DNA from: a virus | Length of the DNA stretch: 64,000 bases | Virus record (IMG/VR): IMGVR_UViG_3300024308_000023 | Span: 51,142-115,141 of that record | Strand: one strand, 5' to 3' | Shown here: piece by piece, positions 1-64,000 of the stretch | Layout: every line of letters begins with the position of its first letter | How positions within the stretch are numbered: the stretch's first letter is position 1 | The notes under the pieces: generated by a model | Databases searched by the model: none | Seen by the model: only the letters and a program-made list of their open reading frames with translations | Told to the model about the DNA's origin: nothing | Translations under genes and position numbers: made by a program

Positions 1-1
1 A

Positions 2-313
2 GTCAACGGTGTGATAGAGCTAGGTTTTGATCCTATTGTTCTCACCGGCATCCCTAGCAAGGATGGGAGCGACTGGGCCATTGGCCAGAAAATTCGCTGG
101 TATCAGGATCATTATCCGGATTTGCCGGTTATCACCTGTAAATCTAAAGACAAGCTGCTGCATATGATCGAGGGTAAGCATAATGTGCTTATCGACGACT
201 GGACACAGCATAAGGCTGCGTGGGAAGAGGCGGGCGGTACTTTCATCGTCCACACTAGCGCGAAGGACTCTCTGGAACGCTTGAATGAAATCATTCATAT
301 TAGGGGGCTTTAA
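2..313 (+). CDS. HAD-type 5'-nucleotidase, C-terminal part (cut by window start)
   Basis: The reading frame is open to the window edge, so the N-terminus lies upstream; about 103 codons are visible. The sequence VLIDDWTQH followed by a WEEAGG stretch resembles the C-terminal acidic motif and end of phage 5'(3')-deoxyribonucleotidases of the HAD superfamily, which dephosphorylate nucleoside monophosphates. PIVLTGIP matches the motif II region (hhhTG). The N-terminal DxD nucleophile is not in the window. It is followed with one-base overlap (TAATG) by a small membrane gene. The family call is by motif resemblance only. Confidence 0.6.
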   Translation, partial: VNGVIELGFDPIVLTGIPSKDGSDWAIGQKIRWYQDHYPDLPVITCKSKDKLLHMIEGKHNVLIDDWTQHKAAWEEAGGTFIVHTSAKDSLERLNEIIHIRGL

Positions 314-435
314 TGGACGGAAGTGCTTTCAGAGGCATAGGAGAAGCTATAGAATTTCTCTTCTATGCAGCTATTGTAATGGCCATAATTATCCTAGTTC
401 TCCTAGGTGTTATTGTTTATCAGAATTTCTTTTAA
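313..435 (+). CDS. small single-pass membrane protein (40 aa)
   Basis: The start ATG overlaps the upstream stop (TAATG), which suggests translational coupling. Residues about 17-36 are a continuous hydrophobic segment (FYAAIVMAIIILVLLGVIV), so it should be an inner-membrane peptide. The function is not recognisable. Confidence 0.6.
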   Translation: MDGSAFRGIGEAIEFLFYAAIVMAIIILVLLGVIVYQNFF

Positions 436-443
436 GAGGGTTT

Positions 444-632
444 ATGTCTGGGATTTTTCTACATAAGAAAACAAGAACGCTTTACCAATATATTGGTATT
501 GCACAACATACTGATGACGTTAGTCCTATGGTAGTCTATGCTCGTAAGTTCGCGGGCACGGATATTTTGGGAACGATCTGGGTTCGTCCCGCTGATGAAT
601 TCTTCGACGGACGCTTTGAAAAAGTATCGTAG
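444..632 (+). CDS. DUF1653-like small protein (62 aa)
   Basis: An AAGAGGG ribosome site lies just upstream of the ATG. The order YQYIGIAQHT, then MVVYA, then IWVRPADEFF follows the pattern of the DUF1653 family (aromatic-iGiA-H-t, mVvY, lWvRP, F), a small beta fold common in bacteria and phages. The biochemical role of that family is unknown to me. It is the last gene before the operator-flanked promoter of the HNH gene. Confidence 0.6.
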   Translation: MSGIFLHKKTRTLYQYIGIAQHTDDVSPMVVYARKFAGTDILGTIWVRPADEFFDGRFEKVS

Positions 633-641
633 ACCCAGATA

Positions 642-684
642 AAATTTACACCTTGACGATGAGGTGTAAATTTGTTATTATAAT
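642..684 (+). promoter_or_regulatory. promoter with perfect 11-bp inverted repeat around the -35 box
   Basis: AAATTTACACC (642-652) and GGTGTAAATTT (663-673) are exact inverted repeats. The 10 bases between them contain TTGACG (653-658), a -35 box. TATTAT at 676-681 gives 17-bp spacing. The layout suggests an operator that masks the -35, or a hairpin. The start codon at 687 is only a few bases after the -10, so a transcript from here would be nearly leaderless or truncated; transcription may also come from upstream. Confidence 0.5.
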
Positions 685-686
685 TT

Positions 687-1415
687 ATGTTCGACAAAGA
701 TAAATTATATGAAACTTACGGCATACAGCCTAGTAAAATACTTGTAACAAAGTTTGGTAGCAGACAAGAGGCTACTCAAGAAGACGTAATTGATGCATTA
801 TATCTATTTGATAAAGATGCAGCAAATTTTTTAGGTATGTCGTCTCAAACTTTAAGACGTTATGTAAAGGAACTATTCCCAGACATTGATCTAAGGTCTA
901 TGGCTAATAGATCCTGGGAGAGTTTATTTTTAACCTTTACAAATGTTAAAAGATGTTCTAGATGTAGAGAGCTTGTAAATAGAGAATTATTCTCTAAAGA
1001 TAAGTACACTCCAGACGGGCTAAAACATGAGTGTAAAAATTGTGTGAGAAACAACACAACACTTAAACCTGAATATGCAGAGCGCTGGTCCGAGTACAAT
1101 AAAATAAGATATCAAGAAAACTTAGAATATAATAGAAAATGGCGAAGAGATTATTATCAAAGAAATAAAGATAAGTACTTTGCTAATTCAGCCAAAAGAA
1201 GAGCTGCTCAACTACAGGCTATACCTCTTTGGGCTGATTTAAATAAAATTGAAGAAATTTATTTAAATAAACCTAAAGGTTATAACGTGGATCATATAAT
1301 CCCACTACAAGGAGATTGTGTATGTGGATTACATGTAGAGAATAATCTTCAATATCTAACCGAATCAGAAAATAAATCAAAAGGTAATAAATTGTTACCT
1401 GAATTTAGTTGTTGA
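687..1415 (+). CDS. HNH homing endonuclease (free-standing)
   Basis: 242 aa. A helix-turn-helix-like stretch sits around residues 40-62 (AANFLGMSSQTLRRYVKE). A CxxC...CxxC zinc motif follows at about residues 91-118 (CSRCRELV, then CKNCVR). The C-terminal HNH core is VDHIIPLQG followed by GLHVENNLQYLTESENKSKG, typical of phage HNH homing nucleases that cut DNA and promote their own spread. It is clearly more AT-rich than its neighbours, as expected for a mobile gene. Its stop codon overlaps the promoter of the next gene. Confidence 0.85.
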   Translation: MFDKDKLYETYGIQPSKILVTKFGSRQEATQEDVIDALYLFDKDAANFLGMSSQTLRRYVKELFPDIDLRSMANRSWESLFLTFTNVKRCSRCRELVNRELFSKDKYTPDGLKHECKNCVRNNTTLKPEYAERWSEYNKIRYQENLEYNRKWRRDYYQRNKDKYFANSAKRRAAQLQAIPLWADLNKIEEIYLNKPKGYNVDHIIPLQGDCVCGLHVENNLQYLTESENKSKGNKLLPEFSC

Positions 1416-1440
1416 CACAGCTGCTAAAGTTTCATATAAT
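1412..1440 (+). promoter_or_regulatory. sigma70-type promoter
   Basis: TTGACA (1412-1417), 17 bp, TATAAT (1435-1440), upstream of the nicotinamide phosphoribosyltransferase gene at 1465, whose ribosome site is AGAGGGAG. The -35 overlaps the stop codon of the HNH gene. Confidence 0.85.
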
Positions 1441-1464
1441 GAGACAACAAAGAGGGAGACTCTA

Positions 1465-2844
1465 ATGAACAAGTTTAATTTCGTACTAAATACCGATTCA
1501 TATAAATTGAGCCACTTTCTGGGCTATCCCCAGGGCGCTACTCACGTATACAGTTACGCTGAGAGCCGTGGTGGTAAATACCCCGCAACTGTTTTCACTG
1601 GTATTCAGAAGTTCGTCCAGGAGCTGGCCGAAGTTCGTGTAACTCGTGCGGATGTCATTGAAGCGGCTGCTTTTGCTGCTGCTCATGGCGAACCTTTCAA
1701 CGAGGAAGATTGGCTGATTATCGTCTTTGAACACAATGGGCGCATCCCCGTGCGCATCAAGGCGGTACCGGAAGGTACGGTTGTGCCTACCCGCAATGTT
1801 CTCGTAACGGTTGAGAACACTGATCCACGTATGCCGTGGCTGACCAGCTACATCGAAACCGCTCTGCTTCGTGCTGTGTGGTATCCGGTAACTGTTGCCA
1901 CTCGCGTCCACGAAATGAAGAAGAAGATCAAGCCTTACTATGACCGTACCAGTGATCGAGGTGATATGGCTTTCGCTCTTCTCGATTTCAGTGCTCGCGG
2001 CGTCTCTAGCCGTGAAACTTCCGAGGTCGGTGGCATGGCTCACCTTCTTAGCTTTGTTGGCTCTGACAATATTCCAGCTGTGCTTGCCGCACGTCGCTAT
2101 TATGATGAGCCGATGGCAGCTTACTCTGTAGCAGCCACGGAACACAGTGTCATGACCGGCTTCGGTGAAGAGAACGAGTTCGCTTCGTTCGAATATCTGA
2201 TTGACAACATGATGCCTGAAAACTGTATCCTGAGTGTCGTTAGTGATACCTGGAACGTTTATCGTGCTTGCGAATATTGGGTTAAGCTGGCGGACAAGAT
2301 CCGTGCCAAGAACGGTACTCTCGTTGTTCGTCCGGATAGCGGTGACATGCGCGAAGTGTTTGCTAAGATCCTGCCGATCCTCGCAGAAGGTTTCGGCTAC
2401 GATATCAACAGTAAAGGCTTCAAGGTTCTGAAGAATGTCAAAATTCTCCAGGGTGACGGTATAAATGAGGACACTGTAGTTACTCCGTTTCAGATTGCTG
2501 AGGAGCTGGGCATCAGTGCTGATAGCATTATGACTGGTTCGGGTGGTGGCCTGATGCAGGCTAACATTGACAGAGATACCTGCAAGTTTGCCTTCAAGGC
2601 GAGCAATATCACGATTGACGGTAAGGATATTGGCATTGCCAAGAACCCTATCACCGATCCTGGTAAGATGAGCAAGAAAGGCCGTATGAAGCTCATTAAG
2701 ACTGAATGGGGCGAATTCAATACCACTAGCGCTACGGCAGCTATGTCGTATCATGATCAATTGAGGACTGTATACGAAAATGGCAAGGTCTCCAACATGG
2801 AAACTTTCGGAACCATCCGAGAAAGGCTTTCCACCTATCTGTAA
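1465..2844 (+). CDS. nampt: nicotinamide phosphoribosyltransferase
   Basis: 459 aa, full length for the family. It should convert nicotinamide and PRPP to NMN, the first step of NAD+ salvage. Visible signatures are the N-terminal LNTDSYKLSHF, the YSYAESRGG stretch, the LLDFSARG...SSRE region, VVRPDSGD (phosphoribosyl binding), LQGDGI and the SGGGLMQ glycine-rich loop. Phages often carry it to keep NAD+ up during infection or to counter NAD+-depleting defences. No NMN adenylyltransferase is seen in the window, so NMN must be used by a host enzyme or one encoded elsewhere. Confidence 0.93.
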   Translation: MNKFNFVLNTDSYKLSHFLGYPQGATHVYSYAESRGGKYPATVFTGIQKFVQELAEVRVTRADVIEAAAFAAAHGEPFNEEDWLIIVFEHNGRIPVRIKAVPEGTVVPTRNVLVTVENTDPRMPWLTSYIETALLRAVWYPVTVATRVHEMKKKIKPYYDRTSDRGDMAFALLDFSARGVSSRETSEVGGMAHLLSFVGSDNIPAVLAARRYYDEPMAAYSVAATEHSVMTGFGEENEFASFEYLIDNMMPENCILSVVSDTWNVYRACEYWVKLADKIRAKNGTLVVRPDSGDMREVFAKILPILAEGFGYDINSKGFKVLKNVKILQGDGINEDTVVTPFQIAEELGISADSIMTGSGGGLMQANIDRDTCKFAFKASNITIDGKDIGIAKNPITDPGKMSKKGRMKLIKTEWGEFNTTSATAAMSYHDQLRTVYENGKVSNMETFGTIRERLSTYL

Positions 2845-3046
2845 GACCTGCTTCCATTATTGGAGTGGGCAATGCAGACGTAAGAAGGTATGGTCTAATG
2901 TTCAAGGCTGGCAGAGTAACCCTGTATCAGCCCACTGGGAGCGCATGAAAAGCTGGTTCGGTAGAGATAAATGCGGACCCGAAGGTAAGTATTGGCTATC
3001 AGAAAAAGAGCACATGCCTCTGCCACCAGCTAGACCTACTAGATAA
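2780..3046 (+). CDS. small cysteine-containing protein (88 aa)
   Basis: The only in-frame ATG is at 2780, 65 bases inside the 3' end of the previous gene. The part after that gene contains CKTCFHYWSGQCRRK and later DKCGPEGKYW. This C-x2-C...C...C pattern with W/H residues resembles small zinc-binding phage proteins. The N-terminal 21 residues that overlap the upstream gene may not be translated. No function is assigned. Confidence 0.55.
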   Translation: MARSPTWKLSEPSEKGFPPICKTCFHYWSGQCRRKKVWSNVQGWQSNPVSAHWERMKSWFGRDKCGPEGKYWLSEKEHMPLPPARPTR

Positions 3047-3049
3047 AAT

Positions 3050-3078
3050 AAAGGGCTGCGCGTAAGCGTGGCCCTTTT
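3050..3078 (+). terminator. intrinsic terminator
   Basis: AAAGGGC (3050-3056) pairs with GCCCTTT (3071-3077), with an inner CGC-GTAA-GCG hairpin, followed by a T-rich stretch. It closes the nampt unit just before the next promoter. Confidence 0.75.
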
Positions 3079-3097
3079 ACTTTGCAAAAAACATTTC

Positions 3098-3126
3098 TTG
3101 ACAAATAGGTCGGGTTTTGGTATATT
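3098..3126 (+). promoter_or_regulatory. sigma70-type promoter
   Basis: TTGACA (3098-3103), 17 bp, TATATT (3121-3126). It drives the small-gene and thyX operon beginning at 3149. Confidence 0.8.
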
Positions 3127-3148
3127 GAGCTATTACGAAAGGAAATCC

Positions 3149-3370
3149 ATGCAAGAAGTATATCGTATTATAGTAAAGCCTTATGGGTACGACCATTGGG
3201 ACATCTTTACGGAGGACAAAGAACTCTTCGACTCCATTAGGAAACTAGGTAATACGGATCAGGTACGAGCGTACCTGGGGGCTGATAAGTGGGCAGACTT
3301 AGTGGACAGCGACTTCGCTATTCCTCCTTATGTTCTGCTCGGCGAGACTACGATACACCATCGAGACTAA
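3149..3370 (+). CDS. hypothetical protein (73 aa)
   Basis: First gene after the promoter, with a GAAAGGA ribosome site 7 bases upstream of the ATG. It is acidic and rich in aromatic residues (YGYDHWDIF). No recognised domain. It is two bases upstream of the next ATG, so the pair is probably co-translated. Confidence 0.65.
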   Translation: MQEVYRIIVKPYGYDHWDIFTEDKELFDSIRKLGNTDQVRAYLGADKWADLVDSDFAIPPYVLLGETTIHHRD

Positions 3371-3372
3371 CC

Positions 3373-4038
3373 ATGAACTTATTCGTATTAGATACTGATC
3401 TAGACAAATGTGCGCAAGCACACATTGACTTGCACGTAGGCAAAATGCAGTTAGAAGCTGCGCAATTGCTCTCTACCACTGTATGGATTGATAGTGTATT
3501 CGGCTATTTACCTCGTGCTTTGCATAAGGAAGAACTTGATGAGCTTAAGAAACGAGTCGCGCCTGCAAGAAATGAACCGATTGATGAAAGAAAGGCAAAG
3601 GGTTATCCGGCACGCTATTTGCCTACCCACCCTAATCATCCTTGTGCTATTTGGGTTCGGACTAATTTATCTAATTACGAGTGGACCCTGTCTTATGTAG
3701 GCGCATTAGACTGTGAAAATCAGTGGCGTGGAAATAAACCCCACGCCAGTTGCGCCGAAGCGTTTAGCTTACCAGACCCTAAAAGTTTGCCGTGCGACCC
3801 CTTGAGTCCATTTGCTCTAGCAATGCCGGATGAATATAAATTCGGAGACGCTGTAGATGCTTATCGCCATTATTACATGGGCGAGAAGGCAGATATAGCT
3901 GTATGGAAAAGGCGTGGTAAGCCCGACTGGTGGGATGAGAATCTTGTTATGCGTGCGGGAGACGATCCGCACGAGAACTACCTTAAAACAGTTAAAGCAG
4001 CCGTAAATAAGACCAAAGCCTGGTCGAAAGGATATTAA
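3373..4038 (+). CDS. conserved phage protein of unknown function (221 aa)
   Basis: Starts MNLFVLDTDLDKCAQAH, then HVGKMQLEAAQLL, HPNHPCAIWVR, LSPFALAMPDEYK and WKRRGKPDWW. I recall this series of motifs from a protein family widespread in phages but know no established activity for it. Conserved H, C, W and D residues give it an enzyme-like look. It lies in the nucleotide-metabolism operon upstream of thyX. Confidence 0.75.
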   Translation: MNLFVLDTDLDKCAQAHIDLHVGKMQLEAAQLLSTTVWIDSVFGYLPRALHKEELDELKKRVAPARNEPIDERKAKGYPARYLPTHPNHPCAIWVRTNLSNYEWTLSYVGALDCENQWRGNKPHASCAEAFSLPDPKSLPCDPLSPFALAMPDEYKFGDAVDAYRHYYMGEKADIAVWKRRGKPDWWDENLVMRAGDDPHENYLKTVKAAVNKTKAWSKGY

Positions 4039-4208
4039 TGCGCACAATAGAAGATACTAGATCGAGGGCTCTACTATATGCTAGTGGATTGCCTAATATA
4101 TACAAAGCAGAGGATTTAATTCGAGAAGCAATAGCTATAGAAGCTTACCTGATCTCGCTCAATAACCCTAAGGATCTTACTAAGGAAGATCTTTATGGGC
4201 CACTATGA
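4038..4208 (+). CDS. hypothetical protein (56 aa)
   Basis: The ATG overlaps the previous stop (TAATG). Mostly helical and charged. Its 3' end overlaps the next gene by 14 bases. No recognised domain. Confidence 0.55.
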   Translation: MRTIEDTRSRALLYASGLPNIYKAEDLIREAIAIEAYLISLNNPKDLTKEDLYGPL

Positions 4209-4410
4209 CGATCTGCGAGAGTACGAGTACGAAAAGAGTCGTACTGCTAAGAGAGCGGCGTTAATAGCCGCCTTAGCAGACCTTAGGGAGTTTCGATACC
4301 ACAAGGCTGGAAAACAGTGGGCTGTGTCACATATCTATGACGGAGATAGATTGTTGAATCAGCTAGAGCGAAATATTAAATCAGAACTTTATGAACTAGG
4401 AGGCACATAA
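4195..4410 (+). CDS. hypothetical helical protein (71 aa)
   Basis: Overlaps its neighbours on both sides (14 bases upstream; TAATG downstream), typical of a packed phage operon. The sequence is basic and predicted helical (TAKRAALIAALADLREF). No function is assigned. Confidence 0.6.
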   Translation: MGHYDDLREYEYEKSRTAKRAALIAALADLREFRYHKAGKQWAVSHIYDGDRLLNQLERNIKSELYELGGT

Positions 4411-4736
4411 TGTGCGTAGTAAGCATGGTTGGAGACGATTGGTCTCGTAGAGATAGATGGCCGCAGTGGCCAGATAGCATTCCATTTCCTGATAGGGCTA
4501 CTGTTCCTGAAAGTGGAACCAGTTTCAGGTTGGGACAGCTAGAAAAAGAATTGGCCGAGCTTAAAAAAGCTTTCGCTGAAATGAAAGCTCAATTGGAAGC
4601 CGCTAAAAAGCAGGATATCGAAGAAGGCAATCCAGATTGTGAAATGGATTCCAAGACGATTATCCTCAAGAAGATCGCTGATCTGCTAGGAGAATCCCTA
4701 GATGGCATTTTTTCAGAAAAGAAACCTATTCGTTAA
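4410..4736 (+). CDS. conserved phage protein with CVVSMVGDDW start and coiled coil (108 aa)
   Basis: The N-terminus MCVVSMVGDDW is a pattern I recognise from many tailed-phage small proteins of unknown role. Residues about 45-68 form a coiled coil (LEKELAELKKAFAEMKAQLE). An AGGAGG ribosome site precedes the ATG. Confidence 0.65.
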   Translation: MCVVSMVGDDWSRRDRWPQWPDSIPFPDRATVPESGTSFRLGQLEKELAELKKAFAEMKAQLEAAKKQDIEEGNPDCEMDSKTIILKKIADLLGESLDGIFSEKKPIR

Positions 4737-4881
4737 ACTCAATGATTATGATCCAGTCTATGACGATGAAGACGAGGACGAAGAGTTTGAGTTTTATGAT
4801 GACTGGTATATAGATACAACCATTTACGGAGAGAAACCTCTTGGCACATTGCCGATTAGTTGCACTAAGCAAACCTTATGA
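4702..4881 (+). CDS. acidic small protein (59 aa)
   Basis: ATG at 4702 follows CTAGGAGAA by about 10 bases. It overlaps the previous gene by 35 bases and the thyX start by 41. The central run DDEDEDEEFEFYDDW makes it extremely acidic, like small DNA-mimic-type phage proteins, but that role is only a guess. Confidence 0.5.
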   Translation: MAFFQKRNLFVKLNDYDPVYDDEDEDEEFEFYDDWYIDTTIYGEKPLGTLPISCTKQTL

Positions 4882-5707
4882 TACCGTTGACGTGGACACA
4901 GCAGAGGAGCTTATTGCTTACTGTGCCCGCGTCAGCAATCCTGCAAACCAAAACAACAAGAAAACAGCTGCTAAGCTGATTAAATACCTCATTGAAAATG
5001 AGCACTGGTCTCCACTAGAAATGGTGTCAATGACCATTGAGATCAATACAACTAGAGATATTGCTAGGCAGATTCTTCGCCACCGTAGCTTTAGTTTCCA
5101 GGAGTTTAGTCAGCGTTACGCCGAAGTAGTAGACTTCTCGTCCCCGCGAGAAGCACGTCTACAGGACAAGAAGAACAGACAGAACTCTATTGAGCATGAC
5201 AATGACGACCTAACTGAGTGGTGGAATAACTCTCAGCAAGTAACTATGGACCTAGCTGCAGGAACTTATAAAGCCGCGCTAGCGGAGGGCATTGCTAAGG
5301 AGCAGGCTCGTGCTGTTCTTCCTGAGGGGCTTACTAACTCCACTCTATACATGGCCGGTACTCTGCGTAGCTGGATCCACTATTGTCAACTTCGTATGGC
5401 TAATGGCACTCAGAAAGAGCACGCTGAAATAGCTAACCTTTGCTGGGCTATTATCTCTGAGCACTTCCCAGCTATCTCCGGTATTTTCCAGAAGGATCCT
5501 ATTGACCTTCTGATTGAAAAGTTCTCGGAAGCACTAGAGGCCAAGCTGCGCGCTAGTGAAGATAAATACGAATGGAACGATGGGTTTCAGAATCCTCATT
5601 GGGAGGAGTCACTTCGTACAGAACTTCGTAAACATGTAAGCAAAGGCGATCCGCTAGACGTTGCGGCTTATTGTGCTTTTGCTCATTACCACGGATGGAA
5701 GATATAA
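4841..5707 (+). CDS. thyX: flavin-dependent thymidylate synthase ThyX
   Basis: 288 aa with a TTG start preceded by a GGAG ribosome site. It makes dTMP from dUMP using methylene-tetrahydrofolate, FAD and NADPH. The ThyX signature is RHRSFSFQEFSQRY, close to the family RHRxxSxNxxSxRY. CARVSNP near the N-terminus and LPEGLTNSTLYM also fit. With the class II ribonucleotide reductase further right, it supplies dNTPs for phage DNA. The gene ends TAATG into the next small gene. Confidence 0.95.
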   Translation: MAHCRLVALSKPYDTVDVDTAEELIAYCARVSNPANQNNKKTAAKLIKYLIENEHWSPLEMVSMTIEINTTRDIARQILRHRSFSFQEFSQRYAEVVDFSSPREARLQDKKNRQNSIEHDNDDLTEWWNNSQQVTMDLAAGTYKAALAEGIAKEQARAVLPEGLTNSTLYMAGTLRSWIHYCQLRMANGTQKEHAEIANLCWAIISEHFPAISGIFQKDPIDLLIEKFSEALEAKLRASEDKYEWNDGFQNPHWEESLRTELRKHVSKGDPLDVAAYCAFAHYHGWKI

Positions 5708-5892
5708 TGGAAAGTCAGTGGATTGACTTAGAGTATGTACATTTCGGGCGCAGAATTTTTGCGTCAGGATGTATTGAAGATAAAGAATTTTGCATCGAAC
5801 TCAGCGAAGAACAGCGTGAGAAGGTGTGGGACTTTAACGACAAACAAAGGCGTGAGAAAACTAAGTTTCTCACAGAACTTTTAGAGCTATGA
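5707..5892 (+). CDS. hypothetical protein (61 aa)
   Basis: The start overlaps the thyX stop (TAATG). Small, acidic, with a helical C-terminus (SEEQREKVWDFNDKQ). No recognised family. Confidence 0.6.
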   Translation: MESQWIDLEYVHFGRRIFASGCIEDKEFCIELSEEQREKVWDFNDKQRREKTKFLTELLEL

Positions 5893-6053
5893 AAATTCAA
5901 TATAGTTATCCAGTAAGACCAGGCCGTAAGGTAGAGAAGTATATCTCCGCCCCAGCCGAGCGTTCCAACGAGGTAGCTCTTGATATATTCAAGAGCTTAT
6001 TAAACATTCCGGGACTGAACTTTAAATATGAAGGCATATTACAGAACAGCTGA
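5889..6053 (+). CDS. hypothetical protein (54 aa)
   Basis: ATGA overlap with the upstream stop. Basic, no recognised domain. It overlaps the next gene by 26 bases. Confidence 0.5.
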   Translation: MKIQYSYPVRPGRKVEKYISAPAERSNEVALDIFKSLLNIPGLNFKYEGILQNS

Positions 6054-6237
6054 AGGTCACGAAGGTAATTTCGAGTACCCAGTGATTATCCCCCAAGAAT
6101 CAGAACATGAAGGTTTCACTCTAGTAGGCTTTGACGACTTTGAAATGGTCAGTGAAGGTAAAATGAGTGGAGCTATTACAGGACTACTGGAGTTTAGATT
6201 AGATCATGCAAGAAAAATCGGTTTTGGAAATAGATGA
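6028..6237 (+). CDS. hypothetical protein (69 aa)
   Basis: A beta-rich acidic sequence, starting MKAYYRTAEGHEGNFEYPV. It overlaps genes on both sides. No function recognised. Confidence 0.55.
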   Translation: MKAYYRTAEGHEGNFEYPVIIPQESEHEGFTLVGFDDFEMVSEGKMSGAITGLLEFRLDHARKIGFGNR

Positions 6238-6376
6238 GATCAGTGGCAATTTCGTAATTGCCCTGACAGATGATATCGTAGAAGAACTAGAATATTGGGA
6301 AGAGGGAGATAAAGTAACCCTAGAGGTTCAGTCCACTCGCAACGGTGATAATGTTCTAGTCGTGCGAAGGATTTAA
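6206..6376 (+). CDS. small AbrB/MazE-like protein (56 aa), tentative
   Basis: The pattern of short beta strands with FVIALTDDIVEELEYWEEGD and a terminal VLVVRRI resembles swapped-hairpin AbrB/MazE-type folds (I-x-L-P-x-E-v-x-x-L-x-l-x-x-G-D). The resemblance is weak. It is last in its operon, directly before the palindrome-flanked promoter at 6387. Confidence 0.5.
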   Translation: MQEKSVLEIDEISGNFVIALTDDIVEELEYWEEGDKVTLEVQSTRNGDNVLVVRRI

Positions 6377-6386
6377 AATTTAGTTC

Positions 6387-6423
6387 TTGACTTGAAGCCT
6401 CAATATGTGTATATTGAGGCTTC
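6387..6423 (+). promoter_or_regulatory. promoter overlapped by a 13-bp palindromic operator
   Basis: TTGACT (6387-6392), 17 bp, TATATT (6410-6415). GAAGCCTCAATAT (6394-6406) and ATATTGAGGCTTC (6411-6423) are perfect inverted repeats with a 4-base spacer, covering the spacer and -10. The next gene encodes a helix-turn-helix protein, so autoregulation is plausible. Confidence 0.7.
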
Positions 6424-6444
6424 ATTGATTGATAGGAGACATGC

Positions 6445-7137
6445 GTGGCCAAGATTAAGAAGAAGGAAGGTGAAAACCTGACTGAAACGAACATCGAGAA
6501 GGTCATCGGGCTTCTTGAACAGGAAAAGCCTATCACTAAGAAGCAGGCTTGTGAAATCCTGAATATCTCTTATAACACTACTCGACTCACTAAGATCATC
6601 GAGGAATATAAAGAAGAGAAACTTCGTGACGAGAGGCGTCGGGCTGCTAATCGAGGCAAGCCGGTACAACCTCACGAGATTCAGAGCGTTATCTCTAGTT
6701 ATCTAGATGGTGACTCTCTCAGCGATATTGCTAAAAACCTTTATCGCTCGGTAGCTTTCGTAAAGCGCATTATTGAGGATATTGGTATTCCGTCCAAGAC
6801 GGTAGGCCATGACTACTTCAAGCCGCCTGTCCTTCCTGAGAAGTGTATGAGCGATACGTTCGAAACGGGTCAGATCGTTTGGAATACTCGTCATAATGGC
6901 ATGGCTATTGTGCTAGGAGAAGCTCCATCCCGTCAAGATTATAAGGTCTATAAGGTCTATAATCTTGAAGTTATTGAAGAAGAATCTCCTTATTTCCGGT
7001 CGGTCCAAGATTACGGCGGGTATCACGCTAACACAGCGGCTTTTGACCTCGGCAACCTGGAACACCTTAAGGAGTATGGTATTGACATTTACAAGCCATA
7101 CCGGAATACTTTCCCTAAGTGGCTTGCTGGGAGGTAG
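6445..7137 (+). CDS. DNA-binding protein with helix-turn-helix segments (230 aa)
   Basis: GTG start at 6445 with ribosome site AGGAG at 6434-6438; an out-of-frame ATG four bases earlier opens only five codons. Residues about 30-50 (ITKKQACEILNISYNTTRL) and 75-105 (EIQSVISSYLDGDSLSDIA, then YRSVAFVKRIIEDIGIPSKT) read as two helix-turn-helix units, like Trp-repressor or resolvase-type folds. The C-terminal half is beta-rich. The palindrome at its promoter suggests it regulates itself and perhaps the AdoMet-decarboxylase-like gene behind it. Confidence 0.65.
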   Translation: MAKIKKKEGENLTETNIEKVIGLLEQEKPITKKQACEILNISYNTTRLTKIIEEYKEEKLRDERRRAANRGKPVQPHEIQSVISSYLDGDSLSDIAKNLYRSVAFVKRIIEDIGIPSKTVGHDYFKPPVLPEKCMSDTFETGQIVWNTRHNGMAIVLGEAPSRQDYKVYKVYNLEVIEEESPYFRSVQDYGGYHANTAAFDLGNLEHLKEYGIDIYKPYRNTFPKWLAGR

Positions 7138-7506
7138 TTGTTGTTAGAGCATAAGCATCTTATTATCAGAGCGGAGGTAGAAAAGCCTCCGCTTGATATG
7201 GAATATATGAAGGGCTGGCTTTCAGCTCTTATTGATCGTCTTGGCATGAAGATAATGGCCGGACCTTTTGGCGGTTATTCTCCTATTGAGGGTAATCGTG
7301 GTCTGACCATTGGTGCCATTATAGAAACTAGCCATGTGGTATTACACAGCTGGGATGAAGAGTACCCTTATATGTTGCAGGTCGACGTATACAGCTGCTC
7401 TGATGTAGTTCCTGGTATTGTATTCGAAGCAATTGAAGAGTTCAAACCAGTACACGTGGACTATAAGTTTCTGGATAGAAAGAGCAAGTTCATTGAGATG
7501 CTATAA
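7138..7506 (+). CDS. speD: S-adenosylmethionine decarboxylase-like protein
   Basis: 122 aa, TTG start with GGGAGG upstream. SpeD makes decarboxylated AdoMet for spermidine synthesis; the proenzyme cleaves itself at a serine that becomes the pyruvoyl cofactor. The key region is present: ETSHVVLHSW matches the family ESH-x-SIHTWPE site, with the serine before H. VDVYSCS fits the later catalytic cysteine region. The length agrees with short bacterial SpeD. No spermidine synthase is visible, so it either feeds a host enzyme or has a divergent amino-acid decarboxylase role. Confidence 0.8.
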   Translation: MLLEHKHLIIRAEVEKPPLDMEYMKGWLSALIDRLGMKIMAGPFGGYSPIEGNRGLTIGAIIETSHVVLHSWDEEYPYMLQVDVYSCSDVVPGIVFEAIEEFKPVHVDYKFLDRKSKFIEML

Positions 7507-7514
7507 AATAGTTC

Positions 7515-7543
7515 TTGACTTTACTTGCTAATTTAGATATAAT
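7515..7543 (+). promoter_or_regulatory. sigma70-type promoter heading the tRNA/RNA island
   Basis: AAATAGTTC then TTGACT (7515-7520), 17 bp, TATAAT (7538-7543), followed by ATCAAGAGCGG. The same flanking sequences recur at the promoters at 9247, 9554, 10167 and 17481. Confidence 0.9.
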
Positions 7544-7549
7544 GAGTCA

Positions 7550-7620
7550 TCAAGAGCGGAAACGGCGATAACGGGATTAGCCTCCCAAGGGTTGTTAAAT
7601 CAACGCCGCTATTACATAGT
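7550..7620 (+). ncRNA. structured 5' leader before tRNA-Val
   Basis: After the promoter, CGGCG (near 7562) can pair with CGCCG (near 7604) around a GGG/CCC hairpin and a GTTG-TTAAAT-CAAC hairpin, giving a three-way junction. There is no open reading frame. It may be just a folded leader removed by RNase P at the tRNA 5' end. Confidence 0.35.
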
Positions 7621-7625
7621 TTCAT

Positions 7626-7702
7626 GCACGACGAGATAGCTTGGTGAAATCGCCCTCCTTACAAGTGGGAAATGATAGGTTCGAATCCTATGTCGTGTAC
7701 CA
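7626..7702 (+). tRNA. tRNA-Val (UAC)
   Basis: Acceptor GCACGAC pairs with GTCGTGT (G1-U72), then A and encoded CCA. The anticodon loop is CTTACAA, read as TAC. The T arm is ATAGG-TTCGAAT-CCTAT. The anticodon stem has one T-T mismatch. Confidence 0.85.
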
Positions 7703-7703
7703 G

Positions 7704-7821
7704 TTTTGCTAGAAGGTGGGAACAGCTTCCCCACACACCAAGTACGGGCTTGGTAAAGTAACTAACATGGGTCGTTACCTGATGAGTGAAGAGATCGTAC
7801 TTTGCAATACGTCTAGCAAAA
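7704..7821 (+). ncRNA. structured RNA with 10-bp closing helix
   Basis: TTTTGCTAGA (7704-7713) is the exact complement of TCTAGCAAAA (7812-7821). Inside are hairpins GTGGGAA/TTCCCCAC, ACCAAG/CTTGGT, GTAAC/GTTAC and CGTA/TACG. It has no start codon with a ribosome site and no tRNA T loop. It starts one base after tRNA-Val and so could be released by tRNA 3' processing. No family recognised. Confidence 0.5.
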
Positions 7822-8055
7822 GCCAGGGTGCGCTCCACCCTACCGGCCCCAAGCATAGGATGATCGTGCTTGTAAAATATTTGATCTATTCTGGGAGCGA
7901 CACACGGCCCAGATGGTGGAACCGTCTCCGGACGGCCTCAACAGCCAAAGTACCTCCTTGGCTGTATAAATATGGAACGGGAGTTATCGCCCGCGGATGG
8001 TTAAGTTTCCGGTGCATGTACTTCAAACCGGCTAGTTTCGTGCGAATGCACACAT
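7822..8055 (+). ncRNA. hairpin-rich spacer RNA
   Basis: No gene is visible. Successive hairpins are AGGGTG/CACCCT, CAAGCA/TGCTTG, TCTGGG/CCCAGA, CCGTC/GACGG, ACAGCCAA (7941-7948)/TTGGCTGT (7958-7965), CGGG/CCCG and GTGC/GCAC. The loop of the 7941-7965 hairpin contains ACCTCC, complementary to Shine-Dalgarno sequences. It may be one or more small RNAs released by processing of the flanking tRNAs. Confidence 0.35.
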
Positions 8056-8130
8056 GCTCACGTCGTCTAATGGCTAAGGCTGCCGCCTGATTAGCGGCCT
8101 ATCGGGGTTCGAGTCCCTGCGTGAGTACCA
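8056..8130 (+). tRNA. tRNA-Ile (GAU)
   Basis: Acceptor GCTCACG/CGTGAGT (G1-U72), A, CCA. Anticodon stem GCCGC/GCGGC with loop CTGATTA, anticodon GAT. T arm GGGG-TTCGAGT-CCCT. Confidence 0.9.
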
Positions 8131-8148
8131 GTTTATAGGGGGATAAAT

Positions 8149-8325
8149 ATGAGTATTGTTGGCGTTATTTGGCTTGTTTTGATTATTCTCAAGATCGTAG
8201 GCGTCATTGCCACCAGTTGGCTGTTGCTCATCTTCTGGCCTATTATTCTATTCCTAATTCTAGCGTTGATTTTCCTCGTTTTCGGGGTGAGCATCGCAGG
8301 TGTTAGTGCTTTCGTAAGTCGCTAA
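8149..8325 (+). CDS. small two-pass membrane protein (58 aa)
   Basis: ATG at 8149 after TAGGGGGA. Two hydrophobic segments, residues about 4-24 (VGVIWLVLIILKIVGVIA) and 28-48 (LIFWPIILFLILALIFLVF), suggest an inner-membrane hairpin protein. It sits between tRNA-Ile and tRNA-Gln. Unknown function. Confidence 0.6.
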   Translation: MSIVGVIWLVLIILKIVGVIATSWLLLIFWPIILFLILALIFLVFGVSIAGVSAFVSR

Positions 8326-8331
8326 CACCAT

Positions 8332-8408
8332 TCCCCGTTGCGCTATCGGGTAAGGCGGCTAGGTTTTGGCCCTAGTGAGTGTGGGTTCGAGTCCTACGCG
8401 GGGATCCA
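8332..8408 (+). tRNA. tRNA-Gln (UUG)
   Basis: Acceptor TCCCCGT/GCGGGGA, discriminator T, CCA. Anticodon arm CTAGG-TTTTGGC-CCTAG gives TTG. T loop TTCGAGT. Confidence 0.88.
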
Positions 8409-8434
8409 TTTTTCAACAACGGAAAGGTAAGTTA

Positions 8435-8638
8435 ATGTTCAATCGTAGTCTTGATAATATTCTTGGAGCCTTCAGCAAGGTTCAGCGTGATCTCGAAACT
8501 TATATCGACGCTGAGAATGCCAAGAACGTGAAAGACCAAGAAACCATTGTCAAGCTCAGTGCTGGTGTAGATGCCCGCGCTAGCGAGATTGAGCGCGCTG
8601 CCCGCGTTCGCGATAAGGTCATCGCAATTACAGCTTAA
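8435..8638 (+). CDS. small coiled-coil phage protein (67 aa)
   Basis: ATG at 8435 with GGAAAGG upstream. The sequence MFNRSLDNILGAFSKVQRDLE followed by an alanine- and glutamate-rich helix resembles small helical proteins common in tailed phages. Mostly one long helix. Unknown role. Confidence 0.65.
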   Translation: MFNRSLDNILGAFSKVQRDLETYIDAENAKNVKDQETIVKLSAGVDARASEIERAARVRDKVIAITA

Positions 8639-8639
8639 C

Positions 8640-8732
8640 GGAAGGTTATCCTGGGCGGCCCCAGGCCTAGTCTTGAAAACTAGTGGACTCGTAGCGATAC
8701 GGTTGGGGATCGACACCACCAGCCTTCCTCCA
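8640..8732 (+). tRNA. tRNA-Ser (UGA)
   Basis: Acceptor GGAAGGT/GCCTTCC, T, CCA. Anticodon stem CTAGT/ACTAG with loop CTTGAAA, anticodon TGA. A long variable arm is present, as expected for serine. Confidence 0.88.
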
Positions 8733-8738
8733 TTTCAT

Positions 8739-8809
8739 GCCGACACCTCTGGCGAGGACAACGGCTTCGTACGTCGTTTAGTTGGGCTCGAACCCCAATG
8801 TCGGCTCCA
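8739..8809 (+). tRNA. tRNA-Thr (CGU)
   Basis: Acceptor GCCGACA/TGTCGGC, T, CCA. Anticodon stem ACGGC/GTCGT with loop TTCGTAC, anticodon CGT. T arm TTGGG-CTCGAAC-CCCAA, a pyrimidine variant of the T loop. Confidence 0.82.
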
Positions 8810-8824
8810 TATAAGGATTATCAT

Positions 8825-9070
8825 ATGTTTAATAAGTTACTCACAGGACTGTTTTTACTAGGGTTGGCTGCTGGCAGTCCCGCCAATGCAGACCCGCGCG
8901 TAATTGTTACCGCAGGGCCTAATGCAGTAATACTAGATAGTGAATATCATAAAACTGTGTATAACAGTGAACCAAACTGTAATAGTGATAAGCCTTTTCT
9001 AATTAAAGACAAGAAGTTGAATCGCATGATCTGCGTAGATCGAGCGACCTACGAAAAGTCTGAAGGCTAA
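8825..9070 (+). CDS. small exported protein (81 aa)
   Basis: ATG at 8825 after TAAGGA. The N-terminus MFNKLLTGLFLLGLAAGSPANA is a classical signal peptide with a likely cleavage after ANA. The mature part has two cysteines (PNCNSDK and MICVDR) that could form a disulfide in the periplasm. No family recognised. It is directly followed by tRNA-Met. Confidence 0.65.
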   Translation: MFNKLLTGLFLLGLAAGSPANADPRVIVTAGPNAVILDSEYHKTVYNSEPNCNSDKPFLIKDKKLNRMICVDRATYEKSEG

Positions 9071-9073
9071 TGT

Positions 9074-9144
9074 GGCAGTCCCTCAGGGAGGGGTTCGGGC
9101 TCATATCCTGGACTAGCTAGGATCGTTACCTAGGTCTGCTACCA
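9074..9144 (+). tRNA. tRNA-Met (CAU)
   Basis: Acceptor GGCAGTC/GTCTGCT with G1-U72 and one T-T mismatch, A, CCA. Anticodon loop CTCATAT, anticodon CAT. T arm CTAGG-ATCGTTA-CCTAG; the ATCGTTA T loop recurs in several tRNAs here. It could also be the lysidine-type Ile tRNA. Confidence 0.75.
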
Positions 9145-9150
9145 TCTATT

Positions 9151-9187
9151 ATAGCCGAGGTTCTCGACGGAGCCTCGGCTATTTTTA
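9151..9187 (+). terminator. intrinsic terminator
   Basis: ATAGCCGAGG (9151-9160) pairs with CCTCGGCTAT (9173-9182), followed by TTTTT. A strong 10-bp stem ending the first tRNA unit. Confidence 0.9.
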
Positions 9188-9246
9188 TAGCTTTCGGGGA
9201 TGAATCTCTGTAATTAAAACGGATTCAACCTCTTAAAATTTAGTTC

Positions 9247-9275
9247 TTGACTTTGACCGCCAACCTTGTTATAAT
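9247..9275 (+). promoter_or_regulatory. sigma70-type promoter
   Basis: TTTAGTTC then TTGACT (9247-9252), 17 bp, TATAAT (9270-9275), then ATCAAGAGCGGAGA before the start codon at 9300. Confidence 0.9.
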
Positions 9276-9299
9276 TGGGCATCAAGAGCGGAGACTACC

Positions 9300-9473
9300 A
9301 TGTTGTGTCACAAATGCGGCGGAAGTGGTAACTTATTCAAGCCTAAGCGTGGCTCGAAATTCAAAGACAAATTTCGCATCTGCTGTGCCTGTCACGGAAC
9401 AGGTAATCTAAAAGCAGATCACGCCATCGTTGTGGCGGTTAAACAGCAACGAGAGATAATGGACCGATCTTAA
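9300..9473 (+). CDS. DnaJ-type zinc finger miniprotein (57 aa)
   Basis: ATG at 9300 after GCGGAGA. Two CxxCxGxG motifs (CHKCGGSGN and CCACHGTGN) match one DnaJ-like zinc-binding module, a motif that binds unfolded protein or acts as a small adaptor. Its last 13 bases overlap the 5' end of the downstream tRNA-Lys. Confidence 0.7.
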   Translation: MLCHKCGGSGNLFKPKRGSKFKDKFRICCACHGTGNLKADHAIVVAVKQQREIMDRS

Positions 9474-9537
9474 TAATAGGCTAATACCGGGACTCTTAAT
9501 CCTTGGGATCGAGGTTCAAATCCTCGTCGGTTCACCA
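9461..9537 (+). tRNA. tRNA-Lys (CUU), atypical D arm
   Basis: Acceptor GGACCGA/TCGGTTC, A, CCA. Anticodon loop CTCTTAA, anticodon CTT. T arm CGAGG-TTCAAAT-CCTCG. The D arm (TAATAATAGGCTAATA) lacks the usual GC pairs and the anticodon stem has a C-T mismatch. It overlaps the preceding gene and may be degenerate. Confidence 0.6.
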
Positions 9538-9553
9538 ATTACTGAAATAGTTC

Positions 9554-9582
9554 TTGACTTTCACTACTGCCTTTGTTATAAT
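9554..9582 (+). promoter_or_regulatory. sigma70-type promoter
   Basis: AATAGTTC then TTGACT (9554-9559), 17 bp, TATAAT (9577-9582), then CATCAAGAGCGGAGA before the ATG at 9607. Confidence 0.9.
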
Positions 9583-9606
9583 GAGGCATCAAGAGCGGAG
9601 ATAGCA

Positions 9607-9801
9607 ATGAACGATCATACTTGGGAAGAGATTGAAGCTAATGAAGACTTAGCTGAACGTCTTGTTCATGAGTTGTCTAATGAACTTAGCACTTATGAAG
9701 AAGAGTCCGAAGAGTGGTATTCGGTTCATTATGAACTTTGTGACGCAGAAAATGAGCTGACCTATTGGCAGCTTCAAAAGGAATATTTCACGGACGTGTA
9801 G
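9607..9801 (+). CDS. acidic hypothetical protein (64 aa)
   Basis: Own promoter and GCGGAGA ribosome site. Very acidic and helical (EEIEANEDLAERLVHELSNE). The stop codon is the TAG at positions 8-10 of the following tRNA-Lys, so the mRNA and tRNA overlap by 10 bases. Unknown function. Confidence 0.65.
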   Translation: MNDHTWEEIEANEDLAERLVHELSNELSTYEEESEEWYSVHYELCDAENELTYWQLQKEYFTDV

Positions 9802-9867
9802 CTCAGTTGGCAGAGCGCGGGACTCTTAATCCTTAGGTCGTGGGTTCGAACCCCACCTCGTCTACCA
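9792..9867 (+). tRNA. tRNA-Lys (CUU)
   Basis: Acceptor GGACGTG/CTCGTCT (one mismatch), A, CCA. Canonical D arm TAGCTCAGTTGGCAGAGC. Anticodon loop CTCTTAA, anticodon CTT. T arm GTGGG-TTCGAAC-CCCAC. Confidence 0.9.
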
Positions 9868-9880
9868 TTTTAGGTGCTTT

Positions 9881-10039
9881 ATGTGGCAAAGGTTGAAAAG
9901 CTGGTTCAGCCCTGAGTTTGAGCCGCTGAAAATTTCAAATTTCAAACTATTCAACTCACTAGGGGAGGTGATATTTGAAATGGCGGTCGACTATAAAAAT
10001 CCTGAATACAGTAAGATTGTAATTAATAAGCTGGATTAA
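9881..10039 (+). CDS. hypothetical protein (52 aa)
   Basis: ATG at 9881, ten bases after TAGG. No recognised domain; mixed amphipathic sequence with aromatic residues. It sits between two lysine tRNAs. The absence of a strong ribosome site lowers confidence. Confidence 0.5.
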   Translation: MWQRLKSWFSPEFEPLKISNFKLFNSLGEVIFEMAVDYKNPEYSKIVINKLD

Positions 10040-10073
10040 GTTCCAGCTATAGCCGAGGTTGAACAGTCATCAT

Positions 10074-10150
10074 GGACCGGTAGTTCAATAGGCGGAACGG
10101 CGGACTTTTAATCCGCGCGTATGTGGGTTCGAACCCCACCCGGTCTACCA
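10074..10150 (+). tRNA. tRNA-Lys (UUU)
   Basis: Acceptor GGACCGG/CCGGTCT (G1-U72), A, CCA. Anticodon stem GCGGA/TCCGC with loop CTTTTAA, anticodon TTT. T arm GTGGG-TTCGAAC-CCCAC. Confidence 0.92.
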
Positions 10151-10166
10151 GTTAGAAAAATAGTTC

Positions 10167-10195
10167 TTGACATTGAAACTGACTTGAATTATAAT
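10167..10195 (+). promoter_or_regulatory. sigma70-type promoter
   Basis: AATAGTTC then TTGACA (10167-10172), 17 bp, TATAAT (10190-10195), then ATCAAGAGAGGAG. Confidence 0.88.
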
Positions 10196-10221
10196 GAGTT
10201 TATCAAGAGAGGAGTCGGGAC

Positions 10222-10296
10222 TTGAAGACCCGCCCCAATGCAGAAGTTTACGAGCTTATTGCAACTCTTGATAACGTTGTGATGAACATGCGTTAG
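10222..10296 (+). CDS. possible 24-aa leader peptide (TTG start)
   Basis: TTG at 10222 lies 7 bases after GAGGAG (10209-10214), directly downstream of the promoter. It encodes 24 codons ending TAG. The following 340 bases are non-coding and structured, so this may be a leader peptide. An ATG in another frame at 10239 opens only 14 codons. Confidence 0.35.
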   Translation: MKTRPNAEVYELIATLDNVVMNMR

Positions 10297-10636
10297 GTTC
10301 ATCCGGTCGCTCTACGAATAGATGCGGGGCTAGTCATTCCGTTGACATGGGACTAGCGGGCTAGAGAGTGGACGGCACTCTAGCCACTTGAGATTGGGTG
10401 ATGGTCCTAAAAGCGCTATTCATCTGCCCGGACTGATTGTATTCGGGACTAAATTGAGCCGGTATCCTGCTCTGCCAATAAAGCTGTGCTACTACTCGGT
10501 AGAGCGGCGAGGCATCCGGACCGCCCCAGCCATTAGGATGAGAACCTAATGTGCCGCCTTCTCGGGGGAGCTGCTTACCAGTGCAGCAGGAAACACAGAG
10601 CACGCATCACTCAGTGAGGTGTTATAGGTGAACTGG
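10297..10636 (+). ncRNA. large structured non-coding RNA (~340 nt)
   Basis: GGTTCATC (10297-10304) can pair with GGTGAACT (about 10627-10634), closing the region. Inside are GCTAGTC/GACTAGC, GGCTAGAG/CTCTAGCC, CATTAGG-ATGAGAA-CCTAATG and other hairpins. No credible gene is present on either strand. It lies between its own promoter (10167) and tRNA-Pro. I do not recognise a family. Confidence 0.45.
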
Positions 10637-10650
10637 TCCAGTTTTTTCAT

Positions 10651-10726
10651 CTGGGAGTAGCGCAAGTGGTAGCGCACCTGCTTTGGGAGCAGGGGGTTGC
10701 AGGTTCAAGTCCTGTCTCCTAGACCA
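10651..10726 (+). tRNA. tRNA-Pro (UGG)
   Basis: Acceptor CTGGGAG/CTCCTAG with the proline-type C1-G72 pair, A, CCA. Anticodon stem CCTGC/GCAGG with loop TTTGGGA, anticodon TGG. T loop TTCAAGT. Confidence 0.92.
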
Positions 10727-10826
10727 GTTTTACAGCTACGGCTGCTGAGCCTCCCCGCTCGCTCGATAAGCGATACTGATGCTAGCAATCAGTCGAGGAA
10801 ACGAGTTAAAGAGGGACAAGTTTAAT
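10727..10826 (+). other. spacer with hairpins, no gene seen
   Basis: About 100 bases between tRNA-Pro and tRNA-Gly. Contains CTGAT-GCTAGCA-ATCAG and CTCGC/GCGA-type pairings but no closing helix and no tRNA T loop. Possibly a short processed RNA. Confidence 0.25.
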
Positions 10827-10901
10827 GCAGGCGAGCATAAGGTATGCGGTCGGTCTTCCAAACCGTACATAGAGCGGGTTCGATTCCCGTCGCCCGCTCC
10901 A
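10827..10901 (+). tRNA. tRNA-Gly (UCC)
   Basis: Acceptor GCAGGCG/CGCCCGC (one A-C mismatch), T, CCA. Anticodon loop CTTCCAA, anticodon TCC. T arm GCGGG-TTCGATT-CCCGT. The D arm is short (GCAT-AAGGT-ATGC). Confidence 0.82.
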
Positions 10902-10939
10902 GTTCCGAGGAGTACTTCCTCATCACATTAGGAGACAAA

Positions 10940-11422
10940 ATGAAGTTTATTGCACTTGCAGCGGCTGCTGCCCTCGCCACTACCCCTGCCATTGCGCAGA
11001 CCAATGCTGCCTTCACTGGTGTTCGTGCCGAAGTAACTGCCGGATATAATGACATTCAGAACAGCCCAGACGCTAACGACGTGGTTTACGGAGCCGCAGT
11101 CGGTGTCGATGCTCCGCTCGGCGACCGAGTGACTATCGGTGTCGAAGCCAATAGCTCGAATTTCTTCGAAAAGGAGCGCATGATTGGTGCTAGCGCACGT
11201 CTTGGTTACGCTTTCACTCCACGCACTCTTGGCTATGTCCATGCTGGTTACGATAACTATCGCGACGTTTTCAGTCGTAAGCTTGATGGCTTCAAGGTAG
11301 GTGCCGGTGTTGAGCGCAAGATTAGCGACGTTACCTATATCAAGGCTCAGTACAATTACTCTGAGTTTGACCGTAATACCGGTAGCCATGCCCTGCTTGC
11401 AGGCGTAGGTTTCCGCTTCTAA
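10940..11422 (+). CDS. outer-membrane beta-barrel protein (160 aa)
   Basis: ATG at 10940 after AGGAG. The signal peptide MKFIALAAAAALATTPAIAQ is followed by a mature part of alternating polar and hydrophobic strands. These include VRAEVTAGYND, GAAVGVDAPLGDRVTIG, ASARLGYAFTPRTLGYVHAG and FKVGAGVERKIS. The protein ends HALLAGVGFRF with the C-terminal phenylalanine typical of BamA-inserted barrels. It looks like a compact eight-strand OmpA/opacity-type porin common in alphaproteobacteria. A role in blocking superinfection or altering the host surface is plausible but inferred. Confidence 0.85.
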   Translation: MKFIALAAAAALATTPAIAQTNAAFTGVRAEVTAGYNDIQNSPDANDVVYGAAVGVDAPLGDRVTIGVEANSSNFFEKERMIGASARLGYAFTPRTLGYVHAGYDNYRDVFSRKLDGFKVGAGVERKISDVTYIKAQYNYSEFDRNTGSHALLAGVGFRF

Positions 11423-11480
11423 TTTGATGGGCTCCTTTCGGGGTATAAAGATCCATGCTTGGGGGCGGCCGGATATACAT

Positions 11481-11556
11481 GCTCCAGTAGCCAAACGGCA
11501 GAGGCAATCGGCTAAGAACCGTAAATTTGTGAGTTCAAGTCTCACCTGGAGTACCA
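11481..11556 (+). tRNA. tRNA with apparent AAG anticodon (Leu?)
   Basis: Acceptor GCTCCAG/CTGGAGT, A, CCA; D stem GCC/GGC; T arm GTGAG-TTCAAGT-CTCAC. The anticodon loop reads CTAAGAA, giving AAG by position, but the variable loop is short (not the leucine type) and the anticodon stem has only three solid pairs. The gene is clear; the identity is not. Confidence 0.65.
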
Positions 11557-11765
11557 GTTTGGTTGGGCACAGTCCCGTATAAAGTGTTCCCTGAGGTTAC
11601 AGGAGCCGACCTAGTAAACATGTAAGGTTACACGCGGGAGCTGCAAATCTACAGCTTGTCTGGCAACAGTCTGGAGAAGAGACGTTAACTACGCCCTTAT
11701 ATGTATAGATCCGTAGATCCCAGCTATGTGTAGCGAGCCGGCTTAGCCGGTACTGGGAGAGTTTC
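11557..11765 (+). ncRNA. structured non-coding region
   Basis: 209 bases without a gene. Hairpins include AGCTG/CAGCT near 11640-11656 and CCCAG/CTGGG enclosing GCCGGC-TTA-GCCGG near 11720-11757. No family recognised. Confidence 0.35.
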
Positions 11766-11851
11766 GGGGTTGTGGTGTAATGGTAGCCGCGCTGCGCTTA
11801 GAACGCAGTGGATGAAAGTCCGTGTGGGTTCGAGTCCCACCTTCCCCACCA
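11766..11851 (+). tRNA. tRNA-Leu (UAG)
   Basis: Anticodon stem CTGCG/CGCAG with loop CTTAGAA, anticodon TAG. The long variable arm (GGAT-GAAA-GTCC) fits leucine. T arm GTGGG-TTCGAGT-CCCAC. Acceptor GGGGTTG/CTTCCCC has two adjacent T-T mismatches; A, CCA. Confidence 0.85.
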
Positions 11852-11867
11852 GTTTAGAAAGGTTATT

Positions 11868-12053
11868 ATGCGTATTAAAAGCATCCATCCTATTAGCTCA
11901 GTGATTGTACGAACCACCGAGAAGCCTTGGGGCGAGTATCAACGTTATAGCGCGGATAATTGGCAATTGTTAATGGGTATGTCTTGGGAAGAAGTTGATG
12001 GTACGGAATTAGAGAAATTATATCAAGAGTATATAGCTGTACCGCATTGGTGA
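11868..12053 (+). CDS. hypothetical protein (61 aa)
   Basis: ATG at 11868 with GAAAGG upstream, 16 bases after tRNA-Leu. Contains PWGEYQRY and MSWEEVDGTELEKLYQEY. No recognised family. Confidence 0.6.
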   Translation: MRIKSIHPISSVIVRTTEKPWGEYQRYSADNWQLLMGMSWEEVDGTELEKLYQEYIAVPHW

Positions 12054-12062
12054 TTTTAATTG

Positions 12063-12091
12063 TTGACTTGAGAAGCTAAAACGGATATAAT
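12063..12091 (+). promoter_or_regulatory. sigma70-type promoter
   Basis: TTGACT (12063-12068), 17 bp, TATAAT (12086-12091). It drives tRNA-Leu (UAA) and the subtilase-like gene. Confidence 0.88.
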
Positions 12092-12112
12092 GGCTTCAAC
12101 AAAGAGAGACAT

Positions 12113-12195
12113 GTCCACGTGGCGAAATGGTAAACGCAGGAGACTTAAAATCTCCCGGTTAATCCTTGTGGGTTCGAGTCCCACCGTGGATACCA
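12113..12195 (+). tRNA. tRNA-Leu (UAA)
   Basis: Acceptor GTCCACG/CGTGGAT (G1-U72), A, CCA. Anticodon stem GGAGA/TCTCC with loop CTTAAAA, anticodon TAA. Extended variable arm; T arm GTGGG-TTCGAGT-CCCAC. Confidence 0.92.
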
Positions 12196-12214
12196 GATTA
12201 AAAAGGAACATCAA

Positions 12215-12793
12215 ATGCTTATTTTTGCACTGGCTCTAGCCGCTGTAGGTGTTATTGATAACGGAATGCCTTCGGACGCTTCCGTGACAGTGACTCAGGT
12301 TAGTGCCAAATCCACTGATTATAAGCATGGAGACTTGGTGCTAAAGGCCATCAAGGAAAATGCTCCTAACGTTAAAGTTTATTATGCGTCACCTTTCGAG
12401 CGTGACCCAGACGCTACTCGACCCAATGAAGTGATTATTGACTGGCAGATAGCCTATAAAGCAATGATCGAAATGAAAAAGGCCGGAGTAAAGTATGTTT
12501 GTACTTCTTTCTCTACTAATGATGAGAAGGGCGCAAAAGATTTCAAGTTTGTAGCTGACCAGCTTGGCCTAACGATTGTGGCCTCGCTTGGTAACGACAA
12601 GAGTGAAGGTATCTATCCAGCAGCCTTGCCCGGTGTGGTAGCTGTATTGGGAACGGAGCAGACGACTAAGGTAAGTCACGCTGCTCGAAATAGGGCCGAT
12701 TTTGTTGTATCAGGAGATATGGGTAATGGAGTTCGCGGGAGCAGCTTCGCTAGTGCTCGTGTCTGTGGTAAGCTAGCGCATATGGGCGGGTAA
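12215..12793 (+). CDS. compact subtilisin-like serine protease (192 aa)
   Basis: Start ATG after AAAAGGAA. The four subtilase (S8) landmarks occur in order: VGVIDNG at about residues 11-17 (catalytic Asp), DYKHGDLVLKAI near 35-46 (His), VASLGND near 127-133 (oxyanion Asn) and GSSFASARVCG near 175-185 (Ser). Typical subtilases are 260 aa or longer, so this is a minimal catalytic core without a propeptide or export signal; the N-terminal hydrophobic stretch is the first core strand. It would act in the cytoplasm unless released at lysis. The last 10 bases overlap tRNA-Tyr. Confidence 0.78.
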   Translation: MLIFALALAAVGVIDNGMPSDASVTVTQVSAKSTDYKHGDLVLKAIKENAPNVKVYYASPFERDPDATRPNEVIIDWQIAYKAMIEMKKAGVKYVCTSFSTNDEKGAKDFKFVADQLGLTIVASLGNDKSEGIYPAALPGVVAVLGTEQTTKVSHAARNRADFVVSGDMGNGVRGSSFASARVCGKLAHMGG

Positions 12794-12870
12794 AGCTAGT
12801 GGTTCTAGCACGCGGTCTGTAAAACCGCTCGGTTAACCCCGGAGTGATTCGATCTCACACCCTCCCACCA
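12784..12870 (+). tRNA. tRNA-Tyr (GUA)
   Basis: Acceptor GGGCGGG/CCCTCCC (one mismatch), A, CCA. Anticodon stem GCGGT/ACCGC with loop CTGTAAA, anticodon GTA. Long variable arm. Overlaps the upstream gene by 10 bases. Confidence 0.85.
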
Positions 12871-12951
12871 GTTTCGATGGCGTAGTGTAAACGGTGAACA
12901 TGGCGGATTGTGATTCCGCAGTTGAGGGTTCGAATCCCTCCGTCACGACCA
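12871..12951 (+). tRNA. tRNA-His (GUG), weak acceptor stem
   Basis: Anticodon stem GCGGA/TCCGC with loop TTGTGAT, anticodon GTG. T arm GAGGG-TTCGAAT-CCCTC, then CGTCACGA and CCA. The 5' part (GTTTCGATGG) pairs only partly with the 3' acceptor strand. It begins immediately after tRNA-Tyr, with no spacer. Confidence 0.7.
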
Positions 12952-12963
12952 AAAGGTTATTAT

Positions 12964-13176
12964 ATGTATTTTCACTATACACGTTCTGAATTAGATGACA
13001 TATTCAGGTTAAAGCGTAAGTGCGCGGAGATACTAGGTAAAGATCCGGAAGATGCTAGTTATGATGACATAATAATTATAGCGCATCTTAAGTCTAGATC
13101 AGAACAATTAAATACGAATTTTAATACTCAACTTCAATTGTGGAAAGCTGGGAAGATAAAATTCTCTCCCATTTAA
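12964..13176 (+). CDS. hypothetical protein (70 aa)
   Basis: ATG at 12964 after AAAAGG. Helical and charged (YTRSELDDIFRLKRKCAEIL). Its stop is immediately followed by the first Y-RNA-like element. No family recognised. Confidence 0.6.
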   Translation: MYFHYTRSELDDIFRLKRKCAEILGKDPEDASYDDIIIIAHLKSRSEQLNTNFNTQLQLWKAGKIKFSPI

Positions 13177-13282
13177 AGAATTGTAACAGCAAACAAAACT
13201 AGAAGGTTCGATTCCTTCGCTCCTCTCCATATTATGAGGAGCTGGCCTGGCGGCCCCGCGCGAGCGGATCCTCAACAATTCT
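13177..13282 (+). ncRNA. Y-RNA-like RNA 1 with permuted tRNA-like domain
   Basis: AGAATTGT (13177-13184) pairs with ACAATTCT (13275-13282). ACAGCAA lies at 13186-13192, in the bulge next to that helix. The inside reads T arm first (GAAGG-TTCGATT-CCTTC), then acceptor 3' strand GCTCCTC, TCCA, TATTAT, acceptor 5' strand GAGGAGC, D-like hairpin GGCC-TGGC-GGCC, and a CCGC-GCGA-GCGG hairpin in place of an anticodon arm. This order matches a circularly permuted tRNA mimic, as described for bacterial YrlA-type Y RNAs. Confidence 0.7.
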
Positions 13283-13290
13283 GATATAAT
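13282..13290 (+). promoter_or_regulatory. extended -10 promoter, tentative
   Basis: TGATATAAT (TG at 13282-13283, TATAAT at 13285-13290) without a -35 match. A start near 13297 would place the second Y-like RNA at the 5' end of a transcript. Confidence 0.4.
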
Positions 13291-13305
13291 AAAAGCAACA
13301 ATTTT

Positions 13306-18794: not shown

Positions 18795-19049
18795 ATGAAC
18801 GCTGCTAAGATGCGCGAAATTCTACATAAAGATGTGGTTGTCGTCACTTTTACAAAGAAAAACGGTGAAGACCGCAAAATGGTCTGCACACTGATGCCCG
18901 AGTTCCTGCCTAAGTTGCAGGAAGATACAACTGCTAGTCCGGCGAAGAGCCCTGCTAGCGATACTACGATCACGGTTTGGGATCTCGGGAAATCCGCTTG
19001 GCGTGCCTTCAAGGTAGACTCTGTTAAGGAGTTTGAATATGGTGACTGA
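18795..19049 (+). CDS. SH3-like beta-barrel protein (DUF2693 type, 84 aa)
   Basis: ATG at 18795 after GAGGAG. VVVVTFTKKNGEDRKMVCTLMP followed much later by WDLGKSAWRAFKVDSVKEF matches the phage DUF2693 pattern (vtFtKkdGs-R-m-cTL-P...VwD...WRsFr-dsv). The gene at 26306 has the same layout and may be a paralogue. Function unknown; nucleic-acid binding is plausible. Confidence 0.7.
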   Translation: MNAAKMREILHKDVVVVTFTKKNGEDRKMVCTLMPEFLPKLQEDTTASPAKSPASDTTITVWDLGKSAWRAFKVDSVKEFEYGD

Positions 19050-19051
19050 CC

Positions 19052-19258
19052 ATGACCCCAAAGGATATAGTTCTAAGAAAGTTTCAACTTATGAATGAAG
19101 AACTCAATTGGCTGAGACACTTCTTTAATGAAGCATCCTGCGGGATGGGACCAGCTGATATTGATATTTATTCTATGATTGCACATAACTATGTGCGCGA
19201 GGGCGGTAAGCTCCCTCAAGCCTATCAGTACCTGATAGGTGGGGAAGAAAATGATTAG
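19052..19258 (+). CDS. hypothetical protein (68 aa)
   Basis: Two bases after the previous stop, so co-translated. Mostly helical (IVLRKFQLMNEELNWLRHFF). It overlaps the next gene by 8 bases. No family recognised. Confidence 0.6.
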   Translation: MTPKDIVLRKFQLMNEELNWLRHFFNEASCGMGPADIDIYSMIAHNYVREGGKLPQAYQYLIGGEEND

Positions 19259-19418
19259 TGTTCTAATTGCACTGCTAATTATTGCAGTTGTGGTTTATTT
19301 TGCCTTTTGGATTATTGACCGTATTCCGGTTCCAAATCCTTTTAATTGGATCGCCAAGTTGATCGTTGGAGTCATTGCTCTAGCAGCACTTCTAGGTCAG
19401 CTAGGTTACGCAGTTTAA
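19251..19418 (+). CDS. small two-pass membrane protein (55 aa)
   Basis: GGGGAAG ribosome site. Two hydrophobic segments (VLIALLIIAVVVYFAFWII and LIVGVIALAALLGQLGY) joined by RIPVPNPFNW, a layout I recall from many small phage membrane proteins of unknown function. Confidence 0.65.
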   Translation: MISVLIALLIIAVVVYFAFWIIDRIPVPNPFNWIAKLIVGVIALAALLGQLGYAV

Positions 19419-19419
19419 C

Positions 19420-19493
19420 GGGGAGCGAGCGTTGGTGCTCACTTAACTCTGGCAGAGTTGATGAGCGGGGATCGTCACCCCGGCTCTCCACCA
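19420..19493 (+). tRNA. tRNA-Ala (GGC)
   Basis: Acceptor GGGGAGC/GCTCTCC with the alanine-type G3-U70 pair, A, CCA. Anticodon stem AACT/AGTT with loop CTGGCAG, anticodon GGC. T arm CGGGG-ATCGTCA-CCCCG. Confidence 0.88.
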
Positions 19494-19497
19494 GTTC

Positions 19498-19583
19498 GAG
19501 GTATCTTTGACGGCAATAGCCGCTGACCCTGGCAGGTTGGGAAAGCGTTAAGTGCCAGCTAACGTGAATGTATCAAAGACCTC
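19498..19583 (+). ncRNA. structured RNA with closing helix and possible pseudoknot
   Basis: GAGGT plus CTTTGA (19498-19510, two bulged bases) pair with TCAAAG plus ACCTC (19573-19583). Inside: CGGC-AATA-GCCG. CTGGCA (19529-19534) can pair with TGCCAG (19553-19558), which itself lies in the loop of CGTTA (19546-19550)/TAACG (19560-19564), an H-type pseudoknot geometry. No gene. No family recognised. Confidence 0.5.
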
Positions 19584-19604
19584 ACAGATTTTTACGGCAG
19601 TTGG

Positions 19605-19667
19605 CCATGTGATGTAACGGGTTCAATCCCCGACCGATCTGAGATCGAGTAAGCCTATCACATTAAT
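19605..19667 (+). ncRNA. small RNA with T-arm-like hairpin inside a closing helix
   Basis: CCATGTGAT (19605-19613) pairs with ATCACAT (19657-19663). Inside, ACGGG-TTCAATC-CCCGA is a perfect tRNA T arm, followed by hairpin CGATC-TGA-GATCG where an acceptor would be. There is no D or anticodon arm. It looks like a minimal permuted tRNA mimic or remnant. Confidence 0.45.
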
Positions 19668-19740
19668 GGGGAAGCTGTATGGGACAGCGTCTTGACTTGC
19701 AATCAGGAACGTGTGGGATCGTTACCCATCTTCTCCACCA
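19668..19740 (+). tRNA. tRNA-Ala (UGC)
   Basis: Acceptor GGGGAAG/CTTCTCC with G3-U70, A, CCA. Anticodon stem CTTGA/TCAGG with loop CTTGCAA, anticodon TGC. T arm TGGG-ATCGTTA-CCCA. Confidence 0.9.
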
Positions 19741-19747
19741 GTTAAAT

Positions 19748-19822
19748 GGTTCCATAGCATAACGGCTAGTGCAAGCGACTGATAATCGCTAGATGGAGGT
19801 TCGATTCCTTCTGGAACTACCA
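19748..19822 (+). tRNA. tRNA-Ile (GAU), second copy
   Basis: Acceptor GGTTCCA/TGGAACT (G1-U72), A, CCA. Anticodon stem GCGA/TCGC with loop CTGATAA, anticodon GAT. T arm GGAGG-TTCGATT-CCTTC. Confidence 0.9.
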
Positions 19823-19920
19823 GATTCGGGCTCAGACCCCGATACCACGGAAGGTGATGCAGAAAACCTCTTGCAACTAGCTTGTCCTGAGCTAGTGATG
19901 GGCAATCAGGACCAAGTTTC
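19823..19920 (+). ncRNA. structured RNA with H-type pseudoknot
   Basis: ACTAGCT (19876-19882) pairs with AGCTAGT (19890-19896). The loop bases GTCCTG (19884-19889) are complementary to CAGGAC (19907-19912) downstream. A further hairpin CGGG/CCCG precedes it. It fills the gap between tRNA-Ile and tRNA-Leu with no gene. Confidence 0.45.
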
Positions 19921-19922
19921 AT

Positions 19923-19999
19923 GCTAGAATGACGGGAATGGTAGACCTGGGCCGCTCAAAACGGTTCGTATGAGGGTTCGAGTCCCTCTTCTAGTACCA
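19923..19999 (+). tRNA. tRNA-Leu (CAA)
   Basis: Acceptor GCTAGAA/TTCTAGT (G1-U72), A, CCA. Anticodon stem GCCG/CGGT with loop CTCAAAA, anticodon CAA. The variable loop is shorter than in the other leucine tRNAs. T arm GAGGG-TTCGAGT-CCCTC. Confidence 0.82.
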
Positions 20000-20001
20000 G
20001 C

Positions 20002-20077
20002 GTTGGTTAGGGCAAACGGTTAAGCCGCGGGTCTCCAAAACCTTGAGGACAGAGTTCGACTCTCTGAACCTTCGCCA
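20002..20077 (+). tRNA. tRNA-Trp (CCA)
   Basis: Anticodon stem GGGT/ACCT with loop CTCCAAA, anticodon CCA; discriminator G as in tryptophan tRNAs; CCA. Acceptor GTTGGTT/AACCTTC has two T-T mismatches. T arm CAGAG-TTCGACT-CTCTG. Confidence 0.8.
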
Positions 20078-20090
20078 GAATTTCACAGTT

Positions 20091-20162
20091 TGCGGGGTAT
20101 TGTAACGGTAGCATGTCGGGCTCATAACCCTTCAGTCAGGTTCGACTCCTGCCCCGCTACCA
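20091..20162 (+). tRNA. initiator-type tRNA-Met (CAU)
   Basis: TGCGGGG/CCCCGCT leaves position 1-72 unpaired (T-T), and the anticodon stem ends in GGG/CCC around loop CTCATAA; both are initiator hallmarks. A, CCA. T stem CAGG/CCTG. Confidence 0.82.
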
Positions 20163-20185
20163 TTTTAACAACAAGGAGAATCCCA

Positions 20186-20650
20186 ATGTGGGAAGAGGCT
20201 AAAGAGGAAGTACGGAATTCCAGCAAAGACTCTAGCGTCTACATTGGCTGTGACTCCATCAGGTTTAAGAAGAACGACGAGTGGTACGCTCGTTACGCTA
20301 CTGTAGTTGTAGTTCACCGCGATAGTCGTCATGGCTGCCGTATTTTCTACGACATTCAGATTTTGCGTGACTACGGGCAAGGTGCTCAAGGTCTTAAAAA
20401 TAGGTTGCTAATGGAGACGAATTACGCTCTTGAAGCAGCTACACAAATTACCGAAGTTCTTGGAGATCGTCCACTTGAGATTCACTTGGATCTTAATAAC
20501 GACCCTAAGCACAAGTCCAACGTCGCGGTAAGCGAAGCCGTTGGCTGGGTCCTAGGAATGGGCTTCAAGCCCGTTATCAAGCCCCACGGCTGGGCAGCCT
20601 CTCATGCTGCTGACCACTGTGTTAGGTTCAAGTCCTTCGCTACAGGTTAA
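20186..20650 (+). CDS. RNase H-like YkuK/DUF458 family protein (154 aa)
   Basis: ATG at 20186 after AAGGAG. VYIGCDSIRF, YATVVVVHRDSRHGCRIFYD, LEIHLDLNND and a C-terminal HAADHCVR follow the order of conserved acidic and basic residues in the YkuK (DUF458) family, which has an RNase H fold. The three acidic sites (D in GCDS, D/E in HLDLN, D in ADH) could form a nuclease centre. It directly precedes tRNA-Arg, so RNA processing is an attractive but unproven role. Confidence 0.72.
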   Translation: MWEEAKEEVRNSSKDSSVYIGCDSIRFKKNDEWYARYATVVVVHRDSRHGCRIFYDIQILRDYGQGAQGLKNRLLMETNYALEAATQITEVLGDRPLEIHLDLNNDPKHKSNVAVSEAVGWVLGMGFKPVIKPHGWAASHAADHCVRFKSFATG

Positions 20651-20651
20651 T

Positions 20652-20732
20652 GCTTCTGTAAACCCTCTCGCTACGAACGAGTTGAAAGGTTAATTGGATC
20701 ACATGCAGGTTCGAGTCCTGTCAGGAGCTCCA
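20652..20732 (+). tRNA. tRNA-Arg (ACG) without a normal D arm
   Basis: Acceptor GCTTCTG/CAGGAGC, T, CCA; T arm GCAGG-TTCGAGT-CCTGT; anticodon stem CTCG/CGAG with loop CTACGAA, anticodon ACG. Only TAAACCC separates acceptor and anticodon stem, while 20 or more bases (TGAAAGGTTAATTGGATCACAT, split here as TGAAAGG and TTAATTGGATCACAT) follow the anticodon arm. TA-ACC pairs with GGTTA. The same layout occurs in tRNA-Arg at 21560. Confidence 0.75.
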
Positions 20733-20739
20733 GATGTTC

Positions 20740-20839
20740 GGCGTGTTAAAGGTGTAGGTTCGAATCCTACCTGGTGCGATGTAAATGCAATCCAGTGTTG
20801 AAACGGTAGACATCCTCTGCAAGAGGCCTTTAATACGCT
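20740..20839 (+). ncRNA. circularly permuted tRNA-Cys-like RNA
   Basis: GGCGTGTTAAAGG (20740-20752) pairs with CCTTTAATACGCT (20827-20839), 13 bp with two G-U. The inside, in order: T arm GTAGG-TTCGAAT-CCTAC, CTGGTGC, loop GATGTAAAT, GCAATCCAG (CTGG/CCAG plus two pairs), a D-like arm TGT-TGAAACGGTAG-ACA, then CCT-CTGCAAG-AGG with GCA (Cys) in the anticodon position. The break point is in the variable region. No CCA is encoded. Confidence 0.6.
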
Positions 20840-20851
20840 GTTCTTATACTA

Positions 20852-20989
20852 AGATTGCTAACAGCACTTTTTTATTGGAATAATCAAACGGTTGTCGAAA
20901 GACTTGCAGGTTCGAGTCCTGCCCCTTGCACCACTTATGCTGGGGTGGCGAAATTGGTAAACGCGACTGTCCAAACCCAATGGCAATCT
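20852..20989 (+). ncRNA. Y-RNA-like permuted tRNA RNA, distant from the Ro gene
   Basis: AGATTGC (20852-20858) pairs with GCAATCT (20983-20989), and ATTGG (20874-20878) with CCAAT (20977-20981). Between the two 5' strands lies a 15-base bulge with ACAGCAC. Inside: T arm GCAGG-TTCGAGT-CCTGC, acceptor CCCTTGC, A, CCA, CTTAT, acceptor GCTGGGG, D arm GCG-AAATTGGTAAA-CGC. It has the same architecture as elements 1 and 3 near the Ro gene. The permuted halves resemble a leucine-type tRNA. Confidence 0.62.
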
Positions 20990-21002
20990 GTGAATTTATT
21001 TC

Positions 21003-21031
21003 TTGACTTTAATCCCCGTTTTTCGTATATT
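21003..21031 (+). promoter_or_regulatory. sigma70-type promoter
   Basis: TTGACT (21003-21008), 17 bp, TATATT (21026-21031), upstream of the HD-domain gene. Confidence 0.85.
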
Positions 21032-21051
21032 AGTTGAATAAGGAGACAGAT

Positions 21052-21492
21052 ATGAAAAAGGGTGAAATGCTTGGTAAAATGATCCACTTTGCGGTCGATA
21101 AGCATAATGGTCAATTCGATAAAGGCGGTAAGCCTTATATTCTACACTGTCTTGCAGTATTGCATATTCTGAACTCTGACGATGAAGAGCTTCAGTGTAT
21201 TGCTGTCGGTCACGACCTTTTTGAGGATACTGATGCTACGGTAGAGGATTTGGTTGATATTGGAATGACGCCTCGCGTAATTCTTGGTATTACCAATCTC
21301 ACTAAGATGCCGGGCGAGTCTTATAACAGCTATAAGACTAAGGTTCTCGCTAGCAAGGATGCTAGGGAAGTTAAAAAGGCTGACCTCAAGCATAACAGCG
21401 ATATTCGTCGTTTGAAGGGCGTAACGGAAAAGGACTTCAAACGAATGGCTAAGTATATGCTGTTTTATAGCGAGATTGAATCAGTGGTCTAG
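21052..21492 (+). CDS. small HD-domain (p)ppGpp hydrolase-like protein (146 aa)
   Basis: ATG at 21052 after AAGGAGA. FAVDKHNGQFDKGGKPYILHCLAV, then VGHDLFEDTDAT and the ADLKHNSD stretch, follow the HD motif set of SpoT/Mesh1-type small alarmone hydrolases (H-x-GQ...K-GkPYi-H, HD-x-xED, kl-D-x-x-h-N). It should bind a metal and remove pyrophosphate from (p)ppGpp or a related nucleotide. There is no synthetase or regulatory domain. It could blunt the host stringent response. The stop is inside tRNA-Arg. Confidence 0.8.
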   Translation: MKKGEMLGKMIHFAVDKHNGQFDKGGKPYILHCLAVLHILNSDDEELQCIAVGHDLFEDTDATVEDLVDIGMTPRVILGITNLTKMPGESYNSYKTKVLASKDAREVKKADLKHNSDIRRLKGVTEKDFKRMAKYMLFYSEIESVV

Positions 21493-21558
21493 TCGACTGG
21501 ACCGAGATGCGGACTCCTAATCTGCGTTCTGCGGGTTCGACTCCCGCCTAGACTACCA
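21486..21558 (+). tRNA. tRNA-Arg (CCU)
   Basis: Acceptor GGTCTAG/CTAGACT (G1-U72), A, CCA. Anticodon stem GCGGA/TCTGC with loop CTCCTAA, anticodon CCT. T arm GCGGG-TTCGACT-CCCGC. The D region (TCGACTGGACCGAGAT) is near normal length. Confidence 0.87.
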
Positions 21559-21559
21559 T

Positions 21560-21638
21560 GCCTCGGTATGCCGCCTGACTTCTAATCAGGAGAAAGCTAA
21601 TTGGACACATGGGGGTTCGAGTCCCTCCCGGGGCACCA
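21560..21638 (+). tRNA. tRNA-Arg (UCU) without a normal D arm
   Basis: Acceptor GCCTCGG/CCGGGGC, A, CCA; anticodon stem CCTGA/TCAGG with loop CTTCTAA, anticodon TCT; T arm GGGGG-TTCGAGT-CCCTC. Only TATGCCG precedes the anticodon stem, and AGAAAGCTAATTGGACACAT follows it. TA-GC pairs with GC-TA, covarying with TA-ACC/GGTTA in tRNA-Arg (ACG). The GAAAG and AATTGGA blocks are shared by both. Confidence 0.75.
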
Positions 21639-21653
21639 CTTTACGGAGAAGTT

Positions 21654-21842
21654 ATGGATTATCTTTGGATTATCTTTGGAATTTGGGCAGTTGTAGCAAT
21701 TCTCTTCTTTGGTCTAATCCGCGTTGAGGCTGCTAAGCAAGGCGCGCAATTCAATATTCTGCAGGTTCTAGTTGCAGTCTTTTGGTTCCTTTGGGGGCCT
21801 TGGTATCTATACATTCTTGCGAAAGAATGGTGGAATAAGTAA
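21654..21842 (+). CDS. small membrane protein (62 aa)
   Basis: ATG at 21654 after ACGGAG. Two hydrophobic segments (YLWIIFGIWAVVAILFFGLI and LQVLVAVFWFLWGPWYLYIL) separated by a short charged loop. Likely an inner-membrane hairpin protein. Unknown function. Confidence 0.62.
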   Translation: MDYLWIIFGIWAVVAILFFGLIRVEAAKQGAQFNILQVLVAVFWFLWGPWYLYILAKEWWNK

Positions 21843-21845
21843 CAC

Positions 21846-21921
21846 GCTCCTGTAGCACGGCGGTCAGTGCCAGCCGCTCATAACGGCCGGGTCGGGGGTT
21901 CGAATCCCTCCAGGAGTACCA
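21846..21921 (+). tRNA. tRNA with CAU anticodon (elongator Met or Ile2)
   Basis: Acceptor GCTCCTG/CAGGAGT (G1-U72), A, CCA. Anticodon stem GCCG/CGGC with loop CTCATAA, anticodon CAT. T arm GGGGG-TTCGAAT-CCCTC. As three CAU tRNAs exist here, one may be the lysidine-modified Ile tRNA reading AUA. Confidence 0.85.
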
Positions 21922-21924
21922 CTT

Positions 21925-22026
21925 ATGGACTTTAGTAATTATTCAGAACCAGGTTTAGGTGCGGCAGCGGTAATTATATTTACGCTGGGAATGTCTTTTG
22001 CCTTTATTCTTGCGTGGATTATATGA
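21925..22026 (+). CDS. single-pass membrane peptide (33 aa)
   Basis: ATG at 21925; the GGAG ribosome site is in the acceptor of the upstream tRNA (21913-21916). Residues 11-33 are hydrophobic (LGAAAVIIFTLGMSFAFIL). It overlaps the next gene by ATGA. Confidence 0.45.
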   Translation: MDFSNYSEPGLGAAAVIIFTLGMSFAFILAWII

Positions 22027-22472
22027 AAATTGAATACCGTTATGGTGATATCCTAACTACTGATAGTTTGTACATTGCACACTGTTGTAATGCTCAAGGT
22101 GTCATGAACTCCGGTGTAGCTAAGGCTATCCGAAATAAATACCCTAAAGCCTTTACAGTCTATAGAGAGCGCTATGAAAAGAGCGGATTGCCGCTTGGTT
22201 TCGTTATAGGCGCTGACTGTGGCGATCATGTTATTCTTAACATAATCGGCCAGAAGAACTACGGTTATGACAAGCATGTATATGTTGATTACCTGGCTAT
22301 TCGTAGGGCTTTACGTTCTATAAATCAACACATTTCAGAGCCTGTTAGCTTTCCTCTAATTGGATGCGGATTAGCAGGCGGCGATTGGCGAATTATGTCC
22401 TCTATTATCGAAGAGGAGTCCACCAACTTTCAGCCAATTGTTTATACTCTAGACGATGAGGTTCCCTATTGA
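22023..22472 (+). CDS. macro domain (ADP-ribose phosphatase type) protein (149 aa)
   Basis: ATGA overlap with the upstream peptide. IAHCCNAQGVMNSGVAKAI is the ADP-ribose-binding loop, and FPLIGCGLAGGDW the second glycine-rich loop, as in Poa1p-like macro proteins. These remove the phosphate from ADP-ribose 1''-phosphate or bind ADP-ribose. It may serve NAD+-linked defence evasion or tRNA-splicing by-products; both are inferences. Confidence 0.85.
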   Translation: MKIEYRYGDILTTDSLYIAHCCNAQGVMNSGVAKAIRNKYPKAFTVYRERYEKSGLPLGFVIGADCGDHVILNIIGQKNYGYDKHVYVDYLAIRRALRSINQHISEPVSFPLIGCGLAGGDWRIMSSIIEEESTNFQPIVYTLDDEVPY

Positions 22473-22723
22473 AGTACGCAATGACCATCGAAGTTGAAGC
22501 TGAGCAGTTTCTACCGGATGAAGACAAAATTCCAGCCGGCGTACAGTCCGATGGACCACGAAGCCCTAAGGTAGATCCTCGATCTTCCTGGATTCTAGTA
22601 GATAGTATTCACGGAACTAAATACATGAAGCCGGGCGAATATGTTATTACTAACCCCGATGGCAGCCGTTATTCAGTTGATAGCGCTTTCTTCGAGGCTA
22701 ACTACAAACCACTTGGTGAGTGA
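22469..22723 (+). CDS. conserved phage small protein (84 aa)
   Basis: A TTG start at 22469 overlaps the macro-gene stop; the first ATG is 22481. IEVEAEQFLPDEDKIPAGV then MKPGEYVITNPDG and FFEANYKPL follow a pattern I recall from many phage proteins (VeA-QF, PGDYiv, F-x-x-tYe). Function unknown. The 3' end overlaps tRNA-Ser by 9 bases. Confidence 0.62.
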   Translation: MKYAMTIEVEAEQFLPDEDKIPAGVQSDGPRSPKVDPRSSWILVDSIHGTKYMKPGEYVITNPDGSRYSVDSAFFEANYKPLGE

Positions 22724-22807
22724 ACCAGACAGGCGTGCTGGGTCTCCCTGCTAAGGAGTTCGGGCGGCTAATACCCGTCTTCGGATCGAGACCGACTCTC
22801 ACCTCCA
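22715..22807 (+). tRNA. tRNA-Ser (GCU)
   Basis: Acceptor GGTGAGT/TCTCACC (position 7 mismatch), T, CCA. Anticodon stem TCTCC/GGAGT with loop CTGCTAA, anticodon GCT. Long variable arm; T arm TCGG-ATCGAGA-CCGA. Confidence 0.88.
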
Positions 22808-22825
22808 ATTTTAAAGGACATAACA

Positions 22826-23074
22826 TTGACTTTAGATCATATTCTACAAGAGCGTATGGAGTCTAATCGGCTAATTCTCCTAAATGCTGTAGCTAATATA
22901 GTTATTGATCTTCGCTCTGAGAGAAAGATCATGGCCGATCGATTAGAGAAACTCTCAGCCCGAGAAGGAGAACTGCTAGCAGTGGATACTTTGTCTAACG
23001 AAGAGATTAGCAAACTTCTTCCTCCTGCGGTATTGGTTAACGGTACGCAGTACGATATTCGAAACTTGATTTAA
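22826..23074 (+). CDS. hypothetical coiled-coil protein (82 aa)
   Basis: TTG start at 22826, seven bases after AAAGGA. A long amphipathic helix (ILQERMESNRLILLNAVANI, DRLEKLSAREGEL). No family recognised. tRNA-Gly begins two bases after the stop. Confidence 0.6.
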   Translation: MTLDHILQERMESNRLILLNAVANIVIDLRSERKIMADRLEKLSAREGELLAVDTLSNEEISKLLPPAVLVNGTQYDIRNLI

Positions 23075-23075
23075 C

Positions 23076-23150
23076 GCCGGTATAGTTTAATTGGTAAAAC
23101 TCCTCGTTGCCAACGAGAAGTCGCGGGTTCGATTCCCGCTACCCGCTCCA
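23076..23150 (+). tRNA. tRNA-Gly (GCC)
   Basis: Acceptor GCCGGTA/TACCCGC (one C-C mismatch), T, CCA. Anticodon stem CTCG/CGAG with loop TTGCCAA, anticodon GCC. T arm GCGGG-TTCGATT-CCCGC. Confidence 0.88.
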
Positions 23151-23154
23151 GTAT

Positions 23155-23226
23155 ACGTAGAGCTGACCCTTTCAGGTGTTTCAGGCAAGACCTGATATAA
23201 GTACGGCTAGCGCAACTGCTCTATGT
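23155..23226 (+). ncRNA. structured RNA before the terminator
   Basis: ACGTAGAGC (23155-23163) pairs with GCTCTATGT (23218-23226), one G-U. Inside: TCAGGT/ACCTGA hairpin. 72 nt, no gene. It is the last element of the tRNA island and the terminator follows at once. Confidence 0.5.
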
Positions 23227-23231
23227 TAGAG

Positions 23232-23259
23232 AAGCCCGTCAATTTTTGGCGGGCTTTTT
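23232..23259 (+). terminator. intrinsic terminator closing the tRNA island
   Basis: AAGCCCGTC (23232-23240) pairs with GGCGGGCTT (23248-23256), followed by TTT. 9-bp GC-rich stem. Confidence 0.9.
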
Positions 23260-23304
23260 GCTGTGCGCCGACCATCACGTTTTTAACATTCCCAAAGTTA
23301 CGTG

Positions 23305-23333
23305 TTGACTCGTGTGCTTGTTCGCGTTATAAT
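23305..23333 (+). promoter_or_regulatory. sigma70-type promoter
   Basis: TTGACT (23305-23310), 17 bp, TATAAT (23328-23333). Start of the phosphoesterase operon. Confidence 0.88.
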
Positions 23334-23355
23334 GAGGCCTAATGAGGAGATTGAA

Positions 23356-23550
23356 ATGGCTAAGGTAGTTGGGCGAGACGAGAGCGTTGTAAAGCGGATT
23401 ACTTGTCGTAAGTGTGCTGCCATTGTAGAGTACACTCCAAATGAAGTTCGCAATCTTTACAGTGGCACTGATTATGGTGGAGGCCCTGCCGGAGCAGACG
23501 GTTTCAGTTGTCCAGGTTGTGGGCAGAATATTATTACTAGGAGTTGGTAA
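23356..23550 (+). CDS. zinc-ribbon protein (64 aa)
   Basis: ATG at 23356 after GAGGAGA. ITCRKCAAIVEYT and FSCPGCGQNII give a CxxC...CxxC zinc ribbon. It is probably a small DNA- or protein-binding adaptor. Overlaps the next start by one base (TAATG). Confidence 0.7.
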   Translation: MAKVVGRDESVVKRITCRKCAAIVEYTPNEVRNLYSGTDYGGGPAGADGFSCPGCGQNIITRSW

Positions 23551-24116
23551 TGACTCATAATACTTTTTTCGCTTCTGACCATCATCTAGGTCATCAAGGG
23601 ATGGTTGAGTTTCTTCGTCGTGACGGAGTTACTAAGCTGCGTGACTTTGATACCGTTCAGGAAATGGACGAGCATATCATCTCACAACACAATAAAGTTG
23701 TAGGCCCTAAGGATACTATTTGGTTTCTTGGCGATGTTGTTATTAATCGTCGCTTCCTTAGTCAAATTGCCAGATTTAACGGACGCAAGCGCCTAATTCA
23801 GGGCAACCATGACATTTTCAAGAACAAGGATTATATCAATGCAGGCTTTGAAGATCTTCATGCTTTTCGTAAGTTTGATAGCTTTGTTTGCACTCATATA
23901 CCTGTGCACTCTGACAGCCTCGGACGCTGGGGCACAAATGTTCATGGCCATCTACACGCTGATAAAGTGAGATTGCCACGAGGTGTAGACGCTAAAACGG
24001 GAGATATCCTGTACAGCGATAAGCCTGATCCTCGTTACTTTTGTGTTTGTATGGAACAGCTTGACGACTACACACCTATTTCTCTAGAAGATTTGACGAA
24101 AAGGATTAAACGATGA
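23550..24116 (+). CDS. calcineurin-like metallophosphoesterase (188 aa)
   Basis: AGGAG six bases before ATG 23550. FFASDHHLGHQG (D-x-H), WFLGDVV (GD), IQGNHD (GNHD) and NVHGHLH (GH-x-H) are the metallophosphoesterase motifs in order. The small size suggests a phosphodiesterase or nucleotide phosphatase. Overlaps the next gene by ATGA. Confidence 0.88.
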   Translation: MTHNTFFASDHHLGHQGMVEFLRRDGVTKLRDFDTVQEMDEHIISQHNKVVGPKDTIWFLGDVVINRRFLSQIARFNGRKRLIQGNHDIFKNKDYINAGFEDLHAFRKFDSFVCTHIPVHSDSLGRWGTNVHGHLHADKVRLPRGVDAKTGDILYSDKPDPRYFCVCMEQLDDYTPISLEDLTKRIKR

Positions 24117-24901
24117 AGCTACAGATTGTTTCGGATCTTCATTTGGAGTTTTATCCTCTGGAGATCACTAATGCTGGTGCCGACGCACTAGTTCTAAGCG
24201 GCGACATTTGTTGCGCTGCTTATTTCAAGAAGTCTGAGGCCTCTCCTTACTATGTTAAGGCAGAGAATGCTCATGCTTTTTTCCATCAGGTAGGGCGTGA
24301 GTTCGATACCGTTTTCTATGTTCCGGGTAATCATGAGCATTACTCTGGAAAGTGGGAAGAGACCTCAGACCTACTTCGTAATGTAATCCCAGATAATTTT
24401 ATTTATCTGGACAACGATTGGGTTGACTTCAATGGTTATCGTATTATCGGCGGCACTATGTGGACTGACTTTGATGGCGGTAGTCCTGTTGCTCAGGCTC
24501 TGGTCGAGGGTGGACTTAATGATTACAACTACATTAAGTTTCGGGACCGTAAGCTCCGCGGAAGTAAGACCGCTTTGGAGCATGCCACGTTCAAGCGACT
24601 AGTTGATGACTTTGCTACAGATAACACGCTGGTGTTCACCCATCATGGACCCAGCTGGCAAAGCATTACACCTGCTTATCGCACTGGTAGGTATTCTCAC
24701 CTTAACCCTGGTTATGTATCTAACTTAGATAATTTTATCTTAGATCATCCAGGGATTAAGCTTTGGACTCATGGCCATGTTCATAGTTCTCACGACTATA
24801 GCATCGGAGACACCCGCATATTTGCAAATCCTCGCGGATATGCAAATGCAACTTCCACAGAGAATCCTGATTTCGATGCTAGTATCATCGTTACCGTGTG
24901 A
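24113..24901 (+). CDS. metallophosphoesterase, second (262 aa)
   Basis: QIVSDLHLEF (D-x-H), LSGDI (GD), VPGNHEHY (GNHE), VFTHHGPS and LWTHGHVHSS complete the calcineurin-like fold. Longer than its neighbour and different in sequence, so not a recent duplication. Substrate unknown (nucleotide or nucleic acid). Confidence 0.88.
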   Translation: MKLQIVSDLHLEFYPLEITNAGADALVLSGDICCAAYFKKSEASPYYVKAENAHAFFHQVGREFDTVFYVPGNHEHYSGKWEETSDLLRNVIPDNFIYLDNDWVDFNGYRIIGGTMWTDFDGGSPVAQALVEGGLNDYNYIKFRDRKLRGSKTALEHATFKRLVDDFATDNTLVFTHHGPSWQSITPAYRTGRYSHLNPGYVSNLDNFILDHPGIKLWTHGHVHSSHDYSIGDTRIFANPRGYANATSTENPDFDASIIVTV

Positions 24902-25094
24902 GCATCGTAAATTGATTGAGGGCCCAACTATACCATTGGCGTATGGTTCGGCTCTCAGTCAGATTTGCTGTGATTGTGGGCTGTATCTTGTCAGCGATTA
25001 TTGGGGTCAACCTAGATCGGAACAATATGCTGACTGGATTTGGATGATGGAACGAGGTTTTATAGACAAGGACGATTATGACCACAGTCGTTAA
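24876..25094 (+). CDS. small zinc-binding protein (72 aa)
   Basis: ATG at 24876, overlapping the previous gene by 26 bases. PCEHRK and ICCDCGLYL give C-x-H...C-x-x-C, a likely zinc site, with W-rich C-terminus. No recognised family. The start choice is moderate. Confidence 0.55.
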   Translation: MLVSSLPCEHRKLIEGPTIPLAYGSALSQICCDCGLYLVSDYWGQPRSEQYADWIWMMERGFIDKDDYDHSR

Positions 25095-25308
25095 TTACAT
25101 TATCAAAAAGATGCGAGAAGACAGCAAGTTTCTAGACGAAATGCGCCTAGTATATCCCGGTGATCCTACCAACTCTATTGGGGCGGATATCTATCTTCTG
25201 GATAAGGCAGCTGGTTGGTTGGAACGTATCAATTGGCAAACCGAACGAGATTTATATTTGGAAACACTTCCAAAAACAGAGGTAACTTATATTAATGACA
25301 ATGACTAG
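25078..25308 (+). CDS. hypothetical protein (76 aa)
   Basis: Overlaps neighbours on both sides (17 and 14 bases). Acidic, mixed fold. No domain recognised. Confidence 0.6.
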   Translation: MTTVVNYIIKKMREDSKFLDEMRLVYPGDPTNSIGADIYLLDKAAGWLERINWQTERDLYLETLPKTEVTYINDND

Positions 25309-25585
25309 TTATACCATGAATTGCTCTACTCTTCCAGGCTTGGGTAAGGTAGTAGAGGAGAGCGGTGAGCTAATCACTGTGCTAGGTAAGTTTATCTCCA
25401 ATTACGGTCGTCCTGACTACTGGGACGGGCGTAATCTAGATCAAGAGGTTCAAGAGGAGGCGGCAGATGTTATTGCGTCTACTCTTAACTTTATTATTTG
25501 CAACGATTTTGATTCCAAGTTTATCATGAATAGAATTGCCGATAAGCTAGATAAGTATGCTTATTGGAGAGAGACTAATCAATGA
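25295..25585 (+). CDS. MazG-like nucleotide pyrophosphohydrolase (96 aa)
   Basis: GKVVEESGELITVLGKFI followed by QEEAADVIASTLNFI and RIADKLDKYAYW matches the MazG-type all-alpha NTP pyrophosphatase (E-x-x-E...E-x-x-D). It would hydrolyse dNTPs or alarmone-like nucleotides, probably as a dimer. Together with the HD hydrolase at 21052, this suggests nucleotide-pool control. Confidence 0.8.
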   Translation: MTMTSYTMNCSTLPGLGKVVEESGELITVLGKFISNYGRPDYWDGRNLDQEVQEEAADVIASTLNFIICNDFDSKFIMNRIADKLDKYAYWRETNQ

Positions 25586-25788
25586 AATGGATTCTAATCT
25601 ATGTAATTATGAACCTTGCTAACCCAGCGGACCCTTCAGTTCTAGGGCATAAGGTTTTTGATTCAAAAGAGCAATGTGAAGCGGTATACGTATTAGCAGA
25701 AGCTAAAACACGAGCGCAAAATCCCAATAGCTTTAATATTGGGATGGCAGGTTTTTGCGTAGAGGCTGAGGAGCTATTACAAAAATAA
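25582..25788 (+). CDS. small protein with N-terminal hydrophobic segment (68 aa)
   Basis: ATGA overlap. A short hydrophobic N-terminus (MKWILIYVIMNLA) may be a signal or anchor. Two cysteines (KEQCEAV and GFCVEA) could form a disulfide if exported. Unknown role. Confidence 0.58.
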   Translation: MKWILIYVIMNLANPADPSVLGHKVFDSKEQCEAVYVLAEAKTRAQNPNSFNIGMAGFCVEAEELLQK

Positions 25789-25791
25789 CTC

Positions 25792-25820
25792 TTGACAAAA
25801 GCTGCTAAAAATTATATAAT
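25792..25820 (+). promoter_or_regulatory. sigma70-type promoter
   Basis: TTGACA (25792-25797), 17 bp, TATAAT (25815-25820), with consensus hexamers throughout. Likely strong. Confidence 0.92.
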
Positions 25821-25854
25821 GACCATCTAACAACACAAGGAGTTTAATAACACT

Positions 25855-26223
25855 ATGGCATGGACCGACGAATCTAAGGCTAAGGCAATTCAGATGTATA
25901 AGGAAGCTGAGCCTACGCCAGAGAATTCCATGGATATCGTTAAGGAAATCGCGGAAGAGTTGGGCGAGTCTCCTAACGGCGTTCGCATGATCCTTATGAA
26001 GGCTGATGCCTACGTAAAGAAGGCCGAAACTAAGACTTCCGAAACCGGTGCCAAGAAGGCCACTGGCGGTACTCGCGTGAGCAAGGAAGGCGCACAGACT
26101 GCGCTGAAGGAAGCAATTGAAGCTGCCGGCGGTACTGTTGATGACGAGATCATCAGCAAGCTGACTGGTAAGGCTGCACAGTATTTTACTGGTGTATTCG
26201 CCGCCATTAAGGGCGACGAGTAA
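25855..26223 (+). CDS. conserved phage protein with HTH-like N-terminus (122 aa)
   Basis: MAWTDESKAKAIQMYKEAEP then IAEELGESPNGVRMILMKADAYVKK reads as a helix-turn-helix unit, a sequence type I recall from many lytic phages. The middle is a low-complexity K/T/A linker. Probably DNA- or RNA-polymerase-related, but no function is established to my knowledge. Placed behind a consensus promoter and before a strong stem-loop, so likely abundant. Confidence 0.65.
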   Translation: MAWTDESKAKAIQMYKEAEPTPENSMDIVKEIAEELGESPNGVRMILMKADAYVKKAETKTSETGAKKATGGTRVSKEGAQTALKEAIEAAGGTVDDEIISKLTGKAAQYFTGVFAAIKGDE

Positions 26224-26229
26224 TAATGA

Positions 26230-26263
26230 AAGCGCTGGCGAAGCTATGGTTTTGCCAGCGCTT
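26230..26263 (+). terminator. stem-loop, possible terminator or mRNA-end structure
   Basis: AAGCGCTGGC (26230-26239) pairs with GCCAGCGCTT (26254-26263). A perfect 10-bp stem but no T run after it, so it may stabilise the upstream mRNA rather than terminate. Confidence 0.5.
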
Positions 26264-26305
26264 AGTCGTGTCTGCAAAAAGCCAGCCTGCCGACACAGGA
26301 GTATA

Positions 26306-26584
26306 ATGACGAAAGAGCAACTGATTGATTTAATGCGTCAAAATGGTGATTCTATTATCACCTATAGAAGCGCAGAATCGAAGAAGCTAAAATATAACGT
26401 TTGCACTTTAGATGTAGAAGATAATGACTACATTAGTGGCAAGCAAAACCGAGCTAAGGAGTCTGACAGTACTGTTCTAATGTTCTGTTGGGATGCTGAC
26501 GCTTATAGACTTATCAATCCAGACAGTGTGACCAGCGTGGTTCCTCTAGCTAGTGCGATGAAGGAAAGGGCAAATGGCCGATGA
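26306..26584 (+). CDS. SH3-like barrel protein, DUF2693-like (92 aa)
   Basis: ATG at 26306 after AGGAG. Same layout as the gene at 18795: early beta strands, then FCWDADAYRLINPDSVTSV near the C-terminus (compare WD...WRxFxxDSV). Probably a distant paralogue. Function unknown. Confidence 0.6.
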   Translation: MTKEQLIDLMRQNGDSIITYRSAESKKLKYNVCTLDVEDNDYISGKQNRAKESDSTVLMFCWDADAYRLINPDSVTSVVPLASAMKERANGR

Positions 26585-26861
26585 GATTTTCACTCGGCTA
26601 ATTCATTACGACGAAGTTAAGGATATTCAGGTTCGCCTGAGTGTTAATGAGTTTCGTGGTGTAGAGTATCTGTCCCTTAGAAAATGGTATAGAGATTTTG
26701 AAGGAGAATGGGCACCCTCTAACGAAGGTGTGAACATGCCTTTAGACCTAAACAATAGTAGAGAGTTATTTGCTGGCTTAATAGAGATCCTTTCTCTAGC
26801 AGAGGCTAAGGATGTAATAATCGATCACTTTAAAGATTTAATGCGAGACACGTTCCAATGA
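26574..26861 (+). CDS. PC4/p15-like ssDNA-binding protein (95 aa)
   Basis: VRLSVNEFRGVEYLSLRKWY followed by PSNEGVNMPLDL matches the PC4/p15 fold (i-v-x-eyKG...vdiRkwy...PtkkGisL). Such proteins bind single-stranded DNA as dimers and act in transcription or replication. Its place before ligase and helicase genes fits a replication or transcription helper. Confidence 0.75.
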   Translation: MADEIFTRLIHYDEVKDIQVRLSVNEFRGVEYLSLRKWYRDFEGEWAPSNEGVNMPLDLNNSRELFAGLIEILSLAEAKDVIIDHFKDLMRDTFQ

Positions 26862-27787
26862 AGAATTTTCTAGCCTACGCAGCTGCTAAATACGAAGAGG
26901 GAAACCCTATCATTTCAGACGCTGAGTTTGATAGGCTAGTTGAAATACATGGTTTTGATGGGGTTGGGGCTAAGGTAGACACTACTAAAGCTATACCCCA
27001 TCATTATCGCATGTACTCATTGCAGAAGTGTTTCAAAGGCGAAAAGCTGATTCAGCTCCCAGGTAATGTTGTAGAGACTCCTAAGCTGGATGGGGCCGCG
27101 GTTAGTTTGCTTTATGTAGACGGCAAGCTGGTCTTAGCCCTAACAAGAGGCGACGGCAAAGCGGGGCTAGATATCACGGATAAGATGAGATCTTTAGTAC
27201 CTGAGTATCTGCGTGATGTTTCCACGAGGCAAATTACCGGGGAAGTACTGGCGAAGAAGCATATCCCCAACGCTAGAAATTACGCGGCGGGTGCTTTAAA
27301 CCTTAAAAGTTTGGAGGAGTTTAAAACTCGTGAGCTGATTTTCGTAGCTTATGGAATCAAACCTGCTTGGTGCTATACTTGGTCAGACGACATGAGCGCT
27401 CTAAGCGACTCCGGGTTTCAGACAGTATTATATGCTGATATTGATCTTGACAAATATCCGCAGGACGGTAGAGTATTCCGAGTAGATGATAACGAACAGT
27501 TTGAATCTCTAGGCTATACCAATAAACATCCGCGCGGCGCTTTCGCACTAAAGGATATTCCTGAAGGTGTTGTTACTACGTTAGAAGATGTTATTTGGCA
27601 GGTTGGCAGGTCGGGAGTAGTAGCACCTGTGGCTATTCTAAAGCCCGTTAAGATTGGTGAAGCAACGGTTAGTCGAGCAACTCTACACAATATTAAATAT
27701 ATAGAAGAACTGGGATTGGAGCTAGGTTGCGAAGTGGAAATCATTCGCTCCGGTGAAATTATCCCAAGGATTGTACGGAGGGTATAA
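26858..27787 (+). CDS. ligA: NAD-dependent DNA ligase, adenylation and OB part (split ligase, subunit 1)
   Basis: 309 aa. The N-terminal Ia-type region (YEEGNPIISDAEFDRL) binds NMN. Motif I KLDG carries the lysine that is adenylated (VETPKLDGAAVSL), then LTRGDG, ITGEVL and NARNYAAGAL, and an OB fold with GRSGVVAPVA and GCEVEIIRSGEIIP. The zinc finger, HhH and BRCT parts are missing and are encoded separately at 28466, as in phage T5. Two unrelated genes lie between. Confidence 0.9.
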   Translation: MKNFLAYAAAKYEEGNPIISDAEFDRLVEIHGFDGVGAKVDTTKAIPHHYRMYSLQKCFKGEKLIQLPGNVVETPKLDGAAVSLLYVDGKLVLALTRGDGKAGLDITDKMRSLVPEYLRDVSTRQITGEVLAKKHIPNARNYAAGALNLKSLEEFKTRELIFVAYGIKPAWCYTWSDDMSALSDSGFQTVLYADIDLDKYPQDGRVFRVDDNEQFESLGYTNKHPRGAFALKDIPEGVVTTLEDVIWQVGRSGVVAPVAILKPVKIGEATVSRATLHNIKYIEELGLELGCEVEIIRSGEIIPRIVRRV

Positions 27788-28140
27788 TGCTAACCTTAGT
27801 AAAATTTTATTCAGACACATGTGCTCCATGTAAGGTGCTAGCGCCTGTAATCGAGCAGTTAAACGACTCGGAGGATGATCTAATTGTCACGAACGTCAAT
27901 ATCTCAGACAATCCGGGACTGGTTCAGCAGCATTTTGTACGAGCTGTCCCAACCTCTATTCTATTTAAGGATGGAATCGAAGTCTCCAGAAAGGTCGGAC
28001 CGGGTAGCCTCTCTGAGTTTAAGGATTGGCTAGATGAGTTTAGGAATTTACAACCAGAAGTACTTCCAAACCCATCCGCAGGAATCCCAGGTGCCAGCAC
28101 TATTGTACTGCGTAGTGCTAGTGAATCGGAAGACGCTTGA
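27787..28140 (+). CDS. thioredoxin-like protein (117 aa)
   Basis: LVKFYSDTCAPCKVLAP is the thioredoxin active site with CAPC in place of CGPC; AVPTSILFKDG is the cis-proline loop. It may reduce the phage ribonucleotide reductase (C-terminal CATGAC pair) or another phage protein. An extra ~20-residue tail follows the fold, where the next gene already begins. Confidence 0.88.
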   Translation: MLTLVKFYSDTCAPCKVLAPVIEQLNDSEDDLIVTNVNISDNPGLVQQHFVRAVPTSILFKDGIEVSRKVGPGSLSEFKDWLDEFRNLQPEVLPNPSAGIPGASTIVLRSASESEDA

Positions 28141-28399
28141 GCGAGAAGCGATAAAAATAGGGATAACTAAAGGTACTAGCAATAAAGACGCCTTAAAAAG
28201 AGCCGGTGGGTTCAGGGGGTATGATGTTCGCATCCAAAAGCTAGTAAAAGGGCCTCTAGAAGAAATATTCTATCTTGAACAATTTCTTCATGAGAAGTGG
28301 GACCATAAGAGAATGAAACCCTCGATCAAATTTGGGGGACATACCGAATGTTTCGAACCCGATCCCGAAATAATTCGTAGCATACCAAAGCAGGTCTGA
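28034..28399 (+). CDS. GIY-YIG-like protein (121 aa)
   Basis: ATG at 28034 lies 107 bases inside the thioredoxin gene. LLYCVVLVNRK...IKIGITKGT resembles the GIY-YIG nuclease core (l-Y-v...yKIGiT), followed by an FYLEQFLHEKW helix, as in T5orf172-type proteins. Placed between the two ligase halves. It may be a mobile nuclease or a regulatory one. Confidence 0.68.
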   Translation: MSLGIYNQKYFQTHPQESQVPALLYCVVLVNRKTLEREAIKIGITKGTSNKDALKRAGGFRGYDVRIQKLVKGPLEEIFYLEQFLHEKWDHKRMKPSIKFGGHTECFEPDPEIIRSIPKQV

Positions 28400-28410
28400 G
28401 AATTTAGTTC

Positions 28411-28439
28411 TTGACTTCAAGGTTAGAACCCGTTATAAT
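28411..28439 (+). promoter_or_regulatory. sigma70-type promoter
   Basis: TTTAGTTC then TTGACT (28411-28416), 17 bp, TATAAT (28434-28439), then TCATCAAGA. Drives ligase subunit 2 and the gene behind it. Confidence 0.9.
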
Positions 28440-28465
28440 GGCTTCATCAAGACGAGAGGAAAGCT

Positions 28466-29218
28466 ATGATAATTCCACCAACTAATTGTCCTAGCTGTAA
28501 CTCGGAACTTGAGTGGCAGAACGACACATTGTATTGCAGAAATAACGAATGTCCAGCTAAAAGTTCGAAGCAAGTAGAACACTTCGCAAAGACATTAAAG
28601 ATCAAAGGTCTAGGCCCTGCTGCAATCGACAAACTAAATCTGACTAGCATCAATGATATTTACGACATGGACTTGGAGTTTATGTCTATGGCGCTTGGTT
28701 CAGAGAAACTCGCTGTTAAGCTTTTTGAAGAAATAGAAAAGTCTAAAAACGAGCCGCTTAACACAGTTCTACCGGCCTTTGGTATTCCTTTGGTAGGTAA
28801 GTCCGCAACGGATAAACTTGCTGCAACAGTCGAGTCATTGTTTGAAATCGACGAAGCTAGTTGTAAAAAGGCAGGTTTAGGTAATGTGGCCACAAATAAT
28901 CTAACTAAGTGGATTGATGAAAGTTTCGATAGATTCTCTCATCTTCCTTTTAGTTTTGAGTTTAGTAGCGTAGCATCTTCAACGACTTCGAGTAAGGGAA
29001 CGATTTGCATTAGTGGGAAACTAAAGAGTTTCAAGACTAAACAAGCCGCTAAAGAAGTTCTTGAGAAGCTAGGCTATAAGGTAACAGACAGTTTAACCAA
29101 AGATGTTACCATTCTAGTAAATGAAAGCGGAACTGCGTCCGCAAAAACCGAAAAAGCCGATAAACTCGGTATACAAATCGTAACTGATTTAAACACAATA
29201 ATTGGAGAATTTAATTAA
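28466..29218 (+). CDS. ligB: NAD-dependent DNA ligase C-terminal part (split ligase, subunit 2)
   Basis: 250 aa. CPSCNSELEW then LYCRNNECPA forms the four-cysteine zinc finger. Helix-hairpin-helix repeats follow (IKGLGPAAIDKL, FGIPLVGKSATDKL, KAGLGNVATNNL), then a C-terminal BRCT domain (GTICISGKL, EKLGYKVTDSLTKDVT). These are exactly the domains missing from the gene at 26858, so the two proteins should form one nick-sealing enzyme. Confidence 0.9.
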   Translation: MIIPPTNCPSCNSELEWQNDTLYCRNNECPAKSSKQVEHFAKTLKIKGLGPAAIDKLNLTSINDIYDMDLEFMSMALGSEKLAVKLFEEIEKSKNEPLNTVLPAFGIPLVGKSATDKLAATVESLFEIDEASCKKAGLGNVATNNLTKWIDESFDRFSHLPFSFEFSSVASSTTSSKGTICISGKLKSFKTKQAAKEVLEKLGYKVTDSLTKDVTILVNESGTASAKTEKADKLGIQIVTDLNTIIGEFN

Positions 29219-29219
29219 T

Positions 29220-29942
29220 ATGACCCTTCCTAAGTGGAATGAAGACCGTACTGCTCAGCTTGAAGCAGGTGTTAACAAGGATGAAGTAGTTTCCAAGGCT
29301 ACTGTTGCAGAACTGGCCGAGAAGCTGGAGACCAGCACTCGCTCTGTTGCTAGCAAGCTGCGTAAGCTTGGTTACGAGGTAGAAAAGGCTGGCGATGCTC
29401 CTAAGGCATTCAGCGACGAAGAAGCAGAAGATCTGACCGATTTCGTCACCAACAATGCAGGTGCTTTCACCTACGCTGAGATCGCCGATCAGTTCGCTGG
29501 TGGTAAGTTCTCTGCCAAGGCGATTCAGGGTAAGATCTTGAGCCTGGAGCTTACGGACTCCGTCAAGGCTACCCCGAAGCCAGAGGTTCAGAAGACCTAT
29601 AGTGAGTCCGAAGAGGCTGCTGTTATTGCCGGCGTCAAGGCTGGTAAGTTCGTTGAGGACATTGCAGCTGAGCTTGGTAAGGAAGTTGCTAGTGTTCGTG
29701 GTAAGGCTCTGAGCCTGCTTCGCGCTGGACACATCGACGCTATGCCTAAGCAGCGTGAAGTAAAGGGCCAGGCTCCTGACGCTTTCGAGGCTCTGGGCGA
29801 TGTTAGCGGTCTGACCGTTGCTGATATTGCTGAAAAGCTTGGCAAGACTGAGCGTGGTACGAAGACCCTTCTTACTCGCCGTGGCGTAACTGCCAAGGAC
29901 TATGACGGTGCTGCAAAGGCACAGAAGAAGGCAGCTGAGTAA
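29220..29942 (+). CDS. conserved phage protein with repeated HTH-like modules (240 aa)
   Basis: ATG 29220 preceded by GGAG. Three similar helical units: TVAELAEKLETSTRSVASKL, FTYAEIADQFAGGKFSAKAI and VEDIAAELGKEVASVRGKAL. They look like SANT/HTH DNA-binding repeats; a fourth, shorter one is near the C-terminus. By position (between ligase and helicase) it corresponds to the T5 D5-type regulator, but sequence identity with D5 cannot be claimed. Likely a DNA-binding protein made in quantity, followed by a strong stem-loop. Confidence 0.65.
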   Translation: MTLPKWNEDRTAQLEAGVNKDEVVSKATVAELAEKLETSTRSVASKLRKLGYEVEKAGDAPKAFSDEEAEDLTDFVTNNAGAFTYAEIADQFAGGKFSAKAIQGKILSLELTDSVKATPKPEVQKTYSESEEAAVIAGVKAGKFVEDIAAELGKEVASVRGKALSLLRAGHIDAMPKQREVKGQAPDAFEALGDVSGLTVADIAEKLGKTERGTKTLLTRRGVTAKDYDGAAKAQKKAAE

Positions 29943-29966
29943 GTTATCTTCTTTCTAGGATTTACA

Positions 29967-29993
29967 GGCGAGGGAGTGGAATATTCCCTCGCC
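29967..29993 (+). terminator. stem-loop, terminator-like
   Basis: GGCGAGGGA (29967-29975) pairs with TCCCTCGCC (29985-29993). A weak T-rich tail (TAATCTTGTTT) follows. Partial termination before the helicase gene is plausible. Confidence 0.6.
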
Positions 29994-30013
29994 TAATCTT
30001 GTTTGGAGGATAA

Positions 30014-31411
30014 ATGAGTTTAGCGAGCGCACTTATTAAGAGAGTATTGGAGTGTGAAGACTTCGATACTTGGACTAACGTGCGTAAGCATTATCTGCCT
30101 GATGAATATCATGTCTTATTTGATATCATCAGTAAGCACTCTGACAATTACCATAAGCTGCCAACTCTAGAGGAGCTGAAGCTTTCGGTCAGAGACGCTG
30201 CTACTACCGATAAAGTTTATGCACTAGAGAGTGTTGACACTGAAGCCGAACCTTTTCTACTGCTCGATTACTTAAAGAACGAGTATGCTCAGAAAGAGGC
30301 GATGTTTCAAATCGACAGGTGGATCGACAGGTCAATAGCCTTCGAGAGCGCAGAAGAAGTAGTGCGAAATATTCAGCAGATTGGCATGGACCTTGAACTA
30401 AAGGTTGAGCTTATTCCGCCTGAAGAAAGCATGCAAAGAATTAATCTCTTCGAGTCTGAGGAAGAGATGGCCAAGCGCATTGTGCTAGGTCTTAACAAAG
30501 ACTTCGATAGTATGTATGACTTTAAGTCTACAGACTACATCCTCATGGGAGGTAAGCGAGGCTCTGGTAAGTCTATTACTTGCTCTAACTTGGCTAGAAC
30601 CGTTATCGAGAAGAAGAAAAAGAAAGCTCTTTACTTCTCTATCGAAATGGAGCCTAGAGAAGTCATTCAGCGAGACTGCTCTATTGCGACACAAATTCCT
30701 TTCTATAAAATTCGTAACAGAAACCTTAACCAAGACGATTGGGAAAAGGTAGTAAGATACTGGGCTAGTAGATATGAGGATGGGTATAAGGATGTAGAGG
30801 CTTACCTCGTACATCACGACTTTAACAAATTCCACCAAGCAGTATCCAGGCGTAAGCTAGTACCGCATATCGTGGACGTTGTATATGATCCATCTTTAAC
30901 TTTAGGTCGTATCAAGGCTGAAGTAGAAAAGCGCATCAATGAGATAGACCCGGAGACGGGAGAAACTACTCTAGGTGTTATTATTGTGGACTACATCAAT
31001 AAGGTAAAGCGAGTTGCCAATATGAGCAGCACAGACCATCTAGACTGGAAGGAACAGCTAGGTATATCTCACGCTTTTAAAACAATTGCTCAGGAAGCCA
31101 AAGTGCCACTATTTTCCCCTTATCAGACCGATAAGGATAATGAGGCTCGAATGGCCAAGGGTATTCTCGATAGCTGCGACGCGGCTTTCGTCCTAAATGC
31201 TCATGACGATTGTATTACTTTTGATGTTACAAAGATGCGTGGCGCTGACGACGATGTTTCCTTTACATCGGCTACCACGTGGGACACGCTGACTATCGGA
31301 CCTAATTCGGTAGAACCACCGGTCGAAGAAGAAAAGCCAAAGAAAACTAGCCTTAAAACTAGTAAAAAGACTGGAGAGAATATTTACGACGATATTGACG
31401 CCCCATTTTAA
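30014..31411 (+). CDS. replicative DNA helicase, DnaB type
   Basis: 465 aa, GGAGGA ribosome site. An N-terminal helical domain (about residues 1-140) precedes the RecA-like core: Walker A GGKRGSGKS, YFSIEMEP (H1a-type), Walker B GVIIVDYINK and FSPYQTDKD (H3-like). It should unwind DNA at the fork as a hexamer with the primase encoded next. C-terminal 35 residues are a basic/acidic tail. Confidence 0.93.
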   Translation: MSLASALIKRVLECEDFDTWTNVRKHYLPDEYHVLFDIISKHSDNYHKLPTLEELKLSVRDAATTDKVYALESVDTEAEPFLLLDYLKNEYAQKEAMFQIDRWIDRSIAFESAEEVVRNIQQIGMDLELKVELIPPEESMQRINLFESEEEMAKRIVLGLNKDFDSMYDFKSTDYILMGGKRGSGKSITCSNLARTVIEKKKKKALYFSIEMEPREVIQRDCSIATQIPFYKIRNRNLNQDDWEKVVRYWASRYEDGYKDVEAYLVHHDFNKFHQAVSRRKLVPHIVDVVYDPSLTLGRIKAEVEKRINEIDPETGETTLGVIIVDYINKVKRVANMSSTDHLDWKEQLGISHAFKTIAQEAKVPLFSPYQTDKDNEARMAKGILDSCDAAFVLNAHDDCITFDVTKMRGADDDVSFTSATTWDTLTIGPNSVEPPVEEEKPKKTSLKTSKKTGENIYDDIDAPF

Positions 31412-31421
31412 GGAGTAATCT

Positions 31422-32255
31422 ATGAATGTAGAAGAGCTGTTAGCAGCTAAAAAAGTGGACTTCCAAGCTAAAGGGGCTGACTTTATCGTTCGTTGTTTGA
31501 ACCCGGACCACGACGATAGTAATCCGTCAATGAGAATTGATAAACTTACTGGTATCTTTGGATGCTTTTCCTGCGGGTTCAAGGGCAATATTTTCTCCTA
31601 CTTTGGCGAAAAACCTAACTTTCTACAACAGAAGCGAGACTTACTTCGTAATAAAATACAAAATAAGTTAGCAGAAAATATCGGACTTAATATGCCTAAG
31701 AACGCAGTAGAGTTTGATAGAGAGTGGAGAGGTATTAAAGCTGAAACATATAAGAAATTTGGGGCGTTTGAGCACAGCGATGCTAACTTTATTGGACGAG
31801 TTGTATTTCCTATAAAAAGTCTGGCAGGTAAAATTGTTGGATTTAACGGGCGTGCAATGTCACCCGATAAAAACCCTAAATATCTGATCCATCCTACCGG
31901 AGCTAAGTTTGGCTTATTTCCAGGTAAGATTGTGCCGATACAGGGACGAGTAATTCTTGTAGAAGGCATCTTTGACATGCTTAACTTGCATGACAAAGGG
32001 TTAACTAACGCAGTATGCGCTTTTGGTACGCAGAAAGTAACTAAAGAAAAGCTGCAAATTCTAAAAATTCAAGGTGTTAGTGGTATTGATATTCTATTTG
32101 ATGGAGACGAAGCTGGTGCATCCGCTGCGGAGAAAGTCAAAAGTCTAGCGGAGTCCATTGAACTTGATACAAGAACTATCACATTAAATAACACAGATCC
32201 AGGTGAGTTGACAGCCTCTAAAGTGATCAAATTAAAGGAGAAATTGTATGGCTAG
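31422..32255 (+). CDS. DNA primase, DnaG type
   Basis: 277 aa. CLNPDHDDSNPS...GIFGCFSCG forms the N-terminal zinc-binding motif (C-H-C-C). The TOPRIM parts are VILVEGIFDML and IDILFDGDEAGASAA, which bind the catalytic metal. The protein is short for DnaG and lacks a helicase-binding domain. It overlaps the polymerase gene by 8 bases. Confidence 0.92.
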   Translation: MNVEELLAAKKVDFQAKGADFIVRCLNPDHDDSNPSMRIDKLTGIFGCFSCGFKGNIFSYFGEKPNFLQQKRDLLRNKIQNKLAENIGLNMPKNAVEFDREWRGIKAETYKKFGAFEHSDANFIGRVVFPIKSLAGKIVGFNGRAMSPDKNPKYLIHPTGAKFGLFPGKIVPIQGRVILVEGIFDMLNLHDKGLTNAVCAFGTQKVTKEKLQILKIQGVSGIDILFDGDEAGASAAEKVKSLAESIELDTRTITLNNTDPGELTASKVIKLKEKLYG

Positions 32256-34542
32256 AATCGCTCTAGTTGAGACAAAGCCTAGTAGAACCAACTTTAATTC
32301 TGCGTTTGAGAACGCCTTCGAATTCGATAGATTTGCTCTGTGTTCAGATGCATCCATTAAAAAAGTACTAAAAAAGGATGTGGACATTGAGATTGACGTA
32401 GACGATTATGACTGGATTATTCTGGTCGGGTCGGATGCTTTTAAGTATTTCACGAAGAACTCATCCGTCACTGAATACAGTGGTAAAGTTGTAGATAAGA
32501 AGTTTATTCCTATTATCAACCCAGCTATGCTAAGTTTTAAGCCAGAAGCTGAAAGACTATGGCAAGAGTCTAGAAAAAGCCTCACGGCTTATGTAACTGG
32601 GCAAACAGAAGCAGTAGATCATTACGATGATAGTCGTTTCTTTGGTATTACTGACGAAGCCGAGGCTATTAAATACGTTCAGGAAGCTCTGGACAGCCCC
32701 AACCCTTTCGTAGCACTCGACTCTGAAACTACAGCTCTTTGGGTGAGAAACGGTTACGTTCTAGGTATTAGTCTTTGTTATCGTAAGGACTATGGTGCAT
32801 ACATTGCTAGCGATTGTATCACGGATACGGTTAGTGCAATGCTGCAGGAGCTTTGGTATAAGAAGACGGTAGTTTTTCATAATGCTAAGTTCGACCGAGC
32901 GTTCTTAAGTTTCCACTTTGGCTGGGAGTTCCCTAACTACGAAGATACGATGCTTCTGCACTACCTTCTGGATGAAAATCCTGGTAATCACGGTCTTAAG
33001 CAGCTAGCTCTTAAATATACTCAGTACGGCGACTACGAAAAGCCAATGTACGACTTCATTGAGGAGTATAGAAAGAAGCATGGAATCTTAAAAGATGACT
33101 TTACTTTTGATCTTATTCCTTTTGATATTATTAAGGTATACGCGGCAATTGACTCCGTAGTTACCTTTATGCTGTACATCAAGTTCAAGCCTGCAATTAT
33201 GAAAAACCCCAAGCTTTTGTGGGTTTACGATAATATCCTCATTCCTGGAAGCACATTCCTAGAATATATTCAGGATAATGGGGTTCCTTTTGATAAGCAG
33301 CGACTGTTAAAAGCTCAGCTTATGATGCAGTCTGACATTGATGCGGCAGTAGCTAAGCTATATGAAAATCCGATCATTCGTCAGTTTGAAGAAGCACAGG
33401 GGAAGGAATTTAACCCCAACAGCACTCAGCAGCTTCGAAAGCTCTTGTTCGATTTTATCGGACTTAAACCTACAGGCAAGAAGACAGCGACAGACGCTGA
33501 CTCTACAGATGCTGAAGTTCTGAAAGAGCTATCTGAACAAAGTGAAGTACCAGGTCTTATTCTTGATATTCGTAAAAAGTCCAAGATTAAGAACACCTAT
33601 CTAGATAAAATTATCCCTCAGTTGGATAGAGATTCTAGGCTTCGTACCGGCTTCAATCTGCACTCTACTACCTCTGGGCGTCTGTCGTCTTCTGGTAAGA
33701 TGAATATGCAGCAGCTTCCGCGAGACAATCCAGTAGTTAAGGGAGCCATTAAGGCACGTCCTGGGTATAAGATTGTTTCTATGGACTTGACCACCGCGGA
33801 AGTTTACGTAGCCGCGGTGTTGTCTAAAGATAAAAAGCTTATGGACGTTTTCCGTAAAAAGGGCGACTTCCACTCTACCATTGCTAAGATGGTATTTAAG
33901 CTTGATTGTCCTGTTGAAGACGTAAAAGTCAAATACCCACTACTTCGTCAGGCTGCTAAGGCTATTACCTTCGGTATTATGTATCAGGCCGGTCCTCCAA
34001 AGATCGCTGCGCAGATTACCAAAGACTCTGGTCAGTATTGCTCTACCGAGCAGGCGCAGGAATATATTACGGGCTACTTTAAGGAGTTCAGCTCCCTGCG
34101 TAGGTGGATCGACGAAAACAAGAAGTTCATTGCTGCCAATGGTTATTGTTATAGCCACTTCGGCCGTAAGCGTCGTTTGCCAAACGTTCACTCTAGTGAT
34201 CGTGGTATTCAAGGTCACACTGTTCGTTCTGGTATTAACTTCTTAGTTCAGTCTACGGCGTCGGACGTTAACGTTCTAGGTGCTATTGATATGCGTCACT
34301 GGATTCTTGAGAGAGGTTCCAAGGCTCGTATCTTCGCTCTAGTTCATGACTCTATCCTAGCTGAAGTACCGGAGGATGAGGTCGACGAATACGTAACTGC
34401 TCTTAAGGAGTTCATCGAAAAGGATCGTGGGGTATCTATCCCAGGTTGTCCTATCGGTTGTGACTTTGAAATTGGCGACGACTATTCCTTTGGTAAGTAC
34501 GAAAAGTACGAGGCAGAGTGGGATGCAGAACGAGAAGTATAA
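32248..34542 (+). CDS. DNA polymerase, family A
   Basis: 764 aa. After a ~120-residue N-terminal extension comes a 3'-5' exonuclease domain: VALDSETTAL (ExoI), FHNAKFDRAF (ExoII) and VYAAIDSVVT (ExoIII). The polymerase domain has TTSGRLSSSGKMNMQQLP, motif A (IVSMDLTTAEVYVAA), motif B (RQAAKAITFGIMYQAG) and motif C (LVHDSI). It should be the replicative polymerase, as in T5. There is no 5'-3' exonuclease domain; that activity is encoded at 42783. Confidence 0.96.
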   Translation: MARIALVETKPSRTNFNSAFENAFEFDRFALCSDASIKKVLKKDVDIEIDVDDYDWIILVGSDAFKYFTKNSSVTEYSGKVVDKKFIPIINPAMLSFKPEAERLWQESRKSLTAYVTGQTEAVDHYDDSRFFGITDEAEAIKYVQEALDSPNPFVALDSETTALWVRNGYVLGISLCYRKDYGAYIASDCITDTVSAMLQELWYKKTVVFHNAKFDRAFLSFHFGWEFPNYEDTMLLHYLLDENPGNHGLKQLALKYTQYGDYEKPMYDFIEEYRKKHGILKDDFTFDLIPFDIIKVYAAIDSVVTFMLYIKFKPAIMKNPKLLWVYDNILIPGSTFLEYIQDNGVPFDKQRLLKAQLMMQSDIDAAVAKLYENPIIRQFEEAQGKEFNPNSTQQLRKLLFDFIGLKPTGKKTATDADSTDAEVLKELSEQSEVPGLILDIRKKSKIKNTYLDKIIPQLDRDSRLRTGFNLHSTTSGRLSSSGKMNMQQLPRDNPVVKGAIKARPGYKIVSMDLTTAEVYVAAVLSKDKKLMDVFRKKGDFHSTIAKMVFKLDCPVEDVKVKYPLLRQAAKAITFGIMYQAGPPKIAAQITKDSGQYCSTEQAQEYITGYFKEFSSLRRWIDENKKFIAANGYCYSHFGRKRRLPNVHSSDRGIQGHTVRSGINFLVQSTASDVNVLGAIDMRHWILERGSKARIFALVHDSILAEVPEDEVDEYVTALKEFIEKDRGVSIPGCPIGCDFEIGDDYSFGKYEKYEAEWDAEREV

Positions 34543-35086
34543 AGAGTATATAGGGGAAATTCCTCATAATACACTTCGTACTTGGTACGCCCAACTCATG
34601 GCTGACACCCCGTGGCAGCATGTGGGTTGGGCGGGAGCCGCTAAAGAGCCTTTTAGGCACTGGGCGGCTTACCCTGAGTTCGGAGGGTTGATAAAAACTA
34701 TATGGGATTGTATGAATTTTTCCTTTAAACAGGATGGATTTAATATCAAGCCAGATAGAGTTATTATGAATCTATACAATCATGGTGATAGCAGCTGGCT
34801 ACATAAAGATACGGATAAGCCTAGCTGGACCGCTATGATCTACATGAATGATTACTGGGATCTTAACTGGGGCGGAGATACCGTCCTCGTGGAAGACAAC
34901 GAGATAGTTAAAGCGTTTGCTGCAACTCCCGGTAAGTTTATTATATTTAGAGGCGATATGCTTCACGGAGCGAGGCCGGTATCTCGCGAAGCGCCTTATC
35001 CCAGATTTGGCATAGCTTTTCAATGTGTTGAGGACATACAAGGATCTGCCAAAGATCAAGTTTCCAGTTTACATTCTCCCCTCTAG
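34523..35086 (+). CDS. 2-oxoglutarate/Fe(II)-dependent oxygenase (187 aa)
   Basis: ATG 34523 overlaps the polymerase 3' end by 20 bases. WLHKDTD holds the iron-binding H-x-D, HGARPVS the distal His, and YPRFGIAFQ the arginine that binds 2-oxoglutarate; together these complete the double-stranded beta helix site. The substrate is unknown: a hydroxylase for protein, nucleic acid or modified base. Position after the polymerase favours a DNA-related role. Confidence 0.85.
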   Translation: MQNEKYKEYIGEIPHNTLRTWYAQLMADTPWQHVGWAGAAKEPFRHWAAYPEFGGLIKTIWDCMNFSFKQDGFNIKPDRVIMNLYNHGDSSWLHKDTDKPSWTAMIYMNDYWDLNWGGDTVLVEDNEIVKAFAATPGKFIIFRGDMLHGARPVSREAPYPRFGIAFQCVEDIQGSAKDQVSSLHSPL

Positions 35087-35519
35087 CGATTGGTATTATG
35101 CCGACGGGGTTCTCTTTCTAGAACAACAGGTTCTGGACGAGACCAATATGCCTGGGAAAACTCTAGGCATACGAAGGGTTCAATGTGGTAGGAGAGACTT
35201 GTTCCCTCTTAGAAAAGCTATTACATCATTACCAGATTTGATAAAGTGCAAACACAAGTACTTTATTGACTCTAGAGGCTACGCATTCATCTACCAGAAG
35301 ACACAGAACGTCAAGTTGAAGTCTTACCGAATTAAAAGAATTGATGCTAAAGATGTAGCCTCTATATTGTGGCTCGAAGGAGTCCCATTTCCGTTCACCA
35401 TAGAACGTCCGCCCTTACCTGAGTACAAGTGGGCTAGACTCCTACATATGGGTGACGCCCCTTGGCTCATATACGACTATGCTACTCTTGAAGTCAAGAG
35501 TACTTACAGAAGGGTATAA
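35025..35519 (+). CDS. conserved hypothetical protein (164 aa)
   Basis: GTG start at 35025, 62 bases inside the oxygenase gene. Basic with many aromatic residues (PVYILPSSDWYYADGVLF, RPPLPEYKWARLLHMGDAP). Not recognised. Followed by the PhoH-like gene in the same operon. Confidence 0.62.
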   Translation: MLRTYKDLPKIKFPVYILPSSDWYYADGVLFLEQQVLDETNMPGKTLGIRRVQCGRRDLFPLRKAITSLPDLIKCKHKYFIDSRGYAFIYQKTQNVKLKSYRIKRIDAKDVASILWLEGVPFPFTIERPPLPEYKWARLLHMGDAPWLIYDYATLEVKSTYRRV

Positions 35520-35535
35520 TCCCTTAAGGACTATA

Positions 35536-36243
35536 ATGAGAGATAAAGCGACCAGAAAAGCTAGAAGAACACCGGGTAATAAAAAACAGAGTCTCGGTCT
35601 TGGAGAATTGGTTAGAGTTGACCCTCTAACAGATACTCAAGAAGTAGCTTTTCGTTCCTCAAATAACATGGTTTTAGACGGTTCGGCTGGTACAGGTAAG
35701 ACTTTCTTATCTATGTACAGAGGCTTGGATTCGGTTATAAATAGAGAAGAACATTCTCGACTTGTTATTATTCGCAGTAACGTAGAAACCAGAAAGATGG
35801 GATATCTACCAGGAACCGAAAAAGAGAAAGTTGAAGTATACGAAGCCGCTTATAGAGATATAGCTTCTGAGCTATTCGAGCGCGGAGACGCGTACGATAT
35901 TCTAAAGTTAAAAGGAATCGTGCACTTCATGCCTACCTCATTTATTCGAGGTACTACCCTTCGTGATGCGTACATTATTGTTGACGAATGTCAGAATATG
36001 ACCTATCATGAGCTGGACTCGGTTATTACACGAGTCGGTGAAAACTCTAAGATCGTTTTCTGCGGAGACTATTTCCAGTCAGACTTGAAGGACACAGGTA
36101 TTCTACCGTTCCTAGATGTTCTGAAAGCGATGAAGGATTTCGATTTTATTCATTTTACTACAGACGATATCGTACGTAGTGAGTTCGTTAAGAATTATTT
36201 AGTAACAAAATATCATGTACATGGTAACAAACAAATCATATGA
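35536..36243 (+). CDS. PhoH-like ATPase (235 aa)
   Basis: ATG 35536 after AAGGA. Walker A LDGSAGTGKT, IIRSNVETRKMGYLPGT (PhoH signature), FIRGTTLRDAYIIVDECQN (Walker B) and FCGDYFQSD follow PhoH, which is widespread in phages and has helicase/RNA-linked activity. Overlaps the next gene by ATGA. Confidence 0.92.
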   Translation: MRDKATRKARRTPGNKKQSLGLGELVRVDPLTDTQEVAFRSSNNMVLDGSAGTGKTFLSMYRGLDSVINREEHSRLVIIRSNVETRKMGYLPGTEKEKVEVYEAAYRDIASELFERGDAYDILKLKGIVHFMPTSFIRGTTLRDAYIIVDECQNMTYHELDSVITRVGENSKIVFCGDYFQSDLKDTGILPFLDVLKAMKDFDFIHFTTDDIVRSEFVKNYLVTKYHVHGNKQII

Positions 36244-37511
36244 AAGCAGTCCTATCTAATAGGATCTACTTAGAAGTAGCTCCTGATTATGAGGAATATT
36301 TGAAAAATGAATTAACATATGAAATTCCTTCATATGCTGATCCTACAAATCCAATCATAATCAGGAACTACGGAACTTTTAGGAAGGGTATTCTAACTAT
36401 TCCTATCGGAAGAGTAGATCTAATACCTTCCAATTATGATATTGTAGATAAGCGTATATTAAGCCCAGTGAATTTTCCTGAGTTTAAATTCTCGCTGAGA
36501 GAGTCCCAGCAAGCTGTGTATGACGATATTGATGACAATGCGTTAATAAATGCTAAGGTTAGTTGGGGCAAGACCTTTACGGGCATGGCTATAGCCGGTA
36601 AATTAGGTCAGAAAACACTAGTAGTCGTACATACTATTCCGCTAATGAACCAATGGGCGAAAGAAGTTACAAAGGTATACGGATTTGAACCAGGTATCAT
36701 AGGCGGAGGAAAAGAAAATTACTCTGCGCCGATAACGATAGGAAATGTCCAAAGTCTTTACACGCGCATGGATAAACTATGTAAAGAGTTTGGTACGGTC
36801 ATTTTAGACGAAATGCACCACGTATCCAGCCCTACCTTTTCTAAGGTCATGGACAGATCCTATGCTAGATATAAGATTGGTTTATCGGGCACTATCGAGA
36901 GGAAAGACGGTAAGCATGTAGTCTTTAGAGACTATTTTGGCAACAAACTGTATCAACCTCCTAGAGAGAATTATATGAAGCCTAAAGTTCATGTAATTAA
37001 CTCTGGTATTAATCTACCTAGCGGAGGCAACCTTACTTGGGCTGATAGAGTAACAATTCTACAGGAGTCTAGCGAGTATAGAAACCTGATATCGGCCTTA
37101 ATAAATAAGTATGTTCGCGATCAGCATATAGTTTTGGCGGTTTCTGATAGAGTAAGCATGCTTAAACACGTCGCGTCAGCGACGAACTCCGCACTTATTG
37201 TTGGCGAAACAAAAGACAGAGAGCCAGAGTTTAATAAGTTAAACACTGGAGAGGCCAAAGCACTTTGCGGTACTCAGAATATTTTCTCTGAAGGTATATC
37301 TTATGACCCACTTAGCTGTCTCATACTTGGAGCACCTGTTAATAATGTTCCTTTATTAGAACAGTTAATTGGACGAGTGGTCAGACTTTGCCCAGGAAAG
37401 CAGCAGCCAATTATCGTAGATATAAGACTTGCCGGATATACCGGCGACAGGCAGTTTATGACTAGGCTTGGGCATTATATGGAACAAGAATACGAAATTA
37501 TCCATATATAA
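36240..37511 (+). CDS. SF2 DNA helicase, UvsW / T5 D10 type
   Basis: 423 aa. SWGKTFTGMAI (motif I; unusual SWGKT), VVHTIPLMNQWAKE (Ia), VILDEMHHV (DEMH box), IGLSGTIERKDG (III), EGISYDPLSCLI (V) and QLIGRVVRLC (VI). The N-terminal ~100 residues are a DNA-binding domain of the UvsW type. Likely role: branch migration and origin use during recombination-dependent replication. Confidence 0.9.
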   Translation: MKAVLSNRIYLEVAPDYEEYLKNELTYEIPSYADPTNPIIIRNYGTFRKGILTIPIGRVDLIPSNYDIVDKRILSPVNFPEFKFSLRESQQAVYDDIDDNALINAKVSWGKTFTGMAIAGKLGQKTLVVVHTIPLMNQWAKEVTKVYGFEPGIIGGGKENYSAPITIGNVQSLYTRMDKLCKEFGTVILDEMHHVSSPTFSKVMDRSYARYKIGLSGTIERKDGKHVVFRDYFGNKLYQPPRENYMKPKVHVINSGINLPSGGNLTWADRVTILQESSEYRNLISALINKYVRDQHIVLAVSDRVSMLKHVASATNSALIVGETKDREPEFNKLNTGEAKALCGTQNIFSEGISYDPLSCLILGAPVNNVPLLEQLIGRVVRLCPGKQQPIIVDIRLAGYTGDRQFMTRLGHYMEQEYEIIHI

Positions 37512-37519
37512 AATAGTTC

Positions 37520-37548
37520 TTGACTTTTAGGGTAAAAGTAGATATAAT
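37520..37548 (+). promoter_or_regulatory. sigma70-type promoter
   Basis: AATAGTTC then TTGACT (37520-37525), 17 bp, TATAAT (37543-37548). The -10 overlaps the ATG of the next reading frame at 37547, so this promoter best serves the SSB gene at 37948. Confidence 0.88.
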
Positions 37549-37957
37549 GATCAGATATTCATGGCGAAGAATATATAGAAAGACCGGAGGAAGCTCGAAA
37601 AGGATAGTACTGGCTCTAAAAGCTATCATTAGTACATCCTTACCAAAAGATCGGTTTGATCCAATTTATAACTATTATTACACTGACTTTTCTGGAGATA
37701 GTTTCTTGCTTGATCCAGTTTCGTTATCTACTAATAGCTTTAGGTATTCACCTAAAGAAATAGCGCAATACATCGCCCTTGCATCCTTTAGAAATTACGC
37801 TTATTATAGAGCTACTAAAGATGCCAGTTTAGAGCTTCTTCACAGTCCTATAAGTGAAGACAATATTAATCAAAACAGCTTATTACGTATTCGTGATGGA
37901 AGAGTTTATTTCTATTACGAAGAAAGTATCAAAAGGAGAAATAATTTATGGCATTGA
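37547..37957 (+). CDS. hypothetical protein (136 aa), start inside the -10 box
   Basis: The only good start, ATG 37547, lies within TATAATG, so the promoter at 37520 cannot give an mRNA carrying it. Expression would need read-through from the helicase gene. The sequence is basic then acidic (IRYSWRRIYRKTGGSSKR...ENINQNSLLRI-like) and looks like a real protein. No family recognised. Confidence 0.55.
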   Translation: MIRYSWRRIYRKTGGSSKRIVLALKAIISTSLPKDRFDPIYNYYYTDFSGDSFLLDPVSLSTNSFRYSPKEIAQYIALASFRNYAYYRATKDASLELLHSPISEDNINQNSLLRIRDGRVYFYYEESIKRRNNLWH

Positions 37958-38574
37958 AGTTTGGTGACGCAGCAGGTCAGGCAGTTAAGGATCGTGCGGA
38001 TTCCTATAAGATTAAGGATGGCGTTAATTCCGTCCGTCTGGTAGGTGATCTTGTCGCTCGCTACGTCTACTGGATTAAGGGCGAGAATGGTAAGCCTATT
38101 CCGTTCGAGTGTCTTGCGTTCAATCGTGAAACTGAAAAGTTTGACAATAAGGAAAAGGATTGGGTCAAGGAATATTACCCAGACCTGAAGTGCAGCTGGG
38201 CATATGCTTCTCAGTGTATCGCTGATGGAAAGCTTGAGCTGTTCAATCATAAGAAGAAGCTGCTTGGCGCTATTCTTGACGAGGCCAAGGAACTTGGTGA
38301 TCCAACGGATACCGAGGAAGGTTGGGACATTGTATTCGAGAAGAAGAAGACCGGACCCCTTCCTATTAACGTCGAGTACGCTCTGAAGGCTCGTCAGCTT
38401 AAGAACCGTCCGCTGACGGATGAAGAGCGCGAGCTTATCGCAGACCTTAAGAGCATGGATGTGGTGCTTCCTCGCCCTACGCCTGCTCAGCAAAAGGAAC
38501 TGCTTGACAAGCTGAAGCAGGGCTCTAGCGAGAACATTGACGAAAGTGTCGATGAGGAATTCAAGGTTGATTAA
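37948..38574 (+). CDS. single-stranded DNA-binding protein (phage type)
   Basis: 208 aa, AAAAGGAG ribosome site. NSVRLVGDLVARYVYWIKG, IPFECLAFNRETE, KTGPLPINVEYAL and DLKSMDVVLPRPTPAQQKEL follow a phage SSB family I recognise from T7/N4-like and T5-like genomes. The acidic tail ENIDESVDEEFKVD is a typical SSB C-terminus for partner contact. It should coat ssDNA at the fork. Confidence 0.82.
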   Translation: MALKFGDAAGQAVKDRADSYKIKDGVNSVRLVGDLVARYVYWIKGENGKPIPFECLAFNRETEKFDNKEKDWVKEYYPDLKCSWAYASQCIADGKLELFNHKKKLLGAILDEAKELGDPTDTEEGWDIVFEKKKTGPLPINVEYALKARQLKNRPLTDEERELIADLKSMDVVLPRPTPAQQKELLDKLKQGSSENIDESVDEEFKVD

Positions 38575-39167
38575 TGACGCACTATCTATATCTAATAACT
38601 AGATTGGATGGTGAGCAATATGTCGGGGTAACTAATAACCCCGACAGACGGCTTAAAGAGCACTATTATGGGTCAGGAAATTTTAAGTTAAAAGGAGAAA
38701 AAGGTCTCAAAATAGAGATATTGCTAACAGGTGAAAAAGGTTTTATATATGCTAAAGAAGCGGAATATATAAATAAGTATAAAGCCTCTTTAAACGTACA
38801 CCCTGGAGGTTGTTTCCCCTATAATGAGCCTGACAGATCTGGCGAGAAAAACGGTAAAGCAAAGCTTACGGAGAGGGATGTTATAGATATAAGATTGTCC
38901 TATTCTAAGGGCGAAAGTCAGCAATCTATAGCAGCTAGGTATAATAGGCCTGCAGTTACTATCAGTAAAATAGTGACAGGCAAAACTTGGCCTAAGTCTC
39001 CCGGACCTATCGCTAAACCTGCTCAGGGTAGGAGAGCTAATTCTCTTACCGAGGAACAAAAGTCTCAGATCAAAGAACTGCATAATAAAGGGCTTTCCGG
39101 GCCTGAAATTAATGAATTAACTGGAATTAGTTTGACTTCTATATACAGATATAGGAGAGCGATATGA
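38574..39167 (+). CDS. GIY-YIG homing endonuclease (197 aa)
   Basis: HYLYLITRLDGEQYVGVTNNPDRRLKEH (written in parts: YLYLITRLDG, QYVGVTNNP, RRLKEH) is a GIY-YIG domain. Two DNA-binding HTH modules follow: LTERDVIDIRLSYSKGESQQ and LTEEQKSQIKELHNKGLSG. A free-standing intron-type nuclease between SSB and the SbcD-like gene; likely a mobile insertion. Confidence 0.85.
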   Translation: MTHYLYLITRLDGEQYVGVTNNPDRRLKEHYYGSGNFKLKGEKGLKIEILLTGEKGFIYAKEAEYINKYKASLNVHPGGCFPYNEPDRSGEKNGKAKLTERDVIDIRLSYSKGESQQSIAARYNRPAVTISKIVTGKTWPKSPGPIAKPAQGRRANSLTEEQKSQIKELHNKGLSGPEINELTGISLTSIYRYRRAI

Positions 39168-40120
39168 TACTATTCACCGCAGATATACACTTAAAAATAG
39201 GCCAAAAGAATGTACCCAAAGAATGGGCTATAAATAGGTACAGACTGTTTTTCAAGCAGGTCAAAGAATTAGAGAAAAGAGTTAATCTTCATATTATCGG
39301 AGGAGACCTTTTCGACAAGTTACCTAACATGGAAGAACTTGAGTTATACTTTGAATTCGTTAGTGGTATGACAGTGCGTACTTTAATCTATGCGGGCAAC
39401 CATGAAGCCACTAAGAAAGGCCAGACCTTCTTTTCTCACTTAAAAGAAGCTACCCATAGGCTAAACCCACTGGTAACTATTATTGATGAGATCTATGAAG
39501 AAGATAACTTCACGATAGTACCTTATGAGTTCATACACAAGAAAGGTGTATGGGATTCGCTAGACAAGAGCAAAGCATTATTTAGTCACATTAGAGGTGA
39601 GATTCCCCCACATGTGAAACCGGAGATTGATCTTGACCTCATCGAAATGTTCCCTGTCGTGTATTTGGGTGACTTACACAGCCATTCTAATTGCCAGCGA
39701 AACATGGTTTATCCCGGTTCCCCAATGGTTACTAGTTTTCATCGGAGCCGTGTGTCTACTGGCTACATTCTCATTGATGATAAAGATCTCACTGAATGGA
39801 CTTGGGAAGAATTCGACTTACCCCAATTGCTAAGAAAAACGGTCTCTAACGAGGCCGACATGATACCTACTAGCCCGGATCACACTATCTATGAGCTGGA
39901 AGGTGATGTAGTAGATCTTAGTAATGTGAAGACAAACGAACTACTAGACAAGAAATTAGTTAAGAGAAGTACGGATACTAGCTTGATCCTTAGTAAGGAT
40001 ATGACAATACAAGACGAGCTAGTAGAGTATCTAACCTTTGTGTTAGAACTTCCGGAGGACAAGATACAGGAGGCTGTGAGTACGTTTAATGATTACGCTA
40101 AAGACATTGGAGTGGAGTAA
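39164..40120 (+). CDS. SbcD/Mre11-type exonuclease subunit
   Basis: 318 aa. LFTADIHLKIG (D-x-H), IIGGDLFDKLP (GD), LIYAGNHEAT (GNHE), LFSHIRGE and YLGDLHSHSN (GD-x-H-x-H). With the SbcC-like partner overlapping next, this is the T5 D12-type Mre11/Rad50 nuclease that processes DNA ends and replication intermediates. Confidence 0.92.
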   Translation: MILFTADIHLKIGQKNVPKEWAINRYRLFFKQVKELEKRVNLHIIGGDLFDKLPNMEELELYFEFVSGMTVRTLIYAGNHEATKKGQTFFSHLKEATHRLNPLVTIIDEIYEEDNFTIVPYEFIHKKGVWDSLDKSKALFSHIRGEIPPHVKPEIDLDLIEMFPVVYLGDLHSHSNCQRNMVYPGSPMVTSFHRSRVSTGYILIDDKDLTEWTWEEFDLPQLLRKTVSNEADMIPTSPDHTIYELEGDVVDLSNVKTNELLDKKLVKRSTDTSLILSKDMTIQDELVEYLTFVLELPEDKIQEAVSTFNDYAKDIGVE

Positions 40121-41894
40121 TTGTTTCAGCTACGGCCCCAATAATAAACTGGATCTAACCTCTGATACTGTTACACAGATCTTAGGACTGAACGGAATGG
40201 GGAAATCCTCCATTCCGTTAATTATTGAAGAAGCAATATTTAATAAAAACTCCAAAGGTATTAAGAAGGCGGATATTCCTAATAGATACCTTAAAAAGGG
40301 CTATAATATAAAACTAACTTTCGATAAAGATGATAGTGAATATGAGATTCATATTGATCGAAAGGCAGCAACCGTAAAGGTTAAACTAATTAAAAATGGC
40401 GAAGATATCAGTAGTCATACTGCTACCAATACCTTTAAAGCCATCGAAGAGATTGTTGGGCAAGATTTCAAGACATTCTCTCAGCTAGTATATCAGAATA
40501 CTAACACTAGCTTACAATTCTTGGTAGCTACCGATACTAACCGCAAGAAGTTCTTAATTGATCTACTGCAGTTAGAGCAGTATGTAGCACTGTTTGAATT
40601 GTTCAAGGAAGCTGTTAAGCAACATGCAGGAACTGTATCTAAGATACAGGGACAGATCGCTACAGTAGAAAAATGGATAGCGCAAAATAGCCTGCAGGAC
40701 ACATCTATAAAGGAGTTAATTCCCGTAGATGATCTTGATTTGTCAAGCGATGAAGCAGAGGTAGCAAAGCTATCCTTGGAAATCACCAACATTGACAAGA
40801 CCAATAGAGCTATCAATAAGAACAACCAGTATAAAGAATTGCTGGCAGCTATAAATATAGAAGAAATCAATGCTATCGAAGCTGAGCCTACTTTGTCCTA
40901 TGACGACGAACAATCTCAGCTAGGCGGACTAGAGTCGGAAAAGCTTCGTATAACTAAGTCTATTAGAAACCTTAATAGCTTAGGAGATACTTGTCCTACT
41001 TGTGAGCAAAGCATTGATCCCGACTTCAAACAAAAGCTAATAGAAGGAGATAAAGCATCTCTGAAATCGGTGGAGTCAAAAATTGAAGAAATTAAAAAGA
41101 CTATTGACTCTATTAAGTCTAATAACTCTAGGTACAAACATAAGCAGGACAGTATCAAGGAATGGGAGGAGTTATTTTCTTCAATCAACAAGACTCTGCC
41201 CTCAGCAACAATCAACAAGCAAGACTTAGTTGATGAACTTTCTAATCTAAGCATCAGAATATCTAATGCTAGAGATAAGCTGAAAAAGATAACTCAGCAA
41301 AATCAAGAAGTTGCGAAGCACAATTCTAGAGTTAATGTCTTTTTAGAGCAGTCTGATAAGTTCCAAGAGGAACTGGCGGAATACTCTGCCAAGCTCGACA
41401 AAGAGTTGGCTAATCTTAACAACTTAGAGTTGCTTAAGAAATCGTTTAGTACTAATGGTTTAGTCGCTTATAAGATCGAGAACATGGTGAAAGACCTGGA
41501 AGAGCTTACGAACGATTATCTTGCTGAACTCTCCGACGGCCGCTTTACTATTGAGTTTAGTGTTATGTCAGACAAACTCAATGTTAATATTACCGATAAC
41601 GGCAATAACGTTGACATACTTGCTCTATCTTCTGGTGAGTTGGCACGTGTTAACACGTCTACTCTTCTCGCGCTGCGAAAGTTAATGAGCAGTATCTCTA
41701 AGTCTAGAATTAATGTTCTATTCTTGGACGAAGTTATCAACGTTCTTGATGAGGCAGGTAGGGAAAAACTAGTGGAAGTTCTTCTAAATGAAGAGCTAAA
41801 TACCTACATTGTTTCTCACGGCTGGAGTCACCCACTATTGACCAAGCTTGAAGTTATCAAAGAGGATAACATCAGTAGGATTGAGCATGACTGA
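40089..41894 (+). CDS. SbcC/Rad50-type ATPase subunit
   Basis: 601 aa. Walker A LGLNGMGKSS near residue 35, long coiled coils, zinc hook CPTC near residue 305 (DTCPTCEQSID), ABC signature LSSGELARVN, Walker B VLFLDEVINVLD and a switch His (IVSHGW). Overlaps the SbcD-like gene by 32 bases, so the two are made together. Confidence 0.93.
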   Translation: MITLKTLEWSNCFSYGPNNKLDLTSDTVTQILGLNGMGKSSIPLIIEEAIFNKNSKGIKKADIPNRYLKKGYNIKLTFDKDDSEYEIHIDRKAATVKVKLIKNGEDISSHTATNTFKAIEEIVGQDFKTFSQLVYQNTNTSLQFLVATDTNRKKFLIDLLQLEQYVALFELFKEAVKQHAGTVSKIQGQIATVEKWIAQNSLQDTSIKELIPVDDLDLSSDEAEVAKLSLEITNIDKTNRAINKNNQYKELLAAINIEEINAIEAEPTLSYDDEQSQLGGLESEKLRITKSIRNLNSLGDTCPTCEQSIDPDFKQKLIEGDKASLKSVESKIEEIKKTIDSIKSNNSRYKHKQDSIKEWEELFSSINKTLPSATINKQDLVDELSNLSIRISNARDKLKKITQQNQEVAKHNSRVNVFLEQSDKFQEELAEYSAKLDKELANLNNLELLKKSFSTNGLVAYKIENMVKDLEELTNDYLAELSDGRFTIEFSVMSDKLNVNITDNGNNVDILALSSGELARVNTSTLLALRKLMSSISKSRINVLFLDEVINVLDEAGREKLVEVLLNEELNTYIVSHGWSHPLLTKLEVIKEDNISRIEHD

Positions 41895-41937
41895 ACAGCT
41901 TGAACTACCCTTTGAGGAAGAACTTCCTGGAGGTTGA
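41887..41937 (+). CDS. 16-residue peptide with clamp-binding-like motif
   Basis: ATG 41887, six bases after AGGA, overlapping the SbcC-like stop by 8 bases. It encodes MTEQLELPFEEELPGG. QLELPF fits the bacterial beta-clamp-binding hexapeptide (Q-L-x-L-x-F). The GGAGG of the next gene lies at its end. Real translation is unproven. Confidence 0.4.
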   Translation: MTEQLELPFEEELPGG

Positions 41938-41939
41938 AA

Positions 41940-42356
41940 ATGAAATTCTTTAAAAAGATGAAGGATGGCGGTGCTGAAAGCACCGTCACCGGATATTGGT
42001 TAATAGAGCTGAAATCACTATTTTCTGTAGTGTTGTTGAAGTTTGAAGGTAAGAGTAGGGAGGCATACCATACTCATGCCTTTAACTGCTTAAATTGGTT
42101 GATTAAAGGTAGATTAGTAGAAAAGCTATTAGATAAAAGAATACTACCTAATAACGAAGAGTATACGTTAGAAAGATACTATCAGCCCTCTTTAAAACCG
42201 TTCATTATACACAGAGACGATTTTCACAAAGTAGATTCTATAGGAACTAGTTGGGTAATATCTATTAGAGGACCATGGTTTCATCTATGGAGAGAGTATC
42301 TACCTAATGAAAATCGCTATAGAACACTAACACATGGGAGAAAAGAGATTGGTTGA
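41940..42356 (+). CDS. cupin-like conserved phage protein (138 aa)
   Basis: TGGAGG six bases before ATG 41940. YHTHAFNCLNWLIKGRLVEKL and FHKVDSIG followed by SWVISIRGPW suggest a small cupin (H-x-H with beta strands). I recall it from several phages without a known activity. Overlaps the next gene by 23 bases. Confidence 0.62.
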   Translation: MKFFKKMKDGGAESTVTGYWLIELKSLFSVVLLKFEGKSREAYHTHAFNCLNWLIKGRLVEKLLDKRILPNNEEYTLERYYQPSLKPFIIHRDDFHKVDSIGTSWVISIRGPWFHLWREYLPNENRYRTLTHGRKEIG

Positions 42357-42795
42357 TGCACGAGCAAAAGGCGCGCGCGGAGAGAATCTCGTAAAAGATC
42401 TGCTTATAAAGCATACCAAGCTGCCCTGGGTAAGGACTCCCTTATCTGGGGCACTTGACGTTAAGTACCAGATGAAAGGCGACTTAATGCTCCCGAATAG
42501 CGCAAACAGATTCTGTATAGAAGTTAAAAACTATAAAGAAAGCCCGCTATCAGACAAGATTTTTACTAGCAAAACTAATAATCTTATCTTATGGTGGGAG
42601 AAATTAAAAAAGCAATCTAGCGAATGTAATCAAGACCCTCTGCTTTTCTTTAAGTACGATCGCTCTAAGATATATGTAGTTACAGATATATTTCCAGATG
42701 TAGTTGAGAAATATATTTACATTTCATGGTTAGACTGCTATATTATATTGGCCGAAGAGTGGCTAGGAAAGGAAAGCATAAAATGGCTTTTGTAA
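42334..42795 (+). CDS. Holliday-junction-resolvase-like nuclease (153 aa)
   Basis: KGARGENLVKDLL (E), TPLSGALDVKYQMKGDLML (D) and RFCIEVKNYK (E-x-K) form the PD-(D/E)xK catalytic set of archaeal Hjc-like nucleases. It should cut branched DNA in recombination or repair. Situated between SbcCD and flap exonuclease genes. Confidence 0.75.
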   Translation: MGEKRLVDARAKGARGENLVKDLLIKHTKLPWVRTPLSGALDVKYQMKGDLMLPNSANRFCIEVKNYKESPLSDKIFTSKTNNLILWWEKLKKQSSECNQDPLLFFKYDRSKIYVVTDIFPDVVEKYIYISWLDCYIILAEEWLGKESIKWLL

Positions 42796-43631
42796 AAGAA
42801 ATGCCCGTGACCAATGTTATGATTGTCGACGCCATGAACGTCGCGTTCCGTTGGAAACACCAAAAAGCAAAAAATTTCGTGCAAGACTATCTCGGCACGG
42901 TGAGTTCGCTGGCCCGGTCATATGATTGTGGGCAAATTATCATCGCTGCAGATATGAAGGGTTCGACGTATCGAAAAGAGATCTACCCTGCATATAAAGA
43001 GAATCGGAAGGAGCTTGCAGACGCTCAAACGGCTCAGGAAAAGAAAGAGTCTAAGGAATTTTTCGACGAGTATGAGCGCGTACTCGAAGCGTTGGAAAAG
43101 AAGTACCTGGTACTTCGATACCCCGGAGTCGAAGCTGACGACCTCGCCGCATACATAGTAGCCAAGAGAAAACTATATGGCTTCGAGAAGATATGGCTAA
43201 TCAGTTCCGACCGAGACTGGGATCTTCTGATTAACGAAGATGTAAGCCGCTTCAGTACTGTCACTAGGCAGGAGATTACTCTCGATACATGGCCTTACGA
43301 TGTTACTCCGGAACAGTATCTGTGCTTAAAGTGCCTTATGGGCGATAAGGGCGATAACGTTCCTGGAGTGCCTGGAGTAGGTCCTGTTAAAGCTAAGCAA
43401 CTGATCGACACTTACGGAAGTGCTTTAGATATTTGCGATGCTATACCTATTGACAGTAAGTATAAGTACATCCAGAACCTTAATCAGTGTCGCGATCAGA
43501 TTTTAATGAATCATGAGCTAATGGACTTGCTTACTTACTGCGAGGAAGCTATTGGACGAGAAAATGTTGCTGATTTAGGTCGCAGACTTATCATGAACGA
43601 TAAGCGAGAACACGATTTGGAGTTTACATAA
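42783..43631 (+). CDS. 5'-3' flap exonuclease (T5 D15 type)
   Basis: 282 aa, ATG 42783 after AAAGGAAAG. VMIVDAMNVAFRWKH, IIAADMKGSTYRKEIYPAYK, GVEADDLAAYI, LISSDRDWDLLI and the helix-hairpin-helix LMGDKGDNVPGVPGVGPVKA carry the acidic metal ligands of FEN-type nucleases. It removes RNA primers and flaps, complementing the polymerase that lacks this domain. Confidence 0.93.
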   Translation: MAFVKEMPVTNVMIVDAMNVAFRWKHQKAKNFVQDYLGTVSSLARSYDCGQIIIAADMKGSTYRKEIYPAYKENRKELADAQTAQEKKESKEFFDEYERVLEALEKKYLVLRYPGVEADDLAAYIVAKRKLYGFEKIWLISSDRDWDLLINEDVSRFSTVTRQEITLDTWPYDVTPEQYLCLKCLMGDKGDNVPGVPGVGPVKAKQLIDTYGSALDICDAIPIDSKYKYIQNLNQCRDQILMNHELMDLLTYCEEAIGRENVADLGRRLIMNDKREHDLEFT

Positions 43632-43756
43632 TGGTAAAATTAGTTAGTGCCGAAGAGCATGAACGCCTATACCAAGAGAAATTAAAGAGACTAGAGTCTC
43701 AAGCTAAAAAGGAAGCAAATGACAGTAAGCACAAGAGCACAAATTATAACGCGTAG
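43631..43756 (+). CDS. small charged helical protein (41 aa)
   Basis: The ATG overlaps the preceding stop (TAATG). One amphipathic charged helix (EEHERLYQEKLKRLESQAKK). It overlaps the ribonucleotide reductase start by 38 bases; perhaps a coupling peptide. Confidence 0.5.
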   Translation: MVKLVSAEEHERLYQEKLKRLESQAKKEANDSKHKSTNYNA

Positions 43757-45683
43757 AACGTACAACAGACCTCTCGATGAAAGTGGAAAAGTATTTGAGA
43801 CATGGCCGGAAACAGTCTCAAGAGTTATCGGCCACCAAGAGTGGCTTTGGGAGCGAGCAGCAGGTAGAGACCTTACAGACCTTGAGTATGCGGAGCTTTA
43901 CGACTTAGAGCAGTTGATGCTGGCTCGTAAGATCTCCATGTCAGGACGTACTCTTTGGCTAGGAGGAACCAGCGTATCTAAGAACCGTGAAGCCAGTCAG
44001 TTTAACTGTAGCTTTACTAACGTTGAAACAGCTTATGATATTGTTGACGTTCTGTGGCTTCTTCTTCAGGGTTGCGGTGTAGGCTTTAGGCCTGTAGTCG
44101 GTACTTTGAACGGCTTTTCTAAGCCGATCAAGAATATCAAGGTTATTAACAGCACACGCACTGTAAAGGGCGGCAAAGAGACAAATACCGAGATTTGGGA
44201 TGCGGATACCAAGACTTGGACAATTCGCGTAGGTGATAGCGCCGAAGCGTGGGCTAAGTCCATTGGCAAGCTAATCGCAGGTAAGTATCCAGCCAATACA
44301 TTGGTACTGGACTTTTCTGAACTCCGTCCTGCTGGTGAACGTCTAAAGGGTTATGGCTGGATTAGTTCTGGAGATGGTGCAATTAGCAAGGCCTACGTAG
44401 CTATTGCTAATATTCTCAATGGTCGCGCGGATAGCCTTCTCTCTAGAATGGATATTCTGGATATTGTGAACTGGCTGGGAACTATTCTTAGTTCTCGTCG
44501 TTCTGCTGAAATTGCTCTTTTCGAGTATGGTCAGCCAGAATGGGAAGAGTTCGCTATTGCTAAGAAGGATTTCTGGCTTCACGATAATGAGCACAGAACC
44601 CAGTCTAATAACTCTCTAGTATTTAACGATAGGCCGGAGCGTGCAGACCTTGAGCATATCTTCCAACTCATGCAGGAAGCGGGGGGATCAGAACCTGGCT
44701 TCATTAATGGCGCCGAAGCGCTTCGTAGAGCACCATGGTTCAAGGGATGTAATCCTTGTGTCGAAATCTTGCTTGGAAACAAATCTTTCTGTAATCTCAC
44801 AGAGATCGACCTCGGTAAGTTTAAGGGAGATAATGCAGGTCTTCACTATGCTACGAGATTGGCCGCTAGAGCGAACTATCGTCAGACCTGTGTAAATCTT
44901 AACGACGGCATCCTACAGGAAGCGTGGCACCTTAACAATGAGTTCCTACGCCTCTGCGGTGTTGGTCTCACGGGTATTGCTAAGCGTCCGGATATGGGGT
45001 CTTATGAGTACGAATATCTAAAGCGTACAGCTACAGCTTCTGCGATTAGCATGGCCGAGGAACTCGGCTTACCGTACCCTAAGAACGTTACCTGCGTTAA
45101 GCCAAGCGGAACACTGTCCAAGATTATGGATACTACTGAAGGCGTTCACAAGCCGTTAGGTAAGTACATTTTCAATAATGTTACTTTCGGTAAGCATGAT
45201 CCTATTGTCGAGAGGATGAAGGCAGCTAAGTATAAGGTAGTTAATCACCCTACAGACCCTGACGCAGTACTAATCACATTCCCGGTCGTATGGGAAGACG
45301 TGCCGTTCCACAAGGTGAACGGTCTAGAGGTTAATCTAGATAGTGCTGTCGATCAGCTAGAGAAGTATAAGCTTCTTCAGACTAACTGGACGCAGCAGAA
45401 TACTTCGGTTACTATCAGTTATAGTCCCGAAGAAGTTCCAGAAATTATTGATTGGCTACTCCATAATTGGGATATTTACGTTGGCGTGTCGTTCCTTTAC
45501 AGGGCCGACCCTACTAAGACCGCGGCTGACTTAGGATATTTATTCTTGCCTCAGGAAGTAGTCTCTAAGGAAACATACGAAAAGTATGTTGCCACACTGT
45601 TGCCAGTTAATCTAGAGAACGCCGATAGCTTTGATGAAATTCAGGGCGAAGAATGCGCTACAGGCGCTTGCCCTATTAAATAA
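43719..45683 (+). CDS. nrdJ: ribonucleotide reductase, class II (adenosylcobalamin-dependent)
   Basis: 654 aa. FNCSFTNVE and CNPCVEILLGNKSFCNLTE hold the redox and thiyl cysteines (N-x-C-x-E). PSGTLSKIMDTTEGVH is the phosphate-binding loop. The C-terminal ECATGACPIK is the shuttle disulfide. It resembles the monomeric Lactobacillus-type triphosphate reductase. It makes dNTPs and needs B12, which the host must provide. The thioredoxin at 27787 could reduce it. Confidence 0.95.
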   Translation: MTVSTRAQIITRRTYNRPLDESGKVFETWPETVSRVIGHQEWLWERAAGRDLTDLEYAELYDLEQLMLARKISMSGRTLWLGGTSVSKNREASQFNCSFTNVETAYDIVDVLWLLLQGCGVGFRPVVGTLNGFSKPIKNIKVINSTRTVKGGKETNTEIWDADTKTWTIRVGDSAEAWAKSIGKLIAGKYPANTLVLDFSELRPAGERLKGYGWISSGDGAISKAYVAIANILNGRADSLLSRMDILDIVNWLGTILSSRRSAEIALFEYGQPEWEEFAIAKKDFWLHDNEHRTQSNNSLVFNDRPERADLEHIFQLMQEAGGSEPGFINGAEALRRAPWFKGCNPCVEILLGNKSFCNLTEIDLGKFKGDNAGLHYATRLAARANYRQTCVNLNDGILQEAWHLNNEFLRLCGVGLTGIAKRPDMGSYEYEYLKRTATASAISMAEELGLPYPKNVTCVKPSGTLSKIMDTTEGVHKPLGKYIFNNVTFGKHDPIVERMKAAKYKVVNHPTDPDAVLITFPVVWEDVPFHKVNGLEVNLDSAVDQLEKYKLLQTNWTQQNTSVTISYSPEEVPEIIDWLLHNWDIYVGVSFLYRADPTKTAADLGYLFLPQEVVSKETYEKYVATLLPVNLENADSFDEIQGEECATGACPIK

Positions 45684-45692
45684 GGAGTAGCG

Positions 45693-46091
45693 ATGTTAAG
45701 TTTAAAAATTGAGAACCAAGGTTACGTAGATATCATGCCCGAGTCTATTCTAGCCTTTGAAGAGGTGGCGGAAGGGTCGCTGGAAGATAGACCTAACACT
45801 AAATGTGGGATTTTCTTTGATATTGGGGAAGGTATCACCAGTGTTTATGTAGAAAATAGCTACGATGTAATTAAATCCGTAGTACCTAGGTTGAATTTCG
45901 AGTTGAATATTCCGGGAGTTAATGCTAGACGCATTACTATTCCTAGGGATGGTATTATCTATAGACAAGCTATAGTTACTCCCGAAGGGGAAGAGCCTGG
46001 AGAAGCTAAGACTCTAATCAAGTTTAGGCTTGGAACTAACGTGATACCAATTACGGTTAAGGAAACTCGCGAAGAGATTGACCTGAAATAA
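45693..46091 (+). CDS. hypothetical beta-rich protein (132 aa)
   Basis: AAGGAG before the ATG. Many short strands (SVYVENSYDVIKSVVPRLNF, ITIPRDGIIYRQAIV). Last gene of the rightward half. No family recognised. Confidence 0.65.
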   Translation: MLSLKIENQGYVDIMPESILAFEEVAEGSLEDRPNTKCGIFFDIGEGITSVYVENSYDVIKSVVPRLNFELNIPGVNARRITIPRDGIIYRQAIVTPEGEEPGEAKTLIKFRLGTNVIPITVKETREEIDLK

Positions 46092-46095
46092 AAAT

Positions 46096-46125
46096 AGCCC
46101 CGTAACGCAAGTTACGGGGCTTTAT
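46096..46125. terminator. bidirectional intrinsic terminator between convergent halves
   Basis: AGCCCCGTAAC (46096-46106), loop GCAA, GTTACGGGGCT (46111-46121). T-rich on the right and A-rich on the left, so it works for both directions, separating nrdJ from the endolysin. Confidence 0.93.
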
Positions 46126-46755
46126 TTATGCCCACCCTCCGATAAGCAGGGCGGCCTGAAATTGATTAGCATATTCTGCTATCGTTGTATTCTTATCTAC
46201 GCCGTTTATAATTCTACGAGCATTTGTGAACTGTGCAGTGGTAGCAGGTCCTGTCTTAGACATATAGGTTCCACAGGATTTACCCGTGAACCAGCCCTCT
46301 GACATTCCTCTAATCATTATTTTCGAGGCATTATCTACAGTTAGTGCCAAGTCCGGGTTCGCTACCAGCCCTGGGATAGGGACTAATTTCTCAGCCTTGG
46401 CATAGTTGTCTTTCCATGTAAGCTGAACATAGCCCCTACCGAAATACTTTGCTCCGTCGCCTGGGGTAGTATTACCGTGTGCTTTTGCTAGGGTTGGTCT
46501 ATTTCCCTTAATGTCATACATTCTGATGAAATAGGCAGTACCTCCTAGTTCTTTAATTGGTTGCATAGTATGAGCCGTTTCGTGATAAGCTGTTGCCAGT
46601 GCATAGGCTGTCCACCCTACAGGCCAGTTGGCATTGCCGCAGGCTTTTAGAATGGCTTCGCAGCCTTTAACTTCATCAGTAGTAAGGGCGGGACCTAGGA
46701 GGTTTCCCTTTCTAATGCTATCGAAAAAGGCGGCTGGTTTAGCTAATTTTGTCAT
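46126..46755 (-). CDS. endolysin, GH19 chitinase-like muramidase (209 aa)
   Basis: ATAYHETAHTMQPIKELGG holds the catalytic Glu region; YFGRGYVQLTWKDNYAKAEK is the GH19-type substrate cleft, as in many phage lysozymes of this family. No signal peptide, so it needs a holin. Last gene of the leftward operon. Confidence 0.88.
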   Translation of the reverse strand: MTKLAKPAAFFDSIRKGNLLGPALTTDEVKGCEAILKACGNANWPVGWTAYALATAYHETAHTMQPIKELGGTAYFIRMYDIKGNRPTLAKAHGNTTPGDGAKYFGRGYVQLTWKDNYAKAEKLVPIPGLVANPDLALTVDNASKIMIRGMSEGWFTGKSCGTYMSKTGPATTAQFTNARRIINGVDKNTTIAEYANQFQAALLIGGWA

Positions 46756-47113
46756 GATTATTCTCCAATCTAGTTAATCGAGTGATAAACCTCAACATAT
46801 TGGCAGAGGTATCAGTTTGAACTACTAGAGCTTCTGTATTTTCCAATACGGCATCTCGAAGATCCTGAACGGATCGCAGAATTCTCTTAATATCTCTACC
46901 GGATTCTTCTTGATGCTCTCTGAGAGCTTCTATTAATTCTTTTACTAGCTTTGAGTCTAAGAAGCTGGCACTAACAACAGTGGCTGTATCTTTACTTGCG
47001 GTGTCTTTTGGTTGGGTCTTTATATATCTAAGTACACCAATGACGGCGGCCACTATAGCTATAGCTATTGTTCCCGCCGTCTGTGCCCATACTGGTAGTG
47101 AACTCGCATCCAT
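46739..47113 (-). CDS. membrane protein with coiled coil, possible holin or i-spanin (124 aa)
   Basis: One N-terminal transmembrane segment (TAGTIAIAIVAAVIGVLRYI, residues about 12-31), then a long helical, charged periplasmic or cytoplasmic part. It overlaps the endolysin start by 17 bases, a typical holin/spanin position. Which of the two it is cannot be decided. Confidence 0.65.
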   Translation of the reverse strand: MDASSLPVWAQTAGTIAIAIVAAVIGVLRYIKTQPKDTASKDTATVVSASFLDSKLVKELIEALREHQEESGRDIKRILRSVQDLRDAVLENTEALVVQTDTSANMLRFITRLTRLENNHDKIS

Positions 47114-47114
47114 T

Positions 47115-47552
47115 TTAGATTACCTTTCTTCTCTTGGCTTCTAAATCGGCCAGCTTTGCATCTCCTGCAGCGAACCAAAGAGATAACATATCTAAGGATA
47201 GAAGCAAGGAATATAATGCTGCGGTTGGAGTTACCCACTCTAGACTAAAGGCTGCTATAAGGAGTACGGTCCAGATCATGGATCCGGCAAAAGCCCCTAC
47301 TGCTCTTATGTGTGCAGAGGGTCTCCATGCTCCATTAATAACTAGAAATACTAATCGTACGCTACCTATAATCAGAGCTATCGCACCCCACCAGTCTTGT
47401 GACATTATTCTAAGTAGTGGATGGAAAAATACTTGCTCTTGAAAGAGACCGGGAGCGCTTAGAGCTAGCAGGCCCCAAGCTAATAATCCGGCTGAGAGCG
47501 CCCATTCAGGCGCTCTCTCTCGGAAAGTTTCTTTAAACCTGACCAGTATCAC
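47115..47552 (-). CDS. four-pass membrane protein, holin candidate (145 aa)
   Basis: Four hydrophobic segments: ALSAGLLAWGLLALSAPGLF, GAIALIIGSVRLVFLVING, AVGAFAGSMIWTVLLIAAF and ALYSLLLSLDMLSLWFAAG. Short charged ends. Its place next to the endolysin suggests a holin or antiholin. Confidence 0.65.
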   Translation of the reverse strand: MILVRFKETFRERAPEWALSAGLLAWGLLALSAPGLFQEQVFFHPLLRIMSQDWWGAIALIIGSVRLVFLVINGAWRPSAHIRAVGAFAGSMIWTVLLIAAFSLEWVTPTAALYSLLLSLDMLSLWFAAGDAKLADLEAKRRKVI

Positions 47553-47865
47553 TTGAAAGCGCTACTGTATTAGATTCGGTGTTGTTTGCAGAGTCAACAT
47601 ATGCTAGTGGCGTAGTTGTATTAGCATTCAACCCATAAGTATTCTTCAAATTATCATAAGAAAACTTGAAGCCGTCATGGGCCATGTTTACCTGATTAAG
47701 AAAGTTTTTAAGAATAGACCCGCTTGCTTGTGAAGGGATCGCCCCATTAATAGAGTTAATGTAGTCTTTAAAAGCATCTAGCTTTTCCAAAAGTTCTGTA
47801 GTTAACCTCTTCTCTTCGTTGTAGATGAGATTATATGCATTGTTAATTTCTTCTTGTGTTGGCAT
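47533..47865 (-). CDS. hypothetical protein (110 aa)
   Basis: Helical N-terminal part (EEINNAYNLIYNEEKRLTTE) and a low-complexity T/N/S tail. Lies between the fibre-like gene and the lysis genes; could be a tail chaperone or accessory. Overlaps the next gene by 20 bases. Confidence 0.6.
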   Translation of the reverse strand: MPTQEEINNAYNLIYNEEKRLTTELLEKLDAFKDYINSINGAIPSQASGSILKNFLNQVNMAHDGFKFSYDNLKNTYGLNANTTTPLAYVDSANNTESNTVALSSDTGQV

Positions 47866-47898
47866 TTTAAAATTACTCCTTTTACTTGGGTTTAACCC

Positions 47899-50800
47899 TT
47901 AAGCATCTAGATTACCTAGTTGTACTCTTTTTATTCCTGAGGCGTCAAATACTTTCCAAGCCCCGTTATTATACTCAGTTCTTGCTCCTCCACCAGGCTT
48001 AACAATAGAAAAGCTATCTGCATTAATAACCATGTTTCCAGATGATCCATTGTTATTAAGAGCCCAACCTGTTATATAGCCATTAACATCCAAAGTTATA
48101 CCCGCCTTACCCATTAATGTATTTACACCATTTTGAGCAGTGCTAATAGCCGTTATATTTTGACTAATGCTAACGCCCTGCGTCGACACGGTGCTGTTGA
48201 GCGAGGCGTATTGACCGTTCAGCGTGTTGACCATCTCGAAGCTCTGACGTGCAGAGGCCTCGGCAGTATACGGCGTGGCATTCTGACCGCGCTCCAGCTT
48301 CACCTGACGAACGTGCATGCTCTGCGCAGTGCCGCTGCCCTTGTACCAGATGATCCGGGCCTGAACCTTAGCCGCGCCCTCCGGGGCAAATGCAGTCACT
48401 TTCAGATCCCGACGGGTCGAGCCATCTGAACTGAAGTTGCGCCCCGGAGAAATCGCCGGGCCGCCAGAGGTGGCTAGGTAGCCGCCAGAGCTATTGAGCC
48501 AGATCAGTTCCAGATAGGTGTGGCCAGTTCCAGACAAAAAGTACCCGACGTCACAAGTGAGCGTGTACCAATCCCGCTCGATATTGACGGGGTTACTTTC
48601 AATATAGGTCCAGCTATTGTCCGGCACGTTATTGCCGTTGACGGCATAAGTCCCCCAAGTGTCCGTGCCGCCATAAGTGCTGAACGACGCGTTGTAGGCA
48701 CTCCAGTAGTCTAGATTCCCCAGCTCAAAACCGCCGTTCCGCAGCAAGTTCGGGTTCCCCGAGGTGACCTGGGTGCGCAGGGTTGCGGTGTCGCCTTGCA
48801 GGTTGGAGGTTGCCGTCTGCAACGTGCTGATCGAGCTACCCTGCGACTGGACCGTCTGCGACAAGCTGGCTTGCGTACCCTCAAGGTTCGAGATCGACGT
48901 CGCTTGGCTGCTGATCGAGCTGCCCTGCGTGGCCACCGTCTGCGACAGGCTTGAATACTGGCCATTCAGGCTGTTGATCGAGGTCTGCTGAAGCGTGAAC
49001 GACGCAGAGGTGCGGCCGGGGAAGTAGGCTGTCGGCGAATTGGTGTCGCTGTAGACCTCAGCGATCTGCGGGCGGACCATCCAACCCCAGCTGTCGGTCG
49101 CACCATTCCACCCCCCATCCTGCGACGTTCCGTGCTTGACCCAATTCAGCAGCGCGCGGGTGGCGTTGGCCGGAGCTTGCGCCTTGACCCACAACCGCTG
49201 GTAACTGCCGATAGTCCGACCACCGTTCGACTGGGCGAAACCGGGGTAGCTATCACTGCGCGGACCATCGGACACGCCCACGTTAGTCCCGTTGGCATCG
49301 TACCACTCGATCTTCATGTTACAATAGCAACGATGTGTGGCGGCATAGACGCTGGCCTCGTACCAGCGGCCGCCGACGACGCTGACATGGCTCGAGTACC
49401 ACTGAGCGGCACGCCAATTGACGTTGTCCTGTTGATTGATGAACAGGTTATGCTCGCCTTCAGGACGCCAGTCATCGCCGGCACCGTCTCGTCCCCAGGT
49501 GAAACCCGAAGTATTGCCGCTATCGTGGGAGTAGAAACCCCACCCCTCGGTGCCGACGGCAAACTCGGTGTTCTGGAGCAGGTTGCCGCCGACCGTCACG
49601 CGCTGCAGCAGGGTCGAGATCGTGCCACCCTGCGTGGCCTGAACCGACTGCAGGTTACTGATCGAAGTACCTTGCGCCGACACGGTGTTCGACAGGCTGG
49701 AGACTGTGCCGTTTAGTGTCGAGGTCGTAGACTGGAGCGAGCTAATCGAGCCACCTTGGCTGGAGACGGTCGTTTCCAGCGACGCATGGCTGCTATTCAG
49801 ATCGGCGTAGGCTTGGAACATCTGCGCCGCCGTCGCTTCGCCGCTATACGGCGTGGACGTGCTACCCAGTTCGACCTTCATCTGACGCACCCGACCACCC
49901 GTCAGTACGCGCTGCGGCGGGATCGCTACAACAAAACGGCTCCGCGCCCACGAGGCGTTATTCGGCGGTGTATGGACGTGGCGAACGCGGCTGTTGCCAG
50001 ACTGATCGAACCCCTTCGGCCCAAGGTCCGGTGTTTTGGTCTGGGTGATATAGCCTTGATTGCTATCATACCAAACCATTTCGCCGTAACAAATCAGGCC
50101 GTCCCCGGACAACTCATAATCGAACGACTGGGCGTGACCGTTCGGCCCCGGCGCGCAGGGGAATATCGTCGAGGTGATATAGAAAAACACATAGTCATTG
50201 CTCGTGTTGCCGAAAGGCTGATTGACTTCAGCGTAACGACCCCATGCCCATGTGTAGACACCCCAAGTCCCGTTCTGCTCCCATCCGCGTAGCATGTTCT
50301 CGAACCCGCCATTAGGGACAAGGTTCGGGCTGCTCGAAGCAGATACAACATTGTTCAGGTTGGCGACGCTGCCCTGCAAAGTCGTGATCGCCTGCCCATT
50401 GCTACTGATCGACGAACCTTGGGTCTGCACCGTCGATTGCAACGTGCTGATTTGCCCCGCCTGCGTAGACGACGACTGCTGGAGCGTGCTGACGCTGCCG
50501 TTCAGGCTGTTCACACTGCCCTGTAGCGAGCTGATGGATCCGTTTGCACTCGTCATCGACTGCGACAGCGACGTGACGCTACCTTCGGCAGAAGACACGC
50601 GGGTTTCCAGCGAGGCAAAGCTGCTGTTCAGTGTCGACAGGGCGGTAGCCTGCTGTGAAAGGACCGCGCCGGCGCCGCCGATCGTGTAGGCCGCCGGCGA
50701 CACGGAGGTCTCGAAGACCTCCTTCATCTGCGGACGAAGGATGACGAGATAGCTATCGTTGCCCGAAGAAGTTGCGGCCTTCTCGAACACCATGCGGCAC

Positions 50801-53472
50801 GACACAGCGCCCGCCGGGGTTTGCATTTTAAGGTACGGGCGCGCGTATTGACCGATGGCGTACCCGCTGTAGCTGCCCGGACCGTAGCCGGTGCCGTAGT
50901 GGTTCGCGATGTTCGTGTTGTTGCTGTCGAAGAACTGCACAAGGATGTTACCGCCGCACCGGTGCGCGCCGATGTACCCGCTCCACTCGTACCACTTGCC
51001 CGCCTCAACCGGAATATATTGGTCGATGAAGAAGCTGGCGTAATAGCCGGCGTTGGCGTCCCCTTGCCCCAACACATAGACATGCTCATTAGGGGGGCGC
51101 CAATTGTCGCCCAGTATATCACGGCCGCTGACGAAGGCGCCGACGCCGTTGTGGTAGGTCAACCACCCTTGCGCACCCGTGGCAAAATCGGTGTTCGGCA
51201 GCAGATTGCCAGCGCCTGCGGACACCTGCGTCTTGAGGGTGGCGGTATCACCCTGAAGGGTAGATGTCGCCGTCTGCAGCGTCTGGATATTGGCGTTATG
51301 CGTGTTGATCGTCGTCGTGTGCGACGACACCGTCCCGTTGAGATTGGTGTAGCTCTGCTGCAGCGTGCTGATCGATCCGCCCTGCGACGAGACCGTCGTC
51401 GACAAAGAGGCGAAGCTGCTATTCAGATCATTGAACGACTTCCACTGCTGCACGACGCTCGCGGCGCTGTTGAAGGGCGAGGCACTTGCGCCGGTCTCCA
51501 GCTTGACCTGGCGAACGTGGAAATGGATGATATTGCCGTTCATCCGGTTCAGCACCACGCGGACGCGAGCGCGCACCGAACCAGCGGGGGATAGGCTGGT
51601 AAAAGTCTGCGCCTTACGAGCGCTGTTGTCCTGGCTAAAGTCGCCGCCAGCCGCACGCATCGGGCCGTTGAACTGACCCACCACGTTGTTGGCCGCATCC
51701 CAATAGACGATCTCGCCGTAGGTATAAGCGGCCGGGTCCGAGACGTTGCATGAGGTCTCGAACGACACCGTGTGGTTGACGCCGCCGTAGACCGGAATGT
51801 CTTCGGTTTCGAGATAGGTGTGGGTTTGGCCACCCAGCGTGCCGAGCGACTGGTTACCTGCCACCTGACCCCACGAGCCGGACAGGGTGGAATACCACCC
51901 GTTATGGGTGTAGACCCAGTTGTTCAACCCGTTGGCGAAGTCACCGTTGACGATAAGATTGGGCTTGCTGCCTGTGTCCACGCGGGTCGTCAGCGAGGAA
52001 AGGTTGCCTTCCGCCGTCGACACTGCCGTTTGGAGCGAGGTGATCGAGCCGCCCTGCGACGAGACCGTCTGGGACAGGGTCGACACCGTGCCGTTGATGT
52101 CGGACACCGAGGATTGCAGCGAGGTGATCGAGCCGCCCTGCGACGAGACCGTTGTCTCCAGCGTTGCGATACTGCCCTGCGCGTTCGTGACGGCCGTGGC
52201 GTTGGTCGTGATCGAGGCTTCGGCGGTGCCAACGCGGGTGGTCAGGCTCGCGATCTGACCTTCGGCGGTCTGAAGCGCAGTCGCCCGATTAACGACAGTC
52301 GCTTCATCAGTGTAGTTCGACCACTCAAAGCCGTTTTCGACCTTGATCTGGCGAACGCCGGCATACTGACAATTGACCACACCGGAGACGACGAACCGGG
52401 CGGTGGCCGTCGCCGCGTTCGCCGGAGCGGTCGACGAGACAGCTACAAGCCCGCGATCGGCGCTGTTGTTCGAGAAGTCGTGGCCATGCCCACGGGGGTT
52501 CTGCGGCCCATCCAACACGACCTGGCCGTTCGCGTCGTAGTAGATCATGTCTACATAAACGACGCCCCCATCAGCGTACAGCACCGTGTCGGCCGAAATG
52601 GTGTAGCTGTTACCCGCCCGGATGTTGAACGGCTTGCTTTCCAAAACATAGGTGCCGTTCGCCGGAGCAATAAGCAGAGCGATACTGCCCCAATCGAAGC
52701 CGTAGCCGAAATTCCAGTTGTACGGGCCGGGGTTCTGCCAACCGACCATGCCCAGCTCGAAGCTGCCGAACTCCAGAATGTTGACGCGCCCTGCCGACAC
52801 GCGGGTTTGCAGCGCCGACAAACTGCCTTCGACGTTGCTGATCGCGACAGCGTTCGACGAGATCTGTCCACCCTGCGTTGCCGTCAGCGTCTGCAGCGCA
52901 TCGACCTCGCCTTCGGCGGCGGTAATGCGGCCTACGGCGTTACCCAGATCGCTAGTGACATTGTTGACGCTCTGCTGGAGCGAGTTCGCCTGAGCCTGCA
53001 GGGTGGAGACCGAGCTGTTCAGCGTCGCCAGATCATTGCCCGCACTGTTGGCGAAGGTCTGCAAGCTAGAGAGACTGGCCTGCGCGCCGGCCATATCCTG
53101 CTGAAGCGTACCCACGCTCTGCTGAATAGCGCTGGTGGTGCCCTGCAGGCTGGTGATGTTGCCCTGCACAGTATCGACTTCACCGTTGAGCGAGGAGAGC
53201 GCGTCGTTGACCTCGGAGAAGTCCGCCGAGACGCTTGATTCCAGGGAATTTATTAACAGGTTAGCATTATTTATAGCTATATTGCTATTGATTATATCGG
53301 ACTCTAATTGACTTAATTTTTCTCCCGTAACCGAGTCTGATTGTTGTAGCTGTTCTGTCTTATCAATAATATCTTGAACTGTACCAGGCGTGACAATAGG
53401 TATGGTGGAGCCTTTAGCTCCACCAACCTCTGGTAGCGGGAAGAAAGGTGAGTAGTAAGTCTTTGCCATCAT
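47899..53472 (-). CDS. giant tail fibre / tail-tip protein with six carbohydrate-binding-like modules
   Basis: About 1857 aa from ATG 53472 (a second ATG follows at 53469; AAGGA upstream). The C-terminal end (GITLDVNGYITGWALNNNG, then VINADSFSIVKP) resembles the DUF1983 C-terminus of lambda J-type tail-tip proteins. Between lie long coiled-coil-like repeats of the type SSLQ-x-x-VSxLNGTVSTLxQ, broken by six jelly-roll-like modules. These begin LEFGSFELG, IVNGDFANG, LPNTDFATG, VPNGGFENM, LQNTEFAVG and LRNGGFELG. Likely a long, multi-module host-surface-binding fibre. The middle ~5 kb is much more GC-rich than the ends. Confidence 0.85.
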   Translation of the reverse strand: MMAKTYYSPFFPLPEVGGAKGSTIPIVTPGTVQDIIDKTEQLQQSDSVTGEKLSQLESDIINSNIAINNANLLINSLESSVSADFSEVNDALSSLNGEVDTVQGNITSLQGTTSAIQQSVGTLQQDMAGAQASLSSLQTFANSAGNDLATLNSSVSTLQAQANSLQQSVNNVTSDLGNAVGRITAAEGEVDALQTLTATQGGQISSNAVAISNVEGSLSALQTRVSAGRVNILEFGSFELGMVGWQNPGPYNWNFGYGFDWGSIALLIAPANGTYVLESKPFNIRAGNSYTISADTVLYADGGVVYVDMIYYDANGQVVLDGPQNPRGHGHDFSNNSADRGLVAVSSTAPANAATATARFVVSGVVNCQYAGVRQIKVENGFEWSNYTDEATVVNRATALQTAEGQIASLTTRVGTAEASITTNATAVTNAQGSIATLETTVSSQGGSITSLQSSVSDINGTVSTLSQTVSSQGGSITSLQTAVSTAEGNLSSLTTRVDTGSKPNLIVNGDFANGLNNWVYTHNGWYSTLSGSWGQVAGNQSLGTLGGQTHTYLETEDIPVYGGVNHTVSFETSCNVSDPAAYTYGEIVYWDAANNVVGQFNGPMRAAGGDFSQDNSARKAQTFTSLSPAGSVRARVRVVLNRMNGNIIHFHVRQVKLETGASASPFNSAASVVQQWKSFNDLNSSFASLSTTVSSQGGSISTLQQSYTNLNGTVSSHTTTINTHNANIQTLQTATSTLQGDTATLKTQVSAGAGNLLPNTDFATGAQGWLTYHNGVGAFVSGRDILGDNWRPPNEHVYVLGQGDANAGYYASFFIDQYIPVEAGKWYEWSGYIGAHRCGGNILVQFFDSNNTNIANHYGTGYGPGSYSGYAIGQYARPYLKMQTPAGAVSCRMVFEKAATSSGNDSYLVILRPQMKEVFETSVSPAAYTIGGAGAVLSQQATALSTLNSSFASLETRVSSAEGSVTSLSQSMTSANGSISSLQGSVNSLNGSVSTLQQSSSTQAGQISTLQSTVQTQGSSISSNGQAITTLQGSVANLNNVVSASSSPNLVPNGGFENMLRGWEQNGTWGVYTWAWGRYAEVNQPFGNTSNDYVFFYITSTIFPCAPGPNGHAQSFDYELSGDGLICYGEMVWYDSNQGYITQTKTPDLGPKGFDQSGNSRVRHVHTPPNNASWARSRFVVAIPPQRVLTGGRVRQMKVELGSTSTPYSGEATAAQMFQAYADLNSSHASLETTVSSQGGSISSLQSTTSTLNGTVSSLSNTVSAQGTSISNLQSVQATQGGTISTLLQRVTVGGNLLQNTEFAVGTEGWGFYSHDSGNTSGFTWGRDGAGDDWRPEGEHNLFINQQDNVNWRAAQWYSSHVSVVGGRWYEASVYAATHRCYCNMKIEWYDANGTNVGVSDGPRSDSYPGFAQSNGGRTIGSYQRLWVKAQAPANATRALLNWVKHGTSQDGGWNGATDSWGWMVRPQIAEVYSDTNSPTAYFPGRTSASFTLQQTSINSLNGQYSSLSQTVATQGSSISSQATSISNLEGTQASLSQTVQSQGSSISTLQTATSNLQGDTATLRTQVTSGNPNLLRNGGFELGNLDYWSAYNASFSTYGGTDTWGTYAVNGNNVPDNSWTYIESNPVNIERDWYTLTCDVGYFLSGTGHTYLELIWLNSSGGYLATSGGPAISPGRNFSSDGSTRRDLKVTAFAPEGAAKVQARIIWYKGSGTAQSMHVRQVKLERGQNATPYTAEASARQSFEMVNTLNGQYASLNSTVSTQGVSISQNITAISTAQNGVNTLMGKAGITLDVNGYITGWALNNNGSSGNMVINADSFSIVKPGGGARTEYNNGAWKVFDASGIKRVQLGNLDA
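48180..53250 (-). repeat. GC-rich repetitive segment with six tandem module repeats
   Basis: Within the fibre gene, the code for coiled-coil spacers and jelly-roll modules repeats about six times at near-regular spacing. By eye the G+C content is far above that of both gene ends and all neighbours, with a sharp switch near 48180 and 53250. Confidence 0.8.
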
Positions 53473-56400
53473 TATCCTTGAATAATCTTGTGTCTTACCC
53501 AATAATACCTGACTATCCTACCATGGACACTACCCACAGGATCTATAAAGGAACTGGTAGGTATTGGTAGCGTTTGTAGTAAAGAGGCTGTCTGAATTAT
53601 AGCCCCCAAAGAGGTGCCGTTAGTTAGTCCAGTTATGGCCCCCTCCTTAGTATCAGATAAAGTGAACTGGGTAGAAGACGGTATGCTTTTAACGAAGTAA
53701 GTTTTTCCCACTTCCAAGCCGTTTAAAGTTACCTGGCTAGTGACTTGGTCTCCTAGCTGTAACTCATGAGCAACTGTGGACGTTAATACGTTATCTGAGA
53801 TAGTATTAACCGTTAAGTACAGGTTACTCGAAGAAGAACTATATAGTTCTGTATATACATTTTTTGTATTAGCTAACGGGTTGTTGACCCAAGTAACGTT
53901 AACACTTGAATACGCTTCGTCACCATTATCTAGGCTGGTGGCTCTTAATCCCGTAGGAGAAGCGATAGTGGTTTGTCCAGCTAATCCACCTAACCCTGAC
54001 GCTGCTTGTTTACTAATCTTACTTAATACATAGAAGCTATCATCATACTCTTCGGCTACAATATCTACAGTTGCGTCCTGCTGATGTGTTAGAGTAGATA
54101 TTCTAAATTTTTTATCTACCCAACCATATCTAGGATACTGTATTTGGATAACCTTACCCGCTAGCAGTAATAGCCCTCTTGGGGCCATATTGAATGACAC
54201 AGTAAGACCAAATCTAGTCTTATTTAGATATTTATCTGCCAGAATTCTGGTATTATAATAATTAGTTATACCAGGAACAGTAACACTACCCTTTTTAGGT
54301 ACGTTTCTATCGGCTTTCAGATAATCAGAATTAAAGAAGCTTATATTTCTAGCTTCAAACTTATTAGCAGGATCAGCATAAGCCGCAGTAAGAGAATTAA
54401 ATGCACTTTTTATGCCTTCATCAGACAGCCTAATCTTACCGATTATCTGATCGGCTGTTATATTCCTGACTTCATTATCGTCTGAAGCTATAACACCCTC
54501 AGCCTCCTCTACCTCTAGATAGTATTTGTTGCCGCTATAGCGTAGAATACCTCCAAAATGCTCCAATAAACTATTCATGTTATCGAACAAAGCTAAAGAA
54601 GTATCTATAGATAGATTAGTTTGGTGTCGAGTTACATATCTCTGATTATTTTCATCCCAGCCCAGTAGCCTCCAATAATCTACCTCGTCAGAGTCATACA
54701 AAGAATAACCAGATATTTTGGACCCATTCTTCATAGCGCGGATAGGATTGCCATCTATAGCTAGGTCGATGCCGGGGCCGCCATTAGTGCTAGTTAGCGA
54801 GAGACTGGATTTATAAAGTAACCCGTTAACGGTTCCCGAAGTATGTGTAGGCGCAGTAGTTTTTACGCCCGCCGCAGTTACCTCATATAGGTTAGTGCCG
54901 TAATATACCAACTCTTGGAGCTTATAGGATTTCCAGTTATTCCAGGCGTTAGTTAGCTTCCCCAGTATATTAGTAAACTCTAAGAACTGGCCATCCCTGC
55001 CTACGTAGGTACCCTGCCAAAGCATAGTACCAGAAGCGGGATACCTGTATACGTGGCCACTTACTGGATAAGAGCCTGTGGTTACGCTTTGTACTGTTAC
55101 GTTTGATCTAACATCGCAAGCCCTACCAGATTCTAACCACGAAGGTAAATCTAGGTCCTTGTACACATCCAGACCTCTTCCGTATGTGGTAGAGGTTATA
55201 TAATCTAATGTTTGAATAGCTGGATTAATACTTACCCTGCTATCCCTATACTTTGGGAATATTTGTACGGAATCGGTGGTGGTGGGAATATATTCCGGGT
55301 CCCACAAGCCGTCAATAGTAGCTATCTTATCGGTACCGCCGGTGTATCCTATAATTTCATATTCCTGTACTATTTGCCTATCTAGGGTGCTATTGTACCT
55401 GATTACTTTAACTATGTGGCCATTATAGTAGCCGGCAACAGAAGAGGCCGCGGCATTCAGTCGTATAGTATTTCTAGAGACTATTGAGGCTCCATCAGTA
55501 ATAGCTTGTGCTAGAGAGGAACTTACGGCACTAGCGAGTAACTTTGTGGTTACGGACGTAGTTGTAGCAGAAGAACCTTGAATAAGCATATCTGAGTTGA
55601 AATACCTATTGTTAGAGTATCTCGTACCATTAGGCTTAACCAGACTAAACACGGCAGTGGACTCAGTACTATCCCCCCCGCTATTCATTCCGGTAGTGGA
55701 AGCAAAGTTAATAACTGAATATCCACCGGCGGTAGCTTGTCCAGTTACTGCAGCGGACATGGCCTGCTGTATGCCTCCATTAAACTCTACAAAATTGTGG
55801 GTAATCATTGTCCACTTAGCTCCGCCCGAGCTTTGCATGTAGAATTGCGTTACAGAAGGTACTCCATTGACAAGACCTAGTGGCGGTGGGATGTCAAATA
55901 TAAAACGAGTATTTGAGGTACCGTCTGGATTTATAAAAGTCCATTTATCTACAATCTGAACAGGAGAAGCTGTTATAGCTACACCGCTCATATTGTAAAG
56001 AGTTACCATATCTCCCAGTAGGAAGTTATTAGCATTTTCACCGGTAGCTTTATTATAATGACTATAACTATAATCGTAATTATAGCAATTAATACTTTTG
56101 CCTTTTATAATAAACTCTAGGGAGGGGATACTTGTCTCCCCTTCCGCAATTTTGAATTTACCTAATATATAAGCAGTATCTAATACCCTGTGGTTAGGAC
56201 CCCAGTACTCTGCGGTATCCGCTCCGGTCCAATAGTCATTTTGAACTTTGAAGTTGTTAGCCTTGGCAATAGATACTAACTGCGAGGATGCTTTTTGACC
56301 TGTTTTACCGGAAAATACGTCTAAAGTTATCTCTTGAGGAGAGGTTAACTTAATGCTTTCTCCGTCAATAACGCCCTTACCTGTAGTCTCTGCTACAGTA

Positions 56401-57863
56401 GTTACAGGTGCTACATAATTCTTATACCCGGTATTTCTTATTAAATTATATGGCAAGTTTGTTAGTAGGTAATCTTGTCCAGAGTAGAAGTCTATAGTAG
56501 CGGCGGTACTTACGGAAGTTGCACCCCCCAATACGTCACCTCTATCGGCTCGCCCTCTACAGATTAGCTCTACAGTATTATCTGCAGTCTGCTGACTTCT
56601 AGCATCGAAATCGGCCTTATCATTACAAATTAAAGAATTTCCGTCAATATATACATCGTATACACCACCAATCTCACCCTCACTAAGTGCGTAAGCAACA
56701 TAGACGGTAGAGCTATCGTTCTTTAATGTATCGGCAAAGAATGGGATACCAGTAGTATTTCTTACTCCGTATATAACTGGGATAGACTTAGCTTGCAGTT
56801 GGAAATCTAGGTCAGTGGTACGAGCCTCATCCACCATAGTTTTCTTTACTTTAACTTTGGAGCCTATACCCATAAAACCGTTTTTAGCTTTAACGGTTTG
56901 CTTTTCCACCTGAACCGTGTAGGTAGAGAGCATATTAATAGATGTTTCAGAGTGAGCGAACCCTTTATCGTAAGCATACTCTAATTTTAGTGTAGACTGC
57001 GGTTGAGGATTACCGTTCTGGTCTAGTGCTCTGTGGAAATCATCAGAAGTAATTCTTCCTTTTACCTGAGAGAAGTCGCCCCAGTGACTGGTAAGACCCC
57101 AGGTAACATTAATAGCACTGTCTCCGTCTTCAAAGGATACATTAGAAATAATACCTTTGAAGATTAAAACAGGGGAACCCACTACTGTGCCATCTCTGAA
57201 ATACCCCCTGTAAATGAATACCTCCCTATTAACAAAAGAGGCATACTCAGGAATATTCTTGTCAAGCAGTATGGATTTAATTTCTTCGGAGGCCAGAGAC
57301 ATTTCTAGATCTACGGTTCCAGCAGGATCCATAGTGTCTTCTATTTTCGTGATTCTTAATACGTTTCCTGCTCTGAAACCCTGTATGTTAAAATCACCAG
57401 AATAGTTTAAAGCAGTTATGGTTACTTTGTCGCCCTCCCTAAAACCTGCTAAGGTTAGATCTACGTCTGCGGGCCAAGTTAGATCATAAGTAGTACTATT
57501 TACAGTAGCGATAGCTACGGAACCTTTAGCATAGGCACCAATAGCATTACCGTCTAATGTTATAGAGAAATTACTGGCTTTTGCTTCGGTTTGCTCGGCT
57601 ACGCCGGATACTTCTAGTACTTTATTGGCTACGTATACCTGGCTTCCATTAGCCACCCCGTTGAGGTTGGTACTGCCGTCATCAAAGTTAACATCTCTGC
57701 TAGCATCTGTTAGGTAAGCGTACTTCTCTTTTGAGGTAGAGGCCACTCCGTTAGCGGCCATTCTATAGGGCCTTTCGAACTTAATTAGATGTGCGTATAC
57801 GAACGGCTGATTAGCCATTAGCATCGTACGAAGGTCTGCGTGTACTGGACGTTCTGTTAACAT
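53472..57863 (-). CDS. tail-tip / hub protein (1463 aa)
   Basis: N-terminus MLTERPVHADLRTMLMANQP and the FKGIISNVSFEDGDSAINVTWG region resemble tail-hub proteins of siphophages. A long beta-rich central part and a fibronectin-III-like domain (PTGLRATSLDNGDEAYSSVN...VTWVNNPLA) near residue 1310 follow. It should form the tail tip between the tape measure end and the fibre. Its start lies downstream of its own promoter and a terminator-like hairpin. Confidence 0.75.
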   Translation of the reverse strand: MLTERPVHADLRTMLMANQPFVYAHLIKFERPYRMAANGVASTSKEKYAYLTDASRDVNFDDGSTNLNGVANGSQVYVANKVLEVSGVAEQTEAKASNFSITLDGNAIGAYAKGSVAIATVNSTTYDLTWPADVDLTLAGFREGDKVTITALNYSGDFNIQGFRAGNVLRITKIEDTMDPAGTVDLEMSLASEEIKSILLDKNIPEYASFVNREVFIYRGYFRDGTVVGSPVLIFKGIISNVSFEDGDSAINVTWGLTSHWGDFSQVKGRITSDDFHRALDQNGNPQPQSTLKLEYAYDKGFAHSETSINMLSTYTVQVEKQTVKAKNGFMGIGSKVKVKKTMVDEARTTDLDFQLQAKSIPVIYGVRNTTGIPFFADTLKNDSSTVYVAYALSEGEIGGVYDVYIDGNSLICNDKADFDARSQQTADNTVELICRGRADRGDVLGGATSVSTAATIDFYSGQDYLLTNLPYNLIRNTGYKNYVAPVTTVAETTGKGVIDGESIKLTSPQEITLDVFSGKTGQKASSQLVSIAKANNFKVQNDYWTGADTAEYWGPNHRVLDTAYILGKFKIAEGETSIPSLEFIIKGKSINCYNYDYSYSHYNKATGENANNFLLGDMVTLYNMSGVAITASPVQIVDKWTFINPDGTSNTRFIFDIPPPLGLVNGVPSVTQFYMQSSGGAKWTMITHNFVEFNGGIQQAMSAAVTGQATAGGYSVINFASTTGMNSGGDSTESTAVFSLVKPNGTRYSNNRYFNSDMLIQGSSATTTSVTTKLLASAVSSSLAQAITDGASIVSRNTIRLNAAASSVAGYYNGHIVKVIRYNSTLDRQIVQEYEIIGYTGGTDKIATIDGLWDPEYIPTTTDSVQIFPKYRDSRVSINPAIQTLDYITSTTYGRGLDVYKDLDLPSWLESGRACDVRSNVTVQSVTTGSYPVSGHVYRYPASGTMLWQGTYVGRDGQFLEFTNILGKLTNAWNNWKSYKLQELVYYGTNLYEVTAAGVKTTAPTHTSGTVNGLLYKSSLSLTSTNGGPGIDLAIDGNPIRAMKNGSKISGYSLYDSDEVDYWRLLGWDENNQRYVTRHQTNLSIDTSLALFDNMNSLLEHFGGILRYSGNKYYLEVEEAEGVIASDDNEVRNITADQIIGKIRLSDEGIKSAFNSLTAAYADPANKFEARNISFFNSDYLKADRNVPKKGSVTVPGITNYYNTRILADKYLNKTRFGLTVSFNMAPRGLLLLAGKVIQIQYPRYGWVDKKFRISTLTHQQDATVDIVAEEYDDSFYVLSKISKQAASGLGGLAGQTTIASPTGLRATSLDNGDEAYSSVNVTWVNNPLANTKNVYTELYSSSSSNLYLTVNTISDNVLTSTVAHELQLGDQVTSQVTLNGLEVGKTYFVKSIPSSTQFTLSDTKEGAITGLTNGTSLGAIIQTASLLQTLPIPTSSFIDPVGSVHGRIVRYYWVRHKIIQG

Positions 57864-57875
57864 AACTTAAATCCC

Positions 57876-57904
57876 AACAAAAATACCCGCCAAAAGACGG
57901 GTAT
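57876..57904 (-). terminator. terminator-like hairpin in the leader of the tail-tip gene
   Basis: On the minus strand ATACCCG pairs with CGGGTAT (57883-57904 on the plus axis), followed by TTTTTG. It lies after the promoter at 57948-57976 and before the start at 57863, so it could act as an attenuator, or end transcripts from the upstream tail genes. Confidence 0.6.
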
Positions 57905-57947
57905 AAGTATTCTTAAAAATTGTGTTATTAGCCAAAGTCATGCTGCA

Positions 57948-57976
57948 ATTATAACATCGACCCCAAGAAAAGTCAA
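57948..57976 (-). promoter_or_regulatory. minus-strand sigma70-type promoter
   Basis: On the minus strand TTGACT (57976-57971), 17 bp, TATAAT (57953-57948). Directed at the tail-tip, fibre and lysis genes. The only minus-strand consensus promoter noticed. Confidence 0.85.
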
Positions 57977-57996
57977 GCTAAATTTTTTCGGAGCAT

Positions 57997-58728
57997 TTAT
58001 GGTTGGATCTCTTCTAGTGACAATGAGAAATTATACAAATTATCTGTATTAAGATCATACTCCTGTACATCACCTTTAGGTATAACTCTGATTTTCGGGC
58101 TGATAAAATTTACAACTGAATTATCGGCTGTATTCCTCTCTAACGGAGGGCTGATATGTATGCGCCTCTGTGCCGTAGTAGGAGCTGTTGTACCTGCTTG
58201 ATATAAAGCTGCGGTTTCCACTCTGGTTATCATGTAGGCCTTCAGGTGATTAGCATTGGCAGGATCTGATATAGTAATCAAATCTTTAGGCTTAGGATCT
58301 CCTGAAATAGTGGTAGCAGATTTAATGTTAAGAACAGAAGAACCTGCATTATGTGCACCATTTACAGTTATAGAATTAGCAGCAGCATACGCTGCAAATA
58401 CGGGATCTTTAGGTTTAGAGTGCTGAGGCAGCACTACGAAGAATGGTAGTAGACGCCCCCTAGAAAGTAGGAACGCGTCTACGGGGTCGAACTGAGATCT
58501 TAGCATCTGATGATACGTAATATCTATTTCCCAGTTCTGAGAGTCTGGCCCTCTGTGAATACCCCTACCACTCTTTGTTCTGCTCACCTGAGATTCTTTA
58601 ACTGAGCGTAGTCTCATGGAGGCGAAGCCTGGACCAGCGCTTCCGCTTGTTTGGTCCAGACTTCCCGCATCAGTTATCTTATAAATAGGATCAGGAAGAA
58701 TATCACTGAATGAGTTAAAAGTTGCCAT
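57997..58728 (-). CDS. tail protein (243 aa), distal-tail candidate
   Basis: Follows the tape measure with one-base overlap. RLRSVKESQVSRTKSGRGIHRG near the N-terminus and RRIHISPPLERNTADNSVV later; a central beta domain with an inserted loop (GAHNAGSSVLNIKSAT). By position it should be a distal tail or tail-tip connector protein. No direct family match recognised. Confidence 0.62.
   Translation of the reverse strand: MATFNSFSDILPDPIYKITDAGSLDQTSGSAGPGFASMRLRSVKESQVSRTKSGRGIHRGPDSQNWEIDITYHQMLRSQFDPVDAFLLSRGRLLPFFVVLPQHSKPKDPVFAAYAAANSITVNGAHNAGSSVLNIKSATTISGDPKPKDLITISDPANANHLKAYMITRVETAALYQAGTTAPTTAQRRIHISPPLERNTADNSVVNFISPKIRVIPKGDVQEYDLNTDNLYNFSLSLEEIQP

Positions 58729-64000: not shown

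Follow-up and report, generated by a model that had tools for sequence, protein, structure and literature searches.

A circularly permuted tRNA-like element beside Y-like RNAs in a viral genome with a Ro60-like gene

Introduction

What kind of RNA, if any, is specified where the arms of a tRNA follow one another in permuted order inside a long helix? The question is raised by positions 20740-20839 of a viral DNA stretch of 64,000 nucleotides (the window), which corresponds to 51142-115141 in a virus record of 115,141 bases. The initial annotation described this element as a permuted tRNA-Cys-like gene. The observation at this site is confirmed. As to its meaning, we give about an even chance to the reading that the element is a small noncoding RNA which mimics a tRNA in circularly permuted form, a diverged relative of the Y-like RNAs without their CAGCA motif.

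The tRNA-like arms of YrlA RNAs occur in permuted order, and in permuted tmRNA genes a linker joins the acceptor halves. The primary papers on tRNA mimicry by Y RNAs are reportedly Chen 2014 and Wang 2018. In YrlA RNAs, as summarized in one account, the basal stem binds Rsr and a domain resembles the D, T and acceptor arms (PMC8394870). Permuted tmRNA is described as a two-piece product (PMC10085705). A 2014 review counts six algae and one archaeon with permuted tRNA genes, which are joined through a bulge-helix-bulge (PMC3978253). Among viruses, TROVE proteins have been recorded in jumbo phages (PMC7824862), and for a Listeria phage a candidate Rsr is reported along with abundant RNAs, put forward as Y RNAs (PMC12282133).

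Sequence and fold of the element

The ends of the element pair over 13 bp, two of them G-U, and over 15 bp if flanking pairs are included. Within this helix follow the T arm, the acceptor-like hairpin, the D-loop-like TGAAACGGTAG and then CCTCTGCAAGAGG (Table 1). The helix had been proposed beforehand with the same two G-U pairs, and sequence, shuffles and pair probabilities agree with it. The minimum free energy (MFE) of the element is -33.7 kcal/mol (z -3.5), a stability equalled by none of 200 shuffles; the longer stretch 20725-20885 gives a weaker z of -2.1, with 5 of 200 shuffles as stable. Ensemble probabilities support the closing helix (P 0.72-1.0), the T arm (0.96-0.98) and the acceptor-like hairpin (0.81-0.99) well, and to this extent the fold stands as first drawn. 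Its other part is weak: the D-like arm reaches only 0.37-0.46, and the CCTCT/AGAGG hairpin reaches 0.42-0.60 and does not appear in the MFE structure.

A scan of both strands of the window gave 49 T-arm-like motifs, of which that of the element has the top-scoring closing helix (13.5, the next being 9.0). When the flanks of all 49 were shuffled, a score of 13.5 arose in 0 of 200 rounds and one of at least 12 in 2 of 200. A 13-bp helix exactly at the closing position is beyond chance.

A complete cloverleaf, with a 7-bp acceptor and a 5-bp stem under a 7-nt anticodon loop, is absent from the element. The acceptor-like hairpin has 4+3 bp, interrupted by a bulge of 2 nt. For the ‘anticodon’ hairpin, the best drawing is 5 bp under a GCA triloop, and with the 7-nt loop CUGCAAG only 3 bp are left. 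Together with the D arm of Leu type, this short stem removes the ground for a tRNA-Cys identity. A recast tRNA-Leu would fit better, as the 13-bp helix occupies the place of the variable arm in a type II tRNA.

The element lies outside the listed open reading frames of at least 90 amino acids on its own strand; the last one before it stops at 20650, and the next begins at 21034. A promoter and terminator scan of 20600-21060 gave two promoter-like sites, neither of them upstream of the element, and no terminator. Its transcription, as well as its kinship and function, we infer. The element contains no CAGCA, the nearest copy (20862-20866) being part of the next RNA, and neither CAGCA nor CCGCA precedes its T arm within 75 nt.

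Table 1. Parts of the element at 20740-20839 and related features of the window
Feature	Position	Strand	Evidence
5′ strand of the 13-bp closing helix, GGCGTGTTAAAGG	20740..20752	+	sequence; pair probabilities 0.72-1.0; shuffle test
T arm, GTAGG-TTCGAAT-CCTAC	20754..20770	+	perfect 5-bp stem; motif scan, covariance model, pair probabilities
Acceptor-like hairpin, CTGGTGC-[9 nt]-GCA-(AT bulge)-CCAG, linker without CCA	20771..20795	+	folding, pair probabilities
D-like arm, TGT-TGAAACGGTAG-ACA, tRNA-Leu type	20796..20812	+	weak 3-bp stem, P ~0.4; pattern matches
Anticodon-like hairpin, CCTCT-GCA-AGAGG	20814..20826	+	P 0.42-0.60; absent from MFE
3′ strand of the closing helix, CCTTTAATACGCT	20827..20839	+	sequence; pair probabilities
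Y-like RNA: closing stem, ACAGCA, T arm, 7-bp acceptor hairpin, CCA in loop	13177..13282	+	z -4.0; R1
Y-like RNA around a whole normal-order tRNA-Lys	13305..13401	+	stem/motif descriptor
Y-like RNA with a complete permuted tRNA including anticodon arm (UCA), and motif	13415..13524	+	R1 62.4 bits; z -3.25
Ro60-like protein (TROVE-vWA; Pfam DUF2828/DUF7788)	14033..15502	+	Pfam, PHROG, AlphaFold model, structure search
Y-like RNA: stem AGATTGC/GCAATCT, AACAGCA, permuted type II (Leu-like) tRNA, linker CCA	20852..20989	+	R1 51.3 bits

The Ro60-like protein and its Y-like RNAs

As is expected for Y-like RNAs of the Ro type, the genome that harbors the element also encodes a Ro60-like protein. Its family is PHROG 850 (‘RNA-binding protein’). 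Although phmmer found nothing for it among PDB sequences, the AlphaFold model (mean pLDDT 76) retrieved TROVE/Ro60 structures at all of ranks 1-12 (E 8e-10 to 9e-6), and the structure matches include the Ro60 of Thermus phage phiLo. As judged from this model, the product has the Ro60 fold. Of 50,697 phage records, 681 have a relative of this protein, and so do 46 IMG/VR loci; some of those in mycobacteriophages are annotated ‘Ro-like RNA binding protein’.

The Y-like RNAs beside such Ro genes form a family in which a closing stem, followed on the inner side of its 5′ strand by the CAGCA motif, encloses a tRNA-like insert. This insert is a permuted tRNA, a whole tRNA, or an anticodon-arm-like hairpin alone. 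In the window, which contains 30 tRNAs according to ARAGORN, the RNA at 13415-13524 has the layout of the element plus the motif; its helix closes at the variable-arm position and all of its arms are present in the MFE structure. The RNA at 20852-20989 begins 12 nt downstream of the element. Its own MFE is no better than that of shuffles (z -0.3), and a homologue exists in L023 and L047 (68% over 142 nt), two of the loci, which are numbered here with an L. The relative in L023 (~4910-5043) has the stem AGAATGC/GCATTCT where the window has AGATTGC/GCAATCT, which amounts to one compensated pair. The RNAs at 13415-13524 and 20852-20989 are better permuted tRNAs than the element.

The initial annotation had set the element apart from the Y-like RNAs. 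This contrast is justified for the Ro-type motif, which the element lacks, but not for the architecture: T arm, acceptor hairpin and D arm follow in the same order inside a closing stem, in the same genome. Beyond the motif, the element differs from the CAGCAA-bearing RNAs in that its helix abuts the T arm and its linker is without CCA.

Two other stems of the window deserve mention. A CAGCA-bearing stem, TGTATTC/GAATACA, occupies 13968-14031, just before the start codon of the Ro gene at 14033, and could allow the Ro-like protein to regulate its own mRNA. At 19608-19665, a 7-bp stem without the motif surrounds a T-arm-like hairpin and a second hairpin; it is no better than shuffles (z 0.2).

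A covariance model of the permuted module

The permuted tRNA module was modeled from 13 training sequences, which included the modules at 13440 and 20906 but neither that at 13202 nor the element; the CAGCA motif is no part of this covariance model (R1). With R1, the element scores 34.8 bits (E 2.5e-7), which agrees with the arm order proposed for it from the beginning (T arm, acceptor hairpin, D-like arm, anticodon-like hairpin). It ranks third in the window, after 13440 (62.4) and 20906 (51.3) and ahead of 13202 (30.3) and a tandem tRNA junction (24.7). However, ordinary tandem tRNA junctions in other loci also score ~35 bits, so that the closing helix is needed to set the element apart.

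Taken together with 45 loci and five named-phage loci, the window yielded 27 matches of at least 44 bits, of which 13 are the training sequences themselves, and some contigs are near duplicates. All 26 strong modules examined carry a motif within 45 nt 5′ of the T arm (CAGCA in 23, CCGCA in 3); this count leaves out L018, whose T-arm region is the same as that of L016, and includes 13440 by virtue of an overlapping CAGCA.

Y-like RNAs in other loci and named phages

Across the scanned loci, the 7 nt that immediately follow a T arm on its 3′ side had a perfect 7-bp partner in 19 cases, compared with 6 at a score of 6.5, near-identical contigs being included in both counts. Many acceptor linkers of these 7-bp-partner T arms contain CCA. 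A descriptor combining a helix with CAGCAA found helices of at least 7 at 131 of 411 motifs on the Ro strand versus 58 of 400 on the other, whereas other six-base words gave about 7-19% on either strand; taken alone, this descriptor is noisy and counts near-identical contigs. A stricter form with AGG...CCTG ends produced 86 matches (57 distinct), 85 of them on the + strand of the loci. That run also covered loci without a Ro gene, and one match (L054) comes from a locus without a confirmed one.

The named phages include Sinorhizobium phage phiM12, where three permuted RNAs have closing-stem scores of 18.5-20.5; motif-bearing permuted RNAs are found in Escherichia phage AYO145A, Mycobacterium phage MiniMac and Cronobacter phage S13. 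In KVP40, a motif-bearing stem encloses a T arm (L077:589-701), and R1 gives no match above 25 bits. S13 also contains two annotated tRNAs of 121 and 113 nt (L073:8856-9098). Read by eye, these appear to have normal arm order with a short stem and CAGCA in place of the anticodon loop. The pair would then represent the un-permuted Y-like topology, the same object cut elsewhere, with its ends at the acceptor instead of the Ro-type stem.

Whole tRNAs of normal order inside CAGCA-bearing Y-like stems were seen at 13305-13401 of the window and at L003:8823-8921, L006:12370-12470 and L030:4483-4581. Short Y-like RNAs with little beyond an anticodon-arm-like hairpin in a Ro-type stem occur at L003:9891-9953, L012:3748-3810 and L030:7355-7418.

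Searches for homologues

Neither sequence nor structure searches (the loci, pattern scans of viral contigs and a whole-element model) returned a homologue of the element. A pattern of its T and D arms matched 14 viral contigs, several of them near duplicates. According to ARAGORN, the D arm belongs to an ordinary tRNA-Leu in all 14, and for this reason they were rejected as homologues. In 13, the T arm is that of the tRNA just before this tRNA-Leu; in L072, ARAGORN called none there. Two further pattern scans of viral contigs gave 0 matches each.

The whole-element covariance model found nothing convincing in 50 sources or 35 records. Its best foreign match in the loci, L006:11660-11756, is weak (19 bits, E 0.17) and is itself a permuted Y-like RNA. 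One match below 0.01 in the 35 records was discarded, as by eye it sits among ordinary-looking tRNAs. The neighboring genes did not lead further: 0 relatives of the RNase H-like neighbor (20186-20650) were confirmed, and the 8 loci with the HD-domain neighbor contain no copy of the element.

Comparison with known systems

YrlA (Rfam RF02553), the partner of Rsr/Ro60, shares with the element a long stem between the ends (here the predicted 13-bp helix), a module of T, acceptor and D arms in permuted order, for which the R1 score speaks, and a Ro60 gene in the genome. The element differs from it by the missing Ro-type motif and by an extra anticodon-like hairpin. The Rfam model of YrlA has no match to 20733-20850 at E values up to 5, and its match to the neighboring RNA at 20852-20989 is sub-threshold (17.5 of 69 bits). 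Mimicry of tRNA of the YrlA type is thus known, but a motif-free variant with an anticodon-like hairpin was not found in the literature searched, and among the papers listed, titles and starts of abstracts gave no description of a motif-free permuted tRNA-like phage RNA.

In contrast to a permuted tmRNA, the element has no messenger-like part. A permuted tmRNA elsewhere in the window was considered and rejected, since ARAGORN reported none and no Rfam match exceeded the cut-off; the matches below it are one of 16.6 bits on the ordinary T arm 21531-21547 and one of 14.6 bits at 13202-13243. In other loci, L012:2085-2142 and L002:6810-6990 look like permuted tmRNA by eye (T arm, acceptor, CCA, linker, GGGG-rich start).

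Competing explanations

The even chance that we give to a permuted, tRNA-mimicking relative of the Y-like RNAs rests on several observations. The closing helix is beyond chance, and the element matches R1 without having been used in its training. The RNA at 13415-13524 has the same arm order and closing helix, that at 20852-20989 adjoins the element, and the window encodes a Ro60 fold. Furthermore, the element lies outside the reading frames, long stems are present in the family (phiM12), and L006:11660-11756 offers a weak match. The reading is weakened by the missing C[AC]GCA motif, as against 26 of 26 strong modules, by the lack of a homologue, by the weak D-like and anticodon-like arms, by tandem tRNAs with similar module scores and by the absence of an ARAGORN call on circularized segments.

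Those weak arms and the lack of a homologue could also point to remnants, namely a decayed tRNA array of which the 3′ half of one tRNA and then the 5′ half of a tRNA-Leu survive, the stem being functionless and due to chance or processing. Many tRNAs surround the element, and the pattern contigs show how an ordinary tRNA-Leu (14 of 14) and the tRNA preceding it (13) supply the same two arms. We nevertheless regard this as unlikely, if well worth considering, because the 13-bp helix stands at the exact closing position, the acceptor-like halves pair with each other, and the window contains two clear permuted RNAs. The missing motif could also mean that the RNA acts independently of Ro60, as a decoy whose anticodon-like hairpin soaks up an anticodon nuclease or another host defence that targets tRNAs. 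Retention of the tRNA arms without the motif is in line with this, as are the anticodon arms of other Y-like RNAs, but the hairpin in question is weak and out of the standard 7-nt register, and we judge such a decoy improbable.

A working tRNA is the least credible outcome. RNase P and RNase Z would have to cut the acceptor linker, and the product would be spliced or held in two pieces by the 13-bp helix. The arm order and the short linker between the acceptor halves suit such a permuted tRNA gene, and two-piece products are described for permuted tmRNA genes (PMC10085705). The algal and archaeal genes treated in the 2014 review likewise place the 3′ half before the 5′ half with a linker between (PMC3978253). 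They are, however, joined through a bulge-helix-bulge and splicing (PMC3978253), whereas the element has an uninterrupted helix of 13-15 bp. It also lacks CCA, its acceptor is bulged, and its anticodon stem has 3 bp in register. The tRNA-Cys(gca) noted at 18657 is real (18657-18728, ARAGORN) and normal, which further speaks against this role. Neither a tRNA-splicing endonuclease nor RtcB was found in the 115-kb record, which is possibly a fragment, by searches that did recover their positive controls. An RNA_ligase Pfam match in the same record (19.1 bits) is below the cut-off and lies in an ORF that we take to be a DNA ligase. The permutation-aware scan that had been suggested, ARAGORN on circularized segments, made no call at 20754, and the calls listed are mostly tandem tRNAs. 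Altogether, the designation as a permuted tRNA gene is not sustained and we consider it extremely improbable.

For the phage permuted RNAs as a group, cutting in the acceptor linker might give two-piece tRNAs held by the closing stem. The basis for this idea is that many permuted Ro-phage RNAs have CCA in the linker and some have an anticodon arm. As the stem of the element is at the variable-arm position of type II tRNAs, a two-piece tRNA would need no splicing. We find the idea very improbable; if true, it would mean a bipartite tRNA in a bacterial virus.

We return to the reading as a diverged Y-like relative. In such an RNA, a loop would close the acceptor stem, and the RNA's own ends would form the long stem at the variable-arm position. 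It would most likely descend from a permuted Y-like RNA, or from a tRNA recast likewise, and the Ro-type motif may have been lost or may never have been present. Rather than decode codons, the RNA would bind proteins that recognize tRNAs, such as the Ro60 partner, a nuclease or modification enzymes.

Significance and related observations

Under that reading, the element connects an unusual phage RNA with the Ro60/Y RNA system. Permuted and whole tRNAs in Ro-type stems, with both topologies in Cronobacter phage S13, would offer a direct handle on phage tRNA mimics. Candidate roles for these include recruitment of nucleases to tRNA-like targets, shielding of tRNAs, and a decoy for anticodon nucleases. 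Bipartite phage tRNAs would become testable if CCA-bearing linkers are processed.

Several tRNA genes in these genomes are unusual in other ways. In the window (18547, 19713, 15895), the T loop ATCGTTA replaces TTCRANY in several tRNAs. Genes resembling tRNA-Arg (ACG, TCT) have no D arm in place at 20649-20732 and 21560-21638 of the window and in L084 and L085. Their acceptor, T and anticodon arms and CCA are present, and a D-loop-like AATTGGA..CACAT lies between the anticodon and T arms; they are possibly tRNAs with a displaced D arm. The copy at 20649-20732 resembles unannotated sequence in Streptomyces and Microbacterium phages (~84% identity over 60-80 nt).

Follow-up and report, generated by a model that had tools for sequence, protein, structure and literature searches.

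The RNA encoded at positions 20852–20989 is best read as a YrlA-type phage Y RNA, the effector of which would be a circularly permuted, anticodon-less tRNA-Leu, docked on a Ro-like DUF2828/DUF7788 protein and tethering a tRNA-recognizing protein; we give this reading a probability of roughly 0.7. The window analysed, 64,000 nucleotides in length, is part of a 115,141-base IMG/VR virus record (IMGVR_UViG_3300024308_000023, positions 51,142 to 115,141) and covers a tRNA-rich region, with 30 tRNAs called by ARAGORN. On comparative sequence evidence the RNA is real and belongs to a class that is widespread in phages and poorly annotated; its class, structure, covariation and association with a protein gene are drawn from that comparison, and from them we infer the binding, the partner and the function of the 20852 RNA.

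Anatomy of the 20852 RNA

As judged from its sequence, the RNA has the make-up of a class II leucine-type tRNA in circularly permuted form: the anticodon stem is retained, and the anticodon loop opens onto a Ro-type CAGCA stem. Its first half runs through AGATTGCTA, the CAGCA bulge, ACGGT, GTC-GAAA-GAC, the T arm, CCCTTGC, A and CCA, and its second half through CTTAT, GCTGGGG, the D arm GCGAAATTGGTAAACGC, ACTGT and TGGCAATCT. The individual parts are as follows.

20852–20860, + strand: closing (putative Ro-docking) helix, 5′ strand AGATTGCTA, pairing with 20981–20989
20861–20873, + strand: asymmetric bulge holding ACAGCA (20861–20866); CAGCA is invariant in 18 aligned relatives, which were found with a search pattern that already included CAGCA
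20874–20878, + strand: proposed inner helix, 5′ strand ATTGG, pairing with CCAAT at 20977–20981; unsupported
20888–20892, + strand: anticodon stem, 3′ strand ACGGT, pairing with 20966–20970
20894–20903, + strand: long (class II) variable arm GTC-GAAA-GAC, read from the sequence
20906–20922, + strand: T arm GCAGG-TTCGAGT-CCTGC, conserved in covariance model R1
20923–20929, + strand: acceptor stem, 3′ strand CCCTTGC, forming 6/7 pairs with 20939–20945
20930–20933, + strand: discriminator A73 followed by the encoded CCA, both within the closed loop of the acceptor
20934–20938, + strand: linker CTTAT, from CCA to the 5′ acceptor strand
20939–20945, + strand: acceptor stem, 5′ strand GCTGGGG, pairing with 20923–20929
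20948–20964, + strand: D arm GCG-AAATTGGTAAA-CGC of the tRNA-Leu type; TGGCGAAATTGGTAAACGC fits the Leu-class consensus
20966–20970, + strand: anticodon stem, 5′ strand ACTGT; the Ro stem stands in place of the anticodon loop
20981–20989, + strand: closing helix, 3′ strand TGGCAATCT, then G, pairing with 20852–20860

Every element that a first-pass annotation of this DNA had named is present where it had been placed, and the anatomy is completed here by two elements that had been missed, the anticodon stem (ACTGT/ACGGT) and the variable arm. The closing helix comprises 9 bp including one G-U pair: AGATTGC/GCAATCT (20852–20858/20983–20989) is extended by T20859-G20982 and A20860-T20981. The second closing helix that had been proposed, ATTGG/CCAAT, occurs in the minimum-energy fold of the RNA; no counterpart of this 5-bp helix was seen among the relatives compared, it is not a common feature of the class, and it may be a chance pairing. 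Variable arms resembling GTCGAAAGAC are found in several relatives (L155, L284, L061 and L146). With the acceptor closed by a short loop, the amino-acid end of the tRNA-like module appears to be sealed. In native order ARAGORN reports no tRNA, and from the rotated segment it reports a tRNA with an intron. A recent copy of a tRNA-Leu gene from the same genome was rejected as the source of the RNA, as none of the tRNAs in the window is a conspicuous candidate for the origin of both halves.

Homologues and covariation

Leucine-type RNAs in other phages were found with a DNA pattern scan, and 18 such RNAs, none of them from the window, were used to build covariance model R1. R1 matches the window at 20851–20989 with 91 bits (E = 6.4e-15), in agreement with the earlier proposal that a permuted tRNA module is part of a Ro-type RNA. 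The search of further phages that had been recommended produced 27 matches of at least 70 bits over 59 sources, a range within which the window RNA lies. The same layout is shared by many phages that are not related to one another; standard annotation either passes over it or labels it an odd tRNA.

Across 25 leucine-type RNAs, which have 19 distinct 5′ strands, pairing of the closing helix amounts to 100% for own partners and 53% for swapped ones; the former value is in part inflated, as most relatives had been selected for having a stem. The acceptor helix is 94% paired across relatives (46% with swapped partners), as is the anticodon stem (57% when swapped), whose partner strand was taken as the best-matching one. 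In the alignment, RNAalifold found changes on both sides in 10 of 14 pairs, in the T arm, acceptor and D arm. The closing helix shows abundant compensatory changes, the lack of which had been named in advance as counter-evidence. As for synteny, no viral relatives were found for the RNase H-like ORF upstream; the HD-domain ORF downstream has eight relatives, and only one distant case (the contig of L054, identical to L115) has a leucine-type RNA at the matching place.

Several relatives reside in named phages. Sinorhizobium phage phiM12 encodes a permuted RNA of the leucine type about 2.5 kb upstream of the phage's DUF2828 gene; this RNA has A-CCA and a closing helix of 21 bp (R1 66 bits, fold z −6.7). 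Near the same gene are two more CAGCA RNAs, whose closing helices measure 14 and 21 bp (L319:4041–4133 and 4575–4713). Permuted relatives are also present in Escherichia phage nataliec, Klebsiella phage KP13-16, Cronobacter phage S13 and Mycobacterium phage JoeDirt. For S13 (L318:9857–10099) and Aeromonas phage Aeh1 (L320:10193–10314), public records annotate 113–122-nt ‘tRNAs’ that overlap CAGCA or permuted RNAs.

The presumed partner protein

The candidate partner is encoded 5.3 kb from the 20852 RNA gene.

14033–15502, + strand: presumed partner gene, encoding a DUF2828 + DUF7788 Ro-like protein (Pfam; PHROG 850, ‘RNA-binding protein’) with a vWA/MIDAS DNSGSM motif

The first-pass annotation had spoken of a Ro gene. 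Its choice of name is echoed in the mycobacteriophage relatives, which are annotated ‘Ro-like RNA binding protein’, and the protein shares with Ro60/Rsr a C-terminal vWA domain with a MIDAS, the DNSGSM motif of which is read in the translation. The name is not supported by the TROVE domain (PF05731), which has no match in the record: unlike Ro60/Rsr (TROVE + vWA_Ro60), the protein is assigned by Pfam to DUF2828 + DUF7788, and hhalign against a TROVE protein gave a weak match confined to the vWA part (17.8% probability, E = 0.0014). Relatives of the DUF2828 protein occur in 681 phage records, and two bacterial MAG contigs encode one as well.

Loci around these relatives, plus others, contain many CAGCA RNAs. 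Conversely, a DUF2828 relative is encoded on 17 of the 21 contigs found by RNA alone (12 of them strong) versus 8 of 30 controls, an association that may partly reflect large tRNA-rich phages, as several controls also carry the protein. In Listeria phage A511, three CAGCA stem RNAs stand directly upstream of the DUF2828 gene. They match the place of three highly transcribed non-coding regions that, in PMC12282133, are described for a P100-like Listeria phage upstream of a gene with Rsr as its best HHpred match, and which its authors suggest to be Y RNAs; the Rsr-matched protein of that account would be a relative of A511 gp57.

In front of the DUF2828 gene in the window, a short CAGCA stem (TGTATTC/GAATACA) at 13966–14030 stops 2 bases short of the ATG and has the probable ribosome-binding site within it, an arrangement that suggests autoregulation by the DUF2828 protein. 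Near the DUF2828 gene, Serratia phage BF encodes an RNA ligase and a tRNA nucleotidyltransferase, and S13 encodes a tRNA nucleotidyltransferase. Macro or Appr-1-p genes are found near DUF2828 in phiM12 and BF, and the window contains a macro-domain protein gene (Pfam PF01661) at 22014–22472. These neighbours hint at RNA repair.

Sister RNAs in the window

Three sister RNAs lie close to the presumed partner gene.

13177–13282, + strand: permuted T-acceptor-D RNA with a 7/7 acceptor and T-CCA in the loop (R1 38 bits, E = 3.2e-5)
13305–13401, + strand: non-permuted RNA with a tRNA-Lys-like D-AC-T within a Ro stem at the acceptor side
13415–13524, + strand: permuted RNA in which the anticodon arm is complete (loop CTTCAAC) and the Ro stem lies in the variable region (fold z −3.0)

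The kinship of the 20852 RNA with the RNAs at 13177 and 13415, noted in the first-pass annotation, is supported. The loop CTTCAAC would give the anticodon UCA. The RNA at 13305–13401 is called tRNA-Lys by ARAGORN and Rfam, but it is surrounded by a 9-bp CAGCA stem, has a poor acceptor and lacks CCA; it is probably a non-permuted Y-type RNA misannotated as a tRNA. Taking the class as a whole, a rough automatic sorting places the Ro-stem attachment at the acceptor side in 30 non-redundant RNAs, at the anticodon loop in 92 and in the variable region in 7, to which 13415 in the window is added.

Comparison with YrlA and other known systems

The 20852 RNA has in common with YrlA (Rfam RF02553) the closing stem, T arm, closed acceptor hairpin and D arm, in this order, together with the circular permutation of a tRNA and a Ro-family partner, presumed here. 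The hallmarks of YrlA are binding of a Ro-family protein and modification by tRNA enzymes such as TruB and DusA. According to PMC8394870, YrlA serves to tether Rsr to PNPase, and tRNA enzymes modify the tRNA-like domain of YrlA; PMC11472068 describes the YrlA structure 6CU1 as a circular permutation of tRNA. Unlike YrlA, the 20852 RNA has a long class II variable arm, a leucine-type D arm and an encoded N-CCA in the acceptor loop, its presumed partner is a DUF2828 rather than a TROVE protein, and it resides in a tRNA array with several sibling RNAs.

The Rfam YrlA model gives the 20852 RNA a local match only, with 17.5 bits (E = 0.52) against a gathering threshold of 69 bits. Other permuted phage RNAs match the full model, the best with 49.9 bits (E = 7e-9), also below the gathering score; the background for these scores is set by bacterial matches of about 26–44 bits. 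A search of 295 bacterial genomes returned only sub-threshold matches, which resemble neighbouring tRNA genes. At its own threshold Rfam does not report the phage CAGCA/permuted RNAs.

The permuted tRNA genes of algae and archaea likewise have the 3′ half before the 5′ half and a short linker joining the acceptor ends. Distinct from them, the 20852 RNA has a conserved outer stem, probably for protein docking, no anticodon loop and an unconserved CCA, and no sign of a tRNA being spliced out was seen. YrlA-type RNAs of phages were already reported in 2014 by Chen et al., as cited in PMC12282133, and in the latter paper the putative Y RNAs of Listeria phage CKA15 are highly transcribed, upstream of an Rsr-like gene and beside phage tRNA genes; in the related A511, the RNAs are short stems or longer non-leucine forms, in contrast to the 20852 RNA. 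As far as the literature searched shows, the leucine class II form with CCA, the DUF2828 link, the number per phage and the joining of one stem to tRNA modules at three points are new, although published YrlA RNAs may share some of these traits.

A probable Ro-docked scaffold

Because its architecture is the same as that of YrlA, a Ro-docked scaffold is the best explanation of the 20852 RNA, whose most likely role is that of the effector module of a phage Ro–Y RNA particle. The 9-bp closing helix and CAGCA bulge would dock the Ro-like protein (DUF2828/DUF7788, 14033–15502), and the anticodon stem would stack on the closing helix and thereby display the tRNA elbow, formed by the T and D loops and the long variable arm; the closed acceptor could not be charged. 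The particle would join the Ro ring with a tRNA-recognizing protein, as YrlA tethers Rsr to PNPase, and may act in RNA quality control or turnover during infection.

The reading that fares next best holds the anticodon-less, sealed tRNA-Leu-shaped module to be a decoy or sponge that occupies host proteins attacking or sensing tRNAs, with the Ro-like protein only stabilizing it. The tRNA-rich phage region in which the RNA lies, the use of phage tRNAs against tRNA-targeting defences (PMC10264068, PMC11555353) and the proposal that YrlA inhibits anticodon nucleases (PMC7790460) would all fit. However, the anticodon loop, where anticodon nucleases cut, is missing from the module, and a shared Ro scaffold fits better than one decoy target because the siblings mimic several tRNA types or, as short stems, none. 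We regard a decoy as unlikely.

The findings indicate that whole sets of Y RNAs on different tRNA types are carried by phages with DUF2828 proteins, in or beside tRNA arrays, where these RNAs are missed by Rfam or annotated as overlong tRNAs, and DUF2828, a widespread and unexplained phage protein family, gains a likely RNA ligand. Relatives in culturable phages (phiM12, nataliec, JoeDirt and A511) make the role of a phage Ro–Y particle directly testable.

The encoded CCA

The CCA within the permuted acceptor had been taken to suggest either an origin from a tRNA or use as a real tRNA end. N-CCA occurs at the tRNA 3′-end position, one base past the 3′ acceptor strand, in 20 of 99 non-redundant permuted RNAs, and at none of the other five offsets tested (0/99); CCA is also encoded by 31 of the 32 tRNA genes checked in the window. 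Placed at the tRNA 3′ end, as in these genes, the CCA therefore reflects tRNA ancestry, so that the first suggestion stands. The second is not supported: four fifths of the relatives are without N-CCA, which argues against its use as a real tRNA end, and because acceptor loops moreover range from 0 to 21 nt, many being short linkers without CCA, the triplet appears dispensable for the common function.

A wider proposal is that phages make Ro-docked RNAs by joining the CAGCA stem to tRNAs at three points and that those with A73-CCA, the 20852 RNA among them, are opened by RNase P into chargeable, anticodon-less, two-piece tRNAs; taken as a whole, we consider it very unlikely. The narrower idea of a permuted or split tRNA gene, from which RNase P and 3′ nucleases would generate a tRNA-Leu in two pieces, kept in contact by the closing helix and open to charging at the CCA, draws on the correctly placed A73-CCA, on the intron-containing tRNA that ARAGORN sees in the rotated sequence and on bacterial LeuRS, which is known to do without the anticodon. 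It is rendered highly improbable by the absence of N-CCA in about 80% of relatives, in which the discriminator base and linker length vary, and by position 33, which in the tRNA-Leu register (anticodon stem 27–31/39–43) would be C and not U. Rejoined, the tRNA does not form a proper 7-nt anticodon loop, and the intron call of ARAGORN yields a Pro anticodon with no evident meaning. Among RNA-repair genes, no RtcB was found in the record, where RNA_ligase has a single match, below threshold and located at the NAD-dependent DNA ligase gene around 26858–27784.

Excess over chance

The folding energy of the whole RNA is unremarkable (z −0.8) and uninformative as proof, and ACAGCA by itself is not in excess (35 occurrences, 31 expected by chance). 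What exceeds chance is the combination of elements, not energy or ACAGCA alone. In the first 55 loci and the window's record, stems adjoining CAGCA number 146 on the coding strand versus 8 on the reverse, and those with a T loop number 43 (non-redundant) versus 0. In loci that were retrieved by protein or otherwise without regard to the RNA motif, eight named phages included, CAGCA occurs within the upstream 60 nt of 14 of 17 strict permuted T-acceptor-D hairpins and ranks first there of all 1024 5-mers. That decayed tRNA genes of the array were merely juxtaposed by chance, as the tRNA pieces in the region (such as the D-arm-less match at 20652–20729) and the ordinary fold energy might suggest, is hardly credible given the E value of the R1 match, compensatory changes in dozens of phages and acceptor pairing that spans the permuted joint, and is already contradicted by the homologues.

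Neighbouring features

Directly upstream, at 20737–20840, is another permuted tRNA-like RNA, comprising a T arm, acceptor, D arm and an anticodon arm with GCA; it is closed by a helix of at least 11 bp (CGTGTTAAAGG/CCTTTAATACG) without a CAGCA bulge. The tRNA match at 20652–20729 scores below threshold (24.9 bits); its anticodon loop contains ACG, and it seems to have no D arm. Amid the tRNA genes further upstream, a short ORF at 12215–12793 matches subtilase peptidases (PF00082).
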